DNA of 64,000 nt from Sphingopyxis witflariensis. GTDB taxonomy: Bacteria; Pseudomonadota; Alphaproteobacteria; Sphingomonadales; Sphingomonadaceae. Below the pieces are notes generated by a model that was not told the DNA's origin, searched no databases, and worked only from the letters and a program-made list of their open reading frames with translations. The stretch is from the NCBI RefSeq assembly GCF_002205635.1, contig NZ_NISJ01000001.1, positions 248,001 through 312,000 of the forward strand, in the 5' to 3' direction. Both the position numbers and the translations under genes were made by a program. Below, one piece after another: positions 1 to 64,000 of this stretch (the stretch's first letter is position 1; every line of letters begins with the position of its first letter).

Positions 1-283
1 CGCCGGCGTCGAGGCCAGCGACCTTGTCCGACCAGCTATCGCGCGCGGTCAGGACGAGCACCGGGAAATTGCGCTTTTCGCGGCGCCAGCGGTCGAGCAC
101 CGTCAGGCCGTCGATCTCGGGCAGCCCGAGATCGAGGATCGCGGCGTCGTAATTTTCGGTCGCACCGAGGAAATGGCCGTCCTCGCCATCGGTCGCGAGA
201 TCGACGGCATAGCCCGCCCCCTCCAGCGTTGCCTTGAGCTGCGGACCCAGCGTGGGCTCGTCTTCGACAATCAAAATCCGCAT
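1..283 (-). CDS. OmpR-type response regulator, N-terminal part (cut by window edge)
   Basis: Only the first 94 residues are inside the window. They form a receiver domain: it opens with MRILIVEDEP (acidic residues at 7-9), has the phospho-acceptor Asp51 in the stretch ILDLGLPEIDG, and the conserved Thr79 in VLTARD. The C-terminal DNA-binding half and the expected sensor kinase would lie beyond position 1. The gene follows a PepSY-domain gene on the same strand with a gap of about 117 bases, an arrangement typical of PepSY / OmpR regulator / histidine kinase operons. The output-domain class is an inference from the receiver type and the neighbour, since the effector is not visible. Confidence 0.85.
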   Translation of the reverse strand, partial: MRILIVEDEPTLGPQLKATLEGAGYAVDLATDGEDGHFLGATENYDAAILDLGLPEIDGLTVLDRWRREKRNFPVLVLTARDSWSDKVAGLDAG

Positions 284-400
284 TCGGGCACCTTTCCTAT
301 ACGGTCAGCCCAAGGGCCGGCCGCCATGTTTCGACTATGTATCAAGTCCGGACGATCATCGCAAAATGTCGTTGCGCAGAAACGTCCATGCTGGGGAGTG

Positions 401-709
401 TCAGGGCTTGCGGCCGACGATCCGGCCGCTGCGGGCGTCAACATAGACGACGACGACCTGGCTGCCATCCATGAATTTGAGGGCGTAGATCATCCGCTGC
501 GCATCGAACTGTGGCCCACCCAAATAGGTCATCTCATTATAGGGCGCGCGCGATCGCACCTCGGCGACCAGCCGATTGAGGGGGATCACCTGCCCCTGCG
601 CCGCCGCGTCGCGCAGGTTATTCTGGTCGCGGTCTCCGCGTGCTGCAACCGGAACGCCCGCTGAAAGCAGCAGAGCGGAAAGGAGCGATATGGTGAAAAT
701 GCGGATCAT
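401..709 (-). CDS. Small periplasmic PepSY-domain protein
   Basis: A 102-residue protein with a clear signal peptide (hydrophobic residues 5-22, cut near AAARG). The mature part resembles a single PepSY domain: a basic segment IPLNRLVAEVRSRAP, a Tyr-rich strand and a final YVDARSGRIVGRKP, which matches the usual PepSY ending VDAxTGxI. PepSY domains are thought to modulate proteases or sense ligands in the envelope. The gene lies directly upstream of the response regulator on the same strand, so it probably belongs to that two-component operon as an accessory sensor or target. The ligand cannot be told from the sequence. Confidence 0.75.
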   Translation of the reverse strand: MIRIFTISLLSALLLSAGVPVAARGDRDQNNLRDAAAQGQVIPLNRLVAEVRSRAPYNEMTYLGGPQFDAQRMIYALKFMDGSQVVVVYVDARSGRIVGRKP

Positions 710-784
710 GCCCGGGACCCTAATGCCAATGCATTGAATAGGCGATGAATGACCCGGTCAGCCGGGGTTTCATCACATGGACCA

Positions 785-859
785 TGGTGGGCGCGGCAGG
801 GATTGAACCTGCGACCCCACCCGTGTGAAGGGTGTGCTCTACCACTGAGCTACGCGCCC
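785..859 (-). tRNA. tRNA-Val (anticodon CAC)
   Basis: On the minus strand the sequence folds as a standard cloverleaf. The 7-bp acceptor stem is GGGCGCG with CGCGCCC, the D arm is GCTC/GAGC, the anticodon stem is CACCC/GGGTG around loop TTCACAC (anticodon CAC, reading GUG valine codons), and the T arm is GCAGG/CCTGC with loop TTCAATC. Discriminator A and an encoded CCA complete the 3' end. All stems are fully paired. Confidence 0.97.
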
Positions 860-960
860 TTTCGGATATCGCTGAACCAGCAACCTTCGAAAGTTGGACG
901 TCCATAGCCGCTGCGGCGGTGATTGCAACGGGCTTTTGCACCCGAAGCGAGAGCAGATAC

Positions 961-990
961 AAAACGGGCCACGACTTTCGTCGCGGCCCG
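961..990 (-). terminator. Terminator downstream of the HU gene
   Basis: Read on the minus strand, a strong hairpin (CGGGCCGCGAC, loop gaaa, GTCGTGGCCCG) is followed by TTTTG. It starts about 30 bases after the HU stop codon and fits an intrinsic terminator for that gene. Confidence 0.8.
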
Positions 991-1019
991 AAATGTTTTT
1001 CACCAAAAGGCGCCTGCAA

Positions 1020-1292
1020 TTAGTTGCAGGCGTCCTTCAGGGCCTTGCCGGCCTTGAACTTGGGCTGGTTTGACGCAGCGATGGTCATCGTTTCGCCGGT
1101 GCGCGGGTTGCGACCGGTCGATGCCTTGCGCTGGCTGACCGAGAACGTCCCGAAGCCGACGAGACGGACTTCGCCGCCCTTCTTCAGCGACGCGGTGATT
1201 GCGTCGAAAACGGCTTCAACCGCCTTGCTTGCATCAGCCTTGGTCAGGCCGCTCGAGTCAGCGACGGTGGCGATCAGGTCTTGTTTGTTCAT
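1020..1292 (-). CDS. hup: DNA-binding protein HU
   Basis: A 90-residue HU-family nucleoid protein. It begins MNKQDLIATVA, carries the conserved core VRLVGFGTFSVSQR and the arm signature GRNPRTGETM, and ends in the usual Lys-rich tail (FKAGKALKDA). HU binds and bends DNA as a dimer. The start at 1292 was chosen because the upstream in-frame extension lacks HU homology and 90 residues is the family length. It lies downstream of lon on the same strand, the common alphaproteobacterial order lon-hup, and is followed by tRNA-Val. The window holds a second member of this superfamily, ihfB, near its right end. Confidence 0.97.
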   Translation of the reverse strand: MNKQDLIATVADSSGLTKADASKAVEAVFDAITASLKKGGEVRLVGFGTFSVSQRKASTGRNPRTGETMTIAASNQPKFKAGKALKDACN

Positions 1293-1435
1293 GCCTAAGG
1301 AACCCCTATTATGGTTGAATGAGTGATTCATGGCCGTGCCATGGCGCGTCACTAACGCTTTTTCGCCCCACCTTGTCAAAGCAAAAAATGGCGCAAAACG
1401 GCATAAAATGACGATTTTGCGACGAAAAGCCGACG

Positions 1436-1460
1436 CGGCACCGGCCCAAAGCCTTTTGGG

Positions 1461-1469
<9 letters not shown>
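1436..1469 (-). terminator. Hairpin overlapping the lon stop codon
   Basis: An inverted repeat CGGCAC..GTGCCG with an inner CCCAAA..TTTGGG arm surrounds the lon stop codon. It has no clear T run on either strand, so it may be an attenuating or mRNA-stabilising hairpin between lon and hup rather than a full terminator. Confidence 0.45.
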
Positions 1470-3845
<2,376 letters not shown>

Positions 3846-4004
3846 TACAGCTCCTGGGCAGGCGTCCGCACCGGACGCGCCGCCCTTCTTATAGGGTCAT
3901 CTTGTCTAATATGGCGTAACCTGCCGCGCATTCAATGTCGCAATGCTGAATGGCGGCGGGGATCACGACTGTTCTCATCTCCGAAGAATATGAGAAGGAC
4001 CCGA

Positions 4005-4340
4005 TCAGAAAGGCAATTTAAAGCCCGGGGGCAGCGGCAGGCCGCTGGTCATCTTGCCCATTTCTTCGTTGCTGACCTGGTCTGCCTTTTCACGCGCATC
4101 ATTGAACGCAGCGGCGAGCAGGTCTTCGAGCATCTGCTTGTCGGCGGGGACCATCAGACTGTCGTCGATCGCGATCGCCTTGATCCGACCCTTGGCGCTG
4201 GCGCGAATCCGCACCAGACCGCCACCCGAAACGCCTTCAACCTCGATGCTGTCGAGCTTTGCCTGCGCCTCCTGCATCTGGGCCTGAACGGTCGCGGCGG
4301 CTTCCTGAGCCGCCTTCATCATGTCTTCGATCGATTTCAT
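4005..4340 (-). CDS. ybaB: YbaB/EbfC-family nucleoid-associated protein
   Basis: A 111-residue protein with the YbaB pattern: N-terminal Gln/Ala-rich helix (MMKAAQEAAATVQAQMQEAQ), then beta strands with VEGVSGGGLVRIRASAKGRI, and a C-terminal PGFKLPF tail. The family forms dimers that bind DNA and is nearly always encoded beside dnaX and recR. Here its ATG overlaps the dnaX stop by four bases (ATGA), so translation is probably coupled. recR is not found next to it in this window, which breaks the usual dnaX-ybaB-recR order. Confidence 0.95.
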   Translation of the reverse strand: MKSIEDMMKAAQEAAATVQAQMQEAQAKLDSIEVEGVSGGGLVRIRASAKGRIKAIAIDDSLMVPADKQMLEDLLAAAFNDAREKADQVSNEEMGKMTSGLPLPPGFKLPF

Positions 4341-6070
4341 GGCGCGGACTTATGACGTGTGTCGTCGCCTTCGACAAGCGTTGCGTCGGGAAAAGCTGCC
4401 AAAGCGGCCTTCACCACGGGCAATTCGCGGATGCGCTGATCATTGTCCGCGCCCTTGGCGTCCTGAACATCCTTCAGACTCGGGCGCGCCTTGCCATCGC
4501 CCGCGCGGACGTGCCAGCGGCTGCCCGTTGCGGTAAGCAACGCGTCGCCAAGGTCGCGGGCGAAACTTCCGTCGAGCGCCGGCACCGGCGCGAAGACAAG
4601 ACTTCCCGGTTCCAGCTCGACGATTCGCATATGATCATAAACATCGACCGCAAGCCGATGATTTCCCGTACTTTCGAGTAGCTGATGAATTTGCGCGACA
4701 GTGAGCGCCGAGGCAGGTGGCTCGGCGCGGGCAGGCGCAGCCACTTCAGCTTCGACGGGTGGCGGCGCTGCGGTGATAGTGGAGACTGTATCGCCCTGCC
4801 CGCCGGTCGGCGCGGGCATCGCGGCCATCGCCATCGGCACCCCGCCCGACTGGAGCAGCTTCGCCAACTCGCCCGGGTCGGGCATCGATGCGGCATAGAT
4901 GACGCGCAGCAACAGCATTTCCAGATGCTCGAGCGGATTGTTCGCGCGCAGCACCTCGTCATGCCCCTTGAGCAACAGCTGCCAAAGGCGATTGAGCGGT
5001 GCGAAGCCCAGCTTTTTCGCCCATTCGCCGATGCGTTCGCGATCCGCCTCGGCCAGTGCGGGATCGTCGTGGCGCGACACTTTGGCGAGCGTCACGGCAT
5101 GCGTGAGGTCCATCAGTCCGCGGACCATCGCGACGGGTTCGATTCCCAGCGCATATTGCGCGCGGGCTAGGTCGATCGCGGCGCCGGCGTCGCCTTCCAA
5201 TATCGTCGCCATCAGCTGCGCAATCGACGAACGATCGGACAGGCCGAGCATCGCGCGCACCTGATCGGCGCTGACTTTCCCGCCGCCATCGAGATCGGCG
5301 TGCGCAATCGCCTGGTCGAGGATCGAGAGGCCGTCGCGCACAGATCCCTCGGCGGCATTGGCGATCAGCCAGATTGCGGGCGCCTCGGCCTCGACGCCTT
5401 CCTTTTGCAGGATCGCGCTAAAATGCGCGAACAGCATGTCGGGGGTGATGCGACGAAGGTCGAAACGCTGACAGCGCGACAGCACCGTCACCGGCACCTT
5501 GTTAACCTCGGTGGTCGCGAACAGGAATTTGACGTGCGGCGGCGGCTCTTCGAGCGTTTTCAGAAGCGCATTGAAGGCGTTACGCGACAACATGTGCACT
5601 TCGTCGATGATATAGATTTTGTAGCGCGCCGACACGGCGGCATAACGCACCGCCTCGATAATCTCGCGCACGTCATCGACGCCGGTGTTCGACGCGGCGT
5701 CCATTTCGATGACGTCAATATGGCGTCCTTCGGTGATCGCACGGCACGGTTCGCACACCCCGCACGGATCGATCGTCGGCCCGCCCTGCCCGTCCGGCCC
5801 GATGCAGTTAAGCGCCTTGGCGATCAGGCGCGCGGTCGACGTCTTGCCGACCCCGCGCACCCCGGTCATCAGAAAGGCGTGCGCCAGCCGGTCGCGCGCG
5901 ATCGCATTGCCCAGCGTGCGCACCATCGCGTCCTGTCCGATGAGTTCGGCAAAGGTTTGCGGGCGGTATTTGCGGGCGAGGACGCGGTACGGGCCGCTAG
6001 ACGGCTGCGGCGCGGCATCGGGCAGGTCCATTCCCAGCATCGTGGGTTCGTCGTCGGCGGAATCGCTCAT
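4337..6070 (-). CDS. dnaX: DNA polymerase III subunit gamma/tau
   Basis: A clamp-loader ATPase of 577 residues from the chosen start (MSDSADDEP). Visible parts: the N-terminal signature VLARKYRPQTFAELIGQ (about 30-46), Walker A GVRGVGKTS (70-78), a four-cysteine zinc module including PCGVCEPC, Walker B IYIIDEVHML, and the sensor region FLFATTEVNKVP. The C-terminal third is Ala/Pro-rich and then forms a tau-type domain. An in-frame start 18 codons upstream exists, but its extension looks non-coding. No slippery heptamer for a gamma product was identified. The gene overlaps ybaB by four bases. Confidence 0.97.
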   Translation of the reverse strand: MSDSADDEPTMLGMDLPDAAPQPSSGPYRVLARKYRPQTFAELIGQDAMVRTLGNAIARDRLAHAFLMTGVRGVGKTSTARLIAKALNCIGPDGQGGPTIDPCGVCEPCRAITEGRHIDVIEMDAASNTGVDDVREIIEAVRYAAVSARYKIYIIDEVHMLSRNAFNALLKTLEEPPPHVKFLFATTEVNKVPVTVLSRCQRFDLRRITPDMLFAHFSAILQKEGVEAEAPAIWLIANAAEGSVRDGLSILDQAIAHADLDGGGKVSADQVRAMLGLSDRSSIAQLMATILEGDAGAAIDLARAQYALGIEPVAMVRGLMDLTHAVTLAKVSRHDDPALAEADRERIGEWAKKLGFAPLNRLWQLLLKGHDEVLRANNPLEHLEMLLLRVIYAASMPDPGELAKLLQSGGVPMAMAAMPAPTGGQGDTVSTITAAPPPVEAEVAAPARAEPPASALTVAQIHQLLESTGNHRLAVDVYDHMRIVELEPGSLVFAPVPALDGSFARDLGDALLTATGSRWHVRAGDGKARPSLKDVQDAKGADNDQRIRELPVVKAALAAFPDATLVEGDDTRHKSAP

Positions 6071-6113
6071 GGGCCCCGTCTTAGGGGGTCGACTTGCCTT
6101 TGTCGAAAGCAAG

Positions 6114-6578
6114 ATGCATCCCACTGCGATGTTTCGCGATCAGGAAAAACTCGACGGACTTTATGACCGCGCAGTGCGTATCATGGACGGTCTTGCCCCC
6201 GGCTTTTGCCAACCGATATTCCGCGCTCTCGCGGTTCGAAATCACAGCAACGGACAAGCCTTGCTGGCGTGCAATTTCTTGAAGGACAAGGGCCCCTGCA
6301 CGCATCCCGCCTTTGCCGCCTATTGGTACCGCAAAGCGTGGCGCAACCGCAGCGCATTGGCGGCTCAGCATATGGCGATGAACTGTTTCGCGTCCAACGA
6401 CCTGCAGGGCTACCGTCGCTGGCTGCGCCGCGCGGCGCGTCTGGGCTATGACGATGAGGCCTTCGAGTTGGGAAAATTCGCGACGCGACTCCCGCATCGA
6501 CGGCTCCGATCAATCGGGCGCCTCCGCCCCGCGTATAAACGCGACCGCAAACTGGGCCGCGATAGCGAAATGTGGTGA
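6114..6578 (+). CDS. Sel1-repeat-like protein of unknown function
   Basis: A 154-residue cytoplasmic protein from the ATG at 6114 (a second ATG at 6129 is possible). The middle has an alternating helical pattern with small residues, ACNFLKDKG, then AAYWYRKAW and YRRWLRRAARLGYDDEAFELG. This is the Sel1/TPR-like signature (AxxWYRKAAxxG). The C-terminus is strongly basic. It has no signal peptide. It starts 43 bases from the divergent dnaX start and ends next to the SRP RNA. Sel1 proteins are scaffolds for protein contacts; the partner here is unknown. Confidence 0.6.
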   Translation: MHPTAMFRDQEKLDGLYDRAVRIMDGLAPGFCQPIFRALAVRNHSNGQALLACNFLKDKGPCTHPAFAAYWYRKAWRNRSALAAQHMAMNCFASNDLQGYRRWLRRAARLGYDDEAFELGKFATRLPHRRLRSIGRLRPAYKRDRKLGRDSEMW

Positions 6579-6674
6579 GGGTGGGAGCCGGAACGACCCG
6601 CAGCGAATTCGTTGCGGCTGCTTCCTTCCGGACCTGACCGGGTTGGCGAAGACTGCGTCCGCCCGACTCCCGGG
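6578..6674 (-). ncRNA. ffs: Bacterial small SRP RNA (4.5S RNA)
   Basis: The minus strand contains the near-invariant SRP Alu-less hairpin core GGTCAGGTCCGGAAGGAAGC at about 6620-6640, with the GGAA tetraloop and flanking asymmetric internal loop. The outer arms pair (GGGAG near 6671 with CTCCC near 6582). The RNA binds Ffh and targets ribosomes making membrane proteins. The ends are approximate, set from outer-stem pairing; the size of about 97 bases fits alphaproteobacterial SRP RNAs. Confidence 0.9.
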
Positions 6675-6717
6675 GCGCATATGGCGGGGGTGAAGGCGAA
6701 ATGCAAGCGCGGTGCGG

Positions 6718-7605
6718 TCAGGGCAAATCCCTGGCCACCGCGCGCGCGACATCGGCAATCGCAGCGTTGGCGGCGTCGCCCTTAACCGCCGGCCGATCGA
6801 GATAGACGGCAATCATATATTTGGCGCCGCCAGGCTCCTCGACGAACGCGACGTCATTATAGGCGGTGCCGCACGTCCCGGTCTTGTCGCCGGACAGCCA
6901 GCCAGTGGGCAGCCCGCCGCGAATGCGCGCGAGGCCCGTCTCGCTTTCGATCAGCCAGTCGCGCAATTGTTTGCGATAGTCGCCCGTCAACCGATTGCCA
7001 TACACATAGGCGGCGGCGCTTTTGGCCATCGCCGCGGGACTGCTCGTGTCGCGCGGGTCGCCGGGGGCGTTTTCGTTGAGCTCGGGTTCGATCCGGTCGA
7101 GCCGCGTCACATCATCACCCGCCCCGCGGAGCGCTGCGGTAAAAACGGCCGGGCCGCCCATTTGCGTCAGGATCAGGTTCGCCGCAGCATTGTCGCTGAG
7201 TACCACCGCATCGCGTGCGGCGGCGCCCAGCCGTTGCTCGCCCTTGCCGTCGGCGCCGAGCAATTTTTCCGTCCCCGGCGAATGGGCAATCAGGTCGGCG
7301 CGGGTGAAGGACAACGGAGTGCGCAGCGAGACGCCATCGGCGGCGCGTTCGAGCACCTGTCCGGCGAGCAGCAGTTTGAAGGTCGAGCACATGGCAAAAC
7401 GTTCGTCGGCGCGGTGGCCGAAGAGCAGATCGCCTTGGCTATCGGTCACTGCCACGCCCAGCCGGCCGCCGCTGCGCTTTTCAATCTCCGCAATCTGTTT
7501 GAAAAGGATGACGCTATCGCCCGTTGGTTCACGCGGGCCGACTTCGGGCGATGTCGCGCAGGCTGCAACAGCCAACAGCGCAGCGACAGCAAACATCTTC
7601 TTCAT
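6718..7605 (-). CDS. Class A beta-lactamase, lipoprotein, with carbapenemase-type cysteine pair
   Basis: A 295-residue serine beta-lactamase that would hydrolyse beta-lactams in the envelope. All class A motifs are present: STFK at 74-77, SDN at 137-139, EPELN at 173-177 with the general base Glu173, and KTGT at 241-244. The signal sequence ends in a lipobox (VAAC, Cys16), so the enzyme is probably membrane-anchored. Cys73 and Cys245 flank the active serine and the KTGT motif exactly as Cys69 and Cys238 do in KPC/NMC-A/SME/GES enzymes, where they form a disulfide. The ATG shares one base with the stop of the ferredoxin gene (TGATG), so it is translated as the third gene of an iron-sulfur operon, an unusual place for a beta-lactamase. 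Whether it hydrolyses carbapenems cannot be told from sequence. Confidence 0.93.
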   Translation of the reverse strand: MKKMFAVAALLAVAACATSPEVGPREPTGDSVILFKQIAEIEKRSGGRLGVAVTDSQGDLLFGHRADERFAMCSTFKLLLAGQVLERAADGVSLRTPLSFTRADLIAHSPGTEKLLGADGKGEQRLGAAARDAVVLSDNAAANLILTQMGGPAVFTAALRGAGDDVTRLDRIEPELNENAPGDPRDTSSPAAMAKSAAAYVYGNRLTGDYRKQLRDWLIESETGLARIRGGLPTGWLSGDKTGTCGTAYNDVAFVEEPGGAKYMIAVYLDRPAVKGDAANAAIADVARAVARDLP

Positions 7606-7940
7606 CAGCGCGGCCCCTGCATGTTTCGGCTCTCCGAAGGGATATGCACGGTCAGTGCGCCCATTTCCGCGGTCAGCGATATCTGGCACGACAGGCGGCT
7701 TGTCCGGCGCACCCCGGCGGCAAGATCGAGCATATCCTCCTCCATCTCACTCGCGGGCGGCAGGCGATCGAAATCCTCTTTGGCGACGATGACATGGCAG
7801 GTCGAGCAGGCCATCTGGCCCTCACACGTCCCTTCGAGCGGCATCAGATGCGCCTGCGCGACATCGAGCAGGATGCTGCCCGGCTCGGCCTCGACTTCGG
7901 TGCGGCCCTTGCCGTCGGCGTGTACGAAGGTGACGCGCAT
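7605..7940 (-). CDS. fdx: 2Fe-2S ferredoxin (adrenodoxin/Isc type)
   Basis: A 111-residue electron carrier with the vertebrate-type ligand pattern C-x5-C-x2-C-xn-C: Cys39, Cys45, Cys48 (in CEGQMACSTCH) and Cys85. The start MRVTFVHADG was chosen because it overlaps the stop of the cysteine desulfurase by one base (TGATG) and gives the family length. It would deliver electrons for iron-sulfur assembly or to an oxygenase. The upstream neighbour supports the first role. The downstream beta-lactamase is coupled in the same way. Confidence 0.95.
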   Translation of the reverse strand: MRVTFVHADGKGRTEVEAEPGSILLDVAQAHLMPLEGTCEGQMACSTCHVIVAKEDFDRLPPASEMEEDMLDLAAGVRRTSRLSCQISLTAEMGALTVHIPSESRNMQGPR

Positions 7941-9025
7941 CAATTCACTCCCTGCAAACGTGCGGCCTGCCTGATCGCGTTCAACCCGTCGCGCAATGCT
8001 GTTTCGGACGTATAGCGCCCCCAGCCGAGACGGATCGAGGCGCGCGCATCGGTTTCGCTGACACCCATCGCGCGCAGCACATGGCTGACCTTGCCCGACC
8101 CGCTGCCGCACGCGCTGCCGAGCGAAAAGGCGACATCGCGCGCGTCGGACATCAGGCGCAGCCCGTTTACGCCCTCGCGCCGAACATTGAGATTGCCGTG
8201 ATAGCGTGAGTTCGCGGCGCCGTTGAGCGTCCATTCCGGGAGCATGTCCAAGGCGAGCGACCACAGCCGCTCGACATGTTCGGCGTCTTTCTCGAAGCGC
8301 TCGGCCGCCAGCGCCGCCGCGGCGCCGAAGCCGGCGCAGAGCGCGGGCGAGACGGTGCCCGAGCGCATCCCCTGCTCCTGTGCGCCGCCGAGCATGAAGG
8401 GCGGCAGGTCGACGCCATCCTTCACCCATAATGCGCCAATGCCCTTAGGCCCATGGATCTTGTGGGCCGAGATCGCGATCAGATCGGCGCTGCCGGGGAT
8501 CGCGACGCGGCCATAGCCCTGCACCGCGTCGCAGAGCAGCAGGCTGCTCTTCGCATGCGCGGCGGCAGCGAAATCGGCGACAGGTTGGATCGTACCGACC
8601 TCATTGTTCACCAGCATCACCGCGACAATGCCTTTTTCAGGGATCAGCGCGTCGTCAGGCGATAACGCCACCCCCTCCGCATCGACCGGCAGGATATTGG
8701 CATTCAGCTTTTCGAGGCATTGGAGCGACGCTGCATGTTCAATGCTGAGCCCCGCGACGCCGCCCGGCATCGCCTCGGCGCCGCGCAGCAGCGCCCAGTT
8801 GAGCGCCTCTGTCGCCCCCGACGTGAAGAAAACACGCCCTCCCTTGGGAAGCAGCGCCGCGACCTGATCGCGCGCGACCTCCACCGCCGCCGCCGCGGCG
8901 CGGCCCGCCTTGTGGGTGCTCGACGGGTTGGCGAAACTATCGCCCTCATTACCCATCCAGCGCAGCATCGTCTCACGCGCTTCGGGAGCGAGCGGCGTGG
9001 TGGCCTGATAGTCGAAGTAAATCAT
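7940..9025 (-). CDS. Cysteine desulfurase (NifS/IscS family)
   Basis: A 361-residue PLP-dependent class V aminotransferase that moves sulfur from cysteine to a catalytic cysteine for iron-sulfur cluster assembly. Visible are the N-terminal YFDYQATTPL, the PLP-binding lysine in ISAHKIHGPKG, and the catalytic-cysteine loop GSACGSGSGKVSHVLRAMG near 307. The loop is of the longer, IscS-like type. The gene starts the operon with fdx and the beta-lactamase. A perfect palindrome of the iron-regulator type lies 19 bases before its start codon. In alphaproteobacteria such genes often sit next to an alpha/beta hydrolase and suf genes; the hydrolase is here, the suf genes are not in view. Confidence 0.94.
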   Translation of the reverse strand: MIYFDYQATTPLAPEARETMLRWMGNEGDSFANPSSTHKAGRAAAAAVEVARDQVAALLPKGGRVFFTSGATEALNWALLRGAEAMPGGVAGLSIEHAASLQCLEKLNANILPVDAEGVALSPDDALIPEKGIVAVMLVNNEVGTIQPVADFAAAAHAKSSLLLCDAVQGYGRVAIPGSADLIAISAHKIHGPKGIGALWVKDGVDLPPFMLGGAQEQGMRSGTVSPALCAGFGAAAALAAERFEKDAEHVERLWSLALDMLPEWTLNGAANSRYHGNLNVRREGVNGLRLMSDARDVAFSLGSACGSGSGKVSHVLRAMGVSETDARASIRLGWGRYTSETALRDGLNAIRQAARLQGVN

Positions 9026-9043
9026 GGAGAGAGACGGTCCTTA

Positions 9044-9060
9044 TTGCGAGCGATTCGCAA
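9044..9060. promoter_or_regulatory. Fur-like / iron-responsive palindrome between cysteine desulfurase and hydrolase genes
   Basis: The sequence TTGCGAgcgatTCGCAA is a perfect 6-bp inverted repeat with a 5-base spacer. It resembles alphaproteobacterial Fur-type boxes (TTGCGAATnATTCGCAA-like). It is 19 bases upstream of the cysteine desulfurase start and about 105 bases upstream of the hydrolase, so it could control either direction. The identity of the regulator is inferred only from the motif. Confidence 0.55.
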
Positions 9061-9164
9061 AAGTTGCAACTTGCTACGCAATTTCTATATAGGCCGCGCC
9101 TTCGCTCCGCCACCCTGCCAAGCCCGGCGATTCGGCGGTCAGCCAAAATATAAGAGGTGCTCCC

Positions 9165-9821
9165 ATGCCCGACGTCATTTTCACCGGCCCCGAAGGCCGC
9201 CTCGAAGGCCGCTTCTCGCCGCCGCCGCGCCCGCGTGCACCGCTGGCGATGATCCTTCACCCGCATCCACAGGGCGGCGGCACGATGAACGATCGCATCA
9301 CCCAGGCGATGTACAAAAGTTTCGTCGCGCGCGGCTTTGCCGTGCTGCGCTTCAACTTTCGCGGCGTCGGCCGCAGCCAGGGCACGTTCGACAATGGCAT
9401 TGGCGAACTCTCCGATGCCGCGTCGGCGCTCGATTGGGTCCAGTCGATCCATCCCGAAGCACAGACGACGTGGATCGCGGGCTTCAGCTTTGGCGCGTGG
9501 ATCGGTATGCAGCTTTTGATGCGCCGTCCCGAAATCCGCGGCTTCCTGTCGGTTGCACCGCCGGCGAACATGTATGACTTCAGCTTCCTGGCCCCCTGCC
9601 CTTCGTCGGGCATCATCGTCGCGGGCGCGCAGGACGAAATCGTCCCGCCGAGCGCGGTGCAAAAGCTGGTCGACAAGCTTCGCACGCAAAAGGGCATCAC
9701 CATCCATCACGACGAGATCCCGCGCGCGAACCATTTCTTCGAACATGAACTGCCGCAGTTGATGAAGTCGCTCGACAATTACCTGGATATGCGGCTCGCG
9801 CCGGATTCGCCGATCCGCTGA
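9165..9821 (+). CDS. Alpha/beta hydrolase
   Basis: A 218-residue cytoplasmic hydrolase with a complete triad: nucleophile Ser108 in GFSFG, Asp157 in GAQDEIV and His190 in ANHFF. It also has the HPHPQGGG oxyanion-side segment and FNFRGVGRSQG typical of the short YdfG/COG2945 group. Members are found beside suf/isc genes in many alphaproteobacteria, and here the gene is divergent from the cysteine desulfurase. The substrate is unknown; small esters or lipids are possible. An AGGTG-type ribosome site precedes the ATG. Confidence 0.9.
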   Translation: MPDVIFTGPEGRLEGRFSPPPRPRAPLAMILHPHPQGGGTMNDRITQAMYKSFVARGFAVLRFNFRGVGRSQGTFDNGIGELSDAASALDWVQSIHPEAQTTWIAGFSFGAWIGMQLLMRRPEIRGFLSVAPPANMYDFSFLAPCPSSGIIVAGAQDEIVPPSAVQKLVDKLRTQKGITIHHDEIPRANHFFEHELPQLMKSLDNYLDMRLAPDSPIR

Positions 9822-9827
9822 CGAATG

Positions 9828-9962
9828 ATCCTCCCTGTGGCCCGGCCATGGGGAGGTGGCAGCGGCGACAGCCGCTGACGGAGGGGCTCTGACGCCAACC
9901 CCTCCACCATTCGCTTCGCGAACGGTCCCCCTCCCCACCGCTACGCGGCAGGGAGGATTTTC
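9828..9962. repeat. Large intergenic palindromic repeat
   Basis: A long imperfect inverted repeat: GATCCTCCCTG at the left pairs with CAGGGAGGATT at the right, and GGGGAGGTGG pairs with the inner CCCTCCCC arm. This is the kind of dispersed palindrome found between sphingomonad genes. It separates the hydrolase from a convergent small gene and may also end transcription in both directions. Confidence 0.65.
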
Positions 9963-9963
9963 C

Positions 9964-10128
9964 CTATTTCGTCGGTACCAGCCAGATCGCCACATTGGCG
10001 AACATCACCAGCGCCGCGACGAGCATCAGCAGCGCGCGGCGCCGGTCACCCTTGCGAAAAACAAAAGCCGCACCGCCGGTCAGGACGATACCGGTCAGCA
10101 CCAGTATAGAGATGATCGTATCGGTCAT
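9964..10128 (-). CDS. 54-residue membrane protein
   Basis: A short gene with an ATG and a clean stop. The protein starts MTDTIISILVLTGIVLTGG, has a first hydrophobic helix (about 5-24), a basic loop FRKGDRRR and a second helix (LLMLVAALVMFANVAIWLV). Two transmembrane helices with a cytoplasmic basic loop are predicted. Codon use matches the neighbours. No family was recognised. It is convergent with the hydrolase and divergent from rpiB. Confidence 0.6.
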   Translation of the reverse strand: MTDTIISILVLTGIVLTGGAAFVFRKGDRRRALLMLVAALVMFANVAIWLVPTK

Positions 10129-10240
10129 GGGGCGGCTTTATCGCCCGCGTCACAAATTTGCCACCTCGCTTATGGCCAAGTCGGGTCGCTTCGCCTAAAG
10201 GGCGCTCATCGATTCCCTTGACCCCAGCGGGAGCCGCACC

Positions 10241-10705
10241 ATGCGCATCGCCATAGCCTCTGACCACGCCGCCTATGAGCTGAAAGCCGAGCTCGCCGAC
10301 TGGCTCCGCGACGCTGGCCACGAGGTTGCCGACCTCGGCACCAATGGACCCGACAGCGTCGACTATCCCGACTTCGGCTACGCCCTGGCCGCCGCCATCG
10401 CCGACGGCAGCGCCGAACGCGGCGTCGCGCTCTGCGGATCGGGGATCGGCATTTCGATTTCGGTCAATCGCAACCCCGCGGCCCGCTGCGCACTCGTCGG
10501 CGAACCGCTGTCGGCTAAGCTCGCCCGCGAACATAATGACGCGAACGTTATCGCGATGGGCGCGCGCCTGACCGGCATCGACATGGCCAAGGCCTGCCTC
10601 ACCGCTTTTCTCGCCACCGACTTCGCCGGCGACCGCCATGCGCGCCGCGTCGACAAGCTTTCCAATCCCCCAAAAGACTTGGCCCAACTGGAGACCAGCC
10701 GATGA
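10241..10705 (+). CDS. rpiB: Ribose-5-phosphate isomerase B
   Basis: A 154-residue RpiB/LacAB-type sugar isomerase that interconverts ribose 5-phosphate and ribulose 5-phosphate. It begins [15 protein letters not shown], with the phosphate-binding SDHA (7-10), and has the active-site Cys65 in LCGSGIG and the [10 protein letters not shown] segment. It overlaps glyA by four bases (ATGA), so the two are co-translated, followed by a small membrane protein and nrdR. The rpiB-glyA-nrdR order is common in alphaproteobacteria and links pentose phosphate and one-carbon supply with nucleotide synthesis. Confidence 0.96.
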
Positions 10706-12009
10706 CCACAGACACGCTCAACAAACCCATCAAATCGGCTGGCTATTTCACCGACGGCGTCGACAAGGTCGATCCCGCGGTCGCCGCGGCGATGAAGCAT
10801 GAACTGGAGCGCGAGCGCCACCAGATCGAACTGATCGCGAGCGAAAACATCGTCTCAAAGGCAGTGCTCGAAGCGCAGGGCTCGGTCTTTACCAACAAAT
10901 ATGCCGAAGGTTATCCGGGCCGCCGCTATTATCAGGGCTGCGCGCCGTCGGACGAGGTCGAAACCCTCGCGATCGACCGTGCGAAGCAGCTGTTCGACTG
11001 CGGCTATGCCAACGTCCAGCCGCACTCGGGCGCGCAGGCGAACGGCGCGGTGATGCTGGCGCTGACCAAGCCGGGCGCGACGATCCTGGGGATGAGCCTC
11101 GACGCCGGCGGCCACCTGACCCACGGTGCGGCGCCCGCGATGTCGGGAAAATGGTTCAATGCTGTGCAATATGGCGTTCGTCCCGACGACCATCTTGTCG
11201 ATTTCGACCAGGTCGAGGCGCTGGCCAAGGAACATCGCCCTGCGCTGATCATCGCGGGCGGCTCGGCCTATCCGCGCACCCTCGACTTCGCGCGTTTCCG
11301 TGCGATCGCCGATGACGTTGGCGCGCTTTTCATGGTCGATATGGCGCATTTCGCCGGTCTCGTCGCCGGCGGCGTTCACGCATCGCCGATGGAGCATGCC
11401 CATGTCGTCACCACCACGACCCACAAGACACTGCGCGGTCCGCGCGGCGGCATGATCCTGACCAATGACGAAGCGATCGCCAAGCGCATCAACTCGGCGG
11501 TCTTCCCCGGACTTCAGGGCGGACCGCTGATGCACGTCATCGCCGCCAAGGCGGTCGCGTTCGGCGAAGCGCTGCGTCCCGAGTTCAAGGATTACGCCAA
11601 GGCCACCGTCGCCAACGCACAGGCGCTGGCGGGCCGGCTGAAAGCACGCGGCGCAGACATCGTTGCAGGCGGCACCGATACGCACCTCGCGCTGGTCGAC
11701 CTGCGCCCGCTCGGCGTCACCGGCCGCGACGCCGATGAGGCACTCGAACGCTCGGCGATCACCTGCAACAAGAATGGCATCCCCTTCGATCCGCTGCCCC
11801 CGATCAAAACCAGCGGCATCCGCGTCGGGTCGCCCGCCGGCACGACGCGCGGTTTCGGCATCGCCGAATTCGAGGAAATCGGTGACATGGTCGCCGACGT
11901 GCTCGAAGCGCTTCGCGACAAGGGCGAGCATGGCGACGCCGATGTCGAGGCGAATGTTCGTGGCCGGGTCCGCGCGCTGTGCGAACGCTTCCCCATTTAT
12001 CAAGGCTGA
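10702..12009 (+). CDS. glyA: Serine hydroxymethyltransferase
   Basis: A 435-residue PLP enzyme that converts serine and tetrahydrofolate to glycine and methylene-tetrahydrofolate. It shows [20 protein letters not shown] near the start, [12 protein letters not shown], and the PLP lysine in [14 protein letters not shown] near residue 243. Length and motifs are those of a complete enzyme. It is translationally coupled to rpiB upstream; the following small membrane protein starts a few bases after its stop. Confidence 0.98.
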
Positions 12010-12014
12010 GGGTA

Positions 12015-12233
12015 GTGGCCCGCCCCAACCCTGAAGAGCCGACGCTGGCCGAACTGGCGATCGAAGAGGTTAAGGCGATGGGCAAGCAGGGGATGAATCA
12101 TCCCTCGACGCGCCCGGTGCTGATCGGCGGCGGGGTTGGGGCGGCGATCGGGCTGATGCTCGACGCCGTCAGCTGGCCTTTCGGCCTGTTCGCGGGCGCG
12201 CTCATCGCGCTTCTCGTGCGGGTCAAGCGCTGA
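12015..12233 (+). CDS. Small membrane protein in the glyA-nrdR operon
   Basis: A 72-residue protein from a GTG at 12015 (preceded by a GAGG ribosome site just after the glyA stop). A soluble N-terminal part (PNPEEPTLAELAIEEVKAMG) is followed by two short hydrophobic segments (VLIGGGVGAAIGLML and WPFGLFAGALIALLV) and a basic end, so two membrane helices are likely. The function is unknown. Its place between glyA and nrdR, with only three bases before nrdR, shows that it belongs to the operon. A later ATG at about 12078 is an alternative start. Confidence 0.7.
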   Translation: MARPNPEEPTLAELAIEEVKAMGKQGMNHPSTRPVLIGGGVGAAIGLMLDAVSWPFGLFAGALIALLVRVKR

Positions 12234-12236
12234 CCG

Positions 12237-12698
12237 ATGCGCTGTCCCTATTGCGGCCATGAAGACAGTCAGGTGAAGGACAGCCGTCCGACCGAGGATG
12301 GCGCTGCCATTCGTCGGCGACGGCAGTGCGAAGATTGCGGCGCGCGTTTCACCACCTTTGAGCGCATCCAACTGCGCGAGGTCGGCGTGTCAAAGGCCGA
12401 TGGCCGCCGCGAGCCGTTCGACCGCGAAAAACTGATGCGCAGCGTCCAGATCGCGTGCCGCAAGCGGCCGATCGACGGCGCGCGTATCGAACGGCTGGTG
12501 TCGGGCATCCAGCGCCAGCTCGAAACTTCGGGCGAGAGCGAGGTCAAGGCCGAGCAGATTGGCGCGATGGTGATGGAGGCGCTCAAGGGCTTCGACAATG
12601 TCGCCTATATCCGCTTCGCCAGCGTCTATCGCGACTTCACCGAAGCCAAGGATTTCGAAGATTTCGCAAGCCAGGTCGGCGGCCTCGGCAAGGGCTAG
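12237..12698 (+). CDS. nrdR: Transcriptional repressor NrdR
   Basis: A 153-residue ribonucleotide-reductase regulator. It has an N-terminal zinc ribbon with Cys3, Cys6, Cys31 and Cys34 (MRCPYC, CEDC), followed by an ATP-cone domain ([19 protein letters not shown]) that senses ATP and dATP. It represses nrd operons through NrdR boxes. It is the last gene of the rpiB-glyA run. Length and motif layout are standard. Confidence 0.98.
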
Positions 12699-12809
12699 CA
12701 CGACTGCGCCGCCACTATCGAACCGCATTGACCGCTTGAAATAGCTCGACAAACTGCATAGGAAAAAGAGAATTGAGTAATTTGGCCTGTTCTTGTCTCG
12801 AGGTTTCCT

Positions 12810-13040
12810 ATGATCATGTATTTCTTCGCGTTGCTGGCATCAACCGCGTCACCCGACGCGACGGCAGCGGCATCGGACGCTACCGAAACCGCACCCGCGC
12901 AAAAGGAAAAACTGATCTGCACCAACAGGCCGGTGCTGGGTTCGCGCCTCTCGACGGAGCGCGTGTGTCAGACCGAATCCCAGCGCAAGGCGGAAAGCGA
13001 CATGCGCCGGGCGCAGGACAATCGCCGCAGCATACGCTAA
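12810..13040 (+). CDS. Small secreted protein, two conserved cysteines
   Basis: A 76-residue protein with a short N-terminal hydrophobic segment (MYFFALLASTAS), an Ala/Thr-rich linker, and a C-terminal motif ICTNRPVLGSRLSTERVCQ followed by a charged helix. The pattern C-x6-GSRL-x5-C recurs, to my recollection, in short sphingomonad periplasmic proteins of unknown function, and the two cysteines could form a disulfide. It stands alone between nrdR and trmJ. Confidence 0.6.
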   Translation: MIMYFFALLASTASPDATAAASDATETAPAQKEKLICTNRPVLGSRLSTERVCQTESQRKAESDMRRAQDNRRSIR

Positions 13041-13092
13041 GCGGTTTCCACCCGCGGCAATCCTCCGCAAAAATCAGTGACGGATTTGCTTC

Positions 13093-13812
13093 ATGAATCC
13101 GCCGCTGATCATCCTCGTCCGTCCGCAGCTTGGCGAGAATATCGGCAAGGCAGCGCGCGCGATGCTCAATTTCGGGCTGACCGAGCTGCGCCTTGTCGCT
13201 CCGCGCGACGGCTGGCCGAACCCCGATGCGGGTCCGGCGGCGTCGGGCGCCGATATCGTGCTGGCCAATGCGCAGGTTTTCGACAGCCTCGCCGATGCGG
13301 TCACCGATTGCACCCATATTTATGCGACCACGGTCCGCAAACGCGGGGTCAGCAAGCCGGTCTTGACCCCCGAAGCGGCCGCCAAGGCGGTTCATGCCTC
13401 GGCGGGCCGGTCCGCCTTCGTTTTCGGCCCCGAACGATCGGGGCTCGAGACCGACGATGTCGCGGTCGCGCACAATATCATCACCGTGCCGATCAATCCC
13501 GAATTCGGGTCGCTGAACCTCGCGCAGGCCGTCATTCTGCTCGCCTATGAATGGTCGAAGGGCCAGGCGCTGGCGAGCCCGCCTGACGTGCCGCTCGCCC
13601 CGCCCGCCCCGCATGAGGAAATGGAAGAGCTGATCCAGCATTTCGTCCGCGACCTCGACGAAGCCGGCTATTTCTTTCCGGCCGATCGCCGTGCGTCGAC
13701 GCTGCGCACCCTGCGCACCACGCTGACCAAGACCGGCTGGTCGCACAATGATGTCCGTATGATGCATGGCATCGTCACGATGCTCGGTCGGAAGCGCAGA
13801 GACCGCACTTAA
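13093..13812 (+). CDS. trmJ: tRNA (Cm32/Um32) methyltransferase TrmJ
   Basis: A 239-residue SpoU-class (SPOUT) methyltransferase. It begins IILVRPQLGENIGKAARAMLNFG, the TrmJ/RNA-methyltransferase signature that includes the asparagine of motif 1. It then shows VFGPERSGLE (motif 2) and NLAQAVILLAYE (motif 3, knot region). A helical C-terminal extension is typical of TrmJ. It 2'-O-methylates nucleotide 32 of tRNAs. It is convergent with the chorismate mutase gene and the stops overlap by four bases. Confidence 0.93.
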   Translation: MNPPLIILVRPQLGENIGKAARAMLNFGLTELRLVAPRDGWPNPDAGPAASGADIVLANAQVFDSLADAVTDCTHIYATTVRKRGVSKPVLTPEAAAKAVHASAGRSAFVFGPERSGLETDDVAVAHNIITVPINPEFGSLNLAQAVILLAYEWSKGQALASPPDVPLAPPAPHEEMEELIQHFVRDLDEAGYFFPADRRASTLRTLRTTLTKTGWSHNDVRMMHGIVTMLGRKRRDRT

Positions 13813-14135
13813 TCGGTGCGGGTGTTGTCCCAGCGATCGAGTTCATGCGCGATCGACTGTTCGACGAGCACGTCCCACACCGCGCGCAACCGGTCGGGAT
13901 CGAGCCCCACCGCTTCCGCTTCGCGCGCGACATTGTCGATCACCTGCGCCTTGCGCGCCTCATCGCGAACCGCCGCCCGGTCGGGCTTGATCCGCGCCGC
14001 AGCATCCATATAGCCGAAACGGCGGACGAGCAGCGCGACCAGCGCGCGGTCGGTTTCGTCGACCCCGGCACGGACTTCGATCATCGTCTGGCATTGTTCG
14101 GGCGATTTGGGTTCGGGCGATTTGGCGGACGTCAT
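13809..14135 (-). CDS. Chorismate mutase (AroQ class)
   Basis: A 108-residue all-helical AroQ-type mutase that rearranges chorismate to prephenate. The helix-1 motif VRAGVDETDRALVALLVRRFGYM has the conserved Arg, Asp and Arg positions, and KPDRAAVRDEARKAQVIDN supplies the second active-site stretch. The start at 14135 was chosen because the region upstream has no homology. It is a monofunctional, single-domain form and could equally be an isochorismate pyruvate lyase-like relative; mutase is more likely from its conserved residues. Confidence 0.85.
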   Translation of the reverse strand: MTSAKSPEPKSPEQCQTMIEVRAGVDETDRALVALLVRRFGYMDAAARIKPDRAAVRDEARKAQVIDNVAREAEAVGLDPDRLRAVWDVLVEQSIAHELDRWDNTRTD

Positions 14136-14349
14136 GCGCGCTGCATTAGCGGCTTTTTTCGCCCTGTCGAGGCGCACGCCCGACTTGGAACCGCGATGCT
14201 TGACTTTCGCCCCCTCGCCGTCTAGTCGCGCGCCTTCGCAATGGACCCCGCACCCCGGTGAAGCGGCGGTCGCACATGGCTTATAGTTCATGTGGTGCGA
14301 CCCGGGAAACGCCGAAATCCTTCGGCACACAGCAAGTTGGAGACGACAT

Positions 14350-14961
14350 ATGTCGAAGCGCCATAGCGCCAAGTATAAACTCGACCGCCGGATGGGTGAA
14401 AACATCTGGGGTCGCCCGAAGAGCCCCGTCAACCGTCGCGAATATGGCCCCGGCCAGCACGGTCAGCGCCGCAAGAGCAAGGTGTCGGATTTCGGCATCC
14501 AACTGCGCGCGAAGCAGAAGTTGAAGGGCTATTACGGCGACATCACCGAAAAGCAGTTCAAGAAGAACTATTTCGAAGCATCGCGCATGAAGGGCGACAC
14601 CGGCCAGAACCTGATCGGTCTGCTCGAACGCCGCCTCGACGCGGTCGTTTACCGCTCGAAGTTCACCCCGACGATCTTCTCGGCGCGTCAGCTCGTCAGC
14701 CACGGTCACGTCTATGTGAACGGCGTGAAGTGCAACATCGCCAGCCGTCTCGTGAAGCCGGGTGACGAAATCACCCTCGGCAAGAAGGCACAGGAAATGG
14801 CGCTGGTCGCCGAAGCCCAGAGCCTGCCCGAGCGCGACCTGCCTGAATATCTCGCCATCGACGGCACCAAGGCAACCTACGTCCGCGTCCCGACGCTCGA
14901 CGAAGTTCCCTATCCGGTGAAGATGGAACCGAACCTGGTCGTCGAATTCTATTCGCGCTGA
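14350..14961 (+). CDS. rpsD: 30S ribosomal protein S4
   Basis: A 203-residue ribosomal protein. It begins [21 protein letters not shown], has the N-terminal [21 protein letters not shown] stretch and the S4 RNA-binding domain with the motif [14 protein letters not shown] (about residues 115-128). It binds 16S rRNA early in 30S assembly. As usual for alphaproteobacteria, it stands outside the main ribosomal operon as a single gene. The roughly 210-base leader could hold an autoregulatory site, but I could not identify one. A bidirectional terminator follows. Confidence 0.98.
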
Positions 14962-14978
14962 TCCAGTTCGATATCGAA

Positions 14979-15018
14979 CAGCAAAGGGGCGGTCCAGCAA
15001 CGGGCCGCCCCTTTTCGT
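14979..15018. terminator. Bidirectional terminator between rpsD and the S9 peptidase
   Basis: A hairpin AAAGGGGCGG..(C)CGCCCCTTTT with A and T runs on both sides. It lies between the convergent rpsD and S9 peptidase genes and fits both directions. Confidence 0.85.
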
Positions 15019-17001
15019 TTAGTGCGGCAGAAACGCCGAAATCCGGCGCAGCATGTCGGTGCGCGCTTCGCTGGTTTCGAGGCTGTGCGCGAGTTCGGGA
15101 TATTCGACCAACTCGACACGCTTGCCCTTGCCCTCCAGCGCGCGGCGCATCGTCCGGGCCTGTGCGATATCGACATTCTGATCGAAACTACCGTGGAACA
15201 TCAGGACCGGCGCCTTGATGGCCTCGGCATTTTGGGCAGGCGAGCCTTCGCGGATATGCGGCCCGCTTCCGATAAACCTGTCGTTTATCGTGCCACCGCC
15301 AAATTTCGATTCTTCCGCTTTCAACTGCGCGAGGTCGGTCACGGGGGCGATGGCGACAATCGCCTGAAAGAGATCGGGCGCCACGACACCAGACTGCAGC
15401 GCCGCATAACCGCCATAGGACCAGCCGACGATCGACAGTTTTTTCGCATCGACACCCTGCGATGACAGCAGCCACCGCCCACCGTCGGTGACGTCACCCA
15501 AAGCCGTTTTCCACGACTGAAAGCCATTATTCTTGTACCAGACATCGCCATAGCCCGACGATCCGCGATAATTGGGCTGAAGAACGGCATAGCCCGATTG
15601 CGCAAAATATTGCGCGAGCCAGTCAAAACCCCATTCATCGCGCGACGAAGGCCCGCCATGCGGCATAACGATCGCGGGCAGCCCGCGCGCGTCGCTCCGC
15701 CCCGGGGGCAGCGTCAGATAGCCCGGGATCATGGTGCCGTCCGCCGCGGGATAAGTGATCGCCTTTACGGGCGACAAAGCCACATCCAACAGCGGTTCGC
15801 GCGGCACCAGCAGCGGGCGCAACTCTCTCGCCTTTGGAGTGTACAGATAATAGGCGCCTGGATCGATATCGGATTCGGCGCGAACCAGATAGCGGCCCTC
15901 ATCGGCCGATGCGTCGACGATCACGATCTGCTTGCCGCCCAATGTCTTGGACAGCGCGCCCGTCATCTTCGCAATGCCAGGATCGGTCATCGCCGCCTCG
16001 CGCTGATCGGTTACATAGGAGATGCCCACGATCCGGCCGTTTCGGCCGACACGCATGATGTCGTCGACGTCCACCTCGGGATGCGCATAGATGGTGCTGA
16101 CTGCACCGGTGCCGTCGAGCGCCATCGCCACGACCGCCATGCGCCCGTCTATTTTCTGAAAACCATAAACGCGATTTGTGGCGGCATCGACGGTGTCTGG
16201 CTGGAAGCCGCTATCGGTGACAACATCATTTTGCGCCAGCGGCTTCCACCCCCCACCATCCTTGGGTCGATAGAAAAAGCGGACCGTCGGCTCAAACTGC
16301 CCGGTGCTGCTCAAATAGCCCTGCGTTGCCATGATGCGAATATTGCCGTGGCCGTCGGACAGATAATAACGGGCGTCGCGATTGGCGGCCTCGACGCGGC
16401 GCGCGGCGCCGGTGACCGAATCGACGCGATCGACGCCGAGCCCTTCGGCGCGGCTCACGATGCGCGTGCGCACATCGCCTTCGGGAACATAACTGCGCGA
16501 CATGAGCAGCGAGCCATTGTCGCTCGATGACCAGTCGATGACACTGCCACCCCGAAAATCGGCATAGAGCGAACGCAAACTGCGGCGATTGCTGAGTATG
16601 CGCATATTACCGCCCGTGGCATCGAGCGCGATGATGGTCGTCGCCGCCAGAATATCGCCTTCGACATTGTCCCGGACAAAGGTCTGGCAGGCGAGCCGCG
16701 CGTTGGTTACCCAGCCGCACCAGCTGAGATTACCGCCACCACTCCCATCGCTGGTGAGAATCTGGCGCGGCTTGGCCCCTTCCGCCGTCTCGACAACAAG
16801 CAGACGGCGCGTCCGGTTGGGCCCCTGTTCGATGAACGCCAACCGATTGCCATCTGGCGACAGGCTGACGTCCTGAATTGATTCGAGCGCGCCAAACCGG
16901 GCGGCGTTGTCCGCCGGCTCCTTCGCACTCGCACTCGCCAACCCTGACAACGCCAGCGCCATGACAGATAGTGACGCAGACAATGCAACACGACAGATCA
17001 C
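15019..17001 (-). CDS. Secreted S9-family (prolyl oligopeptidase-like) peptidase
   Basis: A 660-residue periplasmic or exported serine peptidase. It starts at a GTG with a signal peptide (VALSASLSVMALALSGLASA, cut after ASA). The N-terminal two thirds form a beta-propeller (repeated SPDGNRLAF-type strands). The C-terminal alpha/beta hydrolase domain has catalytic Ser528 in GWSYGGYAA, Asp607 in HGSFDQNV and His639 in ELAHSLE. Such acyl-aminoacyl/dipeptidyl peptidases trim short peptides. It is divergent from the M28 peptidase, suggesting joint peptide use. Confidence 0.92.
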   Translation of the reverse strand: MICRVALSASLSVMALALSGLASASAKEPADNAARFGALESIQDVSLSPDGNRLAFIEQGPNRTRRLLVVETAEGAKPRQILTSDGSGGGNLSWCGWVTNARLACQTFVRDNVEGDILAATTIIALDATGGNMRILSNRRSLRSLYADFRGGSVIDWSSSDNGSLLMSRSYVPEGDVRTRIVSRAEGLGVDRVDSVTGAARRVEAANRDARYYLSDGHGNIRIMATQGYLSSTGQFEPTVRFFYRPKDGGGWKPLAQNDVVTDSGFQPDTVDAATNRVYGFQKIDGRMAVVAMALDGTGAVSTIYAHPEVDVDDIMRVGRNGRIVGISYVTDQREAAMTDPGIAKMTGALSKTLGGKQIVIVDASADEGRYLVRAESDIDPGAYYLYTPKARELRPLLVPREPLLDVALSPVKAITYPAADGTMIPGYLTLPPGRSDARGLPAIVMPHGGPSSRDEWGFDWLAQYFAQSGYAVLQPNYRGSSGYGDVWYKNNGFQSWKTALGDVTDGGRWLLSSQGVDAKKLSIVGWSYGGYAALQSGVVAPDLFQAIVAIAPVTDLAQLKAEESKFGGGTINDRFIGSGPHIREGSPAQNAEAIKAPVLMFHGSFDQNVDIAQARTMRRALEGKGKRVELVEYPELAHSLETSEARTDMLRRISAFLPH

Positions 17002-17185
17002 TTAACACCCTCCCCGGAATTTTCTTTTCACAACCTGCCGATAGTCACCGATTTTTCAAGCAATTTTGGCGCATTGGCAGAAATACTGTTTTCTCTTCTC
17101 CGGCGCCCCCGCGCACGGCCTTCCTTGCATCCACGCCCCGCTGCTGGCACAACCCCGGCCATTCCGAAATCAGCAAGGATTGCTC

Positions 17186-18874
17186 ATGTCCCGCTTGTCC
17201 ACCCCGCTGGCGCTCGCTGCGCTTCTGTCCCTCGCCGCCTGCAACGGCAGCGGCGATGCATCGAAGACCGCCGCCGCCGCTTTGCCCGACGTTGCCCTCC
17301 CCGACCTGTCGCTTTCGACCCTGCAGGCGGTGACGAAGGAATTGTCGTCCGACGCTTTTGAAGGCCGCGCGCCCGGTACCGCAGGCGAAGAAAAAACCGT
17401 CGCCTATATCATCAAGCAATATGAAGCGGCGGGGCTGAAGCCCGGCAACAATGGCAGCTGGACGCAGGACGTGCCGCTGGTGGAGATCACCGCGAAAAAT
17501 GCCACGCCGCTGACCTTCACTGGCGGCAAGACGCCAGTGACTGCGCAATATGCCAGCGATTATGTCGCCTTCAGCTATCGCGTACAGCCTAAGACCGAAG
17601 TCAAGGACAGTGACGTCGTCTTTGTGGGCTATGGCATCAATGCCCCTGAAAAGGGCTGGAACGACTATGCCGGGCTCGACGTCAAGGGGAAGACCGTTGT
17701 CGTTCTCGTCAACGACCCCGACTGGCAGACGAAGGAAGCCAAGGGCGAATTCAACGGCCGCGCGATGACCTATTACGGTCGCTGGTCGTATAAATATGAG
17801 GAAGCCGCGCGACAGGGCGCCGCGGCCGTGCTGATCGTCCACGACACCGAACCCGCCGCCTATGGCTGGAACGTCGTCGAATCGAGCAACACCGGCACCC
17901 AATATCTGGCCGAGAGCAAGAATGGCGGCGCCGACCAGACCCTCGCCAACGGCTGGATCCAGCTTCCCAAGGCGAAGGAATTGTTCGCGAGCGCCGGACA
18001 GGACTTCGACAAGCTGCGCGAAGCCGCGAAGAAGAAGGGGTTCAAGCCCGTCGCCTTGACCGGCGTGAAAGCGAACTTCGGCTTCGACAACCAGATCAGC
18101 AAGAAAATGTCGCGCAACGTCATCGGCATATTGCCGGGCACCAAGCGGCCCAACGAATATGTTCTCTACACCGGCCATTGGGACCATCTTGGCCGCTGCA
18201 CGCCCGTTGCCGGCGACGACATCTGCAACGGCGCGGTCGATAATGCGAGCGGCATCGCAGGGCTCGTGACGATGGCGGAGGCCTATAAAAAGGCTGGCGC
18301 GCCCGACCGCAGCGTCGTGTTCCTCGCGGTCACCGCCGAAGAGTCCGGGCTGCTGGGTTCGAAATATTATGCCGAAAACCCGGTCTTCCCGCTCGCGCAG
18401 ACCGTCGGCGGCGTGAATATGGACGCGCTGAACGCGATCGGCCCGACGAAGGACATTGTCGTCGTTGGTCGCGGCAAGTCCGAACTCGACGCCTATGTCG
18501 CCAAACTCGCCCAGTTGGAAAAGCGGGTGATCAAGGACGAACCGACCCCCGAAAAGGGTTTCTATTATCGTTCGGACCATTTCAGCTTTGCCAAGCTGGG
18601 CGTCCCGATGTTCAATTTCGGCAGCGGCGATGACCTGATCAACGGCGGGATCGAAGCCGGCAAAAAGGCAGCGGAAGATTATGAAAAGAACCGCTACCAT
18701 GCGCCCGGCGACGAATATGACGCGATCACCAACTGGGACGGCATGATCGCCGACCTGCGGCTTTACTATGCGGCGGGACGGATGTTGGCGATGACCGATG
18801 CGTGGCCGAACTGGGTCAAGGGCGACGAATTCCGCGCTGCCCGCGACAAGTCGCGCAGCGCTGCGCAGAAGTAG
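17186..18874 (+). CDS. M28-family zinc peptidase, lipoprotein
   Basis: A 562-residue envelope metallopeptidase. The signal sequence ends in a lipobox (SLAAC, near residue 18). A PA-type insert domain (about 130-250) precedes the M28 catalytic core with zinc ligands in TGHWDHLG, NGAVDNASGIAG, the general base in TAEESGLLGS, and later VNMDAL and RSDHFSFAKLGVP. Family members are aminopeptidases acting on short peptides. The start at 17186 fits the lipoprotein signal; upstream in-frame sequence does not. It is divergent from the S9 peptidase across a 184-base region. Confidence 0.93.
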   Translation: MSRLSTPLALAALLSLAACNGSGDASKTAAAALPDVALPDLSLSTLQAVTKELSSDAFEGRAPGTAGEEKTVAYIIKQYEAAGLKPGNNGSWTQDVPLVEITAKNATPLTFTGGKTPVTAQYASDYVAFSYRVQPKTEVKDSDVVFVGYGINAPEKGWNDYAGLDVKGKTVVVLVNDPDWQTKEAKGEFNGRAMTYYGRWSYKYEEAARQGAAAVLIVHDTEPAAYGWNVVESSNTGTQYLAESKNGGADQTLANGWIQLPKAKELFASAGQDFDKLREAAKKKGFKPVALTGVKANFGFDNQISKKMSRNVIGILPGTKRPNEYVLYTGHWDHLGRCTPVAGDDICNGAVDNASGIAGLVTMAEAYKKAGAPDRSVVFLAVTAEESGLLGSKYYAENPVFPLAQTVGGVNMDALNAIGPTKDIVVVGRGKSELDAYVAKLAQLEKRVIKDEPTPEKGFYYRSDHFSFAKLGVPMFNFGSGDDLINGGIEAGKKAAEDYEKNRYHAPGDEYDAITNWDGMIADLRLYYAAGRMLAMTDAWPNWVKGDEFRAARDKSRSAAQK

Positions 18875-18887
18875 TAGCCGCATCTTC

Positions 18888-18968
18888 GTCATTGCGAGGA
18901 GCGAAGTGACGCGGCAATCCAGAGTGGCGTAAACCGTCCTGGATTGCTTCGCTTCGCTCGCAATGACG
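18888..18968. repeat. Inverted repeat, ATTGCGAG-type intergenic element
   Basis: Outer arms CGTCATTGCGAG and CTCGCAATGACG are perfectly inverted. Inner arms GCGGCAATCCAG and CTGGATTGC continue the pairing. A related but shorter element is at 63752-63866. It lies between the M28 peptidase and aguA. Dispersed elements of this type are common in sphingomonads. Confidence 0.75.
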
Positions 18969-18986
18969 AAAGAGGATTTGAGCCAC

Positions 18987-19970
18987 ATGTCACTTAAAAT
19001 GCCCGCCGAATGGGCTCCGCACGAAGCCGTATGGATCGGCTTTCCGCACCTCGCCGAAGAATGGGCGGGCGCAATCGACGCCGCGCGGGCCGATGTCGCG
19101 GCCTTTGCCAACGCCGTCCATGACGGCGGGCGCGGCGAAGAGGTGCGGCTGGTCGTCAACGACGATGCGCAGGCGGACATCGCTGCAAAGCTGGTCGATG
19201 CGGGGGTCCGTATCCTCGTCCAGCCGCTCGGCGATATCTGGTTGCGCGATACCGGGCCGATCATTGCCGGCACCGGCGCGGCGCGGCGCGCGCGCAACTT
19301 CGAATTCAACTGGTGGGGCGAGAAATTCGTCATGCCGGGCGACAAGGAAGTCGGCGCGGCGCTTGCGGCCGGGAGTGGTCTTCCGGTCGACGATCAATAT
19401 TGGGTGCTCGAAGGCGGCGGCATCGACGTCGATGGCACGGGGCTCTGCGTCACGACCGAGGAATGCCTGCTTAATATCAACCGCAACCCGACGCTCACGC
19501 GCGAAGACATATCGGTGCGGCTCCACCAGTCGCTCGGCATCGACCGCTTGTTGTGGCTCGGCAAGGGGCTGCTCGGCGACCATACCGACGGTCATGTTGA
19601 CAATCTGGCGCGCTTCGTCGGCGAAGGCCGGCTGGCGATCCCGGTTGCGGCGGACAATGACGATCCTAATGCAGAAATCTATGCCGACGCGCGGGCGCGC
19701 ACCGCGGCGTTTGGCGAGGTCGAGATAGTCGACCTCCCCTCGCCCGGTCGCTTCGAGATCGACGGCGAGCTGGCGGCGGCGAGCTATATGAACTTCTACA
19801 TCGGCAACAGTGTCGTCGTGGTGCCGACCTATGGCGTCGCGAACGATCAGGCCGCGATCGACGCCCTCGCCGCGCTCTTCCCCGAACGCCGCGCGGTCGG
19901 CGTGTCCGCGCGCGGCATCCTCATTGGTGGTGGCAGCTTCCATTGCTCGAGCCAGCAAGTGCCGATATGA
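18987..19970 (+). CDS. aguA: Agmatine deiminase
   Basis: A 327-residue guanidino-group deiminase that turns agmatine into N-carbamoylputrescine. Signature parts: WAPHEAVWIGFPH at the start, LRDTGPI, the EGGGIDVDGTG strand, LGDHTDGHVDN, and the catalytic Cys320 in GGGSFHCSSQQ. The start at 18987 (MSLKMPAEW) was chosen over one eight codons upstream because the latter falls within the intergenic repeat. It overlaps the next gene by four bases (ATGA) and lies two genes upstream of aguB, giving the full two-step route to putrescine. Confidence 0.94.
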   Translation: MSLKMPAEWAPHEAVWIGFPHLAEEWAGAIDAARADVAAFANAVHDGGRGEEVRLVVNDDAQADIAAKLVDAGVRILVQPLGDIWLRDTGPIIAGTGAARRARNFEFNWWGEKFVMPGDKEVGAALAAGSGLPVDDQYWVLEGGGIDVDGTGLCVTTEECLLNINRNPTLTREDISVRLHQSLGIDRLLWLGKGLLGDHTDGHVDNLARFVGEGRLAIPVAADNDDPNAEIYADARARTAAFGEVEIVDLPSPGRFEIDGELAAASYMNFYIGNSVVVVPTYGVANDQAAIDALAALFPERRAVGVSARGILIGGGSFHCSSQQVPI

Positions 19971-20320
19971 TCAACCGTTCAATCATTTTGTTCGGCCTCT
20001 TCTTCGCCACGAGCAACGCTGCCTACGCGCAGTCTAAGTTTCAGACGTATGGGGACTATCCGGCCGCAGCTCTGGCAGCGGGTGCACAAGGTACGGCGAG
20101 ATACGAAATACTCGTTGGAAAAGACGGTCGGCCAAAAAGTTGCCGGATTACCGAATCCACCGGCCATCCCGATCTAGATACCTCAACATGCGAACTCATG
20201 ATGCAACGTGGCAGATTTCATCCCAAACGAGATGAAGCAGGCAAACCGGTCGAGTTCACTTATACGAACCAAGTTCGTTGGCGAATTCCCGACGAATCAA
20301 AAATATCGAAGAGTGAATAG
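19967..20320 (+). CDS. Secreted TonB C-terminal-domain-like protein
   Basis: A 117-residue protein with a signal peptide (SIILFGLFFATSNAAYAQ). The mature part resembles a TonB C-terminal domain (YPAAALAAGAQGTARYEILV, DGRPKSCRITESTGHP, TCELMMQRGRFHPKRDEAG) without the usual anchor helix or Pro-rich linker. A cysteine pair (CRI...CEL) could form a disulfide. Its start overlaps the aguA stop (ATGA) and it ends one base before aguB starts, so it sits inside the putrescine operon. Codon use is more AT-rich than its neighbours. Its role is unknown. Confidence 0.75.
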   Translation: MINRSIILFGLFFATSNAAYAQSKFQTYGDYPAAALAAGAQGTARYEILVGKDGRPKSCRITESTGHPDLDTSTCELMMQRGRFHPKRDEAGKPVEFTYTNQVRWRIPDESKISKSE

Positions 20321-20321
20321 C

Positions 20322-21173
20322 ATGACCCGCACCATCGCCGTCGCCGCGTTGCAGCTTCCCCTGCCCGGCCCCGTTCAGCCCAATATCGACGCGGTCACCG
20401 CGCTCGTCGAAGACGCCGCCGCGAAGGGCGCGCAGGTCATCCTGCCCCCCGAACTCTTCGAAGGCCCCTATTTCTGTCAGGTCGAAGAGGAAGAGCTTTT
20501 CGCCAACGCACGCCCGACCGCCGAGCATCCGAGCGTCATCGCGATGCAGGCGCTCGCCGCGAAGCTAAAGGTCGCAATCCCGACGAGCTTCTTCGAGAAA
20601 GACGGGCCGCATTATTACAACACGCTCGCGATGGTCGGCCCCGATGGCGCGATCATGGGGACATATCGCAAGAGCCACATTCCCGATGGCCCCGGCTATG
20701 AAGAGAAATATTATTTCCGGCCCGGCAACACCGGTTTCAAGGTCTGGGACGTCTTCGGCACGCGGATCGGTGTCGGGGTGTGCTGGGATCAATGGTATCC
20801 CGAATGTGCCCGTGCGATGGCGCTGATGGGCGCCGAACTGCTCTTCTATCCGACCGCGATCGGCAGCGAACCCTATGACGCCGACCTCGACACCAGCCGC
20901 ATGTGGCGCCGCGCGATGCAGGGCCATGCGGTATCGAACTGCATGCCGGTGATCGCCGCGAACCGCATCGGGGCCGAGGGCAATGCCAATTTCTATGGCC
21001 ACAGCTTCATCAGCAACGAATGGGGCGATTTGACGCAGGAATATGGCGCCAGCGAGACCGGCGTGCTGATCGAGACGATCGACCTCGACCGTGCGGCAAA
21101 GCATCGTGCGGGCATGGGTTTCTTCCGCGACCGACGGCCGCAGCTTTACGGGCGGCTGGCCGAAGATATCTGA
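20322..21173 (+). CDS. aguB: N-carbamoylputrescine amidase
   Basis: A 283-residue nitrilase-superfamily enzyme that hydrolyses N-carbamoylputrescine to putrescine, CO2 and ammonia. The Glu-Lys-Cys triad is visible in LPPELFEGPYFCQ, YRKSHIPDGPGYEEKYYF and GVGVCWDQWYPE (Cys154). CWDQWYPE is the AguB signature. It completes the agmatine route begun by aguA two genes upstream. The nitrobindin-like gene starts 22 bases after its stop. Confidence 0.95.
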   Translation: MTRTIAVAALQLPLPGPVQPNIDAVTALVEDAAAKGAQVILPPELFEGPYFCQVEEEELFANARPTAEHPSVIAMQALAAKLKVAIPTSFFEKDGPHYYNTLAMVGPDGAIMGTYRKSHIPDGPGYEEKYYFRPGNTGFKVWDVFGTRIGVGVCWDQWYPECARAMALMGAELLFYPTAIGSEPYDADLDTSRMWRRAMQGHAVSNCMPVIAANRIGAEGNANFYGHSFISNEWGDLTQEYGASETGVLIETIDLDRAAKHRAGMGFFRDRRPQLYGRLAEDI

Positions 21174-21195
21174 ACGCAGCTTTGGGGGCAGCGCC

Positions 21196-21900
21196 ATGGA
21201 ATTACCCGACGACATTTTTACCGAACCCGAGGACGTCGATCCCGAGACGCTGGCCAACCTTGGCCCGCTGCGCCGCCTCGCCGGTATCTGGGAGGGAAAG
21301 CGCGGGGTCGATATCAACCCCAAAGCCGATGGCCCCGAAACGCGTGAATATATCGAGCGGATCGAAATGCAGCCGATCGACCCGCAAGCGAACGGCCCGC
21401 AGCTTTTTTACGGGCTGCGCTATCATGTCCATATCAACGCGCCCGATGAGGATATCACCTTCCACGATCAGGTTGGCTACTGGCTCTATGAACGCGCGAC
21501 GGGGCTGATCCTCCAGACGCTGGCGATCCCGCGCGGGCAGATCGCGATCGCGGCGGGGCATGCGAAGCCCGCCGATAACAGGCTGGTGGTGAAGGCCGAA
21601 CGCGGGCAAACCGAATATGGCATTTGTTCGACGACCTTCCTCGAACGGGCCTTTCGCACCGACAGCTATCAGCTCGACGTAAGCTTTCACGATGATGGGT
21701 CGTGGAGCTATGTTTCCGACACGATTTTGATGGTCAAAGGCCAGGGCGAGCCATTCCTCCACCGCGACCGCAACAGGCTGGTGAAGGTCGCCGAACCCGA
21801 CCTCAATCCCTGGGCAAAGATCGTTCGCGGCGCGGGCCTATCCTCTACGCAATCTCCAAGGGGCGAAACGGTACCCAACCCCGGAAATAGCGTCGCCTAA
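21196..21900 (+). CDS. Heme-binding beta-barrel (nitrobindin-like) protein
   Basis: A 234-residue protein with the fatty-acid-binding-like ten-strand barrel pattern: LGPLRRLAGIWEGKRGVD, then DQVGYWLYERATGLILQTLAIPRGQ and GSWSYVSDTIL. GxWxG-type starts such as AGIWEGKRG are typical of the THAP4/DUF1794 group, which can bind heme and react with nitric oxide or peroxynitrite. No predicted signal peptide. It lies 22 bases after aguB on the same strand and may be co-transcribed, without an obvious metabolic link. Ligand binding here is inferred from family. Confidence 0.7.
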   Translation: MELPDDIFTEPEDVDPETLANLGPLRRLAGIWEGKRGVDINPKADGPETREYIERIEMQPIDPQANGPQLFYGLRYHVHINAPDEDITFHDQVGYWLYERATGLILQTLAIPRGQIAIAAGHAKPADNRLVVKAERGQTEYGICSTTFLERAFRTDSYQLDVSFHDDGSWSYVSDTILMVKGQGEPFLHRDRNRLVKVAEPDLNPWAKIVRGAGLSSTQSPRGETVPNPGNSVA

Positions 21901-21902
21901 AT

Positions 21903-21988
21903 ACCCGTTCGCATCGAGCGAAGTCGAGATGCCCGTCGTGGGTGTATAACCTCACGGCATCTCGACTTCGCTCGATGCGAACGGGTTT
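21903..21988. repeat. Perfect long inverted repeat
   Basis: The arm CCCGTTCGCATCGAGCGAAG and its continuation to GAGATGCC reappear inverted at the right end, around a loop of about 26 bases. Each arm is about 30 bases with no mismatch. It is convergent-gene spacer sequence and probably also a bidirectional terminator. Confidence 0.85.
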
Positions 21989-22007
21989 AGGTTGAGATCA
22001 TACGATC

Positions 22008-22628
22008 TCAGCTCTGAAAGCGGCTGATGCTTTCCAGATCGCTGCGTTCGAGCGGCTGGGTCAGCCACAGCCCGCCACGCCCGCCACGCGACCAGCGGAC
22101 GATCGCTTTGCGCCTGATATCGCCGGCCAGCACCAGTTCAAACTCCTTGCCGACCTCCCAATGCCCGTCATGAACGAAACCCGCGCCATTCTGCGACAGG
22201 TCGACCAGTTCGATCTGGCTCGCCCCTTCGTCGGTCACCGCCTGCGCCTGGGTCCGCACCGGCAGGCGCGGCTGGCGAAAATCACCCGCGCGTTGTTCGG
22301 CGGCCAATTGCTTCAACACGCTCGCGACATCGACTTCTTCGTCGAACGCGACGCCGCACCGCCCCTCTTCGGACCATACGACCCGCCCCCGGATCACCAC
22401 CGTGTCGGACAGCGCGACCTCCAGCCGCTCGCCGACCGCGATCGGGACATCGGCCGCAAGCATCATGCCGCGATCAGAGATATTACGAACTCTCCACAGA
22501 CCGAAGTCGCCATCGCGCTTGACCTTTGCGATGCGCCACACGGTGCGGTATCGATCGGCACCGCGACGATCGCTCTCATCGCCGGCTGCCGGTTCGTCCG
22601 CAGCGCCAGACAGGTGTGGATTGTTCAT
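22008..22628 (-). CDS. Tandem PilZ-domain protein
   Basis: A 206-residue protein with two PilZ c-di-GMP-binding-like domains. The first has the RxxxR-type start (DRRGADRYRT), NISDRGM and the strands to about 100. The second (about 115-200) has DLSQNGAGF. The first carries both motifs of a working c-di-GMP site; the second lacks a clear RxxxR, so it may be structural. No enzymatic domain follows. The output partner is unknown; it stands alone between intergenic repeats and the hutC promoter. Confidence 0.85.
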   Translation of the reverse strand: MNNPHLSGAADEPAAGDESDRRGADRYRTVWRIAKVKRDGDFGLWRVRNISDRGMMLAADVPIAVGERLEVALSDTVVIRGRVVWSEEGRCGVAFDEEVDVASVLKQLAAEQRAGDFRQPRLPVRTQAQAVTDEGASQIELVDLSQNGAGFVHDGHWEVGKEFELVLAGDIRRKAIVRWSRGGRGGLWLTQPLERSDLESISRFQS

Positions 22629-23014
22629 TCAATCCTCCTCATTCCAAACAGCGCTCCGACGGGTCGGCACCGTCATCAAGACACAGGAGCGTTGGCATAT
22701 AATTACATGAAAATACGCGAAATTTGGCAATTTAACAACAGTCCTGACATCAGAGGCTAATAAAAGTTCAATATCTGGCGCAACCATCGGTTTTCTGCGC
22801 CCGTCCCGATGAACAAATTTCTCTTTGTGAACAATTTAACGGCTTCGAAACGGCCGCATTAAGCGCGGAAAACGAGTAAATTTCCGGCTCGACCCACGGC
22901 AACGGCACATAGCCATCTGCGTGCCGGATTGGCCACCACCGCGCGCGCGACCCGCCATCCGTTTTTTCTCAGACGCCATTGGAATGTAACCACCCTCAGC
23001 TGTATAGACGGGTG
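22629..23014. other. Intergenic region between PilZ and hutC genes
   Basis: 386 bases between divergent genes. It is AT-richer than the flanks and has no plausible reading frame. It should carry promoters for both genes. The only recognisable element is the HutC-type half-palindrome at 23001-23010. Confidence 0.6.
23001..23010. promoter_or_regulatory. Candidate HutC operator at the hutC start
   Basis: TGTATAGACG matches the inverse of the 30321 site (TGTATAGACA) at nine of ten positions. It lies four bases before the chosen hutC ATG, where bound repressor would block both transcription and the ribosome site, a position typical of autoregulation. Confidence 0.5.
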
Positions 23015-23791
23015 ATGGATTTCATTTCGCGCGCGCCCGCAAAAGCGGCTGAAACATCGAAGGTTGCCGGGACGAATCCGGACTCATCACCCCCGCGCTA
23101 TGCGGCGATCAAACAGAGCATATGCGACGCCGTCCGCGACGGCCATCTCAAACCGGGTGACCGCGTCCCGTCCGAATCCGAGCTGGTGAAGCAGTTCGAC
23201 GTATCACGGATGACCGCCAACCGCGCGCTGCGCGAGCTTCAGGCCGCGGGCGTCCTCGTCCGCCGCGCCGGAAGCGGGTCGTTCATCGCCGAACCACGGC
23301 CGATCGGCCAGATGATCGAGATCCGCAATATTGCCGAAGAAGTCCGCGAACGCGGCCATGAATATCGCGCCCGCGTCGTGCTGAATCAGGAAATTCGCGC
23401 CAATACAGAGACCGCGCCGCTGCTCGAAGTGGTGGTCGGAACGAAATTATTTCATTCGGTGATCGTTCATCATGAGGCCGAATTTCCGATCCAGCTTGAG
23501 GAACGCTTCGTGCTTGCCTCGGTCGCGCCCGAATATGGCACGCGCGATTTCACGCAGATGACGCCCAATGAATATCTGAGCCGTACCGCGCCGCTTGAGC
23601 GCGTCGAGCACCGGGTTTCGGCCACCATGCCCGACGAGCGCACGCACAGCCTGCTGGGCCTGTCCGACGGTGAGCCGGTACTGCGGATGACGCGGCGAAC
23701 CTGGAGCCGCGGGCGACTGGTGTCTCACGCGTGGCTAACGCACCCCGGCACCCGGTTCGAACTATCAGCCGCCTTTTCGATCGACGACTGA
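23015..23791 (+). CDS. hutC: Histidine utilisation repressor (GntR/HutC family)
   Basis: A 258-residue regulator. An N-terminal GntR winged helix (PPRYAAIKQSICDAVRDG, then PSESELVKQFDVSRMTANRALREL) precedes a UTRA ligand-binding domain (about 100-250) with HSVIVHHEAEFPIQLEERFV. HutC-type proteins release the hut promoters when urocanate binds. The start at 23015 was chosen because the HutC-type site at 23001 would otherwise lie in the coding region. It is convergent with the PepSY genes six bases away. It is a second HutC-type gene beside the one at 28198-28920. Confidence 0.92.
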   Translation: MDFISRAPAKAAETSKVAGTNPDSSPPRYAAIKQSICDAVRDGHLKPGDRVPSESELVKQFDVSRMTANRALRELQAAGVLVRRAGSGSFIAEPRPIGQMIEIRNIAEEVRERGHEYRARVVLNQEIRANTETAPLLEVVVGTKLFHSVIVHHEAEFPIQLEERFVLASVAPEYGTRDFTQMTPNEYLSRTAPLERVEHRVSATMPDERTHSLLGLSDGEPVLRMTRRTWSRGRLVSHAWLTHPGTRFELSAAFSIDD

Positions 23792-23797
23792 CGAAGC

Positions 23798-24532
23798 TTA
23801 GTTGGTCAACGTCCGTACAACCGGCTTCTTCCGCCGCCGCAACCAGCGGAAATCGGCGCGGCTGAAGCTTTTGAACAGCAGGTAAAAACCCGTCCCCGAC
23901 AGCCACAATGTGCCAAAGGCGACGAAGATGATCAGCGGATGGTTGAAGCTCTTCCGCTCCAGATAATCCATATTATGGAGCATCCAGAAGAAATCCCAGG
24001 TCCGCCATGTGTCGCCGCGCATCACGATGAAGCGCGCGGTGTCGGCCGCAACATAGGCGCTGCTATTCTCCGCATCCGAAAAATCGACGCGCCACATCCG
24101 GCCTTCATGATCGCGCGTTTCAAGGGTCGATTTGGGCAGCAGGCTGACCTGCCGGATCGGCGCCTCGTTCATCATCGATGCGACCTCGCGGGCGAGCCCT
24201 TCATCGACCGAAATCGCCGCGCCGTCGGTCGCATCGACCAGTCGGACGCCCTTTTCGGTTCGCACCTCATAGACCGGCCGTGTGCCGAGGTCGCGCAGCA
24301 CGACCCCCTGCACAGGCTCGCCCTTCGACAGGGCGGCGACATCGAAATAAGCCCCCTCGGGCAGCGGATGCGCGTGCCCCATGCTGTGGTCGTGCGCGGC
24401 GACCTCGTCCTTGTCGAGCAGCGCCATCACCGAGCCGCTGAGCGTCCAGAGAACGAATTGCAGGCCAAGGATCAGGCCGACCCATTTGTGGATGCGCCGG
24501 AAGAACAGCGGCGTCAGGCGGATCTTCTTCAT
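23798..24532 (-). CDS. PepSY-domain membrane protein, third gene of receptor operon
   Basis: A 244-residue PepSY-associated membrane protein. It has an N-terminal membrane helix (WVGLILGLQFVLWTLSGSVM), a periplasmic PepSY domain and a C-terminal helix (LIIFVAFGTLWLSGTGFYLLF) with a basic cytoplasmic tail. The periplasmic start has a His-rich stretch AHDHSMGHAHP that could bind a metal. Proteins of this type often work as reductases or transport partners of TonB receptors. It overlaps the preceding PepSY gene by four bases (ATGA), and both follow the TonB receptor on the same strand. Confidence 0.85.
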   Translation of the reverse strand: MKKIRLTPLFFRRIHKWVGLILGLQFVLWTLSGSVMALLDKDEVAAHDHSMGHAHPLPEGAYFDVAALSKGEPVQGVVLRDLGTRPVYEVRTEKGVRLVDATDGAAISVDEGLAREVASMMNEAPIRQVSLLPKSTLETRDHEGRMWRVDFSDAENSSAYVAADTARFIVMRGDTWRTWDFFWMLHNMDYLERKSFNHPLIIFVAFGTLWLSGTGFYLLFKSFSRADFRWLRRRKKPVVRTLTN

Positions 24533-25233
24533 GCCTTTTTCTTCTTTCGGCGCTTGAATGACCAGACCAGCAGCCATGCGCCGCTGATCGCCATGGCGAA
24601 GGCGCTCCACGTCGCGATGCGCAGCAGCGGATTGTTGACGTCGGTGCGCTCCTCATAATCCATGATGTGGAGCATCCACGCGATGTCGAAGACGCGCCAC
24701 AAGGCGTGGCGGCGCGAGATGAGTTCGCCGGTCTTGGGCGACAGATAGAGCGTCGGGCGGTTCCAGCCTTCGAACTCGACCTGCCAGAACGGCGGCTTGC
24801 GTGACTGCATTTCCTGCGGCGCGGTGGTGAGCAATTGCACCGACACGATCTTGCCGTCGCCGGTATAGATGCGCTGCGCCAGTGCACGAATTTGCGCCTC
24901 GGTCGGATCGGCCAGCAGCCGCCCCGACGCCGCGTCGAACAGACGCGGGCCGTCGGGGGTTTCGGCGCGCCAGACCGGCGTGTCGAAATGACGCTGCAAA
25001 CGGATTTCCGACGCGCCGGGGACGGCCGCCACAATCTGTGACGGTGACGCCAGCCCGGCAAGATCGAAAGGCTTGACCACCGGGCTGCGCACCAGATGAT
25101 CGCCATGGATGGTATCGATATGGACCACCACCATGTAGAACCCGGTCAGCGTCCAGAGTAGAACCTGGACGCCGACCAGCAATGCCAGCCACTTGTGGAA
25201 ACGGCGAATGACCAGTGGCCAGCGGATCGTCAT
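24529..25233 (-). CDS. PepSY-domain membrane protein, second gene of receptor operon
   Basis: A 234-residue paralogue of the next gene: N-terminal helix (WLALLVGVQVLLWTLTGFYMVVV), PepSY-type periplasmic domain with RPTLYLSPKTGELISRRH, and a C-terminal helix (FAMAISGAWLLVWSF). The shared FHKWLALLxGxQVLLWTLTG pattern marks a duplication. The start at 25233 was chosen over an in-frame one 20 codons upstream which would overlap the receptor gene. It begins 10 bases after the receptor stop, so receptor and the two PepSY genes are one operon. Function is inferred only from context. Confidence 0.85.
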   Translation of the reverse strand: MTIRWPLVIRRFHKWLALLVGVQVLLWTLTGFYMVVVHIDTIHGDHLVRSPVVKPFDLAGLASPSQIVAAVPGASEIRLQRHFDTPVWRAETPDGPRLFDAASGRLLADPTEAQIRALAQRIYTGDGKIVSVQLLTTAPQEMQSRKPPFWQVEFEGWNRPTLYLSPKTGELISRRHALWRVFDIAWMLHIMDYEERTDVNNPLLRIATWSAFAMAISGAWLLVWSFKRRKKKKA

Positions 25234-25243
25234 GCTCGGGGCC

Positions 25244-27943
25244 TTAGAAAGCGGTCCGGAAACCGACGTAAACACGCCGGCCGAGCAGGTCATAGGTCAT
25301 CGTGTCGGTGTTCGCATCGGTAAAGCTCTGGATATAGGGAGCCTTGCGATCGAACAGATTGTCGACACCCAGCTGGAAGCGCGTCTTTTCATTCACTTCG
25401 AAAGCGAGCTGGATATTGTGGTAGAAGACGGCCGGCGCGCGATAGCCGATTTCATCGGGTGCCGCGTTAAAGTCGGTCGCCTTGCCGATCCACTGGGTCG
25501 ACCAGGTCGCGCTGATGCCGTCCTTTTCAGCGGTCAGTACGCCATAGCCGCGCCACTTCGGATAGCCGCCGTTGCCGCCGCCAATATGGCCGTCGAACAC
25601 GATCGGAGCGCCGCCCTCGAACGGATAGATGGTGTAATCGTTGAGCCAGGTAACATTGGCATCGAACGAAAGCGACACGTCACCGATCATGCGGTTGTAG
25701 ACGAGACCCAGATCGAGACCGCTCATCTTTTCACGGCCGGTATTGATCGGCTGCGCGGACAGGTAATTGACCTCACCCGTCAACTGGCTGCGCGTGAAAT
25801 CGTCGCAGAAGGGATGCGACAGATTCTGGCTGGCGTAGCAGATCGAGAGCTTGGTCGACCCCGGGATTGCGCGGATCGCGTCCTTGATGTCGATGTTGAA
25901 CCAGTCGGCGGTCAGCGACAGGCCGGGGACGATACCCTTCGGCTGGATCACCGTACCGACCGTCCAGGTCGTCGAGCTTTCGGGCTTCAGATTTTCGTTT
26001 CCGCCAACGGTGGTCAGGATCGTACTGCCCAACTGGACATAGTTGGCGGGCACGCCCGATGCCTGGCAGTTGGCGATCAGCGTCGCATTGCCGCTCTGTG
26101 CATAGCGGCTGCACGGATCGGTGGTCGTCAGATTGCCTTCCGACACGCCGCCGTAAAGCTCGGGCACGTTGGGGATGCGGAAACCCGTCCCATAGGTGCC
26201 GCGCAGGCGGATGTCCTCGTTGATCCGCCAGTCGACACCGAACTTGTAGTTCCAGTCGCTGCCGAACAGGTCATAATCCGAAAAGCGCACCGCGCCGTCG
26301 ATCGTCAGCGCCTTGAAGAAAGGCGTGTCGGCGAGCACCGGCACCGAAAGCTCAAGATAGGCTTCCTTGGTGGCGGTCGAACCCGAGATCGGATCCTGCT
26401 GATTGGTGTTGGCAACGCCCAGCACCGTCAACGGATCTGGATCGCGCCAGCCCTTTTCCTTGCGGTAAACCGCACCCGTCGCGAAGGAAACCGGCCCGGC
26501 CGGCAAGGTGAACAGGCTGCCCGTCAGGTCGGCCGTGACCGTCGCCAGCTCATTGCCGCCATGATCGCGCGAGGTGAAGTTGATATAGTCGAGAACCGCC
26601 GGGGTGACGTCGCCCGCACCAAGATAATCGGCGCAGGGGATAGCCGCACCCGCCGTGACGCTGCACTTGGTACGATCGAGCGTGTTGGCGACATTGGCGA
26701 GGTTGGCGACGTTGGTCGAGCCATCGACCGCGGTGTTGCGGCCGAACGCACCCGCGACTTCCCAGGCCCAGTCATTGGCGAGCTTGCCGCGGAAGCCGAC
26801 GGTGCCCTGCCAGGTTTCGGTCTTCTGGAAGAATTCGCGCGGCCCGCCCTCGACGAGCATCCGGCGCACGAGCAGCAGGTCCTGCCCCGTCGGGTTGGTC
26901 GGGTTCGTCGCCGAAATCGAGATGTTGCGGAGCGTACCCGGAGTCGCGAGCTGGTCGCTCTTGCGGTGGGTGTAGAGGAACTCACCGAAAATCTGGACGC
27001 CGTCGGTGATCTGATAATCGCCGAACACCGCGGTGCTGATACGCTCGATCGGGCTGACCGCGTTCAGATAGCGCTGGACATTGTTGTTATGCTTCGCGCC
27101 ATTATACGGCTCAAAGAAATCGCCATCGCCGCCGGGGGTCTGGTTGAAGTTGATCTGCTGGCCGTTCGGCAGCACGGCGCGGCCGCCGATCGTCGAGGTG
27201 CTGTTGGTGCACGACAGCGAGCCCGGCGTCACTTCCGCCAGCGAGCAAGGCGCGCGGCTCGCCATATTGACCGCATCGGTCTTCTGATAAGTCGCCGCCA
27301 CCATAATGCCGCCGCGATCATTGCGTGCGCCCCAGATCAGGTCGGCGGTGAAATCGCCGCCGTCGCCGCGCTCGGTGACGCCATAGCGTGCGCTCACGCC
27401 CAGGCCTTCATAATCGGTGCGGGTGACGAGGTTGACGACGCCCGCCATCGCATCGGCGCCATAGATCGCCGAGGCGCCGTCCTTGAGGACGTCGGTGCGC
27501 GCAAGCGCGACAACCGGGATCATGTTCAGATCGGGCGAAGAGTTGGCGCCGGTGCCGCCGGCCACGAGGCGGCGGTTGTTGAGCAGCACGAGCGTGCGCT
27601 TGATGCCCAGGCCGCGAAGATTGACCTGCGCGGTGCCATAACCGTTGTTGGTCCAATAGGCCGAGCTCTGATTGCCCGCGAAGCCCGCATTGGCGGGAAG
27701 CCGCTGAAGAACCTGTTCGATGTTGACGAGGCCGGTGTTCTCGATCTGCTCGGCCGAGACGACCGTAGCCGGGCCGACGCCCGCGAGGTCCTGACGACGG
27801 ATGCGCGATCCGGTGACAACAATGTCGCTTCCCGAGCTGGCGCCCTCGGCGGATTGCGGCGCCGCGTCCGTTTGCGCGGCGGCTGGGACGGAGATGCTGG
27901 CAATCGCCGCGACCCCCGCAAGCAAAGATGTTCTGATTCTCAT
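25244..27943 (-). CDS. TonB-dependent receptor, hut-linked
   Basis: An 899-residue outer-membrane receptor with signal peptide (LLAGVAAIASISVPAAAQ), TonB-box region near DIVVTGSRI, plug domain (about 50-170, with VLKDGASAIYGADAMAGVVN) and a 22-strand barrel ending in the C-terminal Phe. It starts a three-gene operon with two PepSY proteins. A perfect TGTATATACA site lies 48 bases before the start codon, matching candidate HutC sites at hutC and hutF/hutI. That makes a substrate from the histidine pathway (histidine, urocanate, a peptide or a metal complex) likely; the exact ligand is not readable from sequence. Confidence 0.92.
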   Translation of the reverse strand: MRIRTSLLAGVAAIASISVPAAAQTDAAPQSAEGASSGSDIVVTGSRIRRQDLAGVGPATVVSAEQIENTGLVNIEQVLQRLPANAGFAGNQSSAYWTNNGYGTAQVNLRGLGIKRTLVLLNNRRLVAGGTGANSSPDLNMIPVVALARTDVLKDGASAIYGADAMAGVVNLVTRTDYEGLGVSARYGVTERGDGGDFTADLIWGARNDRGGIMVAATYQKTDAVNMASRAPCSLAEVTPGSLSCTNSTSTIGGRAVLPNGQQINFNQTPGGDGDFFEPYNGAKHNNNVQRYLNAVSPIERISTAVFGDYQITDGVQIFGEFLYTHRKSDQLATPGTLRNISISATNPTNPTGQDLLLVRRMLVEGGPREFFQKTETWQGTVGFRGKLANDWAWEVAGAFGRNTAVDGSTNVANLANVANTLDRTKCSVTAGAAIPCADYLGAGDVTPAVLDYINFTSRDHGGNELATVTADLTGSLFTLPAGPVSFATGAVYRKEKGWRDPDPLTVLGVANTNQQDPISGSTATKEAYLELSVPVLADTPFFKALTIDGAVRFSDYDLFGSDWNYKFGVDWRINEDIRLRGTYGTGFRIPNVPELYGGVSEGNLTTTDPCSRYAQSGNATLIANCQASGVPANYVQLGSTILTTVGGNENLKPESSTTWTVGTVIQPKGIVPGLSLTADWFNIDIKDAIRAIPGSTKLSICYASQNLSHPFCDDFTRSQLTGEVNYLSAQPINTGREKMSGLDLGLVYNRMIGDVSLSFDANVTWLNDYTIYPFEGGAPIVFDGHIGGGNGGYPKWRGYGVLTAEKDGISATWSTQWIGKATDFNAAPDEIGYRAPAVFYHNIQLAFEVNEKTRFQLGVDNLFDRKAPYIQSFTDANTDTMTYDLLGRRVYVGFRTAF

Positions 27944-27990
27944 AGCGAAACCCCCTGTTGGTTGCGTTGTTGTCCCCAGAAAGCATCAAA

Positions 27991-28000
27991 TGTATATACA
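27991..28000. promoter_or_regulatory. Candidate HutC operator before the TonB receptor operon
   Basis: TGTATATACA is a perfect 10-base palindrome, 48 bases upstream of the receptor start. It is the best match of three such sites in the hut locus and resembles the described HutC operator core. Confidence 0.65.
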
Positions 28001-28002
28001 GG

Positions 28003-28022
28003 TCAACAGAAAAATCTGTTGA
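28003..28022. repeat. Perfect 8-bp inverted repeat beside the HutC-type site
   Basis: TCAACAGA and TCTGTTGA flank a four-base A run, only two bases from the TGTATATACA site. It could be a second operator or a hairpin in the leader. No regulator is known to me for it. Confidence 0.5.
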
Positions 28023-28197
28023 ATATCAGTATCTTAATGTCATTTCCGGGGAACATAACTGGCAATTAGAATACGCAGCGTCGGGGAACACCCCTCACCT
28101 CTCGACGATTTTTTTATTCAGCATCGGGCGCGCCGAATGGCCCCGCATTGCGGCCAGTCCAAGGCACCGGCAATTTTCTTGTGGAAGGCCAATGGCC

Positions 28198-28920
28198 TCA
28201 ACCGTCGGATGGCCTCCGGGCCGAACCGAAACGCGCGATCAGATCATAGGCCGATCCGACGAAATGCTGGCGGACGAGCGTAATCCCCTCGTCGCCGCGC
28301 CAAGTCCGTCGTTCAACGAACAGGCATGCCGAGCCAAGCGCCAAATGGAGCCGCGCCGCCACATTGCGATCCGCCGGAACCGCAGCGATTCGCGTTTCGG
28401 CTTCGGTCCACGGGACATGCTTGAGCAGCCACGCCCCCGGCGACGCGCCCTGAAATGCCGAGGCCGCAATGTCAGGCACTGCGGACAGGCTGATCAGACG
28501 CGCTTCGACGGCGAGCGGCACATCGTCAGCGAAATGCACGCCCTCCAGCAGGATGAGTTCGCCCTCGCCAGCCAGCGCGGCCTCGTCGGGATGCGCGGGA
28601 TCGGGCGTGCGCACCTCGCGGTTGAAAAGTTCAAAGTGGTAACGCTGGCCGCGCTGAAGCACCTCCTGCTCCAGATCGGGGATGTCGAGCACCATCGAAT
28701 GGACGCGCGGGCGCGCGACAAAAGTACCCGCGCGCTTGCGCCGGTCGATCAGCCCCGCCGCGACAAGTGCCGACAGCGCCTTGCTGACCGTCATCCGCGC
28801 GCAATCATAGTCGCGCATGAGTTCAAGCTCGGTCGGCAGGCGCGCACCGGGAAGGAGTTCGCCCGACAATATGCGCGCCTCGAAATCGGATCGGATCCGT
28901 TCGTGGAGCGGCTGCTTCAC
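28198..28920 (-). CDS. hutC: HutC-family GntR/UTRA regulator (second copy)
   Basis: A 240-residue regulator with a GntR winged helix (QPLHERIRSDFEARILSG, then LPTELELMRDYDCARMTVSKAL) and a UTRA domain. It begins at a GTG that overlaps the hutF stop (GTGA), so it is translated with hutF. Its helix-turn-helix (CARMTVSKALSALVAAG) is of the HutC type. With the gene at 23015 there are two candidate repressors for the same locus. Which one binds the three TGTATAkACA sites cannot be told; cross-regulation or division of labour is possible. Confidence 0.9.
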   Translation of the reverse strand: MKQPLHERIRSDFEARILSGELLPGARLPTELELMRDYDCARMTVSKALSALVAAGLIDRRKRAGTFVARPRVHSMVLDIPDLEQEVLQRGQRYHFELFNREVRTPDPAHPDEAALAGEGELILLEGVHFADDVPLAVEARLISLSAVPDIAASAFQGASPGAWLLKHVPWTEAETRIAAVPADRNVAARLHLALGSACLFVERRTWRGDEGITLVRQHFVGSAYDLIARFGSARRPSDG

Positions 28921-30296
28921 GCGGTCAGCCTTTCGAGCGTCGCGACATAGCCCGCGACGATCGCTGCGCGATCCTTGTGCCGGCCCCGGCTCACCACCTG
29001 CTCGCCGCGGCGCCATACGCCGTCGAGCGCGCTGCGCCCCGCCGCGAAGATATAGGCGTCGAGGAGTTCGTCATCCCGCTTTCCCGCGAGCGAAGGATGC
29101 CCAAGGTCGAGGCTGACGATATCGGCCGCAGCACCGACCGCGAGACCGCCCGTCACTCCCAGCGCCGCCGCGCCGCCATCGACCGACGCGGCATAGATAT
29201 CGGCGCCGGTCGACCGCCCCTCGCCGCCCGCGAGCATATTGCGACCCCGCCGCATCAGCCGCTGGCCATATTCGAGCAGGCGCAGCTCTTCGCTCGCATC
29301 GATCAGCACGTTTGAATCACTCCCCACGCCATAACGCCCGCCCGCCGCCAGAAAGGCTTCGGCGGGAAACAGCCCGTCGCCCAGATTGGCCTCGGTGATC
29401 GGGCAAAGCCCGGCGACTGCGCCCGTTCCTGCAAGTGCCGCCGTTTCTGCGGGCGTCATATGCGTCGCATGGACGAGACACCAGCGATCATCGACTGCGG
29501 CGTGGTTCAACAGCCATTCGACCGGGCGCTGGCCGCTCCACGCGAGGCAGTCGTCGACCTCCTTCACCTGCTCGGCGATATGAATATGGACGGGGCGATT
29601 CGCGCCGATACCCCCGAGTGCGTCAAGTTGCTCGGGCGATACGGCGCGCAGGCTGTGTGGCGCGACCCCGACGATGGCGTCTGGCAAGTCCCGGCTCGCC
29701 GCGTCGGCGGCGTCAATCAGCCGCGCATAGCGGTCGATGTCCATGATGAAACGCATCTGCGCAGGCTGCGGCGATTGCGCACCGAAGCCTGCATAGGAAT
29801 AGAGGACGGGCAACAACGTCAGACCGATGCCGCTCGTGGCGGCCGCATCGACGATCGCGCGGCTCATTTCGGCGGGGTCGGCATAGGCTTGTCCGCCGCG
29901 ATCATGGTGCAGATAATGGAATTCACCAACGCGGGTGAAGCCGCCCTCCAGCATCTCCAGATAAGCGAGCGAGGCGATCGCGCGCACGTCGTCGGGGGTC
30001 ATGCGATCGAGGAAGCGATACATGACCTCACGCCATGTCCAGAAGCTGTCGCCCGACGGCCCGCGCCGCTCGGCGAGTCCCGCCATGCCGCGCTGAAACG
30101 CATGGCTGTGCAGGTTCGGCATGCCAGGAAGGCCGCAGCCGTGGCGTTCCTCATCGGGCTGCGCCGCCGCATTGCTTTCGATGGTGGCAATGACACCCGA
30201 ACTTACCGTCAGCCGGACATTCCGCGCCCAGCCGCCATTCAGCAAAAGCCGGTCGAAGAAGAGGTTCCGATCGCCTGTTTTCTGCGCCGATGCCAT
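28917..30296 (-). CDS. hutF: Formimidoylglutamate deiminase
   Basis: A 459-residue amidohydrolase that turns N-formimidoyl-glutamate into N-formyl-glutamate and ammonia, the fourth step of the five-step Hut route. It has the metal ligands in GMPNLHSHAFQRG, HIHIAEQ and HATHMTPAE, and the Asp in GVGSDSNVL. Length matches the family. A good ribosome site (GGGAGG) precedes the ATG. It is divergent from hutI across an 84-base promoter region with a HutC-type site, and its stop overlaps the second hutC. Confidence 0.95.
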   Translation of the reverse strand: MASAQKTGDRNLFFDRLLLNGGWARNVRLTVSSGVIATIESNAAAQPDEERHGCGLPGMPNLHSHAFQRGMAGLAERRGPSGDSFWTWREVMYRFLDRMTPDDVRAIASLAYLEMLEGGFTRVGEFHYLHHDRGGQAYADPAEMSRAIVDAAATSGIGLTLLPVLYSYAGFGAQSPQPAQMRFIMDIDRYARLIDAADAASRDLPDAIVGVAPHSLRAVSPEQLDALGGIGANRPVHIHIAEQVKEVDDCLAWSGQRPVEWLLNHAAVDDRWCLVHATHMTPAETAALAGTGAVAGLCPITEANLGDGLFPAEAFLAAGGRYGVGSDSNVLIDASEELRLLEYGQRLMRRGRNMLAGGEGRSTGADIYAASVDGGAAALGVTGGLAVGAAADIVSLDLGHPSLAGKRDDELLDAYIFAAGRSALDGVWRRGEQVVSRGRHKDRAAIVAGYVATLERLTA

Positions 30297-30320
30297 AAAT
30301 TTCCTCCCGATCTGAAATTA

Positions 30321-30330
30321 TGTCTATACA
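30321..30330. promoter_or_regulatory. Candidate HutC operator between hutF and hutI
   Basis: TGTCTATACA lies between the divergent hutF and hutI starts and could control both. Its inverse, TGTATAGACA, matches the hutC-proximal site at nine of ten positions and the receptor site at nine. Confidence 0.6.
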
Positions 30331-30380
30331 TTAATGAGCGATTGGTGCAATCTTTGGCCATCGCAAAATGATGAGGGTCG

Positions 30381-31586
30381 ATGGGCATGCGCTGCGACAC
30401 GCTGTGGAAAGATGCAAGGCTCGCCACGATGGTCGGGAACGACCTCGGCGTGGTCGAACAAGGGCTAGTGGCTGCCGCTAACGGCGCCATCCTCTATGCC
30501 GGCCCCGCAGCCGACGCCCCGACCTTCGACGCCGCCGAAAGCGTTGCGTGCGACGGACGCTGGATCACCCCCGGGCTGATCGATTGCCACACCCACCTGA
30601 TCCACGCCGGCGACCGCGCCCGCGAGTTTGAAATGCGTCTCGACGGCGCCTCCTATGAAGAGATTGCCCGCGCCGGCGGTGGCATCGTGTCGACGATGCG
30701 CGCAACCCGCGAGGCCAGCGAGGACGACCTGGTCAGGGCCGCCCTGCCCCGCCTCGACGCGCTGATCGCCGAAGGTGTCACGACGGTCGAGGTCAAATCG
30801 GGCTATGGCCTCGACACCGCCAGCGAGATCCGCATGCTCCGCGCCGCGCGGCGGTTGGGGACCGAACGGCCGGTGCAGATCGCCACCACCTTCCTCGGCG
30901 CCCACGCGCTGCCGCCCGAATATGCCGGCGATGCCGACTCCTATATCGCAATGCTGGTCGATGAGATGCTGCCCGAAGTCTCGCGGCTCGGCCTCGCCGA
31001 TGCGGTTGATGCCTTTTGCGAAGGCATCGGTTTCACGCCTGCGCAGACCGAACTTGTCTTCGAAGCCGCAAAGCGTGCCGGCCTGCCGGTCAAGCTCCAC
31101 GCCGAACAGCTATCGAACCAGCATGGCGCGGCGCTCGCCGCGCGCCATGGCGCGCTGTCGGCCGACCATCTCGAATATCTCGATAACGCCGGGATCGCGG
31201 CGATGGCCGCGTCGGGCACCGTCGCGACTTTGCTCCCCGGCGCCTATTATTTCATGCGTGAGACGCATCTGCCGCCGATCGACGCACTCCGTCTTGCCGG
31301 CGTCCCGATCGCGCTCGCGACCGACTGCAACCCCGGCACCTCGCCGCTCACCTCGCTACTTCTCGCGATGAACATGGGGGCAACGCTGTTCCACCTGACC
31401 GTCGCCGAATGTCTGACCGGAGTCACGCGCAACGCCGCGCGGGCGCTCGGCGTGTCCGATCGCATCGGGACACTGGAAGCCGGCAAGCGCTGCGACCTCG
31501 CCATCTGGGACATCGAACGTCCCGCCGAACTTGTCTATCGCATGGGGCTCAACCCGCTCCATGCCCGTATCTGGAGTGGTCGATGA
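30381..31586 (+). CDS. hutI: Imidazolonepropionase
   Basis: A 401-residue amidohydrolase that opens the ring of imidazolonepropionate to give formimidoyl-glutamate, third step of histidine degradation. It has metal ligands in [26 protein letters not shown], and the catalytic stretch [12 protein letters not shown]. Start chosen at 30381 with a GAGG site upstream; an ATG two codons later is possible. Its stop overlaps the hutH start (ATGA), the first of a run of coupled genes. Confidence 0.97.
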
Positions 31587-33112
31587 CCGATATCATGCTT
31601 ACCCCCGGCACCGCATCGCTTGCCGATTGGCGCGCCATTTATCGCGGCGCGATCCCCCGGCTCGACCCGGCGTCGGCGCCGCGCATCGCTGAAAGTGCCG
31701 CAGCAGTTAGCCGCATCCTCGCGCGCGGCGAGCCGGTTTATGGCATCAACACCGGCTTTGGAAAGCTCGCCAGCGTCCGTATCGACGACGCCGACCTCGC
31801 GACGCTCCAGCGCAACATCGTACTCAGCCATGCGGCTGGAATTGGCGATCCGTCGCCGGTGCCGGTCATCCGCCTGATGATGGCGCTGAAGCTCGCCAGT
31901 CTCGCGCAGGGCGCCTCGGGCGTCCGCCCCGAAACCGTCGCGCTGCTCGAAGCGATGCTCGTCCACGGCCTGACCCCGGTGATCCCGGCGCAGGGCTCGG
32001 TCGGCGCGAGCGGCGACCTTGCCCCGTTGTCGCACATGGCGGTGACGATGATCGGCATGGGCGAGATTTTCCTCGGCGACGAACGCCTGCCCGCCGCCGA
32101 TGCGCTCGCGCGCACTGGCATCGCGCCGATCGAGCTCGCCGCCAAGGAAGGCCTCGCGCTGCTCAACGGCACGCAATTCTCGACCGCCAACGCGCTCGCC
32201 GGGCTGTTCGAGGCCGAATTGCTGTTCCAGTCCGCGCTCGTCACCGGCGCGCTGTCGACCGAAGCTGCCAAGGGATCCGACACGCCTTTCGATCCGCGCA
32301 TCCATGACCTGCGCCGCCATCGCGGCCAGATCGAGGTCGCAGGCGCGCTGCGTTCGATGATGGAAGGGTCGCCGATCCGCGCCAGCCACCTGGAAAATGA
32401 CACCCGCGTACAGGATCCTTATTGCCTGCGCTGCCAGCCGCAGGTGATGGGCGCCGCGCTCGACGTGCTGCGCCAGGCCGCAACGACGCTGGAAATCGAA
32501 GCAAACTGCGTTTCGGACAATCCGCTGATTTTCCCCGACACCGACGAAGCGCTGTCAGGCGGCAATTTCCACGCCGAGCCCGTCGCCTTCGCGGCCGACA
32601 TGATCGCGCTCGCGATCTGCGAAATCGGGTCGATTTCCGAACGCCGCATCGCGATGCTCGTCGACCCCGCGCTGTCGGGGCTTCCGGCCTTCCTGACGCC
32701 GAAGCCCGGGCTCAATTCGGGCTTCATGATACCGCAGGTCACCGCCGCGGCGCTGGTCAGCGAGAATAAGCAATGCGCCTATCCCGCAAGCGTCGACTCC
32801 ATCCCGACCTCGGCCAATCAGGAAGATCATGTATCGATGGCGGCACACGGCGCGCGGCGTCTGCACGCGATGGCCGCCAACGCCCTCGCCGTGATCGCGA
32901 TCGAATGGCTCGCCGCGGCGCAGGGCGTCGATTTCCACGCGCCGCTGCAATCGAGCCCGACGCTCGAACGCGCGCATCGCCTGCTCCGCGACGCCGTCCC
33001 GACGCTCGCCGACGACCGGCACTTCCACCCCGATATCGAGGCAGCGAACGCCCTCGTCCGGTCGGGTGCGCTGGCGGCGACCGCAGGCGACCTGCTTCCC
33101 GGGGTCGCATGA
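31583..33112 (+). CDS. hutH: Histidine ammonia-lyase
   Basis: A 509-residue lyase that removes ammonia from histidine to give urocanate, the entry step of the pathway. The self-formed MIO cofactor comes from Ala142-Ser143-Gly144 in [16 protein letters not shown], the same numbering as in the Pseudomonas enzyme. YGINTGFG (53-60) carries the catalytic tyrosine. Length is standard. It overlaps hutI upstream and hutG downstream by four bases each. Confidence 0.98.
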
Positions 33113-33915
33113 CCGGCTGGCTCGACATAAAGCGCGGCGAAGCGCCGCTGGTGGTGGCCTTCCCGCACACCGGGACCGACCTTGCCGACACCGGCGGCGC
33201 GTTTCGCTGCGAATGGATCGCGCGCCGCGACGCCGACTGGTGGGTCGACCGGCTTTATGGTTTTGCAACCGAGCTCGGCGCAACGACGATCCGCACCGAC
33301 ATTTCGCGCAGCGTGATCGACGTCAATCGCGACCCGTCGGGGGCCTCGCTCTACCCCGGACAGGCAACGACCGAGCTCTGCCCGACGACGACCTTTGACG
33401 GCGAACCGCTCTATCGCGACGCCGGTCCCGACGAGGCTGAAATCGCCCGGCGGCGGTCGCTGTGGTTCACCCCCTATCATGCCGCAATCGAAGCCGAGAT
33501 TGCGCGGCTGCGCGTGATCCACCCGCGCGTCATCGTCTATGACGCGCATTCGATCCGCAGCCATGTCCCCCGGCTGTTCGACGGCGAATTGCCGCAGTTC
33601 AACATTGGCACCAACGATGGGCAGACCTGCGACCCGGCGCTGGCGTCGGCGATCGAAGCCATTTGCGCGGCCAGCGGTCGCAGTCATATTCTCGACGGCC
33701 GCTTCAAGGGCGGTTGGACGACGCGCCACTATGGCCGCCCGGGGAGCGGTGTGCATGCGATCCAGATGGAACTCGCCATGCGCGGCTATCTCGACGAGCC
33801 CGCCGACGTCAACGAAACCAACTGGCCCGCGCTGCTCGCCCCGGCGCGCGCCAACAATCTGACCCCTATTTTGAAAGACGTGCTGCGGGCGTGCATCGCC
33901 TTTGCCGCCGCTTGA
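33109..33915 (+). CDS. hutG: N-formylglutamate deformylase
   Basis: A 268-residue FGase-family zinc amidohydrolase that splits N-formylglutamate to glutamate and formate, the last step of the five-step route. It has [10 protein letters not shown] near the start, [16 protein letters not shown], and [16 protein letters not shown]. It pairs with hutF, so this organism uses the formate-yielding branch rather than the formamide branch. It overlaps hutH by four bases; hutU starts 19 bases after its stop. Confidence 0.95.
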
Positions 33916-33934
33916 TCCACCAGGAAGGACCAAC

Positions 33935-35602
33935 ATGACCCGTCTCGACAACAGCCGCATCATCAAGGCCGCTACCGGAACCGAATTGTCGGCCAAAGGC
34001 TGGCTGACCGAAGCCCCGCTGCGCATGCTGATGAACAATCTCCACCCCGACGTCGCCGAGCGGCCCGAGGAACTCGTCGTCTATGGCGGCATCGGCCGCG
34101 CCGCGCGCGACTGGGAAAGCTATGACAAGATCGTCGATACGCTGCGGCGGCTGGAAGGCGACGAAACCCTGCTTGTCCAGTCGGGCAAGCCCGTCGGCGT
34201 GTTCCGCACCCATGAAAATGCGCCGCGCGTGCTGATCGCCAACTCGAATCTCGTCCCGCATTGGGCGAATTGGGATCATTTCAACGAACTCGATAAGCGC
34301 GGCCTCGCGATGTACGGCCAGATGACCGCCGGGTCGTGGATCTATATCGGCACGCAGGGCATCGTTCAGGGCACCTATGAAACCTTCGTCGAAATGGGCC
34401 GCCAGCATCATGGCGGCAGCCTCGCGGGCAAATGGCTGCTTACCGCAGGCCTCGGCGGCATGGGCGGCGCGCAGCCGCTCGCAGCGGTGATGGCGGGCGC
34501 GTCGTGCCTCGCGATTGAGTGTCAGCCGAGCCGCATCGAAATGCGCCTGCGCACCGGCTATCTCGACGCCGCCGCCTCGACGATCGAGGAAGCGATGGCG
34601 CTGATCGAAAAGAGCTGCGCCGACAAAAAGCCGATATCGGTCGGCCTGCTCGGCAATGCCGCCGAACTTCTGCCCGAACTTTATCGCCGCGGCATCCGCC
34701 CCGACCTGCTCACCGACCAGACGAGCGCGCATGATCCGGTGAATGGCTATCTACCGGCAGGCTGGACCGTCGCCGAATGGATCGACAAACGCGAAAGCGA
34801 TCCCGCCGCGGTCGCCAAAGCCGCCAAGGCATCGATGGCCGTCCACGTCCGCGCGATGCTCGATTTCCAGGCTGCCGGGGTTCCGACCACCGATTACGGC
34901 AATAATATCCGCCAGGTCGCGAAGGATGAGGGCGTCGAAAATGCCTTCGACTTCCCGGGCTTCGTCCCCGCCTATATCCGCCCACTCTTCTGCCGCGGCG
35001 TCGGGCCGTTCCGCTGGGCCGCACTGTCGGGCGATCCCGAGGATATCTACAAGACCGATGCCAAGGTGAAGGAACTGCTCCCCGACAACGCGCATCTCCA
35101 CCGCTGGCTCGACATGGCGCGCGAGAAGATCCAGTTTCAGGGGATGCCCGCGCGCATATGCTGGGTCGGCCTCGGAGATCGCCACCGGCTTGGCCTCGCG
35201 TTCAACGAGATGGTCGCGAACGGCGAACTCAAGGCGCCCGTCGTGATCGGCCGCGACCATCTCGACTCCGGCTCGGTCGCCTCGCCCAACCGCGAGACCG
35301 AAGCGATGCGTGACGGCAGCGATGCGGTTTCGGACTGGCCGCTGCTCAACGCCCTGCTCAACACCGCGAGCGGCGCGACGTGGGTGTCGCTCCACCATGG
35401 CGGCGGAGTCGGCATGGGCTTTTCGCAGCACAGCGGCATGGTGATCGTCGCCGACGGCACCCCCGAAGCCGCAGCGCGGCTCGAGCGCGTGTTGTGGAAC
35501 GACCCCGCGACCGGGGTGATGCGCCACGCCGACGCAGGCTATGACATCGCGCTCGATTGCGCGCGCGAAAAAGGCCTCGACCTGCCCGGCATCACGGGGT
35601 GA
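33935..35602 (+). CDS. hutU: Urocanate hydratase (urocanase)
   Basis: A 555-residue NAD+-dependent lyase that turns urocanate into imidazolonepropionate, second step of the pathway. It has the NAD-binding [10 protein letters not shown], the conserved [12 protein letters not shown]-like stretch near [13 protein letters not shown], and [17 protein letters not shown]. Length is standard. A ribosome site (AGGAAGGA) precedes the ATG. Its stop overlaps the GTG start of hutD. Confidence 0.98.
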
Positions 35603-36177
35603 CTTCGGTCCGGCACCTGCCGGCGGAGGCGCGCATCGCCCGCGCGTGGCGGAACGGCGGCGGCGTCACGCGTGACGTCGCGCTGTTCCCCGAGGGCGCC
35701 GGCGATGAAGATTTCCTGTGGCGCGCGAGCATCGCGACGATCGCCGCCGACGGTCCTTTTTCGCCCTGGCCCGGCGTCGATCGCGCGCTCATGTTGCTGC
35801 ACGGCAAACTGACGCTTGCAGTCGGGGACGACGAACGGGATCTCGAAGCGGGCGACCCGGCGCAGGCTTTCGCAGGCGAGGAAGCGGTTTCCGCCCGCCC
35901 TTGCGGCGGCGCGTGCATCGTCCTCAACCTCATGGCGCGGCGCGGGGACGCACGCATTATGCTTGAGCGCTGGACGACCGGGCGCCTAAGTAAGGCCGAT
36001 CAGTTGTTGTTGCTGGCAGAGAGTGCGACGACAATCGGGCTAAACGGCCAATCCATCAATCTGGCCGCTGAGGATGCCTTGCTGCTCACGCCGAAAGAGG
36101 TGACCGGACTCACCTTCGACCACCCCGTCATTGTCGCCGAGATATTCAGCGGCGCAGAGCAATTCGCGCAAATCTAA
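35599..36177 (+). CDS. hutD: HutD/Ves family protein
   Basis: A 192-residue cupin-like protein from a GTG that overlaps the hutU stop (GTGA). It shows the HutD pattern: [20 protein letters not shown] at the start, [19 protein letters not shown], and the final strands [13 protein letters not shown]. HutD is thought to set an upper limit on hut expression or to bind an intermediate; its mechanism is poorly known. As the last gene of the cluster it confirms a complete hut set. Confidence 0.88.
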
Positions 36178-36262
36178 ACCGTTCGCCCTGAGCTTGTCGA
36201 AGGGCCGTTCTTTCTTTCGGCGGCGCAGAAGGACAGTGCTTCGACAAGCTCAGCACAAACGG
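36178..36262. repeat. Imperfect inverted repeat (REP-like)
   Basis: The left arm CCGTTCGCCCTGAGCTTGTC, continuing CGAAGG, reappears inverted at the right end (CTTCGACAAGCTCAGCACAAACGG) with a few mismatches, around a central GGCGGCGCAGAA. It separates the convergent hutD and DUF411 genes and probably terminates both. Confidence 0.8.
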
Positions 36263-36296
36263 GGTTTAGGGTGGAGCGGATTTAACGCACGCCACT

Positions 36297-36803
36297 CTAA
36301 GCCGTATAAACGACCGCCAACCCCTTGGCATCGAACGCCATCACGTCGAACGCATCGACGCTGCCATCGGGCATTTCCATTCCCGGCGAACCGCGCGGCA
36401 TGCCCGGCACTGCCAGCCCGACGATATCGCGCGGCTTGTCGCGCAGCAGCTTGTCGATATGCCGCATCGGCACATGGCCTTCGAGTACATAGCCCGCGAC
36501 GATCACCGTGTGACAGGACGCGAGTTCGGCAGGCACGCCATGGCGAACCTTGATCTCAGGCATGTCGGGGCGGCTTTCGACCGTCACCTCATAGCCCGCC
36601 TTTTGCGCGATCTCGGCCCAGGCGGTGCAACAACCGCATTCGGGATCGCGATAAACGAGCATCTTTTTCGCCGCAGGCAGCGCTTCGGTCGCCTTGTCGG
36701 CAACCGGCGCCGCGGGCGCGCTGTTGCATCCCGCGAGCGCGACCCCGCCCGCTGCCGCGATCAGGCCAAGCAGGCTGCGCCGGCTATATCGCGCCGCCGT
36801 CAA
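36297..36803 (-). CDS. DUF411 copper-locus protein, Tat lipoprotein
   Basis: A 168-residue envelope protein. It begins with a twin-arginine signal (SRRSLLGLIAAAGG) ending in a lipobox (LAGC). The mature part is the DUF411 domain with YRDPECGCCTAWAEIA, whose cysteine cluster is likely to bind copper, and HGVPAELASCHT, GHVPMRHIDKLL. The start is a TTG that overlaps the copB stop (TTGA); no better start exists because the Tat signal is needed. DUF411 genes are standard partners of copA/copB. Confidence 0.88.
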   Translation of the reverse strand: MTAARYSRRSLLGLIAAAGGVALAGCNSAPAAPVADKATEALPAAKKMLVYRDPECGCCTAWAEIAQKAGYEVTVESRPDMPEIKVRHGVPAELASCHTVIVAGYVLEGHVPMRHIDKLLRDKPRDIVGLAVPGMPRGSPGMEMPDGSVDAFDVMAFDAKGLAVVYTA

Positions 36804-37951
36804 AACCAGGTCCTTACGCCGATCACCAGGCTCGTGCTTTCGACACCCTCACCCGCCGTGCGGGCAAAGCGCGCGGTGTCGCCGAGCTTGCGGCTCCATG
36901 CGACGCCGACATAGGGCGCGAATTCCTTGACGATCTCGTAGCGCAGACGCAGCCCGAGTTCGACGTCGGACACGCCCGATCCGATCCCGCTTTCAGGAAC
37001 ATCCTGCAGCGCGAAGCTCACCTCGGCCGCGGGCTGCAAAACCAGCTTCTGGGTGATCCGCTGGTCATATTCGGCCTCGAACCGGCCGAGCAGGTCGCCC
37101 TTGTCCGACAGGAACAAAGCGCCCTCGACCTCGAACCAATAGGGCGCGAGCCCTTCGAAGCCGATCGTTGCATAGGTGCGATCGGCGCCGGGGCCAAAGT
37201 CCTGACGGACACCGGCCTGCGCGTTGAAATAGGGACCGATCGCGCGGCTATAAAGCAATTGCGTTTCGGTGCCCTCCAGCCCCTCACCAAAGGCTCCTTC
37301 GCCCTCGTTCTTGATCGTCAGCCGGTTGATGTCGCCGCCATACCAGACTTCGCCATTCCAGCTGTAGCCGTCATGCCCCTTGCGCGACTGATATTCGAGG
37401 TCGAAGCTGGTGTAGCCGATCAACAGGCCGCCGCTTTCGACCATCATCGCGTGGCGGGCATGCTCCATTTCGGCCTTAGGGAAAATGCGGTCGGCGTACC
37501 AGTCGCTGGGCGGTGCCGGGGCGGGAGCGTCGCCCGCGGGTAGATCGGTGCCGACCGCGCCAACCGCAGGAGCCGCCGCCTTGGGCGTGCAATGCCCCAT
37601 GGCGGCATGCTCGGGCGCGCAATCCGGGTCGCTCGCCACTGGCGCAGGCGTATGATCGCCATGCGCCGTGGGGGCGGGATCGTCCTTCAGCCTGCAATGG
37701 CCCATCGCCGCATGTTCGGGGGTACAGCCGGCATCACCCTCGGCAGGCGCGGGCATCTGCTCGCCATGCGCGCTGGTCGTGGTGCCCTCACCCTCAAGGA
37801 TGCAGTGCCCCATCGCGGCATGTTCGGGCGTGCAACCGGCATCGGCGGCGGGCTTCGCCGGCGCATGGCCATCATGCGCCGACTGCGCCGCTGCGGGGGC
37901 CGCGAAAGCAATCGCCGACAGACCGACGAGCAGGGTCCAGACGCGGGTCAT
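36800..37951 (-). CDS. copB: Copper resistance outer-membrane protein CopB
   Basis: A 383-residue outer-membrane protein. Signal peptide (LLVGLSAIAFAAPAAAQ), then a long metal-binding N-terminal part with three copies of the motif C-x-PEHAAMGHC at residues 40-50, 76-86 and 111-121, then the CopB barrel (WYADRIFPKAEMEHAR onwards) ending in WF. The Cys/Met/His repeats should bind Cu(I). The same motif occurs once in CopA. It overlaps copA (ATGA) and the DUF411 gene. Confidence 0.93.
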   Translation of the reverse strand: MTRVWTLLVGLSAIAFAAPAAAQSAHDGHAPAKPAADAGCTPEHAAMGHCILEGEGTTTSAHGEQMPAPAEGDAGCTPEHAAMGHCRLKDDPAPTAHGDHTPAPVASDPDCAPEHAAMGHCTPKAAAPAVGAVGTDLPAGDAPAPAPPSDWYADRIFPKAEMEHARHAMMVESGGLLIGYTSFDLEYQSRKGHDGYSWNGEVWYGGDINRLTIKNEGEGAFGEGLEGTETQLLYSRAIGPYFNAQAGVRQDFGPGADRTYATIGFEGLAPYWFEVEGALFLSDKGDLLGRFEAEYDQRITQKLVLQPAAEVSFALQDVPESGIGSGVSDVELGLRLRYEIVKEFAPYVGVAWSRKLGDTARFARTAGEGVESTSLVIGVRTWF

Positions 37952-39744
37952 GCGGCGTCTCCGCGCGGGCGGACGCTGACAACACGCATCATCCCCGCGT
38001 GCATATGATAGAGAAGATGGCAGTGGAACGCCCAGTCGCCGAGCGCGTCGGCGGTGAAGTCGAAGGTCGCGATGCCGCCCGGCTGGACGATCACCGTGTG
38101 CTTGCGCGGCGAATGGTCGCCCTTGCCCGTCACCAGTTCAAAGAAATGGCCGTGCAGGTGGATGGGGTGGACCATCATCGAATCGTTGATCAGATTGACG
38201 CGCACCCGCTCGCCCTCAAGGAACGGGATGGGCTCGTGATGATCGGACATTTTCACGCCGTCGAACGACCACATGAAGCGTTCCATATTGCCGGTCAGAT
38301 GGATGTCGAGCGAGCGTTCGGGCGCGCGGACATCGGGGTTGCGGTCGAGCGATTTCAGGTCGTGATAGGTCAGCACCTTGTGGCCGACATCTTCCAGCCC
38401 CTGCCCCGGTTCGCCCATCCGGTTGATCGGCATCGGCGAAATCGACTGGACGCTGGGGTCGCGCTTGACCTGCGGCGCGACGCTGAAGTCGCGCATGCTG
38501 TGGTTCATGGCGCCGCCAGCAGCCGCGCCATGGGCGGAGTGGTCGGCCGCCCCGGCATCGGCGGCGGGGGTGCAATGACCCATTGCAGCATGTTCGGGGG
38601 TGCAGGCGGCATCGCCCGCCGCGCCGCCCGCCATCGCGCCCATGCCCATGTCGGTCATCGTCGCGAGCGGACGCTTGCGCAGTGGCGGAACCTCGGCCGC
38701 CATCCCGGCGCGCGGCGCCAGTGTCGCGCGCGCCATGCCCGAACGGTCGTTGACCTCGGCGACGAACGTATAGGCGCGATCGTCGGTCGGGGTGACGATG
38801 ACGTCATAGGTTTCGGCGACGCCGATCTGGAACTCGTCGATTTCGACCGGCACGACGTTCAAGCCATCGGACTGCACCACGGTCATCCGCAGCCCTGGAA
38901 TACGGACGTTGAAAATCGACATCGCCGACGCGTTGATGATGCGCAGGCGGACGCGCTCGCCCGGCGTGAACAGCGCGGTCCAATTGTCGCGCGGGCCATA
39001 GCCATTGACGAGGAAGGTGTAGGTCGACCCGTTGACGTCCGCGACATCGGTCGGGTCCATACGCATCGCGCCCCATTCGACACGGTCCTTGAGCGGCTGA
39101 TCCTTGCCCGCGAGCAGCCCGCCGAGCGTCTGGCGCTGCATGTTGAAATGGCCAGGATTGACCTTCAGCTTGCGGAAAATCTCCTCGGGCGAAATCCGGC
39201 TGTGGTCCGACAGCACGATCACATGCTCGCGGTCGTGCGCGACCGGATCGGCCCCCGCGGGATCGATGACGATCGGGCCATAATGACCGATCTGTTCCTG
39301 CAGCCCCGAATGGCTGTGGTACCAATAGGTGCCCGACTGAACGACCGGAAATTCATAGACGAAGGTCGAGCGCGGCTTGATGCCGGGGAAGCTGACCCCC
39401 GGAACGCCGTCCATCTGGAACGGCAGGATCAGGCCGTGCCAATGGATCGAGCTGTCCTCGTCGAGGTCGTTGACGACGGTGAGCTTTGCCGTCTGCCCCT
39501 CCTTCAGGCGAACCAGCGGTGCCGGGACGGTGCCGTTGATTCCGATCGCACGGCTGACCTTGCCGTCGACGCGCATCGTCTGGCGCGCAATACGCAGCGT
39601 GATGTCATTGCCCGATACGGTCGGAAGCGACGCGACGATCCCCGTCGAGACGGGCTGCGCCCACGCCGGGAACCATGCGGCCAGCCCGGCCACGGTCCCT
39701 CCACCCAAAGCTCCGCTGACAAAATGACGCCTGTTCATACGCAT
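37948..39744 (-). CDS. copA: Multicopper oxidase CopA
   Basis: A 598-residue periplasmic multicopper oxidase exported by Tat (NRRHFVSGALGGG). The four copper motifs are present: HWHG near 100, YWYHSHSG near 143, HPIHLHGHFF near 535, and HCHLLYHMHAGMMR near 575. A Met/His-rich insert (MTDMGMGAMAGG... up to about residue 420) contains one more CxPEHAAMGHC motif near 381-391. It oxidises Cu(I) to Cu(II) and sequesters copper. It is the first gene of copA-copB-DUF411 and follows the sigma module by 88 bases. Confidence 0.95.
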   Translation of the reverse strand: MRMNRRHFVSGALGGGTVAGLAAWFPAWAQPVSTGIVASLPTVSGNDITLRIARQTMRVDGKVSRAIGINGTVPAPLVRLKEGQTAKLTVVNDLDEDSSIHWHGLILPFQMDGVPGVSFPGIKPRSTFVYEFPVVQSGTYWYHSHSGLQEQIGHYGPIVIDPAGADPVAHDREHVIVLSDHSRISPEEIFRKLKVNPGHFNMQRQTLGGLLAGKDQPLKDRVEWGAMRMDPTDVADVNGSTYTFLVNGYGPRDNWTALFTPGERVRLRIINASAMSIFNVRIPGLRMTVVQSDGLNVVPVEIDEFQIGVAETYDVIVTPTDDRAYTFVAEVNDRSGMARATLAPRAGMAAEVPPLRKRPLATMTDMGMGAMAGGAAGDAACTPEHAAMGHCTPAADAGAADHSAHGAAAGGAMNHSMRDFSVAPQVKRDPSVQSISPMPINRMGEPGQGLEDVGHKVLTYHDLKSLDRNPDVRAPERSLDIHLTGNMERFMWSFDGVKMSDHHEPIPFLEGERVRVNLINDSMMVHPIHLHGHFFELVTGKGDHSPRKHTVIVQPGGIATFDFTADALGDWAFHCHLLYHMHAGMMRVVSVRPRGDAA

Positions 39745-39832
39745 ATTGGTTCAACTGTTCCTTCTTGTTCACATTTCCATACGCGCCCGACCCGAGCGCC
39801 CCTCACCCTCGCAGCAAAATCCGCCGCAGCGC

Positions 39833-40408
39833 CTATTCCGGGGCACCGACGGCCAGCAGTTCCTTGAGCCGCGCGCGCGCGCGATAGAGGCGCGTTTCGA
39901 TCGTCTTTTCGCTGACTTGCAGCATGTCAGCGGCCTCAACCTGGCTCAGCTCTTCCAGCCCGCGCAGCACCAGCACTTCGCGCAGCTTGACCGGCAGCTC
40001 GGCCATTGCGGCACGGACCCGCGCCATTTCGGCGCGTCCGGCCACTTCGGCGTCGGGCGCGGGAACGTCGCTGGCCACGTCATGCGCGCTGTCAAGTGGC
40101 AGCGCGCGCGAGAAAAAAGAGCGGACCTTGCGGCGCCGCGCCCAGTCACGGCATTTGTTGAGCGCGATGCGGGCGATCCACACCTTGAACGGGCGGTCTG
40201 CTTCATAGCGGTCGAGCGCGGCAAAACCCGAAACAAACGCCTCTTGCGTCAGGTCCATCGCCTCATCGGCATCGCCAATATTGCGATAGATAAGGCGAAA
40301 GGTCGGTGCTTTGTAGCGTGCCAGAAATTCCCGATACGCATCCTGCCGGCCAGCTTTCGCCAGCGCCGCCAGTTCGCGGTCGCTAATCTGCGATAGGTCG
40401 GGGGTCAC
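39833..40408 (-). CDS. ECF sigma factor (CnrH-like)
   Basis: A 191-residue extracytoplasmic-function sigma factor. Region 2 is seen at YREFLARYKAPTFRLIYRNIGDADEAMDLTQEAFVSGF, region 4 at LPVKLREVLVLRGLEELSQVEAADMLQVSEKTIETRLYRAR. The start is a GTG overlapping the preceding sensor gene (GTGA). Gene order (small TM protein, periplasmic sensor, sigma) is that of cnrYXH/nccYXH metal-responsive modules. Its first target is probably copA 88 bases downstream. No -35/-10 of its own was identified. Confidence 0.9.
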   Translation of the reverse strand: MTPDLSQISDRELAALAKAGRQDAYREFLARYKAPTFRLIYRNIGDADEAMDLTQEAFVSGFAALDRYEADRPFKVWIARIALNKCRDWARRRKVRSFFSRALPLDSAHDVASDVPAPDAEVAGRAEMARVRAAMAELPVKLREVLVLRGLEELSQVEAADMLQVSEKTIETRLYRARARLKELLAVGAPE

Positions 40409-40848
40409 CGCGCATCGGCGGTCAGCGCCTTGACCACGCTTTTGTCGAACATCTCCGCCTGTTCGGGGTTGAGCACCCCGCGCATCGCGAACAGATGCTC
40501 CAGCGTTTCCTTCTGCAGCGTCCCCATCACCTCATGCGTGTGATCGATCGCCTCGGTGACCTGGGGTCCATAGCCATGTTCGGCCTCGATCGCCTGCGCT
40601 AGCCGGACATTGGCGGCGCGCATCTCCTGCTCGCGCGCCTTGCGTCGCGCGGCGAACTGGGTTTCGATTTGCTCGATCTTCGCATGCTGACCATCTGTCA
40701 GTTCCAGCTGACTGTGAAGCAGCGCGTGCAGTTCGGTCTCGCTCGCCCGGGGCGCGTCGAAAACCTCCCGGCCAACAAAGACGCCAGCCAACGCAGCGAT
40801 GAACGCAACGAGCCCGACCAGCAACAAGCGGCGCGACGGCATCCTCAA
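40405..40848 (-). CDS. Periplasmic heavy-metal sensor (CnrX-like)
   Basis: A 147-residue protein anchored by an N-terminal helix (LLLVGLVAFIAALAGVFVG), followed by a periplasmic helical hairpin of the CnrX/Spy type. His41-x3-His45 (HALLH), Glu59/Glu62, and the HTHEVM segment (His103, His105, Met108) stand where CnrX has its Ni/Co ligands (His, His, Glu, His, Met). NPEQAEMF is a Spy-like LTPEQ motif. It overlaps the sigma gene (GTGA) and the small TM protein gene (ATGA). The metal sensed is probably copper given the copA neighbours, but nickel or cobalt cannot be excluded. Confidence 0.82.
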   Translation of the reverse strand: MRMPSRRLLLVGLVAFIAALAGVFVGREVFDAPRASETELHALLHSQLELTDGQHAKIEQIETQFAARRKAREQEMRAANVRLAQAIEAEHGYGPQVTEAIDHTHEVMGTLQKETLEHLFAMRGVLNPEQAEMFDKSVVKALTADAR

Positions 40849-41111
40849 TGGGTATCCAGCAGGGTAGACGGCGCCAGCACGTTCACCGGACCCAGAGGAG
40901 AGATCGGGCTCGCAGCGACGGCAGGCGCCGATACCGCACTGCCCGCAATTATTCCGCCGCCGAGCGAGACAAAGGCGGCAAGCGCCATCAGCCGCCGCGT
41001 CGCGAACGCTTCACGCTGACGACCGGCCAGCGCGTGCAAAATCCGCTCGTCCAGCATCTCCAGCCCCTCGGGCAGGTCAACTGCTTTCAATATTTGAAGC
41101 TGTTCGTCCAT
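40845..41111 (-). CDS. Small membrane protein, CnrY-like anti-sigma candidate
   Basis: An 88-residue protein with a cytoplasmic N-terminal half (QLQILKAVDLPEGLEMLDER) and one membrane helix (LMALAAFVSLGGGIIAGSAV), then a short periplasmic end. Size and topology match CnrY, which holds the CnrH sigma at the membrane. It is the first gene of the module and overlaps the sensor gene by four bases. Sequence similarity to CnrY is not obvious, so the role rests on order and topology. Confidence 0.6.
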   Translation of the reverse strand: MDEQLQILKAVDLPEGLEMLDERILHALAGRQREAFATRRLMALAAFVSLGGGIIAGSAVSAPAVAASPISPLGPVNVLAPSTLLDTH

Positions 41112-41236
41112 TGGACTTTCCTGCAATTCCTTCAATGCCCATACGCACCCGCGCGCCGCCCCCCTCAAAAGATGAAAAATGAGGGCGGCAGGAACAATAT
41201 GCGTATTAGCAGGACAGACAAATATTTGGAGATATT

Positions 41237-41620
41237 ATGTTCAAGTCTTTTCTCCCCTCTGCTGCGGCCGCCTTCGCCCTGATGCTGATGCCGACCGCGG
41301 CACACGCGCATGCAAAGCTCGTGGCGTCGAGCCCGACCGCAAATGCGACCGTGTCGAAAGTGACCTCGGTCAAACTGACCTTTAACGAAAAACTGATCGC
41401 CTCGACCGTCAAGGCCGAACTGGTGATGACCGGTATGCCCGGCATGGCCAACCATGCCCCGATGAAAATGCCGACGACAGCCCAGATGGGGAAAGACGGC
41501 AAGTCGATGACGCTGCTGCTCAAGCGCGTCCTCGTCCCCGGCACCTACAAGGTCAAATGGTCGGCCGCCGGCGCCGACACGCATCGCATGGGCAGCGAGT
41601 TCAGCTTTACCGTGAAATAG
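41237..41620 (+). CDS. copC: Copper-binding periplasmic protein CopC
   Basis: A 127-residue periplasmic protein with a signal peptide cut at AHA|HAKLV, which leaves the N-terminal His typical of the Cu(II) site. The single-domain CopC/YobA fold is supported by SSPTANATVSKVTSVKLTFNEKL and the final LVPGTYKVKWSAAGADTHRMGSEFSFTV. A Met-rich segment (MTGMPGMANHAPMKMP) suggests a Cu(I) site as well. It is divergent from the CnrYXH-like module, with GGAG before the ATG. The usual partner copD follows only as a fragment. Confidence 0.94.
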   Translation: MFKSFLPSAAAAFALMLMPTAAHAHAKLVASSPTANATVSKVTSVKLTFNEKLIASTVKAELVMTGMPGMANHAPMKMPTTAQMGKDGKSMTLLLKRVLVPGTYKVKWSAAGADTHRMGSEFSFTVK

Positions 41621-41624
41621 GGCA

Positions 41625-41783
41625 ATGCCCGACCTTCTCCTCGTCGGCATCAGGTTCGCGCTCTTCGCCGACCTGATGCTCGTCGTGGGGCTGGCGGGCT
41701 TTCTCCTCACCGCGCACTTCGGGCGGACGGAGCGATGGCTTTGCGTGTTCGCCTTTGCTTGCCTCAACCAGGAGGCATGGTGA
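41625..41783 (+). pseudogene. copD: Truncated copD (5' remnant)
   Basis: Starting four bases after the copC stop, the frame gives MPDLLLVGIRFALFADLM, a CopD-type N-terminal membrane helix followed by a second (LVVGLAGFLLTA), then a stop after 52 codons (ending NQEAW). CopD has about 290-300 residues, so more than 80% is missing. After about codon 42 the sequence no longer looks like CopD. In another frame, the end of this stretch reads MVIGADYRF and stop (41776-41805), a typical C-terminus of an outer-membrane barrel, suggesting that a deletion or rearrangement joined two genes here. Confidence 0.7.
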
Positions 41784-41814
41784 TCGGCGCCGACTACCGC
41801 TTCTGAGCGCACAT

Positions 41815-44346
41815 CTAAAATCGTTTGCGCACCGTCATCCGCACGACGCGACCAAGCGGGTCAATCTCCTCGCGGCTGTAGCCCGCGGGAACGCTGCCAT
41901 CGTCCAGCGTAACCCGCCGATAGCCGTTGAAGAGATTCTGGACGTCGAATGAAAGCTTGAGATTGCTGATCAGCCCACCCTTTTTGGGCTGACCGAATAT
42001 ATGGTCGGGTTCAAAAAACATCGAGGCATTGAAGATCATCGGTGGCTTGAAACGGAATGGCCGATCGGCGTTGGACACCCGGGCTGGACTGCTCCAGCTT
42101 CCGTTCAAACTGGTGCCGAGACCTCGCTTTCCGACGGTGACCTGCATCGAAAGCGTGTGACGGGACTGGCCGCTGCCCTCCAACCGGTCAATGACAGGAA
42201 CCCCGGCGCGGGTCTGCAATTGGCTTTTTATCCGCATGCTGTGATTGAGCGCGACGGAAAATTGCAGGGCGTTTTCAGGCGCGACCTTGCCTCCTCCGCG
42301 GCCGGGAAGTCGGAGCGCGATGCCAGAGCTCAGACCCGCGTCCGTATCGCGCGCCAGGTTGATCGAGCGGGCATCGACCGCGATCAGCCGCCCCGCCGCG
42401 TCGCGCGTCACCCTTTCGGGAAACGCCGCTTCGATCACGGGCGTCAGTTCGGGAAAGGAAGACACCGCACCTTTTGCCACCGCTTGCCGATAGCCAATGT
42501 TGAGCGACAGGACCTGATTGTCGAGTGGCCTGACGGTCGCATCGAGCGTCAGCCCCTGTCGGCTTCCGCGGCCCAGGTCGGGATTGCCCCCGGTAATCCA
42601 GACCGGCTCGGCGACCTCCCCGCGCGCATAATCGAAAATCCGGTTCACCGCCGTGACAATCGGGCCGGTGAGCAGTTCGAACGAGGGCGACACCTCGGAA
42701 TAGTCTAGTGAGGCCCGAAATTGCACCATCGGCAGGGGCGACCAGCTCAAGGTGCCGTTAAACAGTGTTTGCAGCGGGCTGTTCGACATTGCCTGACCGC
42801 TCATCGACAGATCGACGGAAAGATCCCCCAACGGCCCGATTTCTGCGTCCCCCTGACGAGATATCGGCACGCTCAGCGATAGCTGCCCATCCATTTGCCT
42901 GTTTGTCGACTTGTACACCTCGGCCGGGCCGCCGCGATTGTCGCTCCGCCGGCTTTCGCTGCTGCCGCGGCTCGCATTCACCGAGAAGCTCGATGTCAGC
43001 GGTCCAGCCGGCAGATCAATGATGCTCTTCTGAACCCGAATCTGCCCGCTCAGATTTTCTCCGCGTGTGCGATTGCGATTGCTCCGCAACAAACTGTCAT
43101 CCCAGACACCATAAGGGTTGAAGGCCGTGTCTGCGGCATCAATCAGTTGCTGGACGCGATCTACATCGACGCCCGTCTCGAACAGATTATCACTCCAGTT
43201 CCGCGAATAGTTGACGCCCAGACTGGTCTGCCACCCCCCGATCGACCCGTTCAGACTCAACGACCCACCAATGGATTTGCTGCTATTGTCGCTGCGTAGC
43301 GCCCGCTCGCCCGCGAAAGGACGGGTGAGCAGGACATCTTCGGCAAAGGGCGACCATGGGCTTCCCGTCGGGATGACCACGGACGCCATGGGCAGGCCCC
43401 GCAATCCATCGCTCCCATTTTTGTTCGCATTGACGTTCAGTGAAACGCTAAAATCCCCCACGGGCCGGGTCACCCCGACATTCATCGACATGTTGCGCCG
43501 GGACGACTGAAATGTTTCATAGACATGGGGGTCGACACCATGAAGCTCGCCTGCGGTTGTGACGAAATCCGCCAGCGCCGGTCCCCCGGCCATCGCGCCC
43601 GTCGGGATGCCCGCGACCGTCACCAGCCCACCGGCGGCCAGGCTCAACGCTGGGTCGATTTCCCCGCCATTGATGCCGGAAACAAAGCCGACGCTGTCAA
43701 AGCGGCCCGCGGGCTGCGGGATATTTCGCGCATCTTTGCGAAGTCCGGTGTCACCACTGATCCGCGCCTGGACATTCCAGCGTGTATCGCCGCTGATCGC
43801 GCTGCGCCCGGCCGACAGGTTGCCGCCATATTGGCCGCCGGCGGTCGCAAAATTCGCGCCCGCATCGACGTTCAGCATCGAAAAATTCTTTTTGAGAACC
43901 AGATTGACGACGCGCTTGCGTGCAGCCTCGCCATACTGAGCAGCCGCCTCTGGTTTCAGCACAGCCAGTCGCTCGAGCGCCTCGGCGGGATAGGAAAGAA
44001 TCGAGCGATCGAAGCCCACGGGTTTGCCGTTGATCAGGATGACCGGCACATCGCCGCCGTCGTTGATGAAGGGGGCAAGCCGTCCCAGCAATTCCTGGAT
44101 GCTGTCCGCGCCATGACTGGCGATTTCCTCTTCGCCGAACTCGGTTTCGGCCGCCACCTTGGCTTCGCCCCGCCGACCGGCGGTGACGACAATTTCGGCA
44201 TCGGACGATGGATCGCCAGGCGACGCCTTCGCTTGCGAAGTCGCGATCGCACTTACACCCCCGACATTTTCCTGCGCACTAGCAACCGGGTAGACACCTA
44301 AGGGTACCGCGACGGAGGAAACGAAAGCAAGACGGATTAGTCTCAT
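41815..44346 (-). CDS. TonB-dependent receptor (atypical plug)
   Basis: An 843-residue outer-membrane receptor with signal peptide (LAFVSSVAVPLGVYPVASAQ), a TonB-box-like EIVVTAGRRGE, plug segment LLGRLAPFINDGGDVPV, ILINGKPVG and AARKRVVNLVLKKNF, and a barrel ending in KRF. The plug is of the shorter type with few canonical glycine turns. The start at 44346 was chosen because the 13 codons upstream add no signal-like sequence. Downstream lies the copD fragment; upstream a gene-free stretch. Its ligand is unknown. Confidence 0.88.
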   Translation of the reverse strand: MRLIRLAFVSSVAVPLGVYPVASAQENVGGVSAIATSQAKASPGDPSSDAEIVVTAGRRGEAKVAAETEFGEEEIASHGADSIQELLGRLAPFINDGGDVPVILINGKPVGFDRSILSYPAEALERLAVLKPEAAAQYGEAARKRVVNLVLKKNFSMLNVDAGANFATAGGQYGGNLSAGRSAISGDTRWNVQARISGDTGLRKDARNIPQPAGRFDSVGFVSGINGGEIDPALSLAAGGLVTVAGIPTGAMAGGPALADFVTTAGELHGVDPHVYETFQSSRRNMSMNVGVTRPVGDFSVSLNVNANKNGSDGLRGLPMASVVIPTGSPWSPFAEDVLLTRPFAGERALRSDNSSKSIGGSLSLNGSIGGWQTSLGVNYSRNWSDNLFETGVDVDRVQQLIDAADTAFNPYGVWDDSLLRSNRNRTRGENLSGQIRVQKSIIDLPAGPLTSSFSVNASRGSSESRRSDNRGGPAEVYKSTNRQMDGQLSLSVPISRQGDAEIGPLGDLSVDLSMSGQAMSNSPLQTLFNGTLSWSPLPMVQFRASLDYSEVSPSFELLTGPIVTAVNRIFDYARGEVAEPVWITGGNPDLGRGSRQGLTLDATVRPLDNQVLSLNIGYRQAVAKGAVSSFPELTPVIEAAFPERVTRDAAGRLIAVDARSINLARDTDAGLSSGIALRLPGRGGGKVAPENALQFSVALNHSMRIKSQLQTRAGVPVIDRLEGSGQSRHTLSMQVTVGKRGLGTSLNGSWSSPARVSNADRPFRFKPPMIFNASMFFEPDHIFGQPKKGGLISNLKLSFDVQNLFNGYRRVTLDDGSVPAGYSREEIDPLGRVVRMTVRKRF

Positions 44347-44746
44347 CGGGAAGCGCCAGCATTTCGCAGTTGTCCGCACCTCCAAAGAATGACCCGCTCC
44401 CGGATTGGATCGCGCCGACGGCGGCTAAAGTCGTCCGTATCGCTAAATGGGATAAATCCAATCCGTCGAATCATTTCATATAGTCATAACTATCTAATTT
44501 CTTATTCAAACAAAAAACTTGTGCCTACTCATTCATCCAGCCGGTGTTCGCGCGCTCGACATCGTCATCAGGCGGCGTCCCAGCGCCTGACGGCAACACT
44601 GCCATCAGGACAAGGCCCGTACGCTATCACCCGGCTCGTCCCGATCAGCCATGGCACAACTCCGACCGAAAAACGGGCGCACCCAAATTGCGCGCCCGTA
44701 ATCCGGAGCCTGTGCACCCCTCATGGGAGCACGGCTACGATGTTGA
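44347..44746. other. Gene-free region between receptor and small secreted protein
   Basis: 400 bases without a plausible gene. The part around 44460-44525 is AT-rich and probably holds the promoter of the receptor. A minus-strand terminator for the small secreted protein lies at 44668-44700. Confidence 0.6.
44668..44700 (-). terminator. Terminator downstream of the small secreted protein gene
   Basis: On the minus strand the hairpin ACGGGCGC..GCGCCCGT is followed by a T run (TTTTTCGG). It is about 50 bases after the stop of the gene at 44747-45304. Confidence 0.7.
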
Positions 44747-45304
44747 TTAGGTGATGTCCACCGGCGCTCCCGGAGTGATCAGGCGGAGATTGCCGATGAT
44801 GGTGCAATTGCCGCTACCCGGAGTGACTTCAGGGATAACTGCGTTAACGTCGAGACTGTTATCGCCCGACGTCGGGGGATTGTCGTCATTGAAGGCAGCG
44901 GTGATATCGCCCGCACAGTCGCCGGGGGTGGGCGTAAACGCATACACGTTACGAATCGTAAAGGTTTCGGCCCCGCCCGCGTTATTATAGTCGACGTTAA
45001 AGGGCTGGGTTACGGGCACGATCCCCGGGCAGGCAAAAAAGCCGGCATCAAATTCAACCCCGTCAGTGTTGCCGGGAGTGATGGCAGGCTGCTGCGTGAC
45101 GGTAGCTGAACCGGTACCAGGATTAACGATCTCGACGGTCAATGTGCAAGGGAAAGCCGGAGAACCACCCTTCTGAACGGTGACAGTCCCTTGCCACACC
45201 CACACAGGCGCTGTGCCCGGCCCCGGCGTCCAAGTTTGGGCGCTGGCGGCATGCGCATTCAACAAAGATAGCGCAGCGGTCGCAAAAATTGCTAACTTCT
45301 TCAT
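44747..45304 (-). CDS. Small secreted protein of unknown function
   Basis: A 185-residue protein with a signal peptide (LAIFATAALSLLNAHAASAQ). The mature part is Gly/Pro/Thr-rich and beta-like, with four cysteines (FPCTL, FACPG, GDCAG, GNCTI) that could form two disulfides. The WQGTVTVQKGGSPAFPCTL start faintly recalls the PraA/PraB activator-of-alkane-oxidation group, but the match is weak. Base composition is lower in G+C than its surroundings. It lies between two receptor genes and on the same strand; a shared role is possible but not shown. Confidence 0.65.
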   Translation of the reverse strand: MKKLAIFATAALSLLNAHAASAQTWTPGPGTAPVWVWQGTVTVQKGGSPAFPCTLTVEIVNPGTGSATVTQQPAITPGNTDGVEFDAGFFACPGIVPVTQPFNVDYNNAGGAETFTIRNVYAFTPTPGDCAGDITAAFNDDNPPTSGDNSLDVNAVIPEVTPGSGNCTIIGNLRLITPGAPVDIT

Positions 45305-45493
45305 GAAAATTCTCCCAAATAAGAGTTATTATCAATCGCACTATTGCGTCGCCGATTCGCGATGCAATAAAAATATTGAATATATTTTCATTATTGTCAA
45401 TTGATTGTATTAGTTATTTTTGTACATAAGACATATCTCCAATACAATATTATAAAACTTTTACTTAATTCATCCGATAACGACCGAGAAAAT

Positions 45494-48400
45494 TCAAAAT
45501 TTCTTGGAAACACTGAAACCGATAATACGTGGATCAAGCGTGAAGACATTCGTACTTAATCCGGTATCATCAGCGTTGGTAAAGGCGTCAGTGATCGGGG
45601 CGTCGTTGAAGAGATTCTTCACATAAAGTTGAAACGCCAGAGCATCGTCGGGACGGCTGAGAGTCAGCGCCAGATTAGCGTTGTCCCAAGCCCTCAGTCG
45701 ATCATAAGTGGTGTTATAGATTCTCGCATAGCTCTTCGATTGACGATAATAGTCCCCACGAAGAGTTAGCTCCCAATCCCCACCGCTAATAAAAAGGGTG
45801 TATTGCGCGCCAAGGTTGAACGTCAGTCGCGGGGAATTGGGCAATTCATTGCCCGACAAGTCGGCATTGAAGCCTCGCCCCATATTCGGCGCGCCACTGC
45901 CGCCCTGATTGATATTCAGGCCAATGTTGTCTGGATTGTAGGGCGCAAGAGGATCGTAAGTGAAGCCGAACAGGGCGTGATAGGGCGTGCCACCGGACGT
46001 GGCAGGATTGAAGTCGCCGATGCGATTGCTGCCGGGGCACATGGCTGTCAGCCCCAACTGATGCAAGTTGGTGCGCGTACTGGCCAAAATGCGCTCAACG
46101 AGTACGCGCGGCGCGACGCAATTAGAAGGAGCTTGCAACCATGGACGCAGCACCACCCAATCGGGGTTCCCTTGCGTACGGTCCATCACGTCGATCGACT
46201 GCTCACCGTCATCAAGTCGCGTCCGCAGATAGCCGAGATTGGCATCGACGCGGAACGCCCTGGAGGGGCGCCAAGCGGTTTCCAGTTCCACCCCCCAAAT
46301 TGTCGCGTCAAAATTTTCATTATACGCGATACGGTCGACAATTTGTGAAACCTGATAGTCTTTATAGTCATAAAAGAATGCCGTTGCGTTCAATGTGAAC
46401 CGGCCTCCGGCAAAACTATTCTTTGTTCCAACCTCCAACGCGTTGACATATTCAGGTTTGAAAGTTGTGTCGAGCGGCTGATACTGCACGATCGCGGGGT
46501 TGATATCCACGCGGGGCGGGTTGGTTCCGCCGCCCTTATAGCCGCGAGATGCAGAAAAGTAGACCAGCGTGTCATCTGTGAAGCCAAGGGATGGCTTCCA
46601 GTCAATAACGAATCTCCCGGTAAATTTACTCCATTTCTGGCTGATATCATCCAGCGCAGGATAGCCACTATTAACACGCCCCCCTGTCTGTTGCCCGGGA
46701 AATGCTGTTTCAGTTCCCCCGGCGAGCAATAGCTGGCTCGGTATCTGCGTCGAAATTTTCTTGTCGCTGGTGTAACGACTGCCAATCGTCAATTTCAGAT
46801 TGTCAGAAATATTCCAGTACAATTCCCCAAACAGCGCCTTGGATTTGATCCGGACACCATTTTGACTAAGAAAATAGTTATGTCCTTGATTATCAAGGCT
46901 GTCGATCGGATTAGGATCCGTGTAAATACACTCGCGACCCTCAAAACCGAGTGGGCAGGGATTCGTAGTCAGTTCACCGCCGGCGCCTCGCATGCCCTTG
47001 TAAAAATAATCAGCGATAGCAGTGAAGAAATTATTGAAAACATAATAATCATCTCTCGATTTGAAATCGAGGTAGTTTGCCCCGATGTTAAAATTGACTG
47101 GTCCATCCAGATCGGACTGCAGCCTCAATTCTTGAGACCATTGGCGGTTTCGTGATCGGCTTATGTCGATTGACAACAGGCGGTCGGAGCATCCGACCTG
47201 CGGGTCACAATAAATGCCACCTGGCGTCACTCCGGGATACCGGCCCGTGTCTATTGGGCGGTTGAATATATCGTTCAGATTCTGGGATGAATCATTGAAT
47301 ACCTGCTTTGATACAAAGCGATTGTAATCCTGTGAAGAATAGTACCTGTCGCGAGCGTATGCCGATTGGGAAACAAATTTCACCCCATCTGCGGGCTCAA
47401 ACTCCATATTGACCTGGAAAAGATCGTTCTTTGCGCGAAAAACTGGATCGTAGCTGGTTGCAATCTCCCGCAAGTTGCGTGACTGCACTACCTCGCTAAA
47501 CGGGTCGCCGGGTTTGATCATCGTGACGGGTTGGCGGGTAATCGGATTGAGCCCGAGAGAAATTCCGCTGGCAGCAAGGTAGTAGGAAAGCGCATTACCG
47601 TTAGGTGCACCATAAGCTGCATCATCATAGAGCGAGCCAGGAAGGCAACCCTGACTCATGCGCCCTCGCGTCAGCGGATCGGCAATTGTGACATTGCCCA
47701 CTTTTGCAGGCCCGGGATCGCGCGTACAAAGACTCTTGCCCGTGCGCGAACGATTGTCATCCTCCTCAAAATGCTGCCAGATAGCGTTCACGCGGAACCG
47801 ATCGCTAGGTTGCCATTCGGCAATCGCTCGCGTCGACCATAGTTCACGACCATTGACGCGCTTTTGGGTGAATGTATTGTAATCGAACCCGTCGCGGCTG
47901 GTCAGCGCGCCGGCCACGCGTATACCCAACGTGTCGGTGACTGGTACGTTCAACATCGCGTTTACGCGCATCGTCTTGAAATTACCGACCTCCACTTTCG
48001 CCAACAAGCCAAAGTCGGGTTCGGGGAGCATCGGGATCAGGTTGACCACCCCACCAGTCGCATTGCGGCCATAGAGCGTGCCCTGCGGTCCGCGCAGCAC
48101 TTCCACCCGTTGCATGTCGAAAAATTCGGACTCGAACAGACGATTGCGCACCAACGGCGTATTATTGAAACTCACTGCCACCGCAGGGTCACTTGACGCC
48201 GAAACCGCCTTGGTCCCGATCCCGCGGATCGAGAAATTGTACATGCTGAAATTGCTCTTGGAGAAATTGACGTTCGGTACTGCACGCAGCAATTCCGACC
48301 CGCCCTCGATCTTGCGATCGTCAAGTGCAGCTGACGAAAGTGCCGTCATCGCGATCGGCACGTCGTTGATCTTCTCTTCCTTCTTCTGTGCGGTCACCAC

Positions 48401-48787
48401 GATTTCGGAATCATTGGGAAGATCCGCTGCGCTGGTCGGCGACGGGCTGGGCGACGGCGCCGCTTTCGACGGCGTGACCACGAAGATGCTGCCTTCGCGG
48501 CGGAAGCTGAGCCCGGTTCCTTCAAGCAGGGTACGCAGCGCGGTTTCCGGATCGGCGCGCTTGCTATAGCCGCTCGTCCGCTTTCCGGTGACCACTGCGC
48601 CATCGGCCATGATCGTCATGCCGCTCTGAACACCGAAGTCGCGGAGCGCCTTTGCCAGCGGCTGGGCCGGGATCCGATAACTTGTGACCGTTTCACGCGC
48701 GAGCGCCCCACCGCCCGTCAAAGCCAGACAACCGATCGCAACACTGCTCAAGAAAAAATGATTCAAACCGCGTGAACGCAGACGCAT
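45494..48787 (-). CDS. STN-domain TonB-dependent receptor (transducer type)
   Basis: A 1097-residue receptor. Signal peptide, then an STN signalling domain (about 35-110, YRIPAQPLAKALRDFGVQSG, GTGLSFRREGSIFVV), a Ser/Pro linker, the TonB box EIVVTAQKKEEKINDVPIAMTAL, plug (VEVLRGPQGTLYGRNATGGVVN) and barrel ending in SKKF. The STN domain would signal to the divergent FecR. The barrel-coding half is much AT-richer (23 G/C in the 60 bases 46861-46920) than the STN half (39 G/C in 48481-48540), which suggests a mosaic or imported gene. Ligand unknown. Confidence 0.92.
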   Translation of the reverse strand: MRLRSRGLNHFFLSSVAIGCLALTGGGALARETVTSYRIPAQPLAKALRDFGVQSGMTIMADGAVVTGKRTSGYSKRADPETALRTLLEGTGLSFRREGSIFVVTPSKAAPSPSPSPTSAADLPNDSEIVVTAQKKEEKINDVPIAMTALSSAALDDRKIEGGSELLRAVPNVNFSKSNFSMYNFSIRGIGTKAVSASSDPAVAVSFNNTPLVRNRLFESEFFDMQRVEVLRGPQGTLYGRNATGGVVNLIPMLPEPDFGLLAKVEVGNFKTMRVNAMLNVPVTDTLGIRVAGALTSRDGFDYNTFTQKRVNGRELWSTRAIAEWQPSDRFRVNAIWQHFEEDDNRSRTGKSLCTRDPGPAKVGNVTIADPLTRGRMSQGCLPGSLYDDAAYGAPNGNALSYYLAASGISLGLNPITRQPVTMIKPGDPFSEVVQSRNLREIATSYDPVFRAKNDLFQVNMEFEPADGVKFVSQSAYARDRYYSSQDYNRFVSKQVFNDSSQNLNDIFNRPIDTGRYPGVTPGGIYCDPQVGCSDRLLSIDISRSRNRQWSQELRLQSDLDGPVNFNIGANYLDFKSRDDYYVFNNFFTAIADYFYKGMRGAGGELTTNPCPLGFEGRECIYTDPNPIDSLDNQGHNYFLSQNGVRIKSKALFGELYWNISDNLKLTIGSRYTSDKKISTQIPSQLLLAGGTETAFPGQQTGGRVNSGYPALDDISQKWSKFTGRFVIDWKPSLGFTDDTLVYFSASRGYKGGGTNPPRVDINPAIVQYQPLDTTFKPEYVNALEVGTKNSFAGGRFTLNATAFFYDYKDYQVSQIVDRIAYNENFDATIWGVELETAWRPSRAFRVDANLGYLRTRLDDGEQSIDVMDRTQGNPDWVVLRPWLQAPSNCVAPRVLVERILASTRTNLHQLGLTAMCPGSNRIGDFNPATSGGTPYHALFGFTYDPLAPYNPDNIGLNINQGGSGAPNMGRGFNADLSGNELPNSPRLTFNLGAQYTLFISGGDWELTLRGDYYRQSKSYARIYNTTYDRLRAWDNANLALTLSRPDDALAFQLYVKNLFNDAPITDAFTNADDTGLSTNVFTLDPRIIGFSVSKKF

Positions 48788-49121
48788 GCTTACCCTCCCA
48801 AGTCCCTGTACCGGGGTTATTCCCCGTTTATTGACCCCACTTGATTGACGTCAGAAATGATGACGCAAGATTTCGAAATAAGGGGGGGGTATCGATTGAA
48901 AATATCCCGTCCAATGTGGATATATTCGCTGGACGATAGCCAGAAACGCAATAAACCACAGCAGCGCAAAAAAAAGACTCCCCCCTGTTCCGCTCGCCGT
49001 GCGTCTACCCTTTCGGGCGCGATCGGCGTGTGGACCTTCGCGGACTTAATCATGGTGGGGAAATGACGTTGGGCTTTCGAGAAAAAGGGCTGCCTCCGCC
49101 TCCGCAGGGCACAGCCTGTAC
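48788..49121. other. Divergent promoter region of the receptor and FecI genes
   Basis: 334 bases with an 8-G run near 48884 (AAGGGGGGGGT) and a short open stretch on the plus strand (48845-49066) that lacks good codon bias. It should hold promoters for the STN receptor and for fecI. No operator was identified. Confidence 0.55.
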
Positions 49122-49634
49122 ATGACAGCAGCCCAACCGGACCGCGACCTGTCGGCATGGATGTCGGCCTATGGTCCGGGGCTGCGCAGCTTCTTTCGGC
49201 GCCGGGTACCGGAGGCCGATGTCGAAGATCTGGTGCAGGATGTGTTCGTGCGGCTGCAGGCCGCGCAACTGGGGGCGCCGATCGAAAATGTCGAAGGCTA
49301 TTTGTTCGCGACAGCGCGTAATGTGCTGATCAGCCAATATCGCAAACAGGCGGCGCGGCCGACGCTGCTTACCGGCGAATGGCTGGACCATTATGAGCTG
49401 GCCGACCCGATTTCCCCCGAACGCATAGCCATCGGGCGACAGGAATATATGCGCGTCCTCGACGCCATATTAAACCTCCCACCCCGCGCACGCGAAGCGT
49501 TCCAGCTCCACCGTTTTGAACATCTAACTTATCAGGCAATCGCACAACATATGGGAATTACGAAAGATTCTGTGAAGGAACTGATGCAGCGAGCCTTGCT
49601 GAACATCGCGCAGGCGATGGAGGTGGACGCATGA
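49122..49634 (+). CDS. FecI-type ECF sigma factor
   Basis: A 170-residue ECF sigma factor. Region 2: FFRRRVPEADVEDLVQDVFVRLQA; region 4: LPPRAREAFQLHRFEHLTYQAIAQHMGITKDSVKELMQRAL. Class FecI by its length and context: it is followed by FecR (overlap ATGA) and is divergent from a receptor with an STN domain. It should direct transcription of that receptor when the ligand is bound. Confidence 0.93.
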   Translation: MTAAQPDRDLSAWMSAYGPGLRSFFRRRVPEADVEDLVQDVFVRLQAAQLGAPIENVEGYLFATARNVLISQYRKQAARPTLLTGEWLDHYELADPISPERIAIGRQEYMRVLDAILNLPPRAREAFQLHRFEHLTYQAIAQHMGITKDSVKELMQRALLNIAQAMEVDA

Positions 49635-50638
49635 CTGACGATCCGGAAAAGCTGTCGGCTGCGGCGCGCGCCCAGGCCGTACATTGGCTGAATCTTCGGC
49701 TGTCGGGTGACATGACTCTCGACGACGAAGATGAGTTTCGCGCCTGGATCGACCTGTCCGACGATCATCGCCAAGCCTATCGCCGGGTCGATCGGGCATG
49801 GAACCTCAGCCGGGCCGTCGCGGGCGATCCGAGGTTACCCACGGTTCAGGAACAGAGCATGGCGAAAGCTGGTATCTTCGCGAGATACCGGCGCGGTTTA
49901 TCCATCGCGGCATCGCTTCTGCTTGTGGTCGGGCTCGGCTGGACAGCCCTTCCCTACCTCGACCTCCAGCCCGACCATCATGCCGTGGACACCCAGCAAC
50001 AGGCCTTCCGAACCGGGACCGGGCAACGCACCCGCATAACGCTGCCCGACGGGTCGGTGGTGACGCTCGATGCCGAAACCGAATTGCGCCTTCGTAACAG
50101 CGCGGCGGAACGCCGGCTGGACCTGATCCAGGGGCGCGCCTTTTTCCGCGTCGCGCATAACCCGAACCGTCCGTTCGTCGTCTATGCCGACGGCAAAAAA
50201 GTGCGCGCGATCGGGACCGCGTTCGAGGTCAGTCTGGACCGTGGAAACATGGTCGTGACTTTGACCGAGGGCAAGGTCCGGGTCGAAGGCGCGAACGCGG
50301 GTTCGGACGGCGGCGCCGACCTGGTGCCGGGCCGCCAGCTGGTGGTGGGATCGGATCTCGACTGGACGCTCCGCCGCGTCGACGTGTCCAAGGAAACGAG
50401 CTGGACCCAGGGGCGCCTGATTTTCATGCATGATCCGCTGTCCAAGGCCGTGGCAGACGTCAATCGCTATTCCACCCGAAAACTGGTCTTCGAAGGCGGC
50501 GCAGTTCCCGACAGGCAGATCGTCGGCGTGTTTGAAGCAGGCGATGTCGAAGGCTTTGTGAAAGCCATAGAGCTTCAGGGCATCGCGCATCGCACCACCT
50601 CCACAAGTGACGAGATTTTGCTGGTCGGCGACGAATAG
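49631..50638 (+). CDS. FecR-type anti-sigma / signal transducer
   Basis: A 335-residue inner-membrane protein. N-terminal cytoplasmic DUF4880 part (AVHWLNLRLSGDMTLDDEDEFRAWI), one membrane helix (about 92-108, IAASLLLVVGLGWTALPYL), periplasmic FecR domain (TRITLPDGSVVTLDAET, RVAHNPNRPFVVYAD) and a C-terminal STN-like part that contacts the receptor. It overlaps fecI by four bases. Together with the receptor at 45494 it forms a complete cell-surface signalling unit. Confidence 0.93.
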   Translation: MTDDPEKLSAAARAQAVHWLNLRLSGDMTLDDEDEFRAWIDLSDDHRQAYRRVDRAWNLSRAVAGDPRLPTVQEQSMAKAGIFARYRRGLSIAASLLLVVGLGWTALPYLDLQPDHHAVDTQQQAFRTGTGQRTRITLPDGSVVTLDAETELRLRNSAAERRLDLIQGRAFFRVAHNPNRPFVVYADGKKVRAIGTAFEVSLDRGNMVVTLTEGKVRVEGANAGSDGGADLVPGRQLVVGSDLDWTLRRVDVSKETSWTQGRLIFMHDPLSKAVADVNRYSTRKLVFEGGAVPDRQIVGVFEAGDVEGFVKAIELQGIAHRTTSTSDEILLVGDE

Positions 50639-51396
50639 GGGCCGGCGACGGGTCCGGTTGTGCAGCTTGTCGAGCATGAACTGGATGCCGGTCTGAACCG
50701 AAGGCGGAGCCGCGCGGTCACAGGCTGATATGCTGATCGTTTCGACTGCGGCTTCCGCACATCCGCCGCCAATCGCCCCGGCGATATGGTGAGATCGGGC
50801 GTAGGCACAGCTATCACATCGCCGACCTCTAGCGCGCAAAGCGGGTAGCCGCCCCGGCGCGGGCTTCTTCCAGGAACTATCGCGGCAGTGCGGCCGACAC
50901 CGTTTGCCTCCACAAGGCGCTGCTTTTGCATGACGCGCCGCTCGCTCGGCGTAAATTATCCGGCGCGGCGAGCGCGAATAGCGCCGACGAACAAAAACCC
51001 GCAATGCACGCACCCCCGGTGGGGCCTGGACCAGTTGGGCACAGGTCCTTGAGCCCAAGCGCCGTTCGCAGGCACCGCCTCTCGCAACGTCGCATGGCAT
51101 GAGCGAAAATTGAAACCTGTTGAAATTCCAAAATATGGGCCATGGCGAACCCGATTTTCCCAAACATGGATTGTGGTGAAACATCGTGATTCATGGCTTG
51201 TCGAGCCGGATTGCCCCATTTCTGGATGCAAAAATTTTCTATAATTGAAAATTATGTCAGAATCTGGGTTGATTTTTCCAAATATTGCGACTTTATAGAA
51301 ATTCGCAAACACGAGGGCGCAAGGGCCTCGCGGCTAAGAATACAAGCGAACATCGGGCTGCAGAATTTTGCCGTCCAATTGGCAAAGGGGATAATT
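50639..51396. other. Gene-poor region between fecR and the fourth receptor
   Basis: 758 bases without a convincing gene. Short minus-strand frames around 50575-51194 have poor codon use and no recognisable fold, so a decayed gene is possible. From about 51195 the sequence is AT-rich and should hold the promoter of the receptor at 51397. An ATG at 51193 upstream was not used because its extension has no signal peptide. Confidence 0.5.
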
Positions 51397-54093
51397 ATGA
51401 GGATCAACCAATCCTGCTGGTACGCCGGCACCGCACTTTCCATGCTGGTCGGCATGAGCCCGGCATATGCACAGTCGGCAGACGCTGCCGCCGAGGCCAC
51501 TTCCAACGACGAAATCATCGTGACCGGGTCGCGCATTCAGCGCTCGGGTTTCGACGCACCGACCCCGACGACCGTGATTGGCGAGGCCGAGCTCGCGCTG
51601 GGCAACCGCCCGAGCATCGCCCAGGTCCTCAACGACACTCCCCAGTTCCGCCCCACATCGACGCCGACGACGACGGCCGCCGGCACCAACAGCGGCGTTT
51701 CGACCCCCGACATGCGCGGGCTTGGTGCAGTACGCACGCTCACGCTGATGGGCGGGCACCGCTTCACGGGCTCCAACGATCTCAACACTGTGCCGAAGAG
51801 CCTCGTCAAGCGGATCGACGTCGTGACCGGCGGCGCATCGGCGGCCTGGGGCTCGGGCGCCGTTGCGGGTGTCGTCAACATCATCCTCGACGATGATTTC
51901 ACCGGCTGGCGCATGGGGGCGCAGACCGGCGTGTCGTCGCGCGGCGACGGCGCGCGCTATGGCGCCGATATCGCATGGGGCACGGATTTCGCTGACGGTC
52001 GCGGCCATTTCATGATCGCTGGCGACTATATGAAGGATCGGGGCATCCTCAGCCGCAAGGGCCGTCCGAACCTCGAAGCGGGGCTGTTCGACCACCCGAC
52101 CGAGGGACTGATCATCGCGAAAGACCCCAATTCGACGCAAGTCTATAATGGCGGATCGATCCTCAACGGCCTCGGCGCCCCCTATGGCTTCGTCTTCAAC
52201 GGCGATGGGAACATCGTTCCCTTCCCGCTGGGCAGCGCCACCAAAGGGCTGACGACGGTCGGCGGCGGCGGCCAGAACACCTTCGATTACACCGCGGTCA
52301 GCGCACCCTATGAGCGCATCAACACCTTTGCTCGCGCCAGCTTTGATGTGGCCGATTCGCTGAAGGTCTGGGCGCAATTCAGCTTTCACCGCATGACGGG
52401 GAACTACAACCTCTACCCGGAATCGGCGGCCGTCGCGATCATGCCCGACAACGCCTTCCTGACGCAGGCAAACCGCGACCAGCTCGCAGCAGCGGGCATC
52501 ACCGGCCCGTTCCTCCTCGGCCGCTTCCTCGACGATGTCGGTCCCGACAAGATGATGAAGCTCAACTATAACCGGCGCAATCTTGAGGGCGCGATCGGCC
52601 TCGAGGGCAGCTTCGGTGACGGCTGGAAATATAATGCCTATTATGATCACGGCGAAGTCCGGATCAGCAACCGGCTCAACAACCAGCGTATCAAGGCGAA
52701 CTTCGCCAATGGCGTCGATTCGGTGCTCGTCGGCAATACCCCGACCTGCCGCATCAATGCCGACGCCAACCAGGCCAACAATGATCCCAATTGCGTGCCG
52801 ATCAATCTCCTCGGTAACGGAAACATCTCGGACGAAGCCGCTGCATGGGCCTTTGGCGGATCGCATCTGATCGCCACGATCAAGCTCGACACGGCGGGCG
52901 CCAGCCTGTCGGGTCAGCCCTTCGCAACCTGGGCTGGTCCCGTCGACATCGCCATCGGCACCGACCTCCGCTGGGAAGAACAGGTCACCAATTATGTCGA
53001 CCCGCTCTCGCTGGCGAACGCGCTCGGCACGCTGAACTCGTCGCGGACCAATGGCGGCTTCAACGTCAAGGAAGCCTTTGCCGAAGTGAACGTGCCGCTG
53101 ATTAATGCCGAAGGTGTGGCGCGCCTCGAAGTCAACGGCGCGGCGCGCTATTCGGACTACAGCACCAGCGGTGGCATCTGGTCGTGGAAGACTGGCGGCA
53201 CCCTGCGTCTCGTCAACGACCTGTTGCTGCGCGCTGTCTATTCGCGCGACATTCGGTCGCCCAGCATTGCCGAATATTTCACCGGTCGCTCGGTTGGTCA
53301 GGGAACTGTCCAGGATCCCTTCAGGAACGGCGCGATTCAGAGCAATGTTACCGTCTATACGGGCGGCAACAAGAATCTGACCCCCGAAATTTCCCACACG
53401 CTGACCTTGGGTGGCTCCTATTCGCCCCATTATATTCCGGGTTTCCGCCTGTCGGTCGACTATTATGATATCAATATCGACAATGTCATCACAACGGTGC
53501 CCGCACAGTCCTTGCTCCTGCGATGCCACGCAGCAAACTCGGCTGATCCGACTTGCGGTGGCATCATAACGCGCCTGCCGAACGGCGACATCGAATTGAT
53601 TCAGAACACGGTTCGCAACCTCGCCAATTACAATACGCAGGGCCTCGACATCGAAGCATCGTACCGGACGGCGCTCGGCAACGGGAACCTGACGTTCCGC
53701 GCGCTTGCCAATCACGTCTTCCAGCTGGAAGTCGATGGGGTCGATGTCGCAGGCATCGTCGGCGGCGAGACCGCCTTCTCCACCCCGAAATGGCGCGGCA
53801 GCGCAACGGTGGCCTTCGACAATGCCGACTTCGGCGCCAATGTGCGCGTTCGCTACGTCGATGGCGGCCTTTACAGCGTGCCGCCGCCGGCCCCGGCCAA
53901 GGCGCCCGCGAACAACCAAAACGGCAGCCGCACCTATGTCGATCTGGGGCTGCAGTTCAAGGCCGGGCAATTCACCCTGTTCGGCAACGTCAACAATCTG
54001 TTCGACGTCGATCCGCCGCTCACGCCCTTCATCACGCCGAACTACGACGTCATCGGGCGCTATGTTTCGGGTGGCGTGAAGTTGAACTTCTAA
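51397..54093 (+). CDS. TonB-dependent receptor
   Basis: An 898-residue outer-membrane receptor. Signal peptide (CWYAGTALSMLVGMSPAYAQ), TonB-box region DEIIVTGSRIQRSGFD, plug with VDVVTGGASAAWGSGAVAGVVN-like sequence (RIDVVTGGASAAWGSG), and barrel ending in VKLNF. The start at 51397 was set by the signal peptide. The plug resembles the oligosaccharide/peptide-type receptor group common in sphingomonads. No FecIR or PepSY partner is adjacent; tandem terminators follow. Ligand unknown. Confidence 0.92.
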   Translation: MRINQSCWYAGTALSMLVGMSPAYAQSADAAAEATSNDEIIVTGSRIQRSGFDAPTPTTVIGEAELALGNRPSIAQVLNDTPQFRPTSTPTTTAAGTNSGVSTPDMRGLGAVRTLTLMGGHRFTGSNDLNTVPKSLVKRIDVVTGGASAAWGSGAVAGVVNIILDDDFTGWRMGAQTGVSSRGDGARYGADIAWGTDFADGRGHFMIAGDYMKDRGILSRKGRPNLEAGLFDHPTEGLIIAKDPNSTQVYNGGSILNGLGAPYGFVFNGDGNIVPFPLGSATKGLTTVGGGGQNTFDYTAVSAPYERINTFARASFDVADSLKVWAQFSFHRMTGNYNLYPESAAVAIMPDNAFLTQANRDQLAAAGITGPFLLGRFLDDVGPDKMMKLNYNRRNLEGAIGLEGSFGDGWKYNAYYDHGEVRISNRLNNQRIKANFANGVDSVLVGNTPTCRINADANQANNDPNCVPINLLGNGNISDEAAAWAFGGSHLIATIKLDTAGASLSGQPFATWAGPVDIAIGTDLRWEEQVTNYVDPLSLANALGTLNSSRTNGGFNVKEAFAEVNVPLINAEGVARLEVNGAARYSDYSTSGGIWSWKTGGTLRLVNDLLLRAVYSRDIRSPSIAEYFTGRSVGQGTVQDPFRNGAIQSNVTVYTGGNKNLTPEISHTLTLGGSYSPHYIPGFRLSVDYYDINIDNVITTVPAQSLLLRCHAANSADPTCGGIITRLPNGDIELIQNTVRNLANYNTQGLDIEASYRTALGNGNLTFRALANHVFQLEVDGVDVAGIVGGETAFSTPKWRGSATVAFDNADFGANVRVRYVDGGLYSVPPPAPAKAPANNQNGSRTYVDLGLQFKAGQFTLFGNVNNLFDVDPPLTPFITPNYDVIGRYVSGGVKLNF

Positions 54094-54114
54094 ACCTTAT
54101 ATACAGGTAGTCCC

Positions 54115-54157
54115 GGGGGGCGGCGGTGTCGATGACACCGCCGCCCCCTTTTTGTTT
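54115..54157 (+). terminator. Strong terminator after the fourth receptor
   Basis: A near-perfect hairpin GGGGGCGGCGGTGTC / GACACCGCCGCCCCC with a three-base loop and a following TTTTTG. It begins about 20 bases after the receptor stop. Confidence 0.9.
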
Positions 54158-54166
54158 GCGGCCTGC

Positions 54167-54190
54167 CCGCCAAAAGGCGGCTTTTTTTTG
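54167..54190 (+). terminator. Second, back-up terminator
   Basis: CCGCC AAAA GGCGG followed by CTTTTTTTT, ten bases after the first terminator. The pair insulates the enoyl-CoA hydratase gene from the receptor gene. Confidence 0.8.
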
Positions 54191-54357
54191 GAGGCCAATT
54201 CAGGCCTTCCCCTTCGTTATCCCCGACTTGATCGGGAGTGACGAGGTTGCGAAACTGTGGTGATTTTCTACCCCATGCCCGTCGACCAGCCGCGCGCAAC
54301 AATCCAGTCACGCCGAAACCCCTTCCCCCTTGCACTCGCTTTCCAAATCGGTCACAA

Positions 54358-54375
54358 CTTTACGTGAACGTAAAG
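54358..54375. promoter_or_regulatory. Perfect palindrome before the enoyl-CoA hydratase gene
   Basis: CTTTACGTgaACGTAAAG is a perfect 8-bp inverted repeat with a two-base centre, 39 bases before the start codon. The TTTACGTnnACGTAAA core resembles the LiuR-type (MerR family) operators of branched-chain and fatty-acid catabolism; this match is from memory. It may be an operator for a fatty-acid degradation regulator encoded elsewhere. Confidence 0.6.
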
Positions 54376-54413
54376 GTAAAGCCGAAACGCCAGCGCGAGA
54401 GGATTTCTTCCCC

Positions 54414-55214
54414 ATGACCAGCATCCCGACCTTTGACACCATCAAGCTCGAGGTCGCCGACAATGTCGCGACGATCACGCTCAACCGCCCCGAACGGCTG
54501 AATTCGATGCCGCCCGCGATGGCCGACGATATTCGCCTCGCGCTCGACCATCTGCCCGGCCTCGGTGCGCGCGCGCTGCTGATCACGGGCGAAGGGCGCG
54601 GTTTCTGCTCGGGCGCCGACCTTGGCGGCGACCGTAGCTCGGCCGTCGGCGGCGGCGCGAACAGCCGCAAGGCGCTGCGCAACCATTATAACCCGATGCT
54701 GCTCGCGCTCGCCAATCTCGACATTCCCGTCGTCGTCGCGGTCAACGGTCCGGCGGCGGGCGTCGGATGCAGCTTTGGCCTGTCGGGCGATTTCACCATC
54801 GCGGGCAAGAGCGCCTATTTCCTTCAGGCCTTCGTCAACATCGGGCTCGTCCCCGACGGCGGCTCGTCGTGGCTACTGCCGCGCCTGATCGGCCTGCCGC
54901 GCGCCACCCAGATGATGATGCTGGGCGAAAAGATCGGCGCCGAGCAGGCGGCCGACTGGGGGCTGATCTATAAATGCGTCGAGGATGATGCGCTGATGGC
55001 CGAAGCACGGGCGCTGGCCACGCGCCTTGCGAGCGGCCCGACGGTCTCGCTCGGGACGATGCGCAAGATCCTGCGCGACGGCCTGTCGCAAAGCTATGCA
55101 GATACGCTCGACGCCGAAGCGAAAGGTCAGTTCATTGCCGGCAACAGCGCCGATGCAGTCGAAGGTATCATGGCCTTCGTCGAAAAGCGCAAGACCGCGT
55201 TCAAGGGCAAGTAA
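54414..55214 (+). CDS. Enoyl-CoA hydratase/isomerase family protein
   Basis: A 266-residue crotonase-fold protein that would hydrate or isomerise acyl-CoA in the cytoplasm. It has the oxyanion-hole segments GFCSGADLGG and NGPAAGVGCSFGLS, the first catalytic position near FVNIGLVPDGGSSWLLPRLIG, and the C-terminal helix. The NIGLVPDGGSSWLLP pattern, with Asp rather than Glu, points to an isomerase or PaaG-like member rather than a classical hydratase. Single gene with its own palindrome and terminator. Confidence 0.9.
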   Translation: MTSIPTFDTIKLEVADNVATITLNRPERLNSMPPAMADDIRLALDHLPGLGARALLITGEGRGFCSGADLGGDRSSAVGGGANSRKALRNHYNPMLLALANLDIPVVVAVNGPAAGVGCSFGLSGDFTIAGKSAYFLQAFVNIGLVPDGGSSWLLPRLIGLPRATQMMMLGEKIGAEQAADWGLIYKCVEDDALMAEARALATRLASGPTVSLGTMRKILRDGLSQSYADTLDAEAKGQFIAGNSADAVEGIMAFVEKRKTAFKGK

Positions 55215-55269
55215 CCCGGACACGCGAACCCCGGCCAGTGCCGGGGTCCAACCACTTACCTAAGGAACC

Positions 55270-55297
55270 TGCCCCGGCGTTTGCCGGGGCATTTTTT
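55270..55297 (+). terminator. Terminator after the enoyl-CoA hydratase gene
   Basis: TGCCCCGGC, loop GTTT, GCCGGGGCA, then TTTTTT. It lies 55 bases after the stop and overlaps the end of the convergent HD-domain gene. Confidence 0.85.
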
Positions 55298-55898
55298 ACG
55301 CCGCCGCCTCTTCGACCATCACCTTTTTGTAGATGCTCGTGCGCGGATAGGAACAGACCCGCATCACCATCGGTTCGAAAAATTCCAGCGGTTCGCTGTC
55401 ATAGTCGGGGTCGAACGCCGGGGCGTCATAGGCTTCGCAGAAATGCGCGCAGGCAGCATAATGCGGGCTGTCCTGAAACTGGTCGCGCATGTCGCGGTCG
55501 AGGCCCAGATAGTGGAAGAAATAATGGCCCTGAAAAATCCCGTGATGCTGGACGATCCACAGATTTTCTTCTGACAGAAAAGGCTTGAGAATCGCGGCGG
55601 CGACATCGGGGTGATTGAACGCACCCAGCGTGTCGCCAATGTCGTGGAGCAGCGCCATCACGACATATTCCTCGTCGCGACCGTCGCGGTGCGCGCGGGT
55701 CGCGGTTTGCAGACAATGTTCGAGCCGGTCGACCGGAAAGCCGCCATAATCCCCGCCGAGCAGTTTCAGATGGTCGAGGATGCGCTTGCCATTATTCGGC
55801 GCAAACGCCTTCTGCTCGCGCGCGATAATGTCCCAGTCCTGCTGCGTTCCGTCGATCATCGATCGGAACGTGGCATGTTCGTGCGTCATGTCATTCAT
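55296..55898 (-). CDS. HD-domain protein with PhnZ/MIOX-like ligand set
   Basis: A 200-residue HD-superfamily protein. Putative metal ligands are His61 (EHCLQTA), His85-Asp86 (LLHDIGD), His96 (FNHPD), His118/119 (QHHGIFQG) and Asp158. The H...HD...H...H...D series, and Tyr51 ten residues before His61, resemble the diiron oxygenases PhnZ and MIOX rather than plain phosphohydrolases, although the PhnZ Glu at the gate is Phe54 here. Function is therefore either HD hydrolase or HD-type oxygenase on an organic substrate. No phosphonate genes are nearby. Confidence 0.75.
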   Translation of the reverse strand: MNDMTHEHATFRSMIDGTQQDWDIIAREQKAFAPNNGKRILDHLKLLGGDYGGFPVDRLEHCLQTATRAHRDGRDEEYVVMALLHDIGDTLGAFNHPDVAAAILKPFLSEENLWIVQHHGIFQGHYFFHYLGLDRDMRDQFQDSPHYAACAHFCEAYDAPAFDPDYDSEPLEFFEPMVMRVCSYPRTSIYKKVMVEEAAA

Positions 55899-55963
55899 GG
55901 CCAGCTCTCCCGTTATTTGGGCCAGTCTACGCCATTCGTTTCTGTTTGCAACCTTGTGTGCCG

Positions 55964-56689
55964 CTAGTCGGCGGAGGCGTTCGCGACATTATACTGCAGC
56001 ACTTCGGCCTGGGTCAGGCAGCGGCGGGTCGACTTGTCGTCGCCCTGCCCCGCGACGGCCTTCTGCCGGTACATGACGTCGGTCAGCAGCTTGCGCGACA
56101 CCCCCATGCGGATCAGGAAATCATTATCCTCGCTGGCGAGGAGCGCGGCATCCTGTTCGATCTCGCCGATCAACTCGGTCGTCGCATCGGTTCCCATCGC
56201 GACGCTCATGTCGATCGTGCCGCGGTCGCCAGTGCGGGTGAACATGTGGACCATGAAGATGCCGCCGGGTTCGACGATCCGCAGCTGGCCGCCCATGAAG
56301 ACGAAATTGCACGCGCTGAAGCAGACCCAATTCTTGGGGATGCGCGTCACCATGCCCGGGTGCTGGCGGATGATCCGGCCGGCGGCATTGCCCGCGCGCG
56401 CGTCGCCGCCGGGCGAGCTCACCCAGATTTCCTCGACGTCGGGATTGGCCGCCAGCGCGGCATTGAGCCGGTCGGGCAGCCCCGCATCGATGCGCCCTTC
56501 GGCCAGCAATATCTTGCGATCGCCCTGCTTGCGCGGGGTGAGCAGCATCGTCTTGTTCAGCGACCAGCCGGGATTCGCCGGGCAGGTCTTGTTGACCGGG
56601 TCCATCGGCGTCGCGCCGAGCAGCGCCAGTCCGGCGAAGAGCGCCATAGCCGGGCGCAGCAGGCGCCGGCCGTCAGGCCGCGATGACAT
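55964..56689 (-). CDS. Periplasmic ClpP-like (crotonase-fold) protein
   Basis: A 241-residue exported protein with a signal sequence (LLRPAMALFAGLALLGA). The core matches the COG3904 ClpP-class group: VEEIWVSSPGGDARAGNAAGRIIR, then WVCFSACNFVFMGG with the probable nucleophile Ser between two cysteines, and GGIFMVHMFTRTGD with a His. It lacks the usual ClpP cytosolic features and may cut or bind peptides in the periplasm. The start overlaps the upstream gene by 17 bases, so the two are co-expressed. Confidence 0.75.
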   Translation of the reverse strand: MSSRPDGRRLLRPAMALFAGLALLGATPMDPVNKTCPANPGWSLNKTMLLTPRKQGDRKILLAEGRIDAGLPDRLNAALAANPDVEEIWVSSPGGDARAGNAAGRIIRQHPGMVTRIPKNWVCFSACNFVFMGGQLRIVEPGGIFMVHMFTRTGDRGTIDMSVAMGTDATTELIGEIEQDAALLASEDNDFLIRMGVSRKLLTDVMYRQKAVAGQGDDKSTRRCLTQAEVLQYNVANASAD

Positions 56690-57239
56690 AACGCGCTTCC
56701 CCCGGCCCCTTGCACATGCGTTTCGACACCGTGGTTTCCTCGCCCTCGACGATCACGACATCGGTGACGCTCATGCAGCGCCGGCCACCCCTCTCGTCGT
56801 TGCGGGCAACGACGGTCGACGATCCGCTGACATTCTCGCGCGTTTCGCTCGTCCAGTTTGCGGTCGCACCGACCGCCTCGCCGCGCGTAACCTCTTCGGT
56901 CGCCGCCGCAGCCTGCACCTGCTCGGCGGGATCGAGGCGGCAGGCGATGGCGTCGGTCAGCGTTCCGGCAACCTCGGCGCTTGGTAAATAGCTGCCAAAG
57001 CCCGTCCGGCCCGCAGCGTCGCCGATCGCATCGTTCAATATGCCGCCCAATATATTGCGCCCGGCGCGGCTGCCCTTTTTGCCCTTGGGACAGCCGCCAT
57101 TGTCGCTGTCGGTGCTGGGCGATGGCGTCGGGGTCGGCGACGTCACCTTGCGCAACAGCCCGCCGAACTGCGCCTGTGCTGGCGCAACCGCCAGCATGCA
57201 CGCGGCGAGAATCGCCGGGGCACCGAATATCTTACGCAT
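56673..57239 (-). CDS. Secreted protein of unknown function
   Basis: A 188-residue exported protein. Signal peptide (IFGAPAILAACMLAVAPAQAQ), a Thr/Pro/Ser linker, then a Gly-rich segment (NILGGILNDAIGDAAGRTGFG) and a beta-rich C-terminal part with cysteines in GGRRCMSVTDVVI and KRMCKGPGEARYV. The MSVTDVVIVEGEETTVSKRMCKG ending is known to me from short periplasmic proteins with a Cys pair. Upstream of and overlapping the ClpP-like gene by 17 bases, suggesting that the pair work together. Confidence 0.65.
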   Translation of the reverse strand: MRKIFGAPAILAACMLAVAPAQAQFGGLLRKVTSPTPTPSPSTDSDNGGCPKGKKGSRAGRNILGGILNDAIGDAAGRTGFGSYLPSAEVAGTLTDAIACRLDPAEQVQAAAATEEVTRGEAVGATANWTSETRENVSGSSTVVARNDERGGRRCMSVTDVVIVEGEETTVSKRMCKGPGEARYVIAA

Positions 57240-57390
57240 CATCCGCTTCACCCTTCTGGTTGCCCTTAACAGGTCGTGCGCGCCCCTTTTATCCTCGCTC
57301 CATGCCACCCGCTGTGATTTTCATCAACCATGCGCGATAATCTCATCCAGACAGGTTGAATTAAGGCTGAATATGTCACAGTAACCCTGC

Positions 57391-57837
57391 ATGCTCTCGC
57401 AGAAGACCCGCTATACGATCCGTGCTTTCCAGCATCTTGCCGATCATTGGGGCAAGGGGCAGGTCCAACTCGCGGACATTGCGGAGGCGCAGAATATCCC
57501 GCCCAAATTTCTGACCGTGATATTGTCGGAAATGGCGCGCGAAGGATTGCTCATTTCGCAGCGCGGGCGCGACGGCGGCTATCAATTGGCGCTGCCGCCC
57601 ATCGACATCAGCTATGGCGACCTTGTCCGGCTGACGCGCGGCTCGCTGGCGCTGGTGCCGTGCGCTGCGCGCAACGCGCACGAGCATTGCAAAAACTGCC
57701 TGCCCGAAGCCGAATGCCGGATGCGCAGTCTGATGCTGAAGGTCCGCGACGACACCGCGTCGATCCTCGATCGCATCTCGCTGGCCGACCCGATCACGAT
57801 GGAGCCGGTGTTCGAGACCGAAGAAGCGGCGCAGTAA
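57391..57837 (+). CDS. Rrf2-family iron-sulfur regulator
   Basis: A 148-residue transcription factor. N-terminal winged helix (QKTRYTIRAFQHLADH, then LADIAEAQNIPPKFLTVILSEMAREGLL and RGRDGGYQLA). Three cysteines in PCAARNAHEHCKNCLPEAECRM (four in all) could hold a [2Fe-2S] or [4Fe-4S] cluster, as in IscR and NsrR. It could sense iron-sulfur status or nitric oxide. It is divergent from the secreted-protein pair and is followed by a hairpin terminator. Confidence 0.88.
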   Translation: MLSQKTRYTIRAFQHLADHWGKGQVQLADIAEAQNIPPKFLTVILSEMAREGLLISQRGRDGGYQLALPPIDISYGDLVRLTRGSLALVPCAARNAHEHCKNCLPEAECRMRSLMLKVRDDTASILDRISLADPITMEPVFETEEAAQ

Positions 57838-57850
57838 GCACCGTGCAGCA

Positions 57851-57882
57851 AAAAGGCGGCACAAGCATGGCCGCCTTTGCAA
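57851..57882 (+). terminator. Hairpin after the Rrf2 gene
   Basis: AAAGGCGGC, nine-base loop, GCCGCCTTT, with only a short T run. It lies 14 bases after the Rrf2 stop and probably terminates it. Confidence 0.65.
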
Positions 57883-57984
57883 ATTTCCAGTCCATTGGGA
57901 TGAAATCACAGGGCCTTGGCGGGATCAAACCGCCGGTCGATCATCTGCCTTTAGAAGCGTTCGTCCGCGCCGGACTTTGAAGAA

Positions 57985-58061
57985 GTGGTGGAGCCTAGCG
58001 GGATCGAACCGCTGACCTCCTGCATGCCATGCAGGCGCTCTCCCAGCTGAGCTAAGGCCCC
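57985..58061 (-). tRNA. tRNA-Ala (anticodon GGC)
   Basis: On the minus strand: acceptor GGGGCCT with AGGCTCC (one G-U pair), D arm GCTC/GAGC, anticodon loop ATGGCAT (GGC, Ala), T arm AGCGG/CCGCT with loop TTCGATC, discriminator A and encoded CCA. The 3' side of the anticodon arm reads GCAAGG, one A more than needed to pair with CCTGC, so there is a bulged A or a C-A mismatch with a six-base variable loop. Length is 77 instead of 76. Confidence 0.93.
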
Positions 58062-58182
58062 ACATCTTCAAACGATCGCTGCTGGGTGGCTGCGATCGGG
58101 AGGCCGCCTTTACCAGTGCCGGCGGCCGATGCAAGGGGCCAAATGCATCATGCGATGCTTTTTTTGGCCCCTCGCGAAAAAA

Positions 58183-58509
58183 TCAGCTCTCGACCTCATT
58201 GTCATCGTCGGTCGTGGCGACGCCCAGATCGTCATCGCCGCCGAGGTCGACGTCGTTGTCGGGCGAATCGCTGTCCTCGTCGACATCGACGTCCAGATCC
58301 AGATCATCGTCGACCGCCTCTTCCTTGACGACCTTGCCGGGCTTTTCAGCTTCCTCGAACGGCATCGGCTGTTTCGATTTCAGCACCGATTCCGGGATCC
58401 AGCTATAGCCGCAGCTGATGCAGCTAATCGGATCATCCTTGGTCAAATCATAGAATCGGGTGGCACATTTCGGGCAGCTGCGCTTGGCGCCCCATTCAGC
58501 CTTTACCAT
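58183..58509 (-). CDS. TIGR02300-family zinc-ribbon protein
   Basis: A 108-residue alphaproteobacterial protein of unknown function. The N-terminal zinc ribbon has CPKCATRFYDLTKDDPISCISCG (four cysteines as two CxxC pairs) and the family signature FYDL. The C-terminal 45 residues are an Asp-rich, low-complexity acidic tail. No signal peptide. It is divergent from aroA, the usual arrangement in alphaproteobacteria, and stands before tRNA-Ala on the same strand. Confidence 0.93.
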   Translation of the reverse strand: MVKAEWGAKRSCPKCATRFYDLTKDDPISCISCGYSWIPESVLKSKQPMPFEEAEKPGKVVKEEAVDDDLDLDVDVDEDSDSPDNDVDLGGDDDLGVATTDDDNEVES

Positions 58510-58633
58510 ATAAGCCTCGTAACCTTCTGGAAACAGGATAGAAATATCGGAAGACGACGGTAGCTGTCCAGCTTTCCGTCAAATCGGCGTGCGCCTTGCC
58601 AGATTGTAGCGGCGCTGTCAAAAGCCGCTCGCC

Positions 58634-59974
58634 ATGACCCATGAACCAGCCACCCCGCGCCGCTTTTCCGCCTCCACTCCACTGGAGGGCAAGATCGCCA
58701 TTCCCGGCGACAAAAGCATCTCGCATCGCGCGCTGATGCTCTCCGCGCTCGCAGTCGGCGAAAGCCGCGTCACCGGACTGCTCGAGGGACATGATGTGCT
58801 CGCCACCGCTGCCGCGATGCGCGCGATGGGTGCGACGATCGAGCGCCGCGACGACGGCGAATGGCGCATCCATGGCGTCGGGGTCGGCGGACTGCTCCAG
58901 CCGCGCGAAGCGCTCGACATGGGGAACAGCGGCACCTCGACCCGCCTGCTCATGGGCCTTGTCGCCACCCACCCGATTACCACGACCTTCACCGGCGATG
59001 CCAGCCTGTCGGGCCGCCCGATGGGCCGCGTTATCGATCCGCTGTCGCAGATGGGCGCCGACATCAGCGCCTCGCCCGGCGCCAATGGGACCAAGACTCT
59101 GCCGCTGATGGTACGCGGTCTCGCCCCTGCCACCCCTCTCACCTATCGCCTCCCCGTCGCGTCGGCGCAGGTGAAGAGCGCGATCCTGCTCGCGGGCCTT
59201 AACACACCGGGCATCACCGAAGTCATCGAACCCGTACCGACCCGCGACCATAGCGAGCGGATGCTGCGCGGCTTCGGCGCCGACCTGACCGTCGAGGTCG
59301 ATACCGACGGCACGCGCCACATTCGCATTGTCGGCGAGGCCGAACTGAAACCGCAGACGATCACCGTCCCCGGCGACCCGTCATCGGCCGCCTTCTTCAT
59401 CGTCGCGGCGCTGCTCGTCCCCGGCTCCGACATCACCATCGCCAATGTCGGGCTCAACCCGACCCGCGCCGGGCTGATCGATGTGCTGCGCCAGATGGGC
59501 GGAAACATCGAACTGATCGATCCGCGCGAAGTCGGCGGCGAACCCGTCGCTGACCTCCGCGTCCGCCACAGCGCCTTGAAGGGCATCGCGGTCGATCCTG
59601 CCGTCGCACCGAGCATGATCGACGAATTCCCTATCCTGTTCGTCGCTGCGGCACTCGCCGAAGGGCGCACAGTCACCACCGGCCTCGACGAATTGCGCGT
59701 CAAGGAAAGCGACCGCATCGCAGTGATGGCGACCGGCCTCACCGCAATCGGCGTCCGTGTCGAAGAGAGCGAAGACGGCCTGGTCATCCATGGAAGCGGC
59801 GGTGATCCGCTCGCCGGCGACGCGACGATCAAAGGACACCTCGACCACCGCATCTGCATGAGCTTCGCGATTGCCGGGCTCGTCAGCAAGGCGCCGGTGA
59901 CGATCGACGATATCGCGCCGGTGGCGACAAGCTTTCCGAATTTCGAAGCTCTGCTCACGGAACTGGCGCAGTGA
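58634..59974 (+). CDS. aroA: 3-phosphoshikimate 1-carboxyvinyltransferase (EPSP synthase), class II
   Basis: A 446-residue enzyme of the shikimate pathway that joins PEP to shikimate 3-phosphate. It has [13 protein letters not shown] near the start, [15 protein letters not shown] (98-110), [36 protein letters not shown] and [12 protein letters not shown]. The close agreement with the class II (CP4-like) enzymes over the second half places it in class II. At the position where CP4 has Ala100, this protein has Gly100. Its stop overlaps the GTG of the next gene. Confidence 0.97.
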
Positions 59975-60609
59975 AGACGCCCCACCTTACCCTGCTGGTC
60001 GCCTCATTCGCCGCCTTCGCTCTGGGCCAGCCGGCGGCAGCTCTGCCCAAGACCGCAGACTCCGTGGGAGCGCTCGACCCGACCACTCACGCTCCGGGGC
60101 CGGTCGCGCCCGAAGTCGATGCGTCGTGCGACGGCGATGTCGAATATTGCCCCAGCCCCGACCAGCTTCGCGTGGATGCGAGCTTCTCCCCCCTTCCGAT
60201 CGACAGCTATTTGGCCGGAGCGCGCGGGGCGCTTGCGCCGACGGAAGAGGAGAATTGCGATCCATCAAGCGGATGCGAATGGCGCGACGGCAACGGCGTG
60301 CGGCATTTTGCATGGGGCGACAGCGACGAAGACCTGCGCATTGTCGTCAAGACAGTCGAAGCAAAAGAGTTCGCCGGACGCCCTATCGAAGCGCTCGGCA
60401 TCGGCACGGCACGCAAACAGGCCGATGTTGTCGCCAACGTCCGGCGGTTTCTTCCGGATGTCGAAATCGCCTGTGACCCCGCCCGTGTGTCGGGCAATGT
60501 CGGCCCTGTCGAATGCGGCGCGACGCTAAACCCGGGCTGGATCCAGATCGGATTCGACCTCGACGGCAATCTGCTGCGCGTTCGCTTCGACGGATATCAA
60601 TTCATATGA
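59971..60609 (+). CDS. Secreted protein of unknown function between aroA and cmk
   Basis: A 212-residue protein from a GTG that overlaps the aroA stop (GTGA), ending by overlap with the cmk ATG (ATGA). Signal peptide ([19 protein letters not shown]). The mature part has several cysteines ([40 protein letters not shown]) that could form disulfides, and ends in a beta-like stretch. No known family. The tight overlaps place it in the aroA-cmk operon although its envelope location has no obvious link with either enzyme. Confidence 0.7.
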
Positions 60610-61235
60610 TCATCGCGGTCGACGGCCCAACGGCATCGGGCAAGGGCACCATCGCACGAGCGATCGCCGAACATTTCGGCCTGCCCGTCCTCGACACCGG
60701 GCTGCTCTATCGCGCCGTCGGCTATCAAACGCAGCTCAATCACGGCGATCCCGATAACGCCGCCGACGCCCTCGCCGCTTGCGACTTTCCCGACAGCCTG
60801 CTCGATGATCCTGCACTGCGCTATGAAAGCACGGGCAGCCTCGCCAGCCGCGTATCGGTCCACCGGCAGGTACGCGCCGCGTTGCTCCAGCGCCAGGTCG
60901 ATTTCGCAAACCAGCCCGGCGGCGCCGTGCTCGACGGACGCGATATCGGCACTGTCATCGCGCCGCACGCCGATGCCAAGCTGTTCGTTACCGCCAGTCC
61001 GGAGGAACGTGCGCGCAGGCGCCATGCGGAAATGCTCGGCCGCGGCGTCGAGGTGACTTACGAGACCGTCCTTGCCGACATTCATGCGCGCGATACCCGC
61101 GACACCGGCCGCGCCGACGCGCCGCTGCGTCGCGCCGCCGATGCCATGCTGCTCGACAACACGAATCTCGATCAGGACGCCGCCATCCTTGCCGCGATCG
61201 CCTTCGTCACCGAACGCACCGCGCAGCGCCGTTGA
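60606..61235 (+). CDS. cmk: Cytidylate kinase
   Basis: A 209-residue kinase that phosphorylates CMP and dCMP. Walker A GPTASGKGT (7-15), LDTGLLYRAVGY near residue 32, GAVLDGRDIGTVI, and the lid segment with RARRRHAEML. Length is slightly short of the E. coli enzyme, as usual in alphaproteobacteria. The start at 60606 overlaps the upstream gene (ATGA). It is followed by a terminator-like hairpin and the long rpsA leader. Confidence 0.96.
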   Translation: MIIAVDGPTASGKGTIARAIAEHFGLPVLDTGLLYRAVGYQTQLNHGDPDNAADALAACDFPDSLLDDPALRYESTGSLASRVSVHRQVRAALLQRQVDFANQPGGAVLDGRDIGTVIAPHADAKLFVTASPEERARRRHAEMLGRGVEVTYETVLADIHARDTRDTGRADAPLRRAADAMLLDNTNLDQDAAILAAIAFVTERTAQRR

Positions 61236-61247
61236 TACCGACGCTTT

Positions 61248-61273
61248 GGGCGCCCGGGCGGCGTCCCTTTTTT
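61248..61273 (+). terminator. Terminator after cmk
   Basis: GGGCGCC, loop CGGGC, GGCGTCCC, followed by TTTTTTC. Seven pairs with one G-U. It lies 12 bases after the cmk stop. Confidence 0.75.
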
Positions 61274-61536
61274 CTTTGCTCACAGGTGGCGATTGGACTA
61301 TAGGCCGCCGCGTCCAACGGGTGTTTTCACCGGTTGAGGCATGGACAGACCGCCGCTCCAAACGAGCGCCGGGCGTGACGGGACGCACCCGTCGCGCGCT
61401 TTTTGCTTTACTCATGCCCGACCGCACAGACGTTCGAAGGATGCCGCGCTCCGCATCCGGCGGGCATGGCATATCGGCCACAAGACCAGCGGAACCAACC
61501 GCTTGGCCGGAACAAATGAAGTAAGGAACACACTCT
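61274..61536. other. rpsA leader region
   Basis: 263 bases before rpsA without a gene on the plus strand. It should hold the rpsA promoter and a leader in which S1 could repress its own translation. I see no conserved stem with confidence. Confidence 0.5.
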
Positions 61537-63249
61537 ATGGCCACTACGGCTTTCCCGACGCGCGACGATTTCGCCGCGATGCTCGATGAATCGCTTGGTG
61601 GTGCTGACGGCGGCTTTGAAGGCCGCGTCGTCAAGGGCACCGTTACCGCGATCGAAAACGACCTGGCAGTTATCGACATTGGTTTGAAGAGCGAAGGCCG
61701 CGTGCCGCTTCGCGAATTCGCCATGCCGGGCCAGAAGGCCGACATCAACGTCGGTGACGAAGTCGAAGTCTATGTCGACCGCGTCGAAAACGCCAATGGC
61801 GAAACCATGCTGTCCCGCGATCGCGCCCGCCGCGAAGCCGCCTGGGACCGCCTGGAAGAAGAATTCAACAAGGAAGCACGGGTCGAAGGCGTCATCTTCG
61901 GCCGCGTCAAGGGCGGCTTCACCGTCGACCTCGGCGGCGCCGTGGCGTTCCTTCCGGGTTCGCAGGTCGATATCCGCCCCGTGCGCGACGTTGGCCCGCT
62001 GATGGACCTGCCGCAGCCTTTCCAGATCCTGAAGATGGATCGTCGTCGCGGCAACATCGTCGTGTCGCGTCGCGCCATCCTCGAAGAAACGCGCGCCGAA
62101 CAGCGTTCGGGCCTGATCCAGAATCTGGAAGAAGGTCAGATCATCGAGGGCGCCGTCAAGAACATCACCGATTATGGTGCGTTCGTTGACCTCGGCGGCA
62201 TCGACGGCCTGCTCCATGTCACCGACATGAGCTACAAGCGCGTCAACCACCCGAGCGAAGTCATCAACATCGGTGACACCGTCCGCGTCCAGATCATCCG
62301 CATCAACCGCGACACGCAGCGCATCAGCCTTGGCATGAAGCAGCTCGAAAGCGATCCGTGGGAAGGCGTCGCCGCCAAGTATCCCGTCGGCGCGAAGCTG
62401 TCGGGCACCGTCACGAACATCACCGACTATGGTGCGTTCGTCGAACTGGAACCCGGCATCGAAGGCCTGGTCCACGTCAGCGAAATGTCGTGGGTCAAGA
62501 AGAACGTCCACCCCGGCAAGATCGTTTCGACCAGCCAGGAAGTCGACGTCATCGTCCTCGAAGTCGACAGCGACAAGCGCCGCATCTCGCTGGGCCTCAA
62601 GCAGGCTCAGTCGAACCCCTGGGGCGCATTTGCCGACACCCATCCGGTCGGTTCGGTCGTCGAAGGCGAAGTCAAGAACGCGACCGAATTCGGTCTGTTC
62701 GTTGGCCTGCCGGGCGACGTCGACGGCATGGTTCACATGTCGGACATCGCTTGGGGCATCTCGGGCGAAGAAGCACTTCACCTCCACCGCAAGGGCGAGG
62801 CCGTGCAGGTCGTCGTTCTCGACGTTGACGTCGAGAAGGAACGCATCAGCCTCGGCATCAAGCAGCTTGAAAAGGGTGCTCCGGCCGTTGGCGGCGGCAC
62901 CGCTGCTGCTGGCTCGGTGAAGAAGAACGACGTCGTCACCGTCACCGTTCTCGAAGTCCGCGACAATGGCCTCGAAGTTCAGGCTGGCGACGATGGCGCC
63001 ACCGGCTTCATCAAGCGCGCCGACCTTGGCCGCGACCGCGACGAGCAGCGCGCAGAGCGTTACCAGGTCGGCCAGAAGTTCGATGCGATGGTCATCGGCT
63101 TCGACCGTTCGAAGAAGCCGAACTTCTCGGTCAAGGCGATGCAGATCGCCGAAGAGAAGCAGGCTGTCGCTCAGTACGGCTCGTCGGACTCGGGTGCGTC
63201 GCTTGGCGACATCCTCGGCGAAGCGCTGAAGGCAGGCAAGAAGGACTAA
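61537..63249 (+). CDS. rpsA: 30S ribosomal protein S1
   Basis: A 570-residue ribosomal protein with six S1 (OB-fold) repeats, which bind mRNA upstream of the start codon. The first two, more diverged, repeats start near VVKGTVTAIENDLAVIDIG and VEGVIFGRVKGGFTVDLGG; the third and fourth show the motif NITDYGAFV near residues 209 and 294; the last ends before a Gly/Ser tail with LGDILGEALKAGKKD. The cmk-rpsA-ihfB order is the classical one. It is followed by a strong terminator. Confidence 0.99.
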   Translation: MATTAFPTRDDFAAMLDESLGGADGGFEGRVVKGTVTAIENDLAVIDIGLKSEGRVPLREFAMPGQKADINVGDEVEVYVDRVENANGETMLSRDRARREAAWDRLEEEFNKEARVEGVIFGRVKGGFTVDLGGAVAFLPGSQVDIRPVRDVGPLMDLPQPFQILKMDRRRGNIVVSRRAILEETRAEQRSGLIQNLEEGQIIEGAVKNITDYGAFVDLGGIDGLLHVTDMSYKRVNHPSEVINIGDTVRVQIIRINRDTQRISLGMKQLESDPWEGVAAKYPVGAKLSGTVTNITDYGAFVELEPGIEGLVHVSEMSWVKKNVHPGKIVSTSQEVDVIVLEVDSDKRRISLGLKQAQSNPWGAFADTHPVGSVVEGEVKNATEFGLFVGLPGDVDGMVHMSDIAWGISGEEALHLHRKGEAVQVVVLDVDVEKERISLGIKQLEKGAPAVGGGTAAAGSVKKNDVVTVTVLEVRDNGLEVQAGDDGATGFIKRADLGRDRDEQRAERYQVGQKFDAMVIGFDRSKKPNFSVKAMQIAEEKQAVAQYGSSDSGASLGDILGEALKAGKKD

Positions 63250-63272
63250 TCCTTTCGCCTGGCTAACACCTG

Positions 63273-63310
63273 ATAAAGGCCCGCAGAGTGTCCCTCTGCG
63301 GGCCTTTATC
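63273..63310 (+). terminator. Terminator after rpsA
   Basis: AAAGGCCCGCAGAG, loop tgtc, then CTCTGCGGGCCTTT and a short T-rich end. It lies 24 bases after the rpsA stop. Confidence 0.9.
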
Positions 63311-63449
63311 ATTGGGTGATATATTTTTGACCATACAATGAATCGTGATACTCTCGCCTCCGCGGTGGGAGGGGTCCTCACGCGAAAAAAGCCGGCATTG
63401 TCCGGATAGCCAGCATTTGCAGGATGCGCGCGAAAAGCAGGGGAAGCAT

Positions 63450-63728
63450 ATGATCCGGTCAGAACTGGTTCAGAAGATCGCAAGTGAAAACAGCGATTTG
63501 CGCTTGGAAGAGGTCGAACGGATCGTCGACAGCTTCTTTGATTCAATCGTCGAGCAACTCGCCGCCGGGGGGCGTGTCGAATTGCGCGGCTTTGGGGCGT
63601 TCTCGACCCGCAGTCGTGAGTCGCGTACCGGGCGCAATCCGCGCACGGGGGCGGCGGTCGATGTGCAGGCGAAGGCCGTGCCCTATTTCAAGCCCGGCAA
63701 GGAAATGCGCGAGCGTCTGAACGACTGA
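63450..63728 (+). CDS. ihfB: Integration host factor subunit beta
   Basis: A 92-residue HU/IHF-family protein. It begins [17 protein letters not shown], shows [25 protein letters not shown] and ends [13 protein letters not shown]. The beta-subunit pattern [13 protein letters not shown] distinguishes it from HU. It pairs with IhfA (not in view) to bend DNA. The start at 63450 is preceded by GGGGAAGC. It has its own promoter between the rpsA terminator and its start. Confidence 0.97.
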
Positions 63729-63750
63729 ATTTCGGCTTTCAGAGCCGACA

Positions 63751-63866
63751 TTGCGAGGAACCCCGGACTTGCTCCGGGGCGACGCGACAATCCGCGGCTA
63801 TCGACCTGACGCCGGGCCGATAGCGGGGGATTGCGTTCCCGGCTTCCGCCGGGTCACAATGGCATG
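63751..63866. repeat. Imperfect inverted repeat, ATTGCGAG-type
   Basis: Related to the element at 18888-18968: it begins ATTGCGAGGAACCCC and ends with a GGGTCACAATGGC arm, with inner arms CGACAATCC and GGGGATTGCG. It lies between ihfB and a convergent gene. Confidence 0.7.
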
Positions 63867-63883
63867 ACCGCTTTGCAGCAGCC

Positions 63884-64000
63884 TCAGTTCTTGAGCCGAT
63901 ATCCCGTCCGGAACATCCAGAAGATCACGCCCAGGCACAGCGTCAGGAACAGCGCCACCGCGCCCATGCTGACGCCGATCCCGACATCGCCCTCGCCAAA
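63884..64000 (-). CDS. Membrane protein, C-terminal end (cut by window edge)
   Basis: Only the last 38 residues are in view: one membrane helix (GAVALFLTLCLGVIFWMF) and the basic end RTGYRLKN. The helix followed by RTGYRLK resembles the C-terminus of ABC-2-type transporter permeases. That call rests on one segment and is weak. Confidence 0.4.
   Translation of the reverse strand, partial: FGEGDVGIGVSMGAVALFLTLCLGVIFWMFRTGYRLKN

Follow-up and report, generated by a model that had tools for sequence, protein, structure and literature searches.

What does a class A beta-lactamase do at the end of an iron-sulfur operon? The gene, bla, lies in a window of 64,000 nucleotides (the whole stretch of DNA that was analysed) from Sphingopyxis witflariensis, and directly follows genes for a ferredoxin and a cysteine desulfurase. 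An earlier note on this DNA took the product to be a KPC/NMC-A type enzyme under iron-sulfur control, in a setting that it called unusual. As a whole account we consider it probable that bla encodes a functional, chromosomal, lipid-anchored class A beta-lactamase that is translated from the tail of the operon, is linked to iron, and acts on penicillins and cephalosporins. The enzyme belongs to a known class and its locus is conserved; what is new is a Fur-like palindrome in the Sphingopyxis promoter. The titles and abstract openings on SGM-1, blaSGM and Sphingopyxis class A enzymes, a sample that covers few subscription journals, do not describe the desulfurase–fdx–bla operon; the one paper found to mention its components together deals with how Caulobacter responds to iron.

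The bla gene and its neighbours

The features of the locus are these:

4337–6124, minus strand: dnaX, DNA polymerase III gamma/tau subunit, flanking the locus (Pfam, open frame)
6577–6674, minus strand: ffs, small signal recognition particle RNA, the next gene downstream of bla (Rfam RF00169, 61.4 bits)
6718–7605, minus strand: bla, class A beta-lactamase of 295 aa with a putative lipoprotein-type leader (translation, HMMs, alignment, model)
7605–7940, minus strand: fdx, 2Fe-2S ferredoxin, sharing one base with bla (Pfam Fer2)
7940–9025, minus strand: cysteine desulfurase of NifS/IscS type (Pfam Aminotran_5, over cut-off)
9026–9164: intergenic stretch that separates the desulfurase operon from the divergent hydrolase gene and is conserved at Sphingopyxis loci
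9044–9060, minus strand: Fur-like palindrome TTGCGAATCGCTCGCAA, 18 bases ahead of the desulfurase start codon (ATG)
9165–9821, plus strand: alpha/beta hydrolase-type protein, encoded divergently and present at many related loci as well

The frame at 6718–7605 translates into 295 residues with no internal stop. When it is aligned to KPC-2, GES-24 and CTX-M-15 the catalytic motifs are complete, as the earlier note had it: S74xxK77 corresponds to Ambler 70–73, S137DN139 to 130–132, E173 and N177 to 166 and 170, and K241TG243 to 234–236. The NCBIfam model bla_class_A scores 258.2 bits against a cut-off of 200, and PF13354 scores 114.1 bits against 22. With SxxK, SDN, Glu166 and KTG all present and the curated cut-off exceeded, the protein is, on the evidence of its sequence, a class A beta-lactamase. 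Values of dN/dS lie between 0.043 and 0.223 for bla (nine pairs tried) and between 0 and 0.115 for fdx; together with an HMM score of 258 bits over a cut-off of 200, the values for bla show that the gene is not a chance frame. This purifying selection suggests that the enzyme is functional. Catalysis would then proceed by acylation of Ser70, followed by a deacylation driven by Glu166.

The predicted structure has a mean pLDDT of 93.1. Among the best 50 PDB folds listed for it, the top ones are BEL-1, GES and reconstructed ancestral enzymes (TM 0.83–0.87 by query), and reconstructed ancestors also lead the sequence matches to solved structures. GES and BEL are 38–42% identical to the window enzyme. 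GES-24 has the same cysteine pair (discussed below), but its gene adjoins intI1 on a plasmid in the record fetched, whereas bla of the window is chromosomal.

The leader carries a predicted lipobox, V13-A14-A15-C16, which Cys16 closes; by eye, a cysteine stands at the matching place in all 20 fetched Sphingopyxis orthologs. The lipoprotein-type leader that had been proposed is thus borne out, and a conserved lipobox within the first 30 residues indicates that the product is probably a bacterial lipoprotein. The enzyme would probably be lipid-anchored in the periplasm, where it may protect the cell against the natural beta-lactams of its habitat.

The desulfurase–fdx and fdx–bla junctions both read TGATG, a one-base overlap with all three genes in a single direction, which confirms the coupling reported for them; a candidate ribosome site for bla, AGGGG, was seen by eye inside the end of fdx. 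Translation of bla probably takes place at the distal end of a desulfurase–fdx–bla mRNA. The best NCBIfam model for fdx is fdx_isc, with 81.6 bits (below its cut-off of 132.1), and all 15 NCBIfam models listed for the desulfurase stay below their cut-offs. On the other side of bla, the true start of dnaX is probably further inside the open frame at 4337–6124, and the distance from bla to dnaX differs from genome to genome. Between dnaX and ffs, on the opposite strand, the frame 6114–6578 (plus strand, beginning MHPTAMFRDQ) could be a genuine small gene; a likeness of its product to Sel1 repeats is a guess made by eye.

Distribution of the locus

An ortholog of bla (at least 61% identity) is present in 21 of 80 Sphingopyxis genomes, the genome of the window included, and in all 21 it is free of stop codons. 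Because only these 21 carry it, bla must be dispensable. Six further genomes of the 80 have another class A enzyme, of 42–43% identity. The nearest named relatives include that of Sphingopyxis sp. Root154, with 75% identity. In the window and in the 20 fetched orthologs fdx and the desulfurase adjoin bla, with about 800 bases between bla and fdx at one locus (L101). On a weakly supported tree of desulfurase plus fdx (40 Sphingopyxis rows), presence and absence of bla take 10 changes, of which the starred branches force one.

Beyond the genus, the blaSGM model finds a match at E 1e-40 in 121 of 298 sampled genomes of the family. Positions of bla and fdx were compared by hand (six of the 121 have no fdx at E 1e-25), and bla stands immediately after fdx in 26 of the 121, spread over 10 genus codes; three of the 26, all of one genus code, pass the SGM cut-off. 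The setting is less singular than the earlier note believed: it recurs in 10 genus codes and is the site of three genes over the SGM cut-off, so that "unusual" is only partly right. For an environmental gene of resistance type this provides a chromosomal setting: SGM members in the sample stand behind iron-sulfur genes, and so do their relatives among the sphingomonads. A recent origin from a plasmid was rejected: no plasmid record reaches 60% identity among the 5000 matches listed, where the best are Azospirillum replicons at about 50%, and the chromosomal locus is conserved.

At five other-genus loci whose upstream stretch was inspected (L014, L016, L017, L020 and L023) a second desulfurase-like frame was seen by eye upstream of the fdx-linked desulfurase; Sphingopyxis has one desulfurase and the palindrome.

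The palindrome and iron

The palindrome is followed directly by AAGGA, by eye a possible ribosome site of the desulfurase. In a promoter alignment of 18 distinct Sphingopyxis sequences under 200 bases (from 39), 8 with bla and 10 without, the block TTGCAACTTTTGCGAATCGNTCGCAANAAGGA of the 9026–9164 region is near-invariant. With up to two mismatches allowed, 36 of the 37 Sphingopyxis loci, a set from two collections in which some species stand twice, have the palindrome TTGCGAATNNNTCGCAA ahead of the desulfurase gene; 35 of the 37 are free of mismatches, and the reversed pattern, taken as a control, occurs upstream of the desulfurase at none of them.

In the genome of the window the same tolerance yields 29 forward and 27 reverse matches, many of them one place read on both strands; the reversed pattern yields four forward and three reverse. 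There are 22 box loci, one of them the operon of the window, and 14 downstream frames were scanned. Six are of iron type: four TonB receptors, one ferritin (its box being some 300 bases away) and one PepSY protein. Six come from families not evidently linked to iron (two MFS/POT transporters, a glucokinase, a protein of malate dehydrogenase type, an FtsX/MacB-type permease and one of alginate-export type), and two match no family. TonB receptors are common in the sphingomonad group, so six iron-type neighbours in 14 are suggestive only. In front of the Rrf2 gene that precedes sufB, at a distance of 17 bases, there is a match with two mismatches (G000:C35:52886-52902); this Rrf2 gene heads the suf operon (iscR-suf), further genes of which were named by eye. 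The genome has two Fur-family genes. It also has four matches to Rrf2-family regulators, one of which is in the window (57394–57789, plus strand), close to a tRNA gene (57989–58061, minus strand).

We call the palindrome Fur-like on account of its neighbouring genes and of its palindromic shape, which we take to be that of a Fur operator. It is best read as a Fur-type site; IscR is a possible reader as well, since the suf operon of Caulobacter answers to iron without Fur, perhaps via IscR, according to passages of PMC3751524. The site is conserved and lies in the promoter that the operon genes would share, and its Fur-like form makes iron-linked control plausible, with support from sequence. 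Because the promoter that bla would share carries a Fur-like operator, the level of the enzyme should rise when iron is short.

Against a role for iron stands the view that bla is a mere passenger at the tail of a housekeeping operon, in a neutral site before ffs and dnaX where iron is of no use to it. We regard this as a live possibility, although we lean away from it. The 21 fetched fdx loci of Sphingopyxis that have no bla keep both desulfurase and fdx, at 16 of them the 1.5 kb fetched also contains ffs, and the palindrome is as well conserved at such loci as at those with bla. The 30 best loci of the family, the window included, comprise 23 with bla beside fdx, five with bla beside ffs only and two with neither. 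In other genera the palindrome (up to two mismatches) was found at three of 32 loci, 560–778 bases upstream, with a searchable upstream stretch of just 317–409 bases at 24 of the 32; being rare there, the box cannot explain by iron control why the genes are linked in those genera. On the other side, the one-base bla–fdx overlap is kept in 20 of the 21 Sphingopyxis loci with an ortholog, own genome counted. Given that degree of retention, bla of Sphingopyxis should share the operon message, whether this is useful or not.

If control by iron is nonetheless accepted, a further step can be imagined, which we put forward tentatively and think rather doubtful: that the beta-lactamase is part of the Sphingopyxis response to iron starvation. 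A Fur-family repressor would act on the desulfurase–ferredoxin–beta-lactamase operon, and iron-short cells would make more periplasmic beta-lactamase alongside the TonB-type receptors that have the same box, perhaps against the beta-lactams or siderophore-linked antibiotics of competitors. Were the iron link true, tolerance of beta-lactams would depend on iron supply, and susceptibility tests under iron-rich conditions would miss this. There is a precedent for a class A enzyme tied to iron-sulfur regulation in CzoA of Comamonas testosteroni, where, as passages of PMC5744064 relate, IscR raises expression of czoR, the gene of its activator. That tie runs through a LysR regulator gene, whereas bla of the window shares an operon with the iron-sulfur genes themselves.

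The cysteine pair and the substrates of the enzyme

The protein has three cysteines, at positions 16, 73 and 245. In the three-reference alignment C73 and C245 fall at Ambler 69 and 238, just where the earlier note had placed them, and a disulfide between them is predicted from alignment and fold. Both are present in the window protein and in all 20 fetched Sphingopyxis orthologs. Cys69 is near-general, occurring in 137 of 142 aligned homologs (the rest have Gln in three cases and Ala in two); thus only Cys238 is distinctive. Among 80 loci of relatives it occurs in 10, every one from a sphingomonad.

The origin of Cys238 was followed on a tree of 86 rows, which took in 25 of 65 non-sphingomonad loci and was built without 13 duplicate rows and without L001 and L114–L116; reference sequences of NMC-A, SME, SFC, BEL, BKC, PAD and SGM-1 lie outside it. 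Of the 50 locus-linked rows, 38 have Cys at position 238 and the other 12 have Ala, Gly or Ser. KPC and GES have Cys there as well; the 33 remaining non-reference rows all lack it. The label changes three times on the tree, and starred branches force two of the changes. KPC joins CTX-M (support 100/99), and GES sits on a long branch whose place is unsure. An AU test rejects the grouping of all Cys238 rows into a single clade (p-AU 0.0028). For the 38 sphingomonad rows with Cys238 such a grouping is compatible with the data (p 0.394), and all 50 locus-linked enzymes may likewise form one clade (p 0.37). Close kinship with KPC was rejected on the joining of KPC with CTX-M and on the AU result, and the Cys238 of sphingomonads apparently arose independently of the one in KPC. 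Of the label "KPC/NMC-A type", therefore, the cysteine pair stands and the kinship with KPC falls.

Could bla nevertheless be a true carbapenemase like KPC or NMC-A? The Cys69–Cys238 disulfide, with Asn132, Asn170, Thr237 and with His105, Thr216 and Arg220 (numbers that we take to be correct as read off the KPC-2 alignment), would on this view shape an oxyanion hole for carbapenem deacylation. KPC-2 indeed has the pair, Asn170, Thr237 and Arg220 in common with the window enzyme, but is 40% identical to it and has Trp where the latter has His at Ambler 105. The active-site residues that a review lists for carbapenemases, in the passages that treat them (PMC4463611), are Cys69, Ser70, Lys73, Ser130, Asn132, Glu166, Asn170, Thr237 and Cys238, and every one is present. 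The same passages state that class A carbapenemases except SHV-38 have just two cysteines, 69 and 238, joined in a disulfide; the window enzyme matches this rule, its only other cysteine being that of the lipobox. QM/MM work (PMC9379904) assigns a role to the disulfide, and by simulations and mutants its contribution in SFC-1 and SME-1 is real (PMC9379904, PMC4463611). Set against this, GES-1 has the disulfide and is not a carbapenemase (passages of PMC12643063), while PAD-1 and BKC-1, with Asn238 and hence without the pair, are carbapenemases (passages of PMC5566211). Since the disulfide of GES-1 brings no carbapenemase activity and PAD-1 shows that activity without one, the pair is neither sufficient nor required for carbapenem hydrolysis, and the implication that it marks a carbapenemase fails in both directions; we would warn against reading Cys69/Cys238 as proof of one. 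The classA_carba model (NF000538) stops at 195.7 of the 390 bits that its cut-off demands, KPC is placed elsewhere in the tree, and the pair is common to three SGM members, of which family SGM-1 is titled an extended-spectrum enzyme. On these grounds we think a true carbapenemase unlikely; carbapenem hydrolysis is possible and is not confidently predicted.

The nearest named family is, by sequence comparison, SGM. The blaSGM model (NF000512) is the top NCBIfam model, with 268.5 bits against a cut-off of 500, and the L2 model gives 239.7 bits against 540; the NCBIfam scores thus mark a class A enzyme that falls into none of the named families among the 25 best-ranked of 100. The same chromosomal place, fdx–bla–ffs–dnaX, and the same cysteine pair are found in the three sampled genomes that exceed the SGM cut-off (L117, L118 and L119), and bla of the window is 50–53% identical to these members over about 236 residues. 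L016, of the SGM clade, differs from the window, where there is one desulfurase, in the second desulfurase-like frame seen by eye. SGM-1 of Sphingobium (Lamoureaux 2013) appears under the title of an extended-spectrum beta-lactamase in the reference lists of PMC8300632 and PMC3871716, and after that title the substrates of our class A enzyme are most likely penicillins plus cephalosporins.

That the protein is instead a D-Ala-D-Ala peptidase or another penicillin-binding relative devoid of lactamase activity, the contrary outcome that the earlier note had weighed, is highly improbable: the fold superfamily is shared and PF00144 matches (63.7 bits, cut-off 27), but Glu166 and Asn170 of class A are present, PF13354 and bla_class_A both exceed their cut-offs, and structure comparison puts BEL-1, GES and reconstructed class A enzymes first, so that motifs, HMMs and fold all disfavour it.

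The locus also offers a natural series at position 238 (Cys, Ala, Gly and Ser), a test bed for the role of that residue. Elsewhere in the genome, the best match to PF13354 is another, remote protein (G000:C34:228520-229299), 25% identical to bla of the window.
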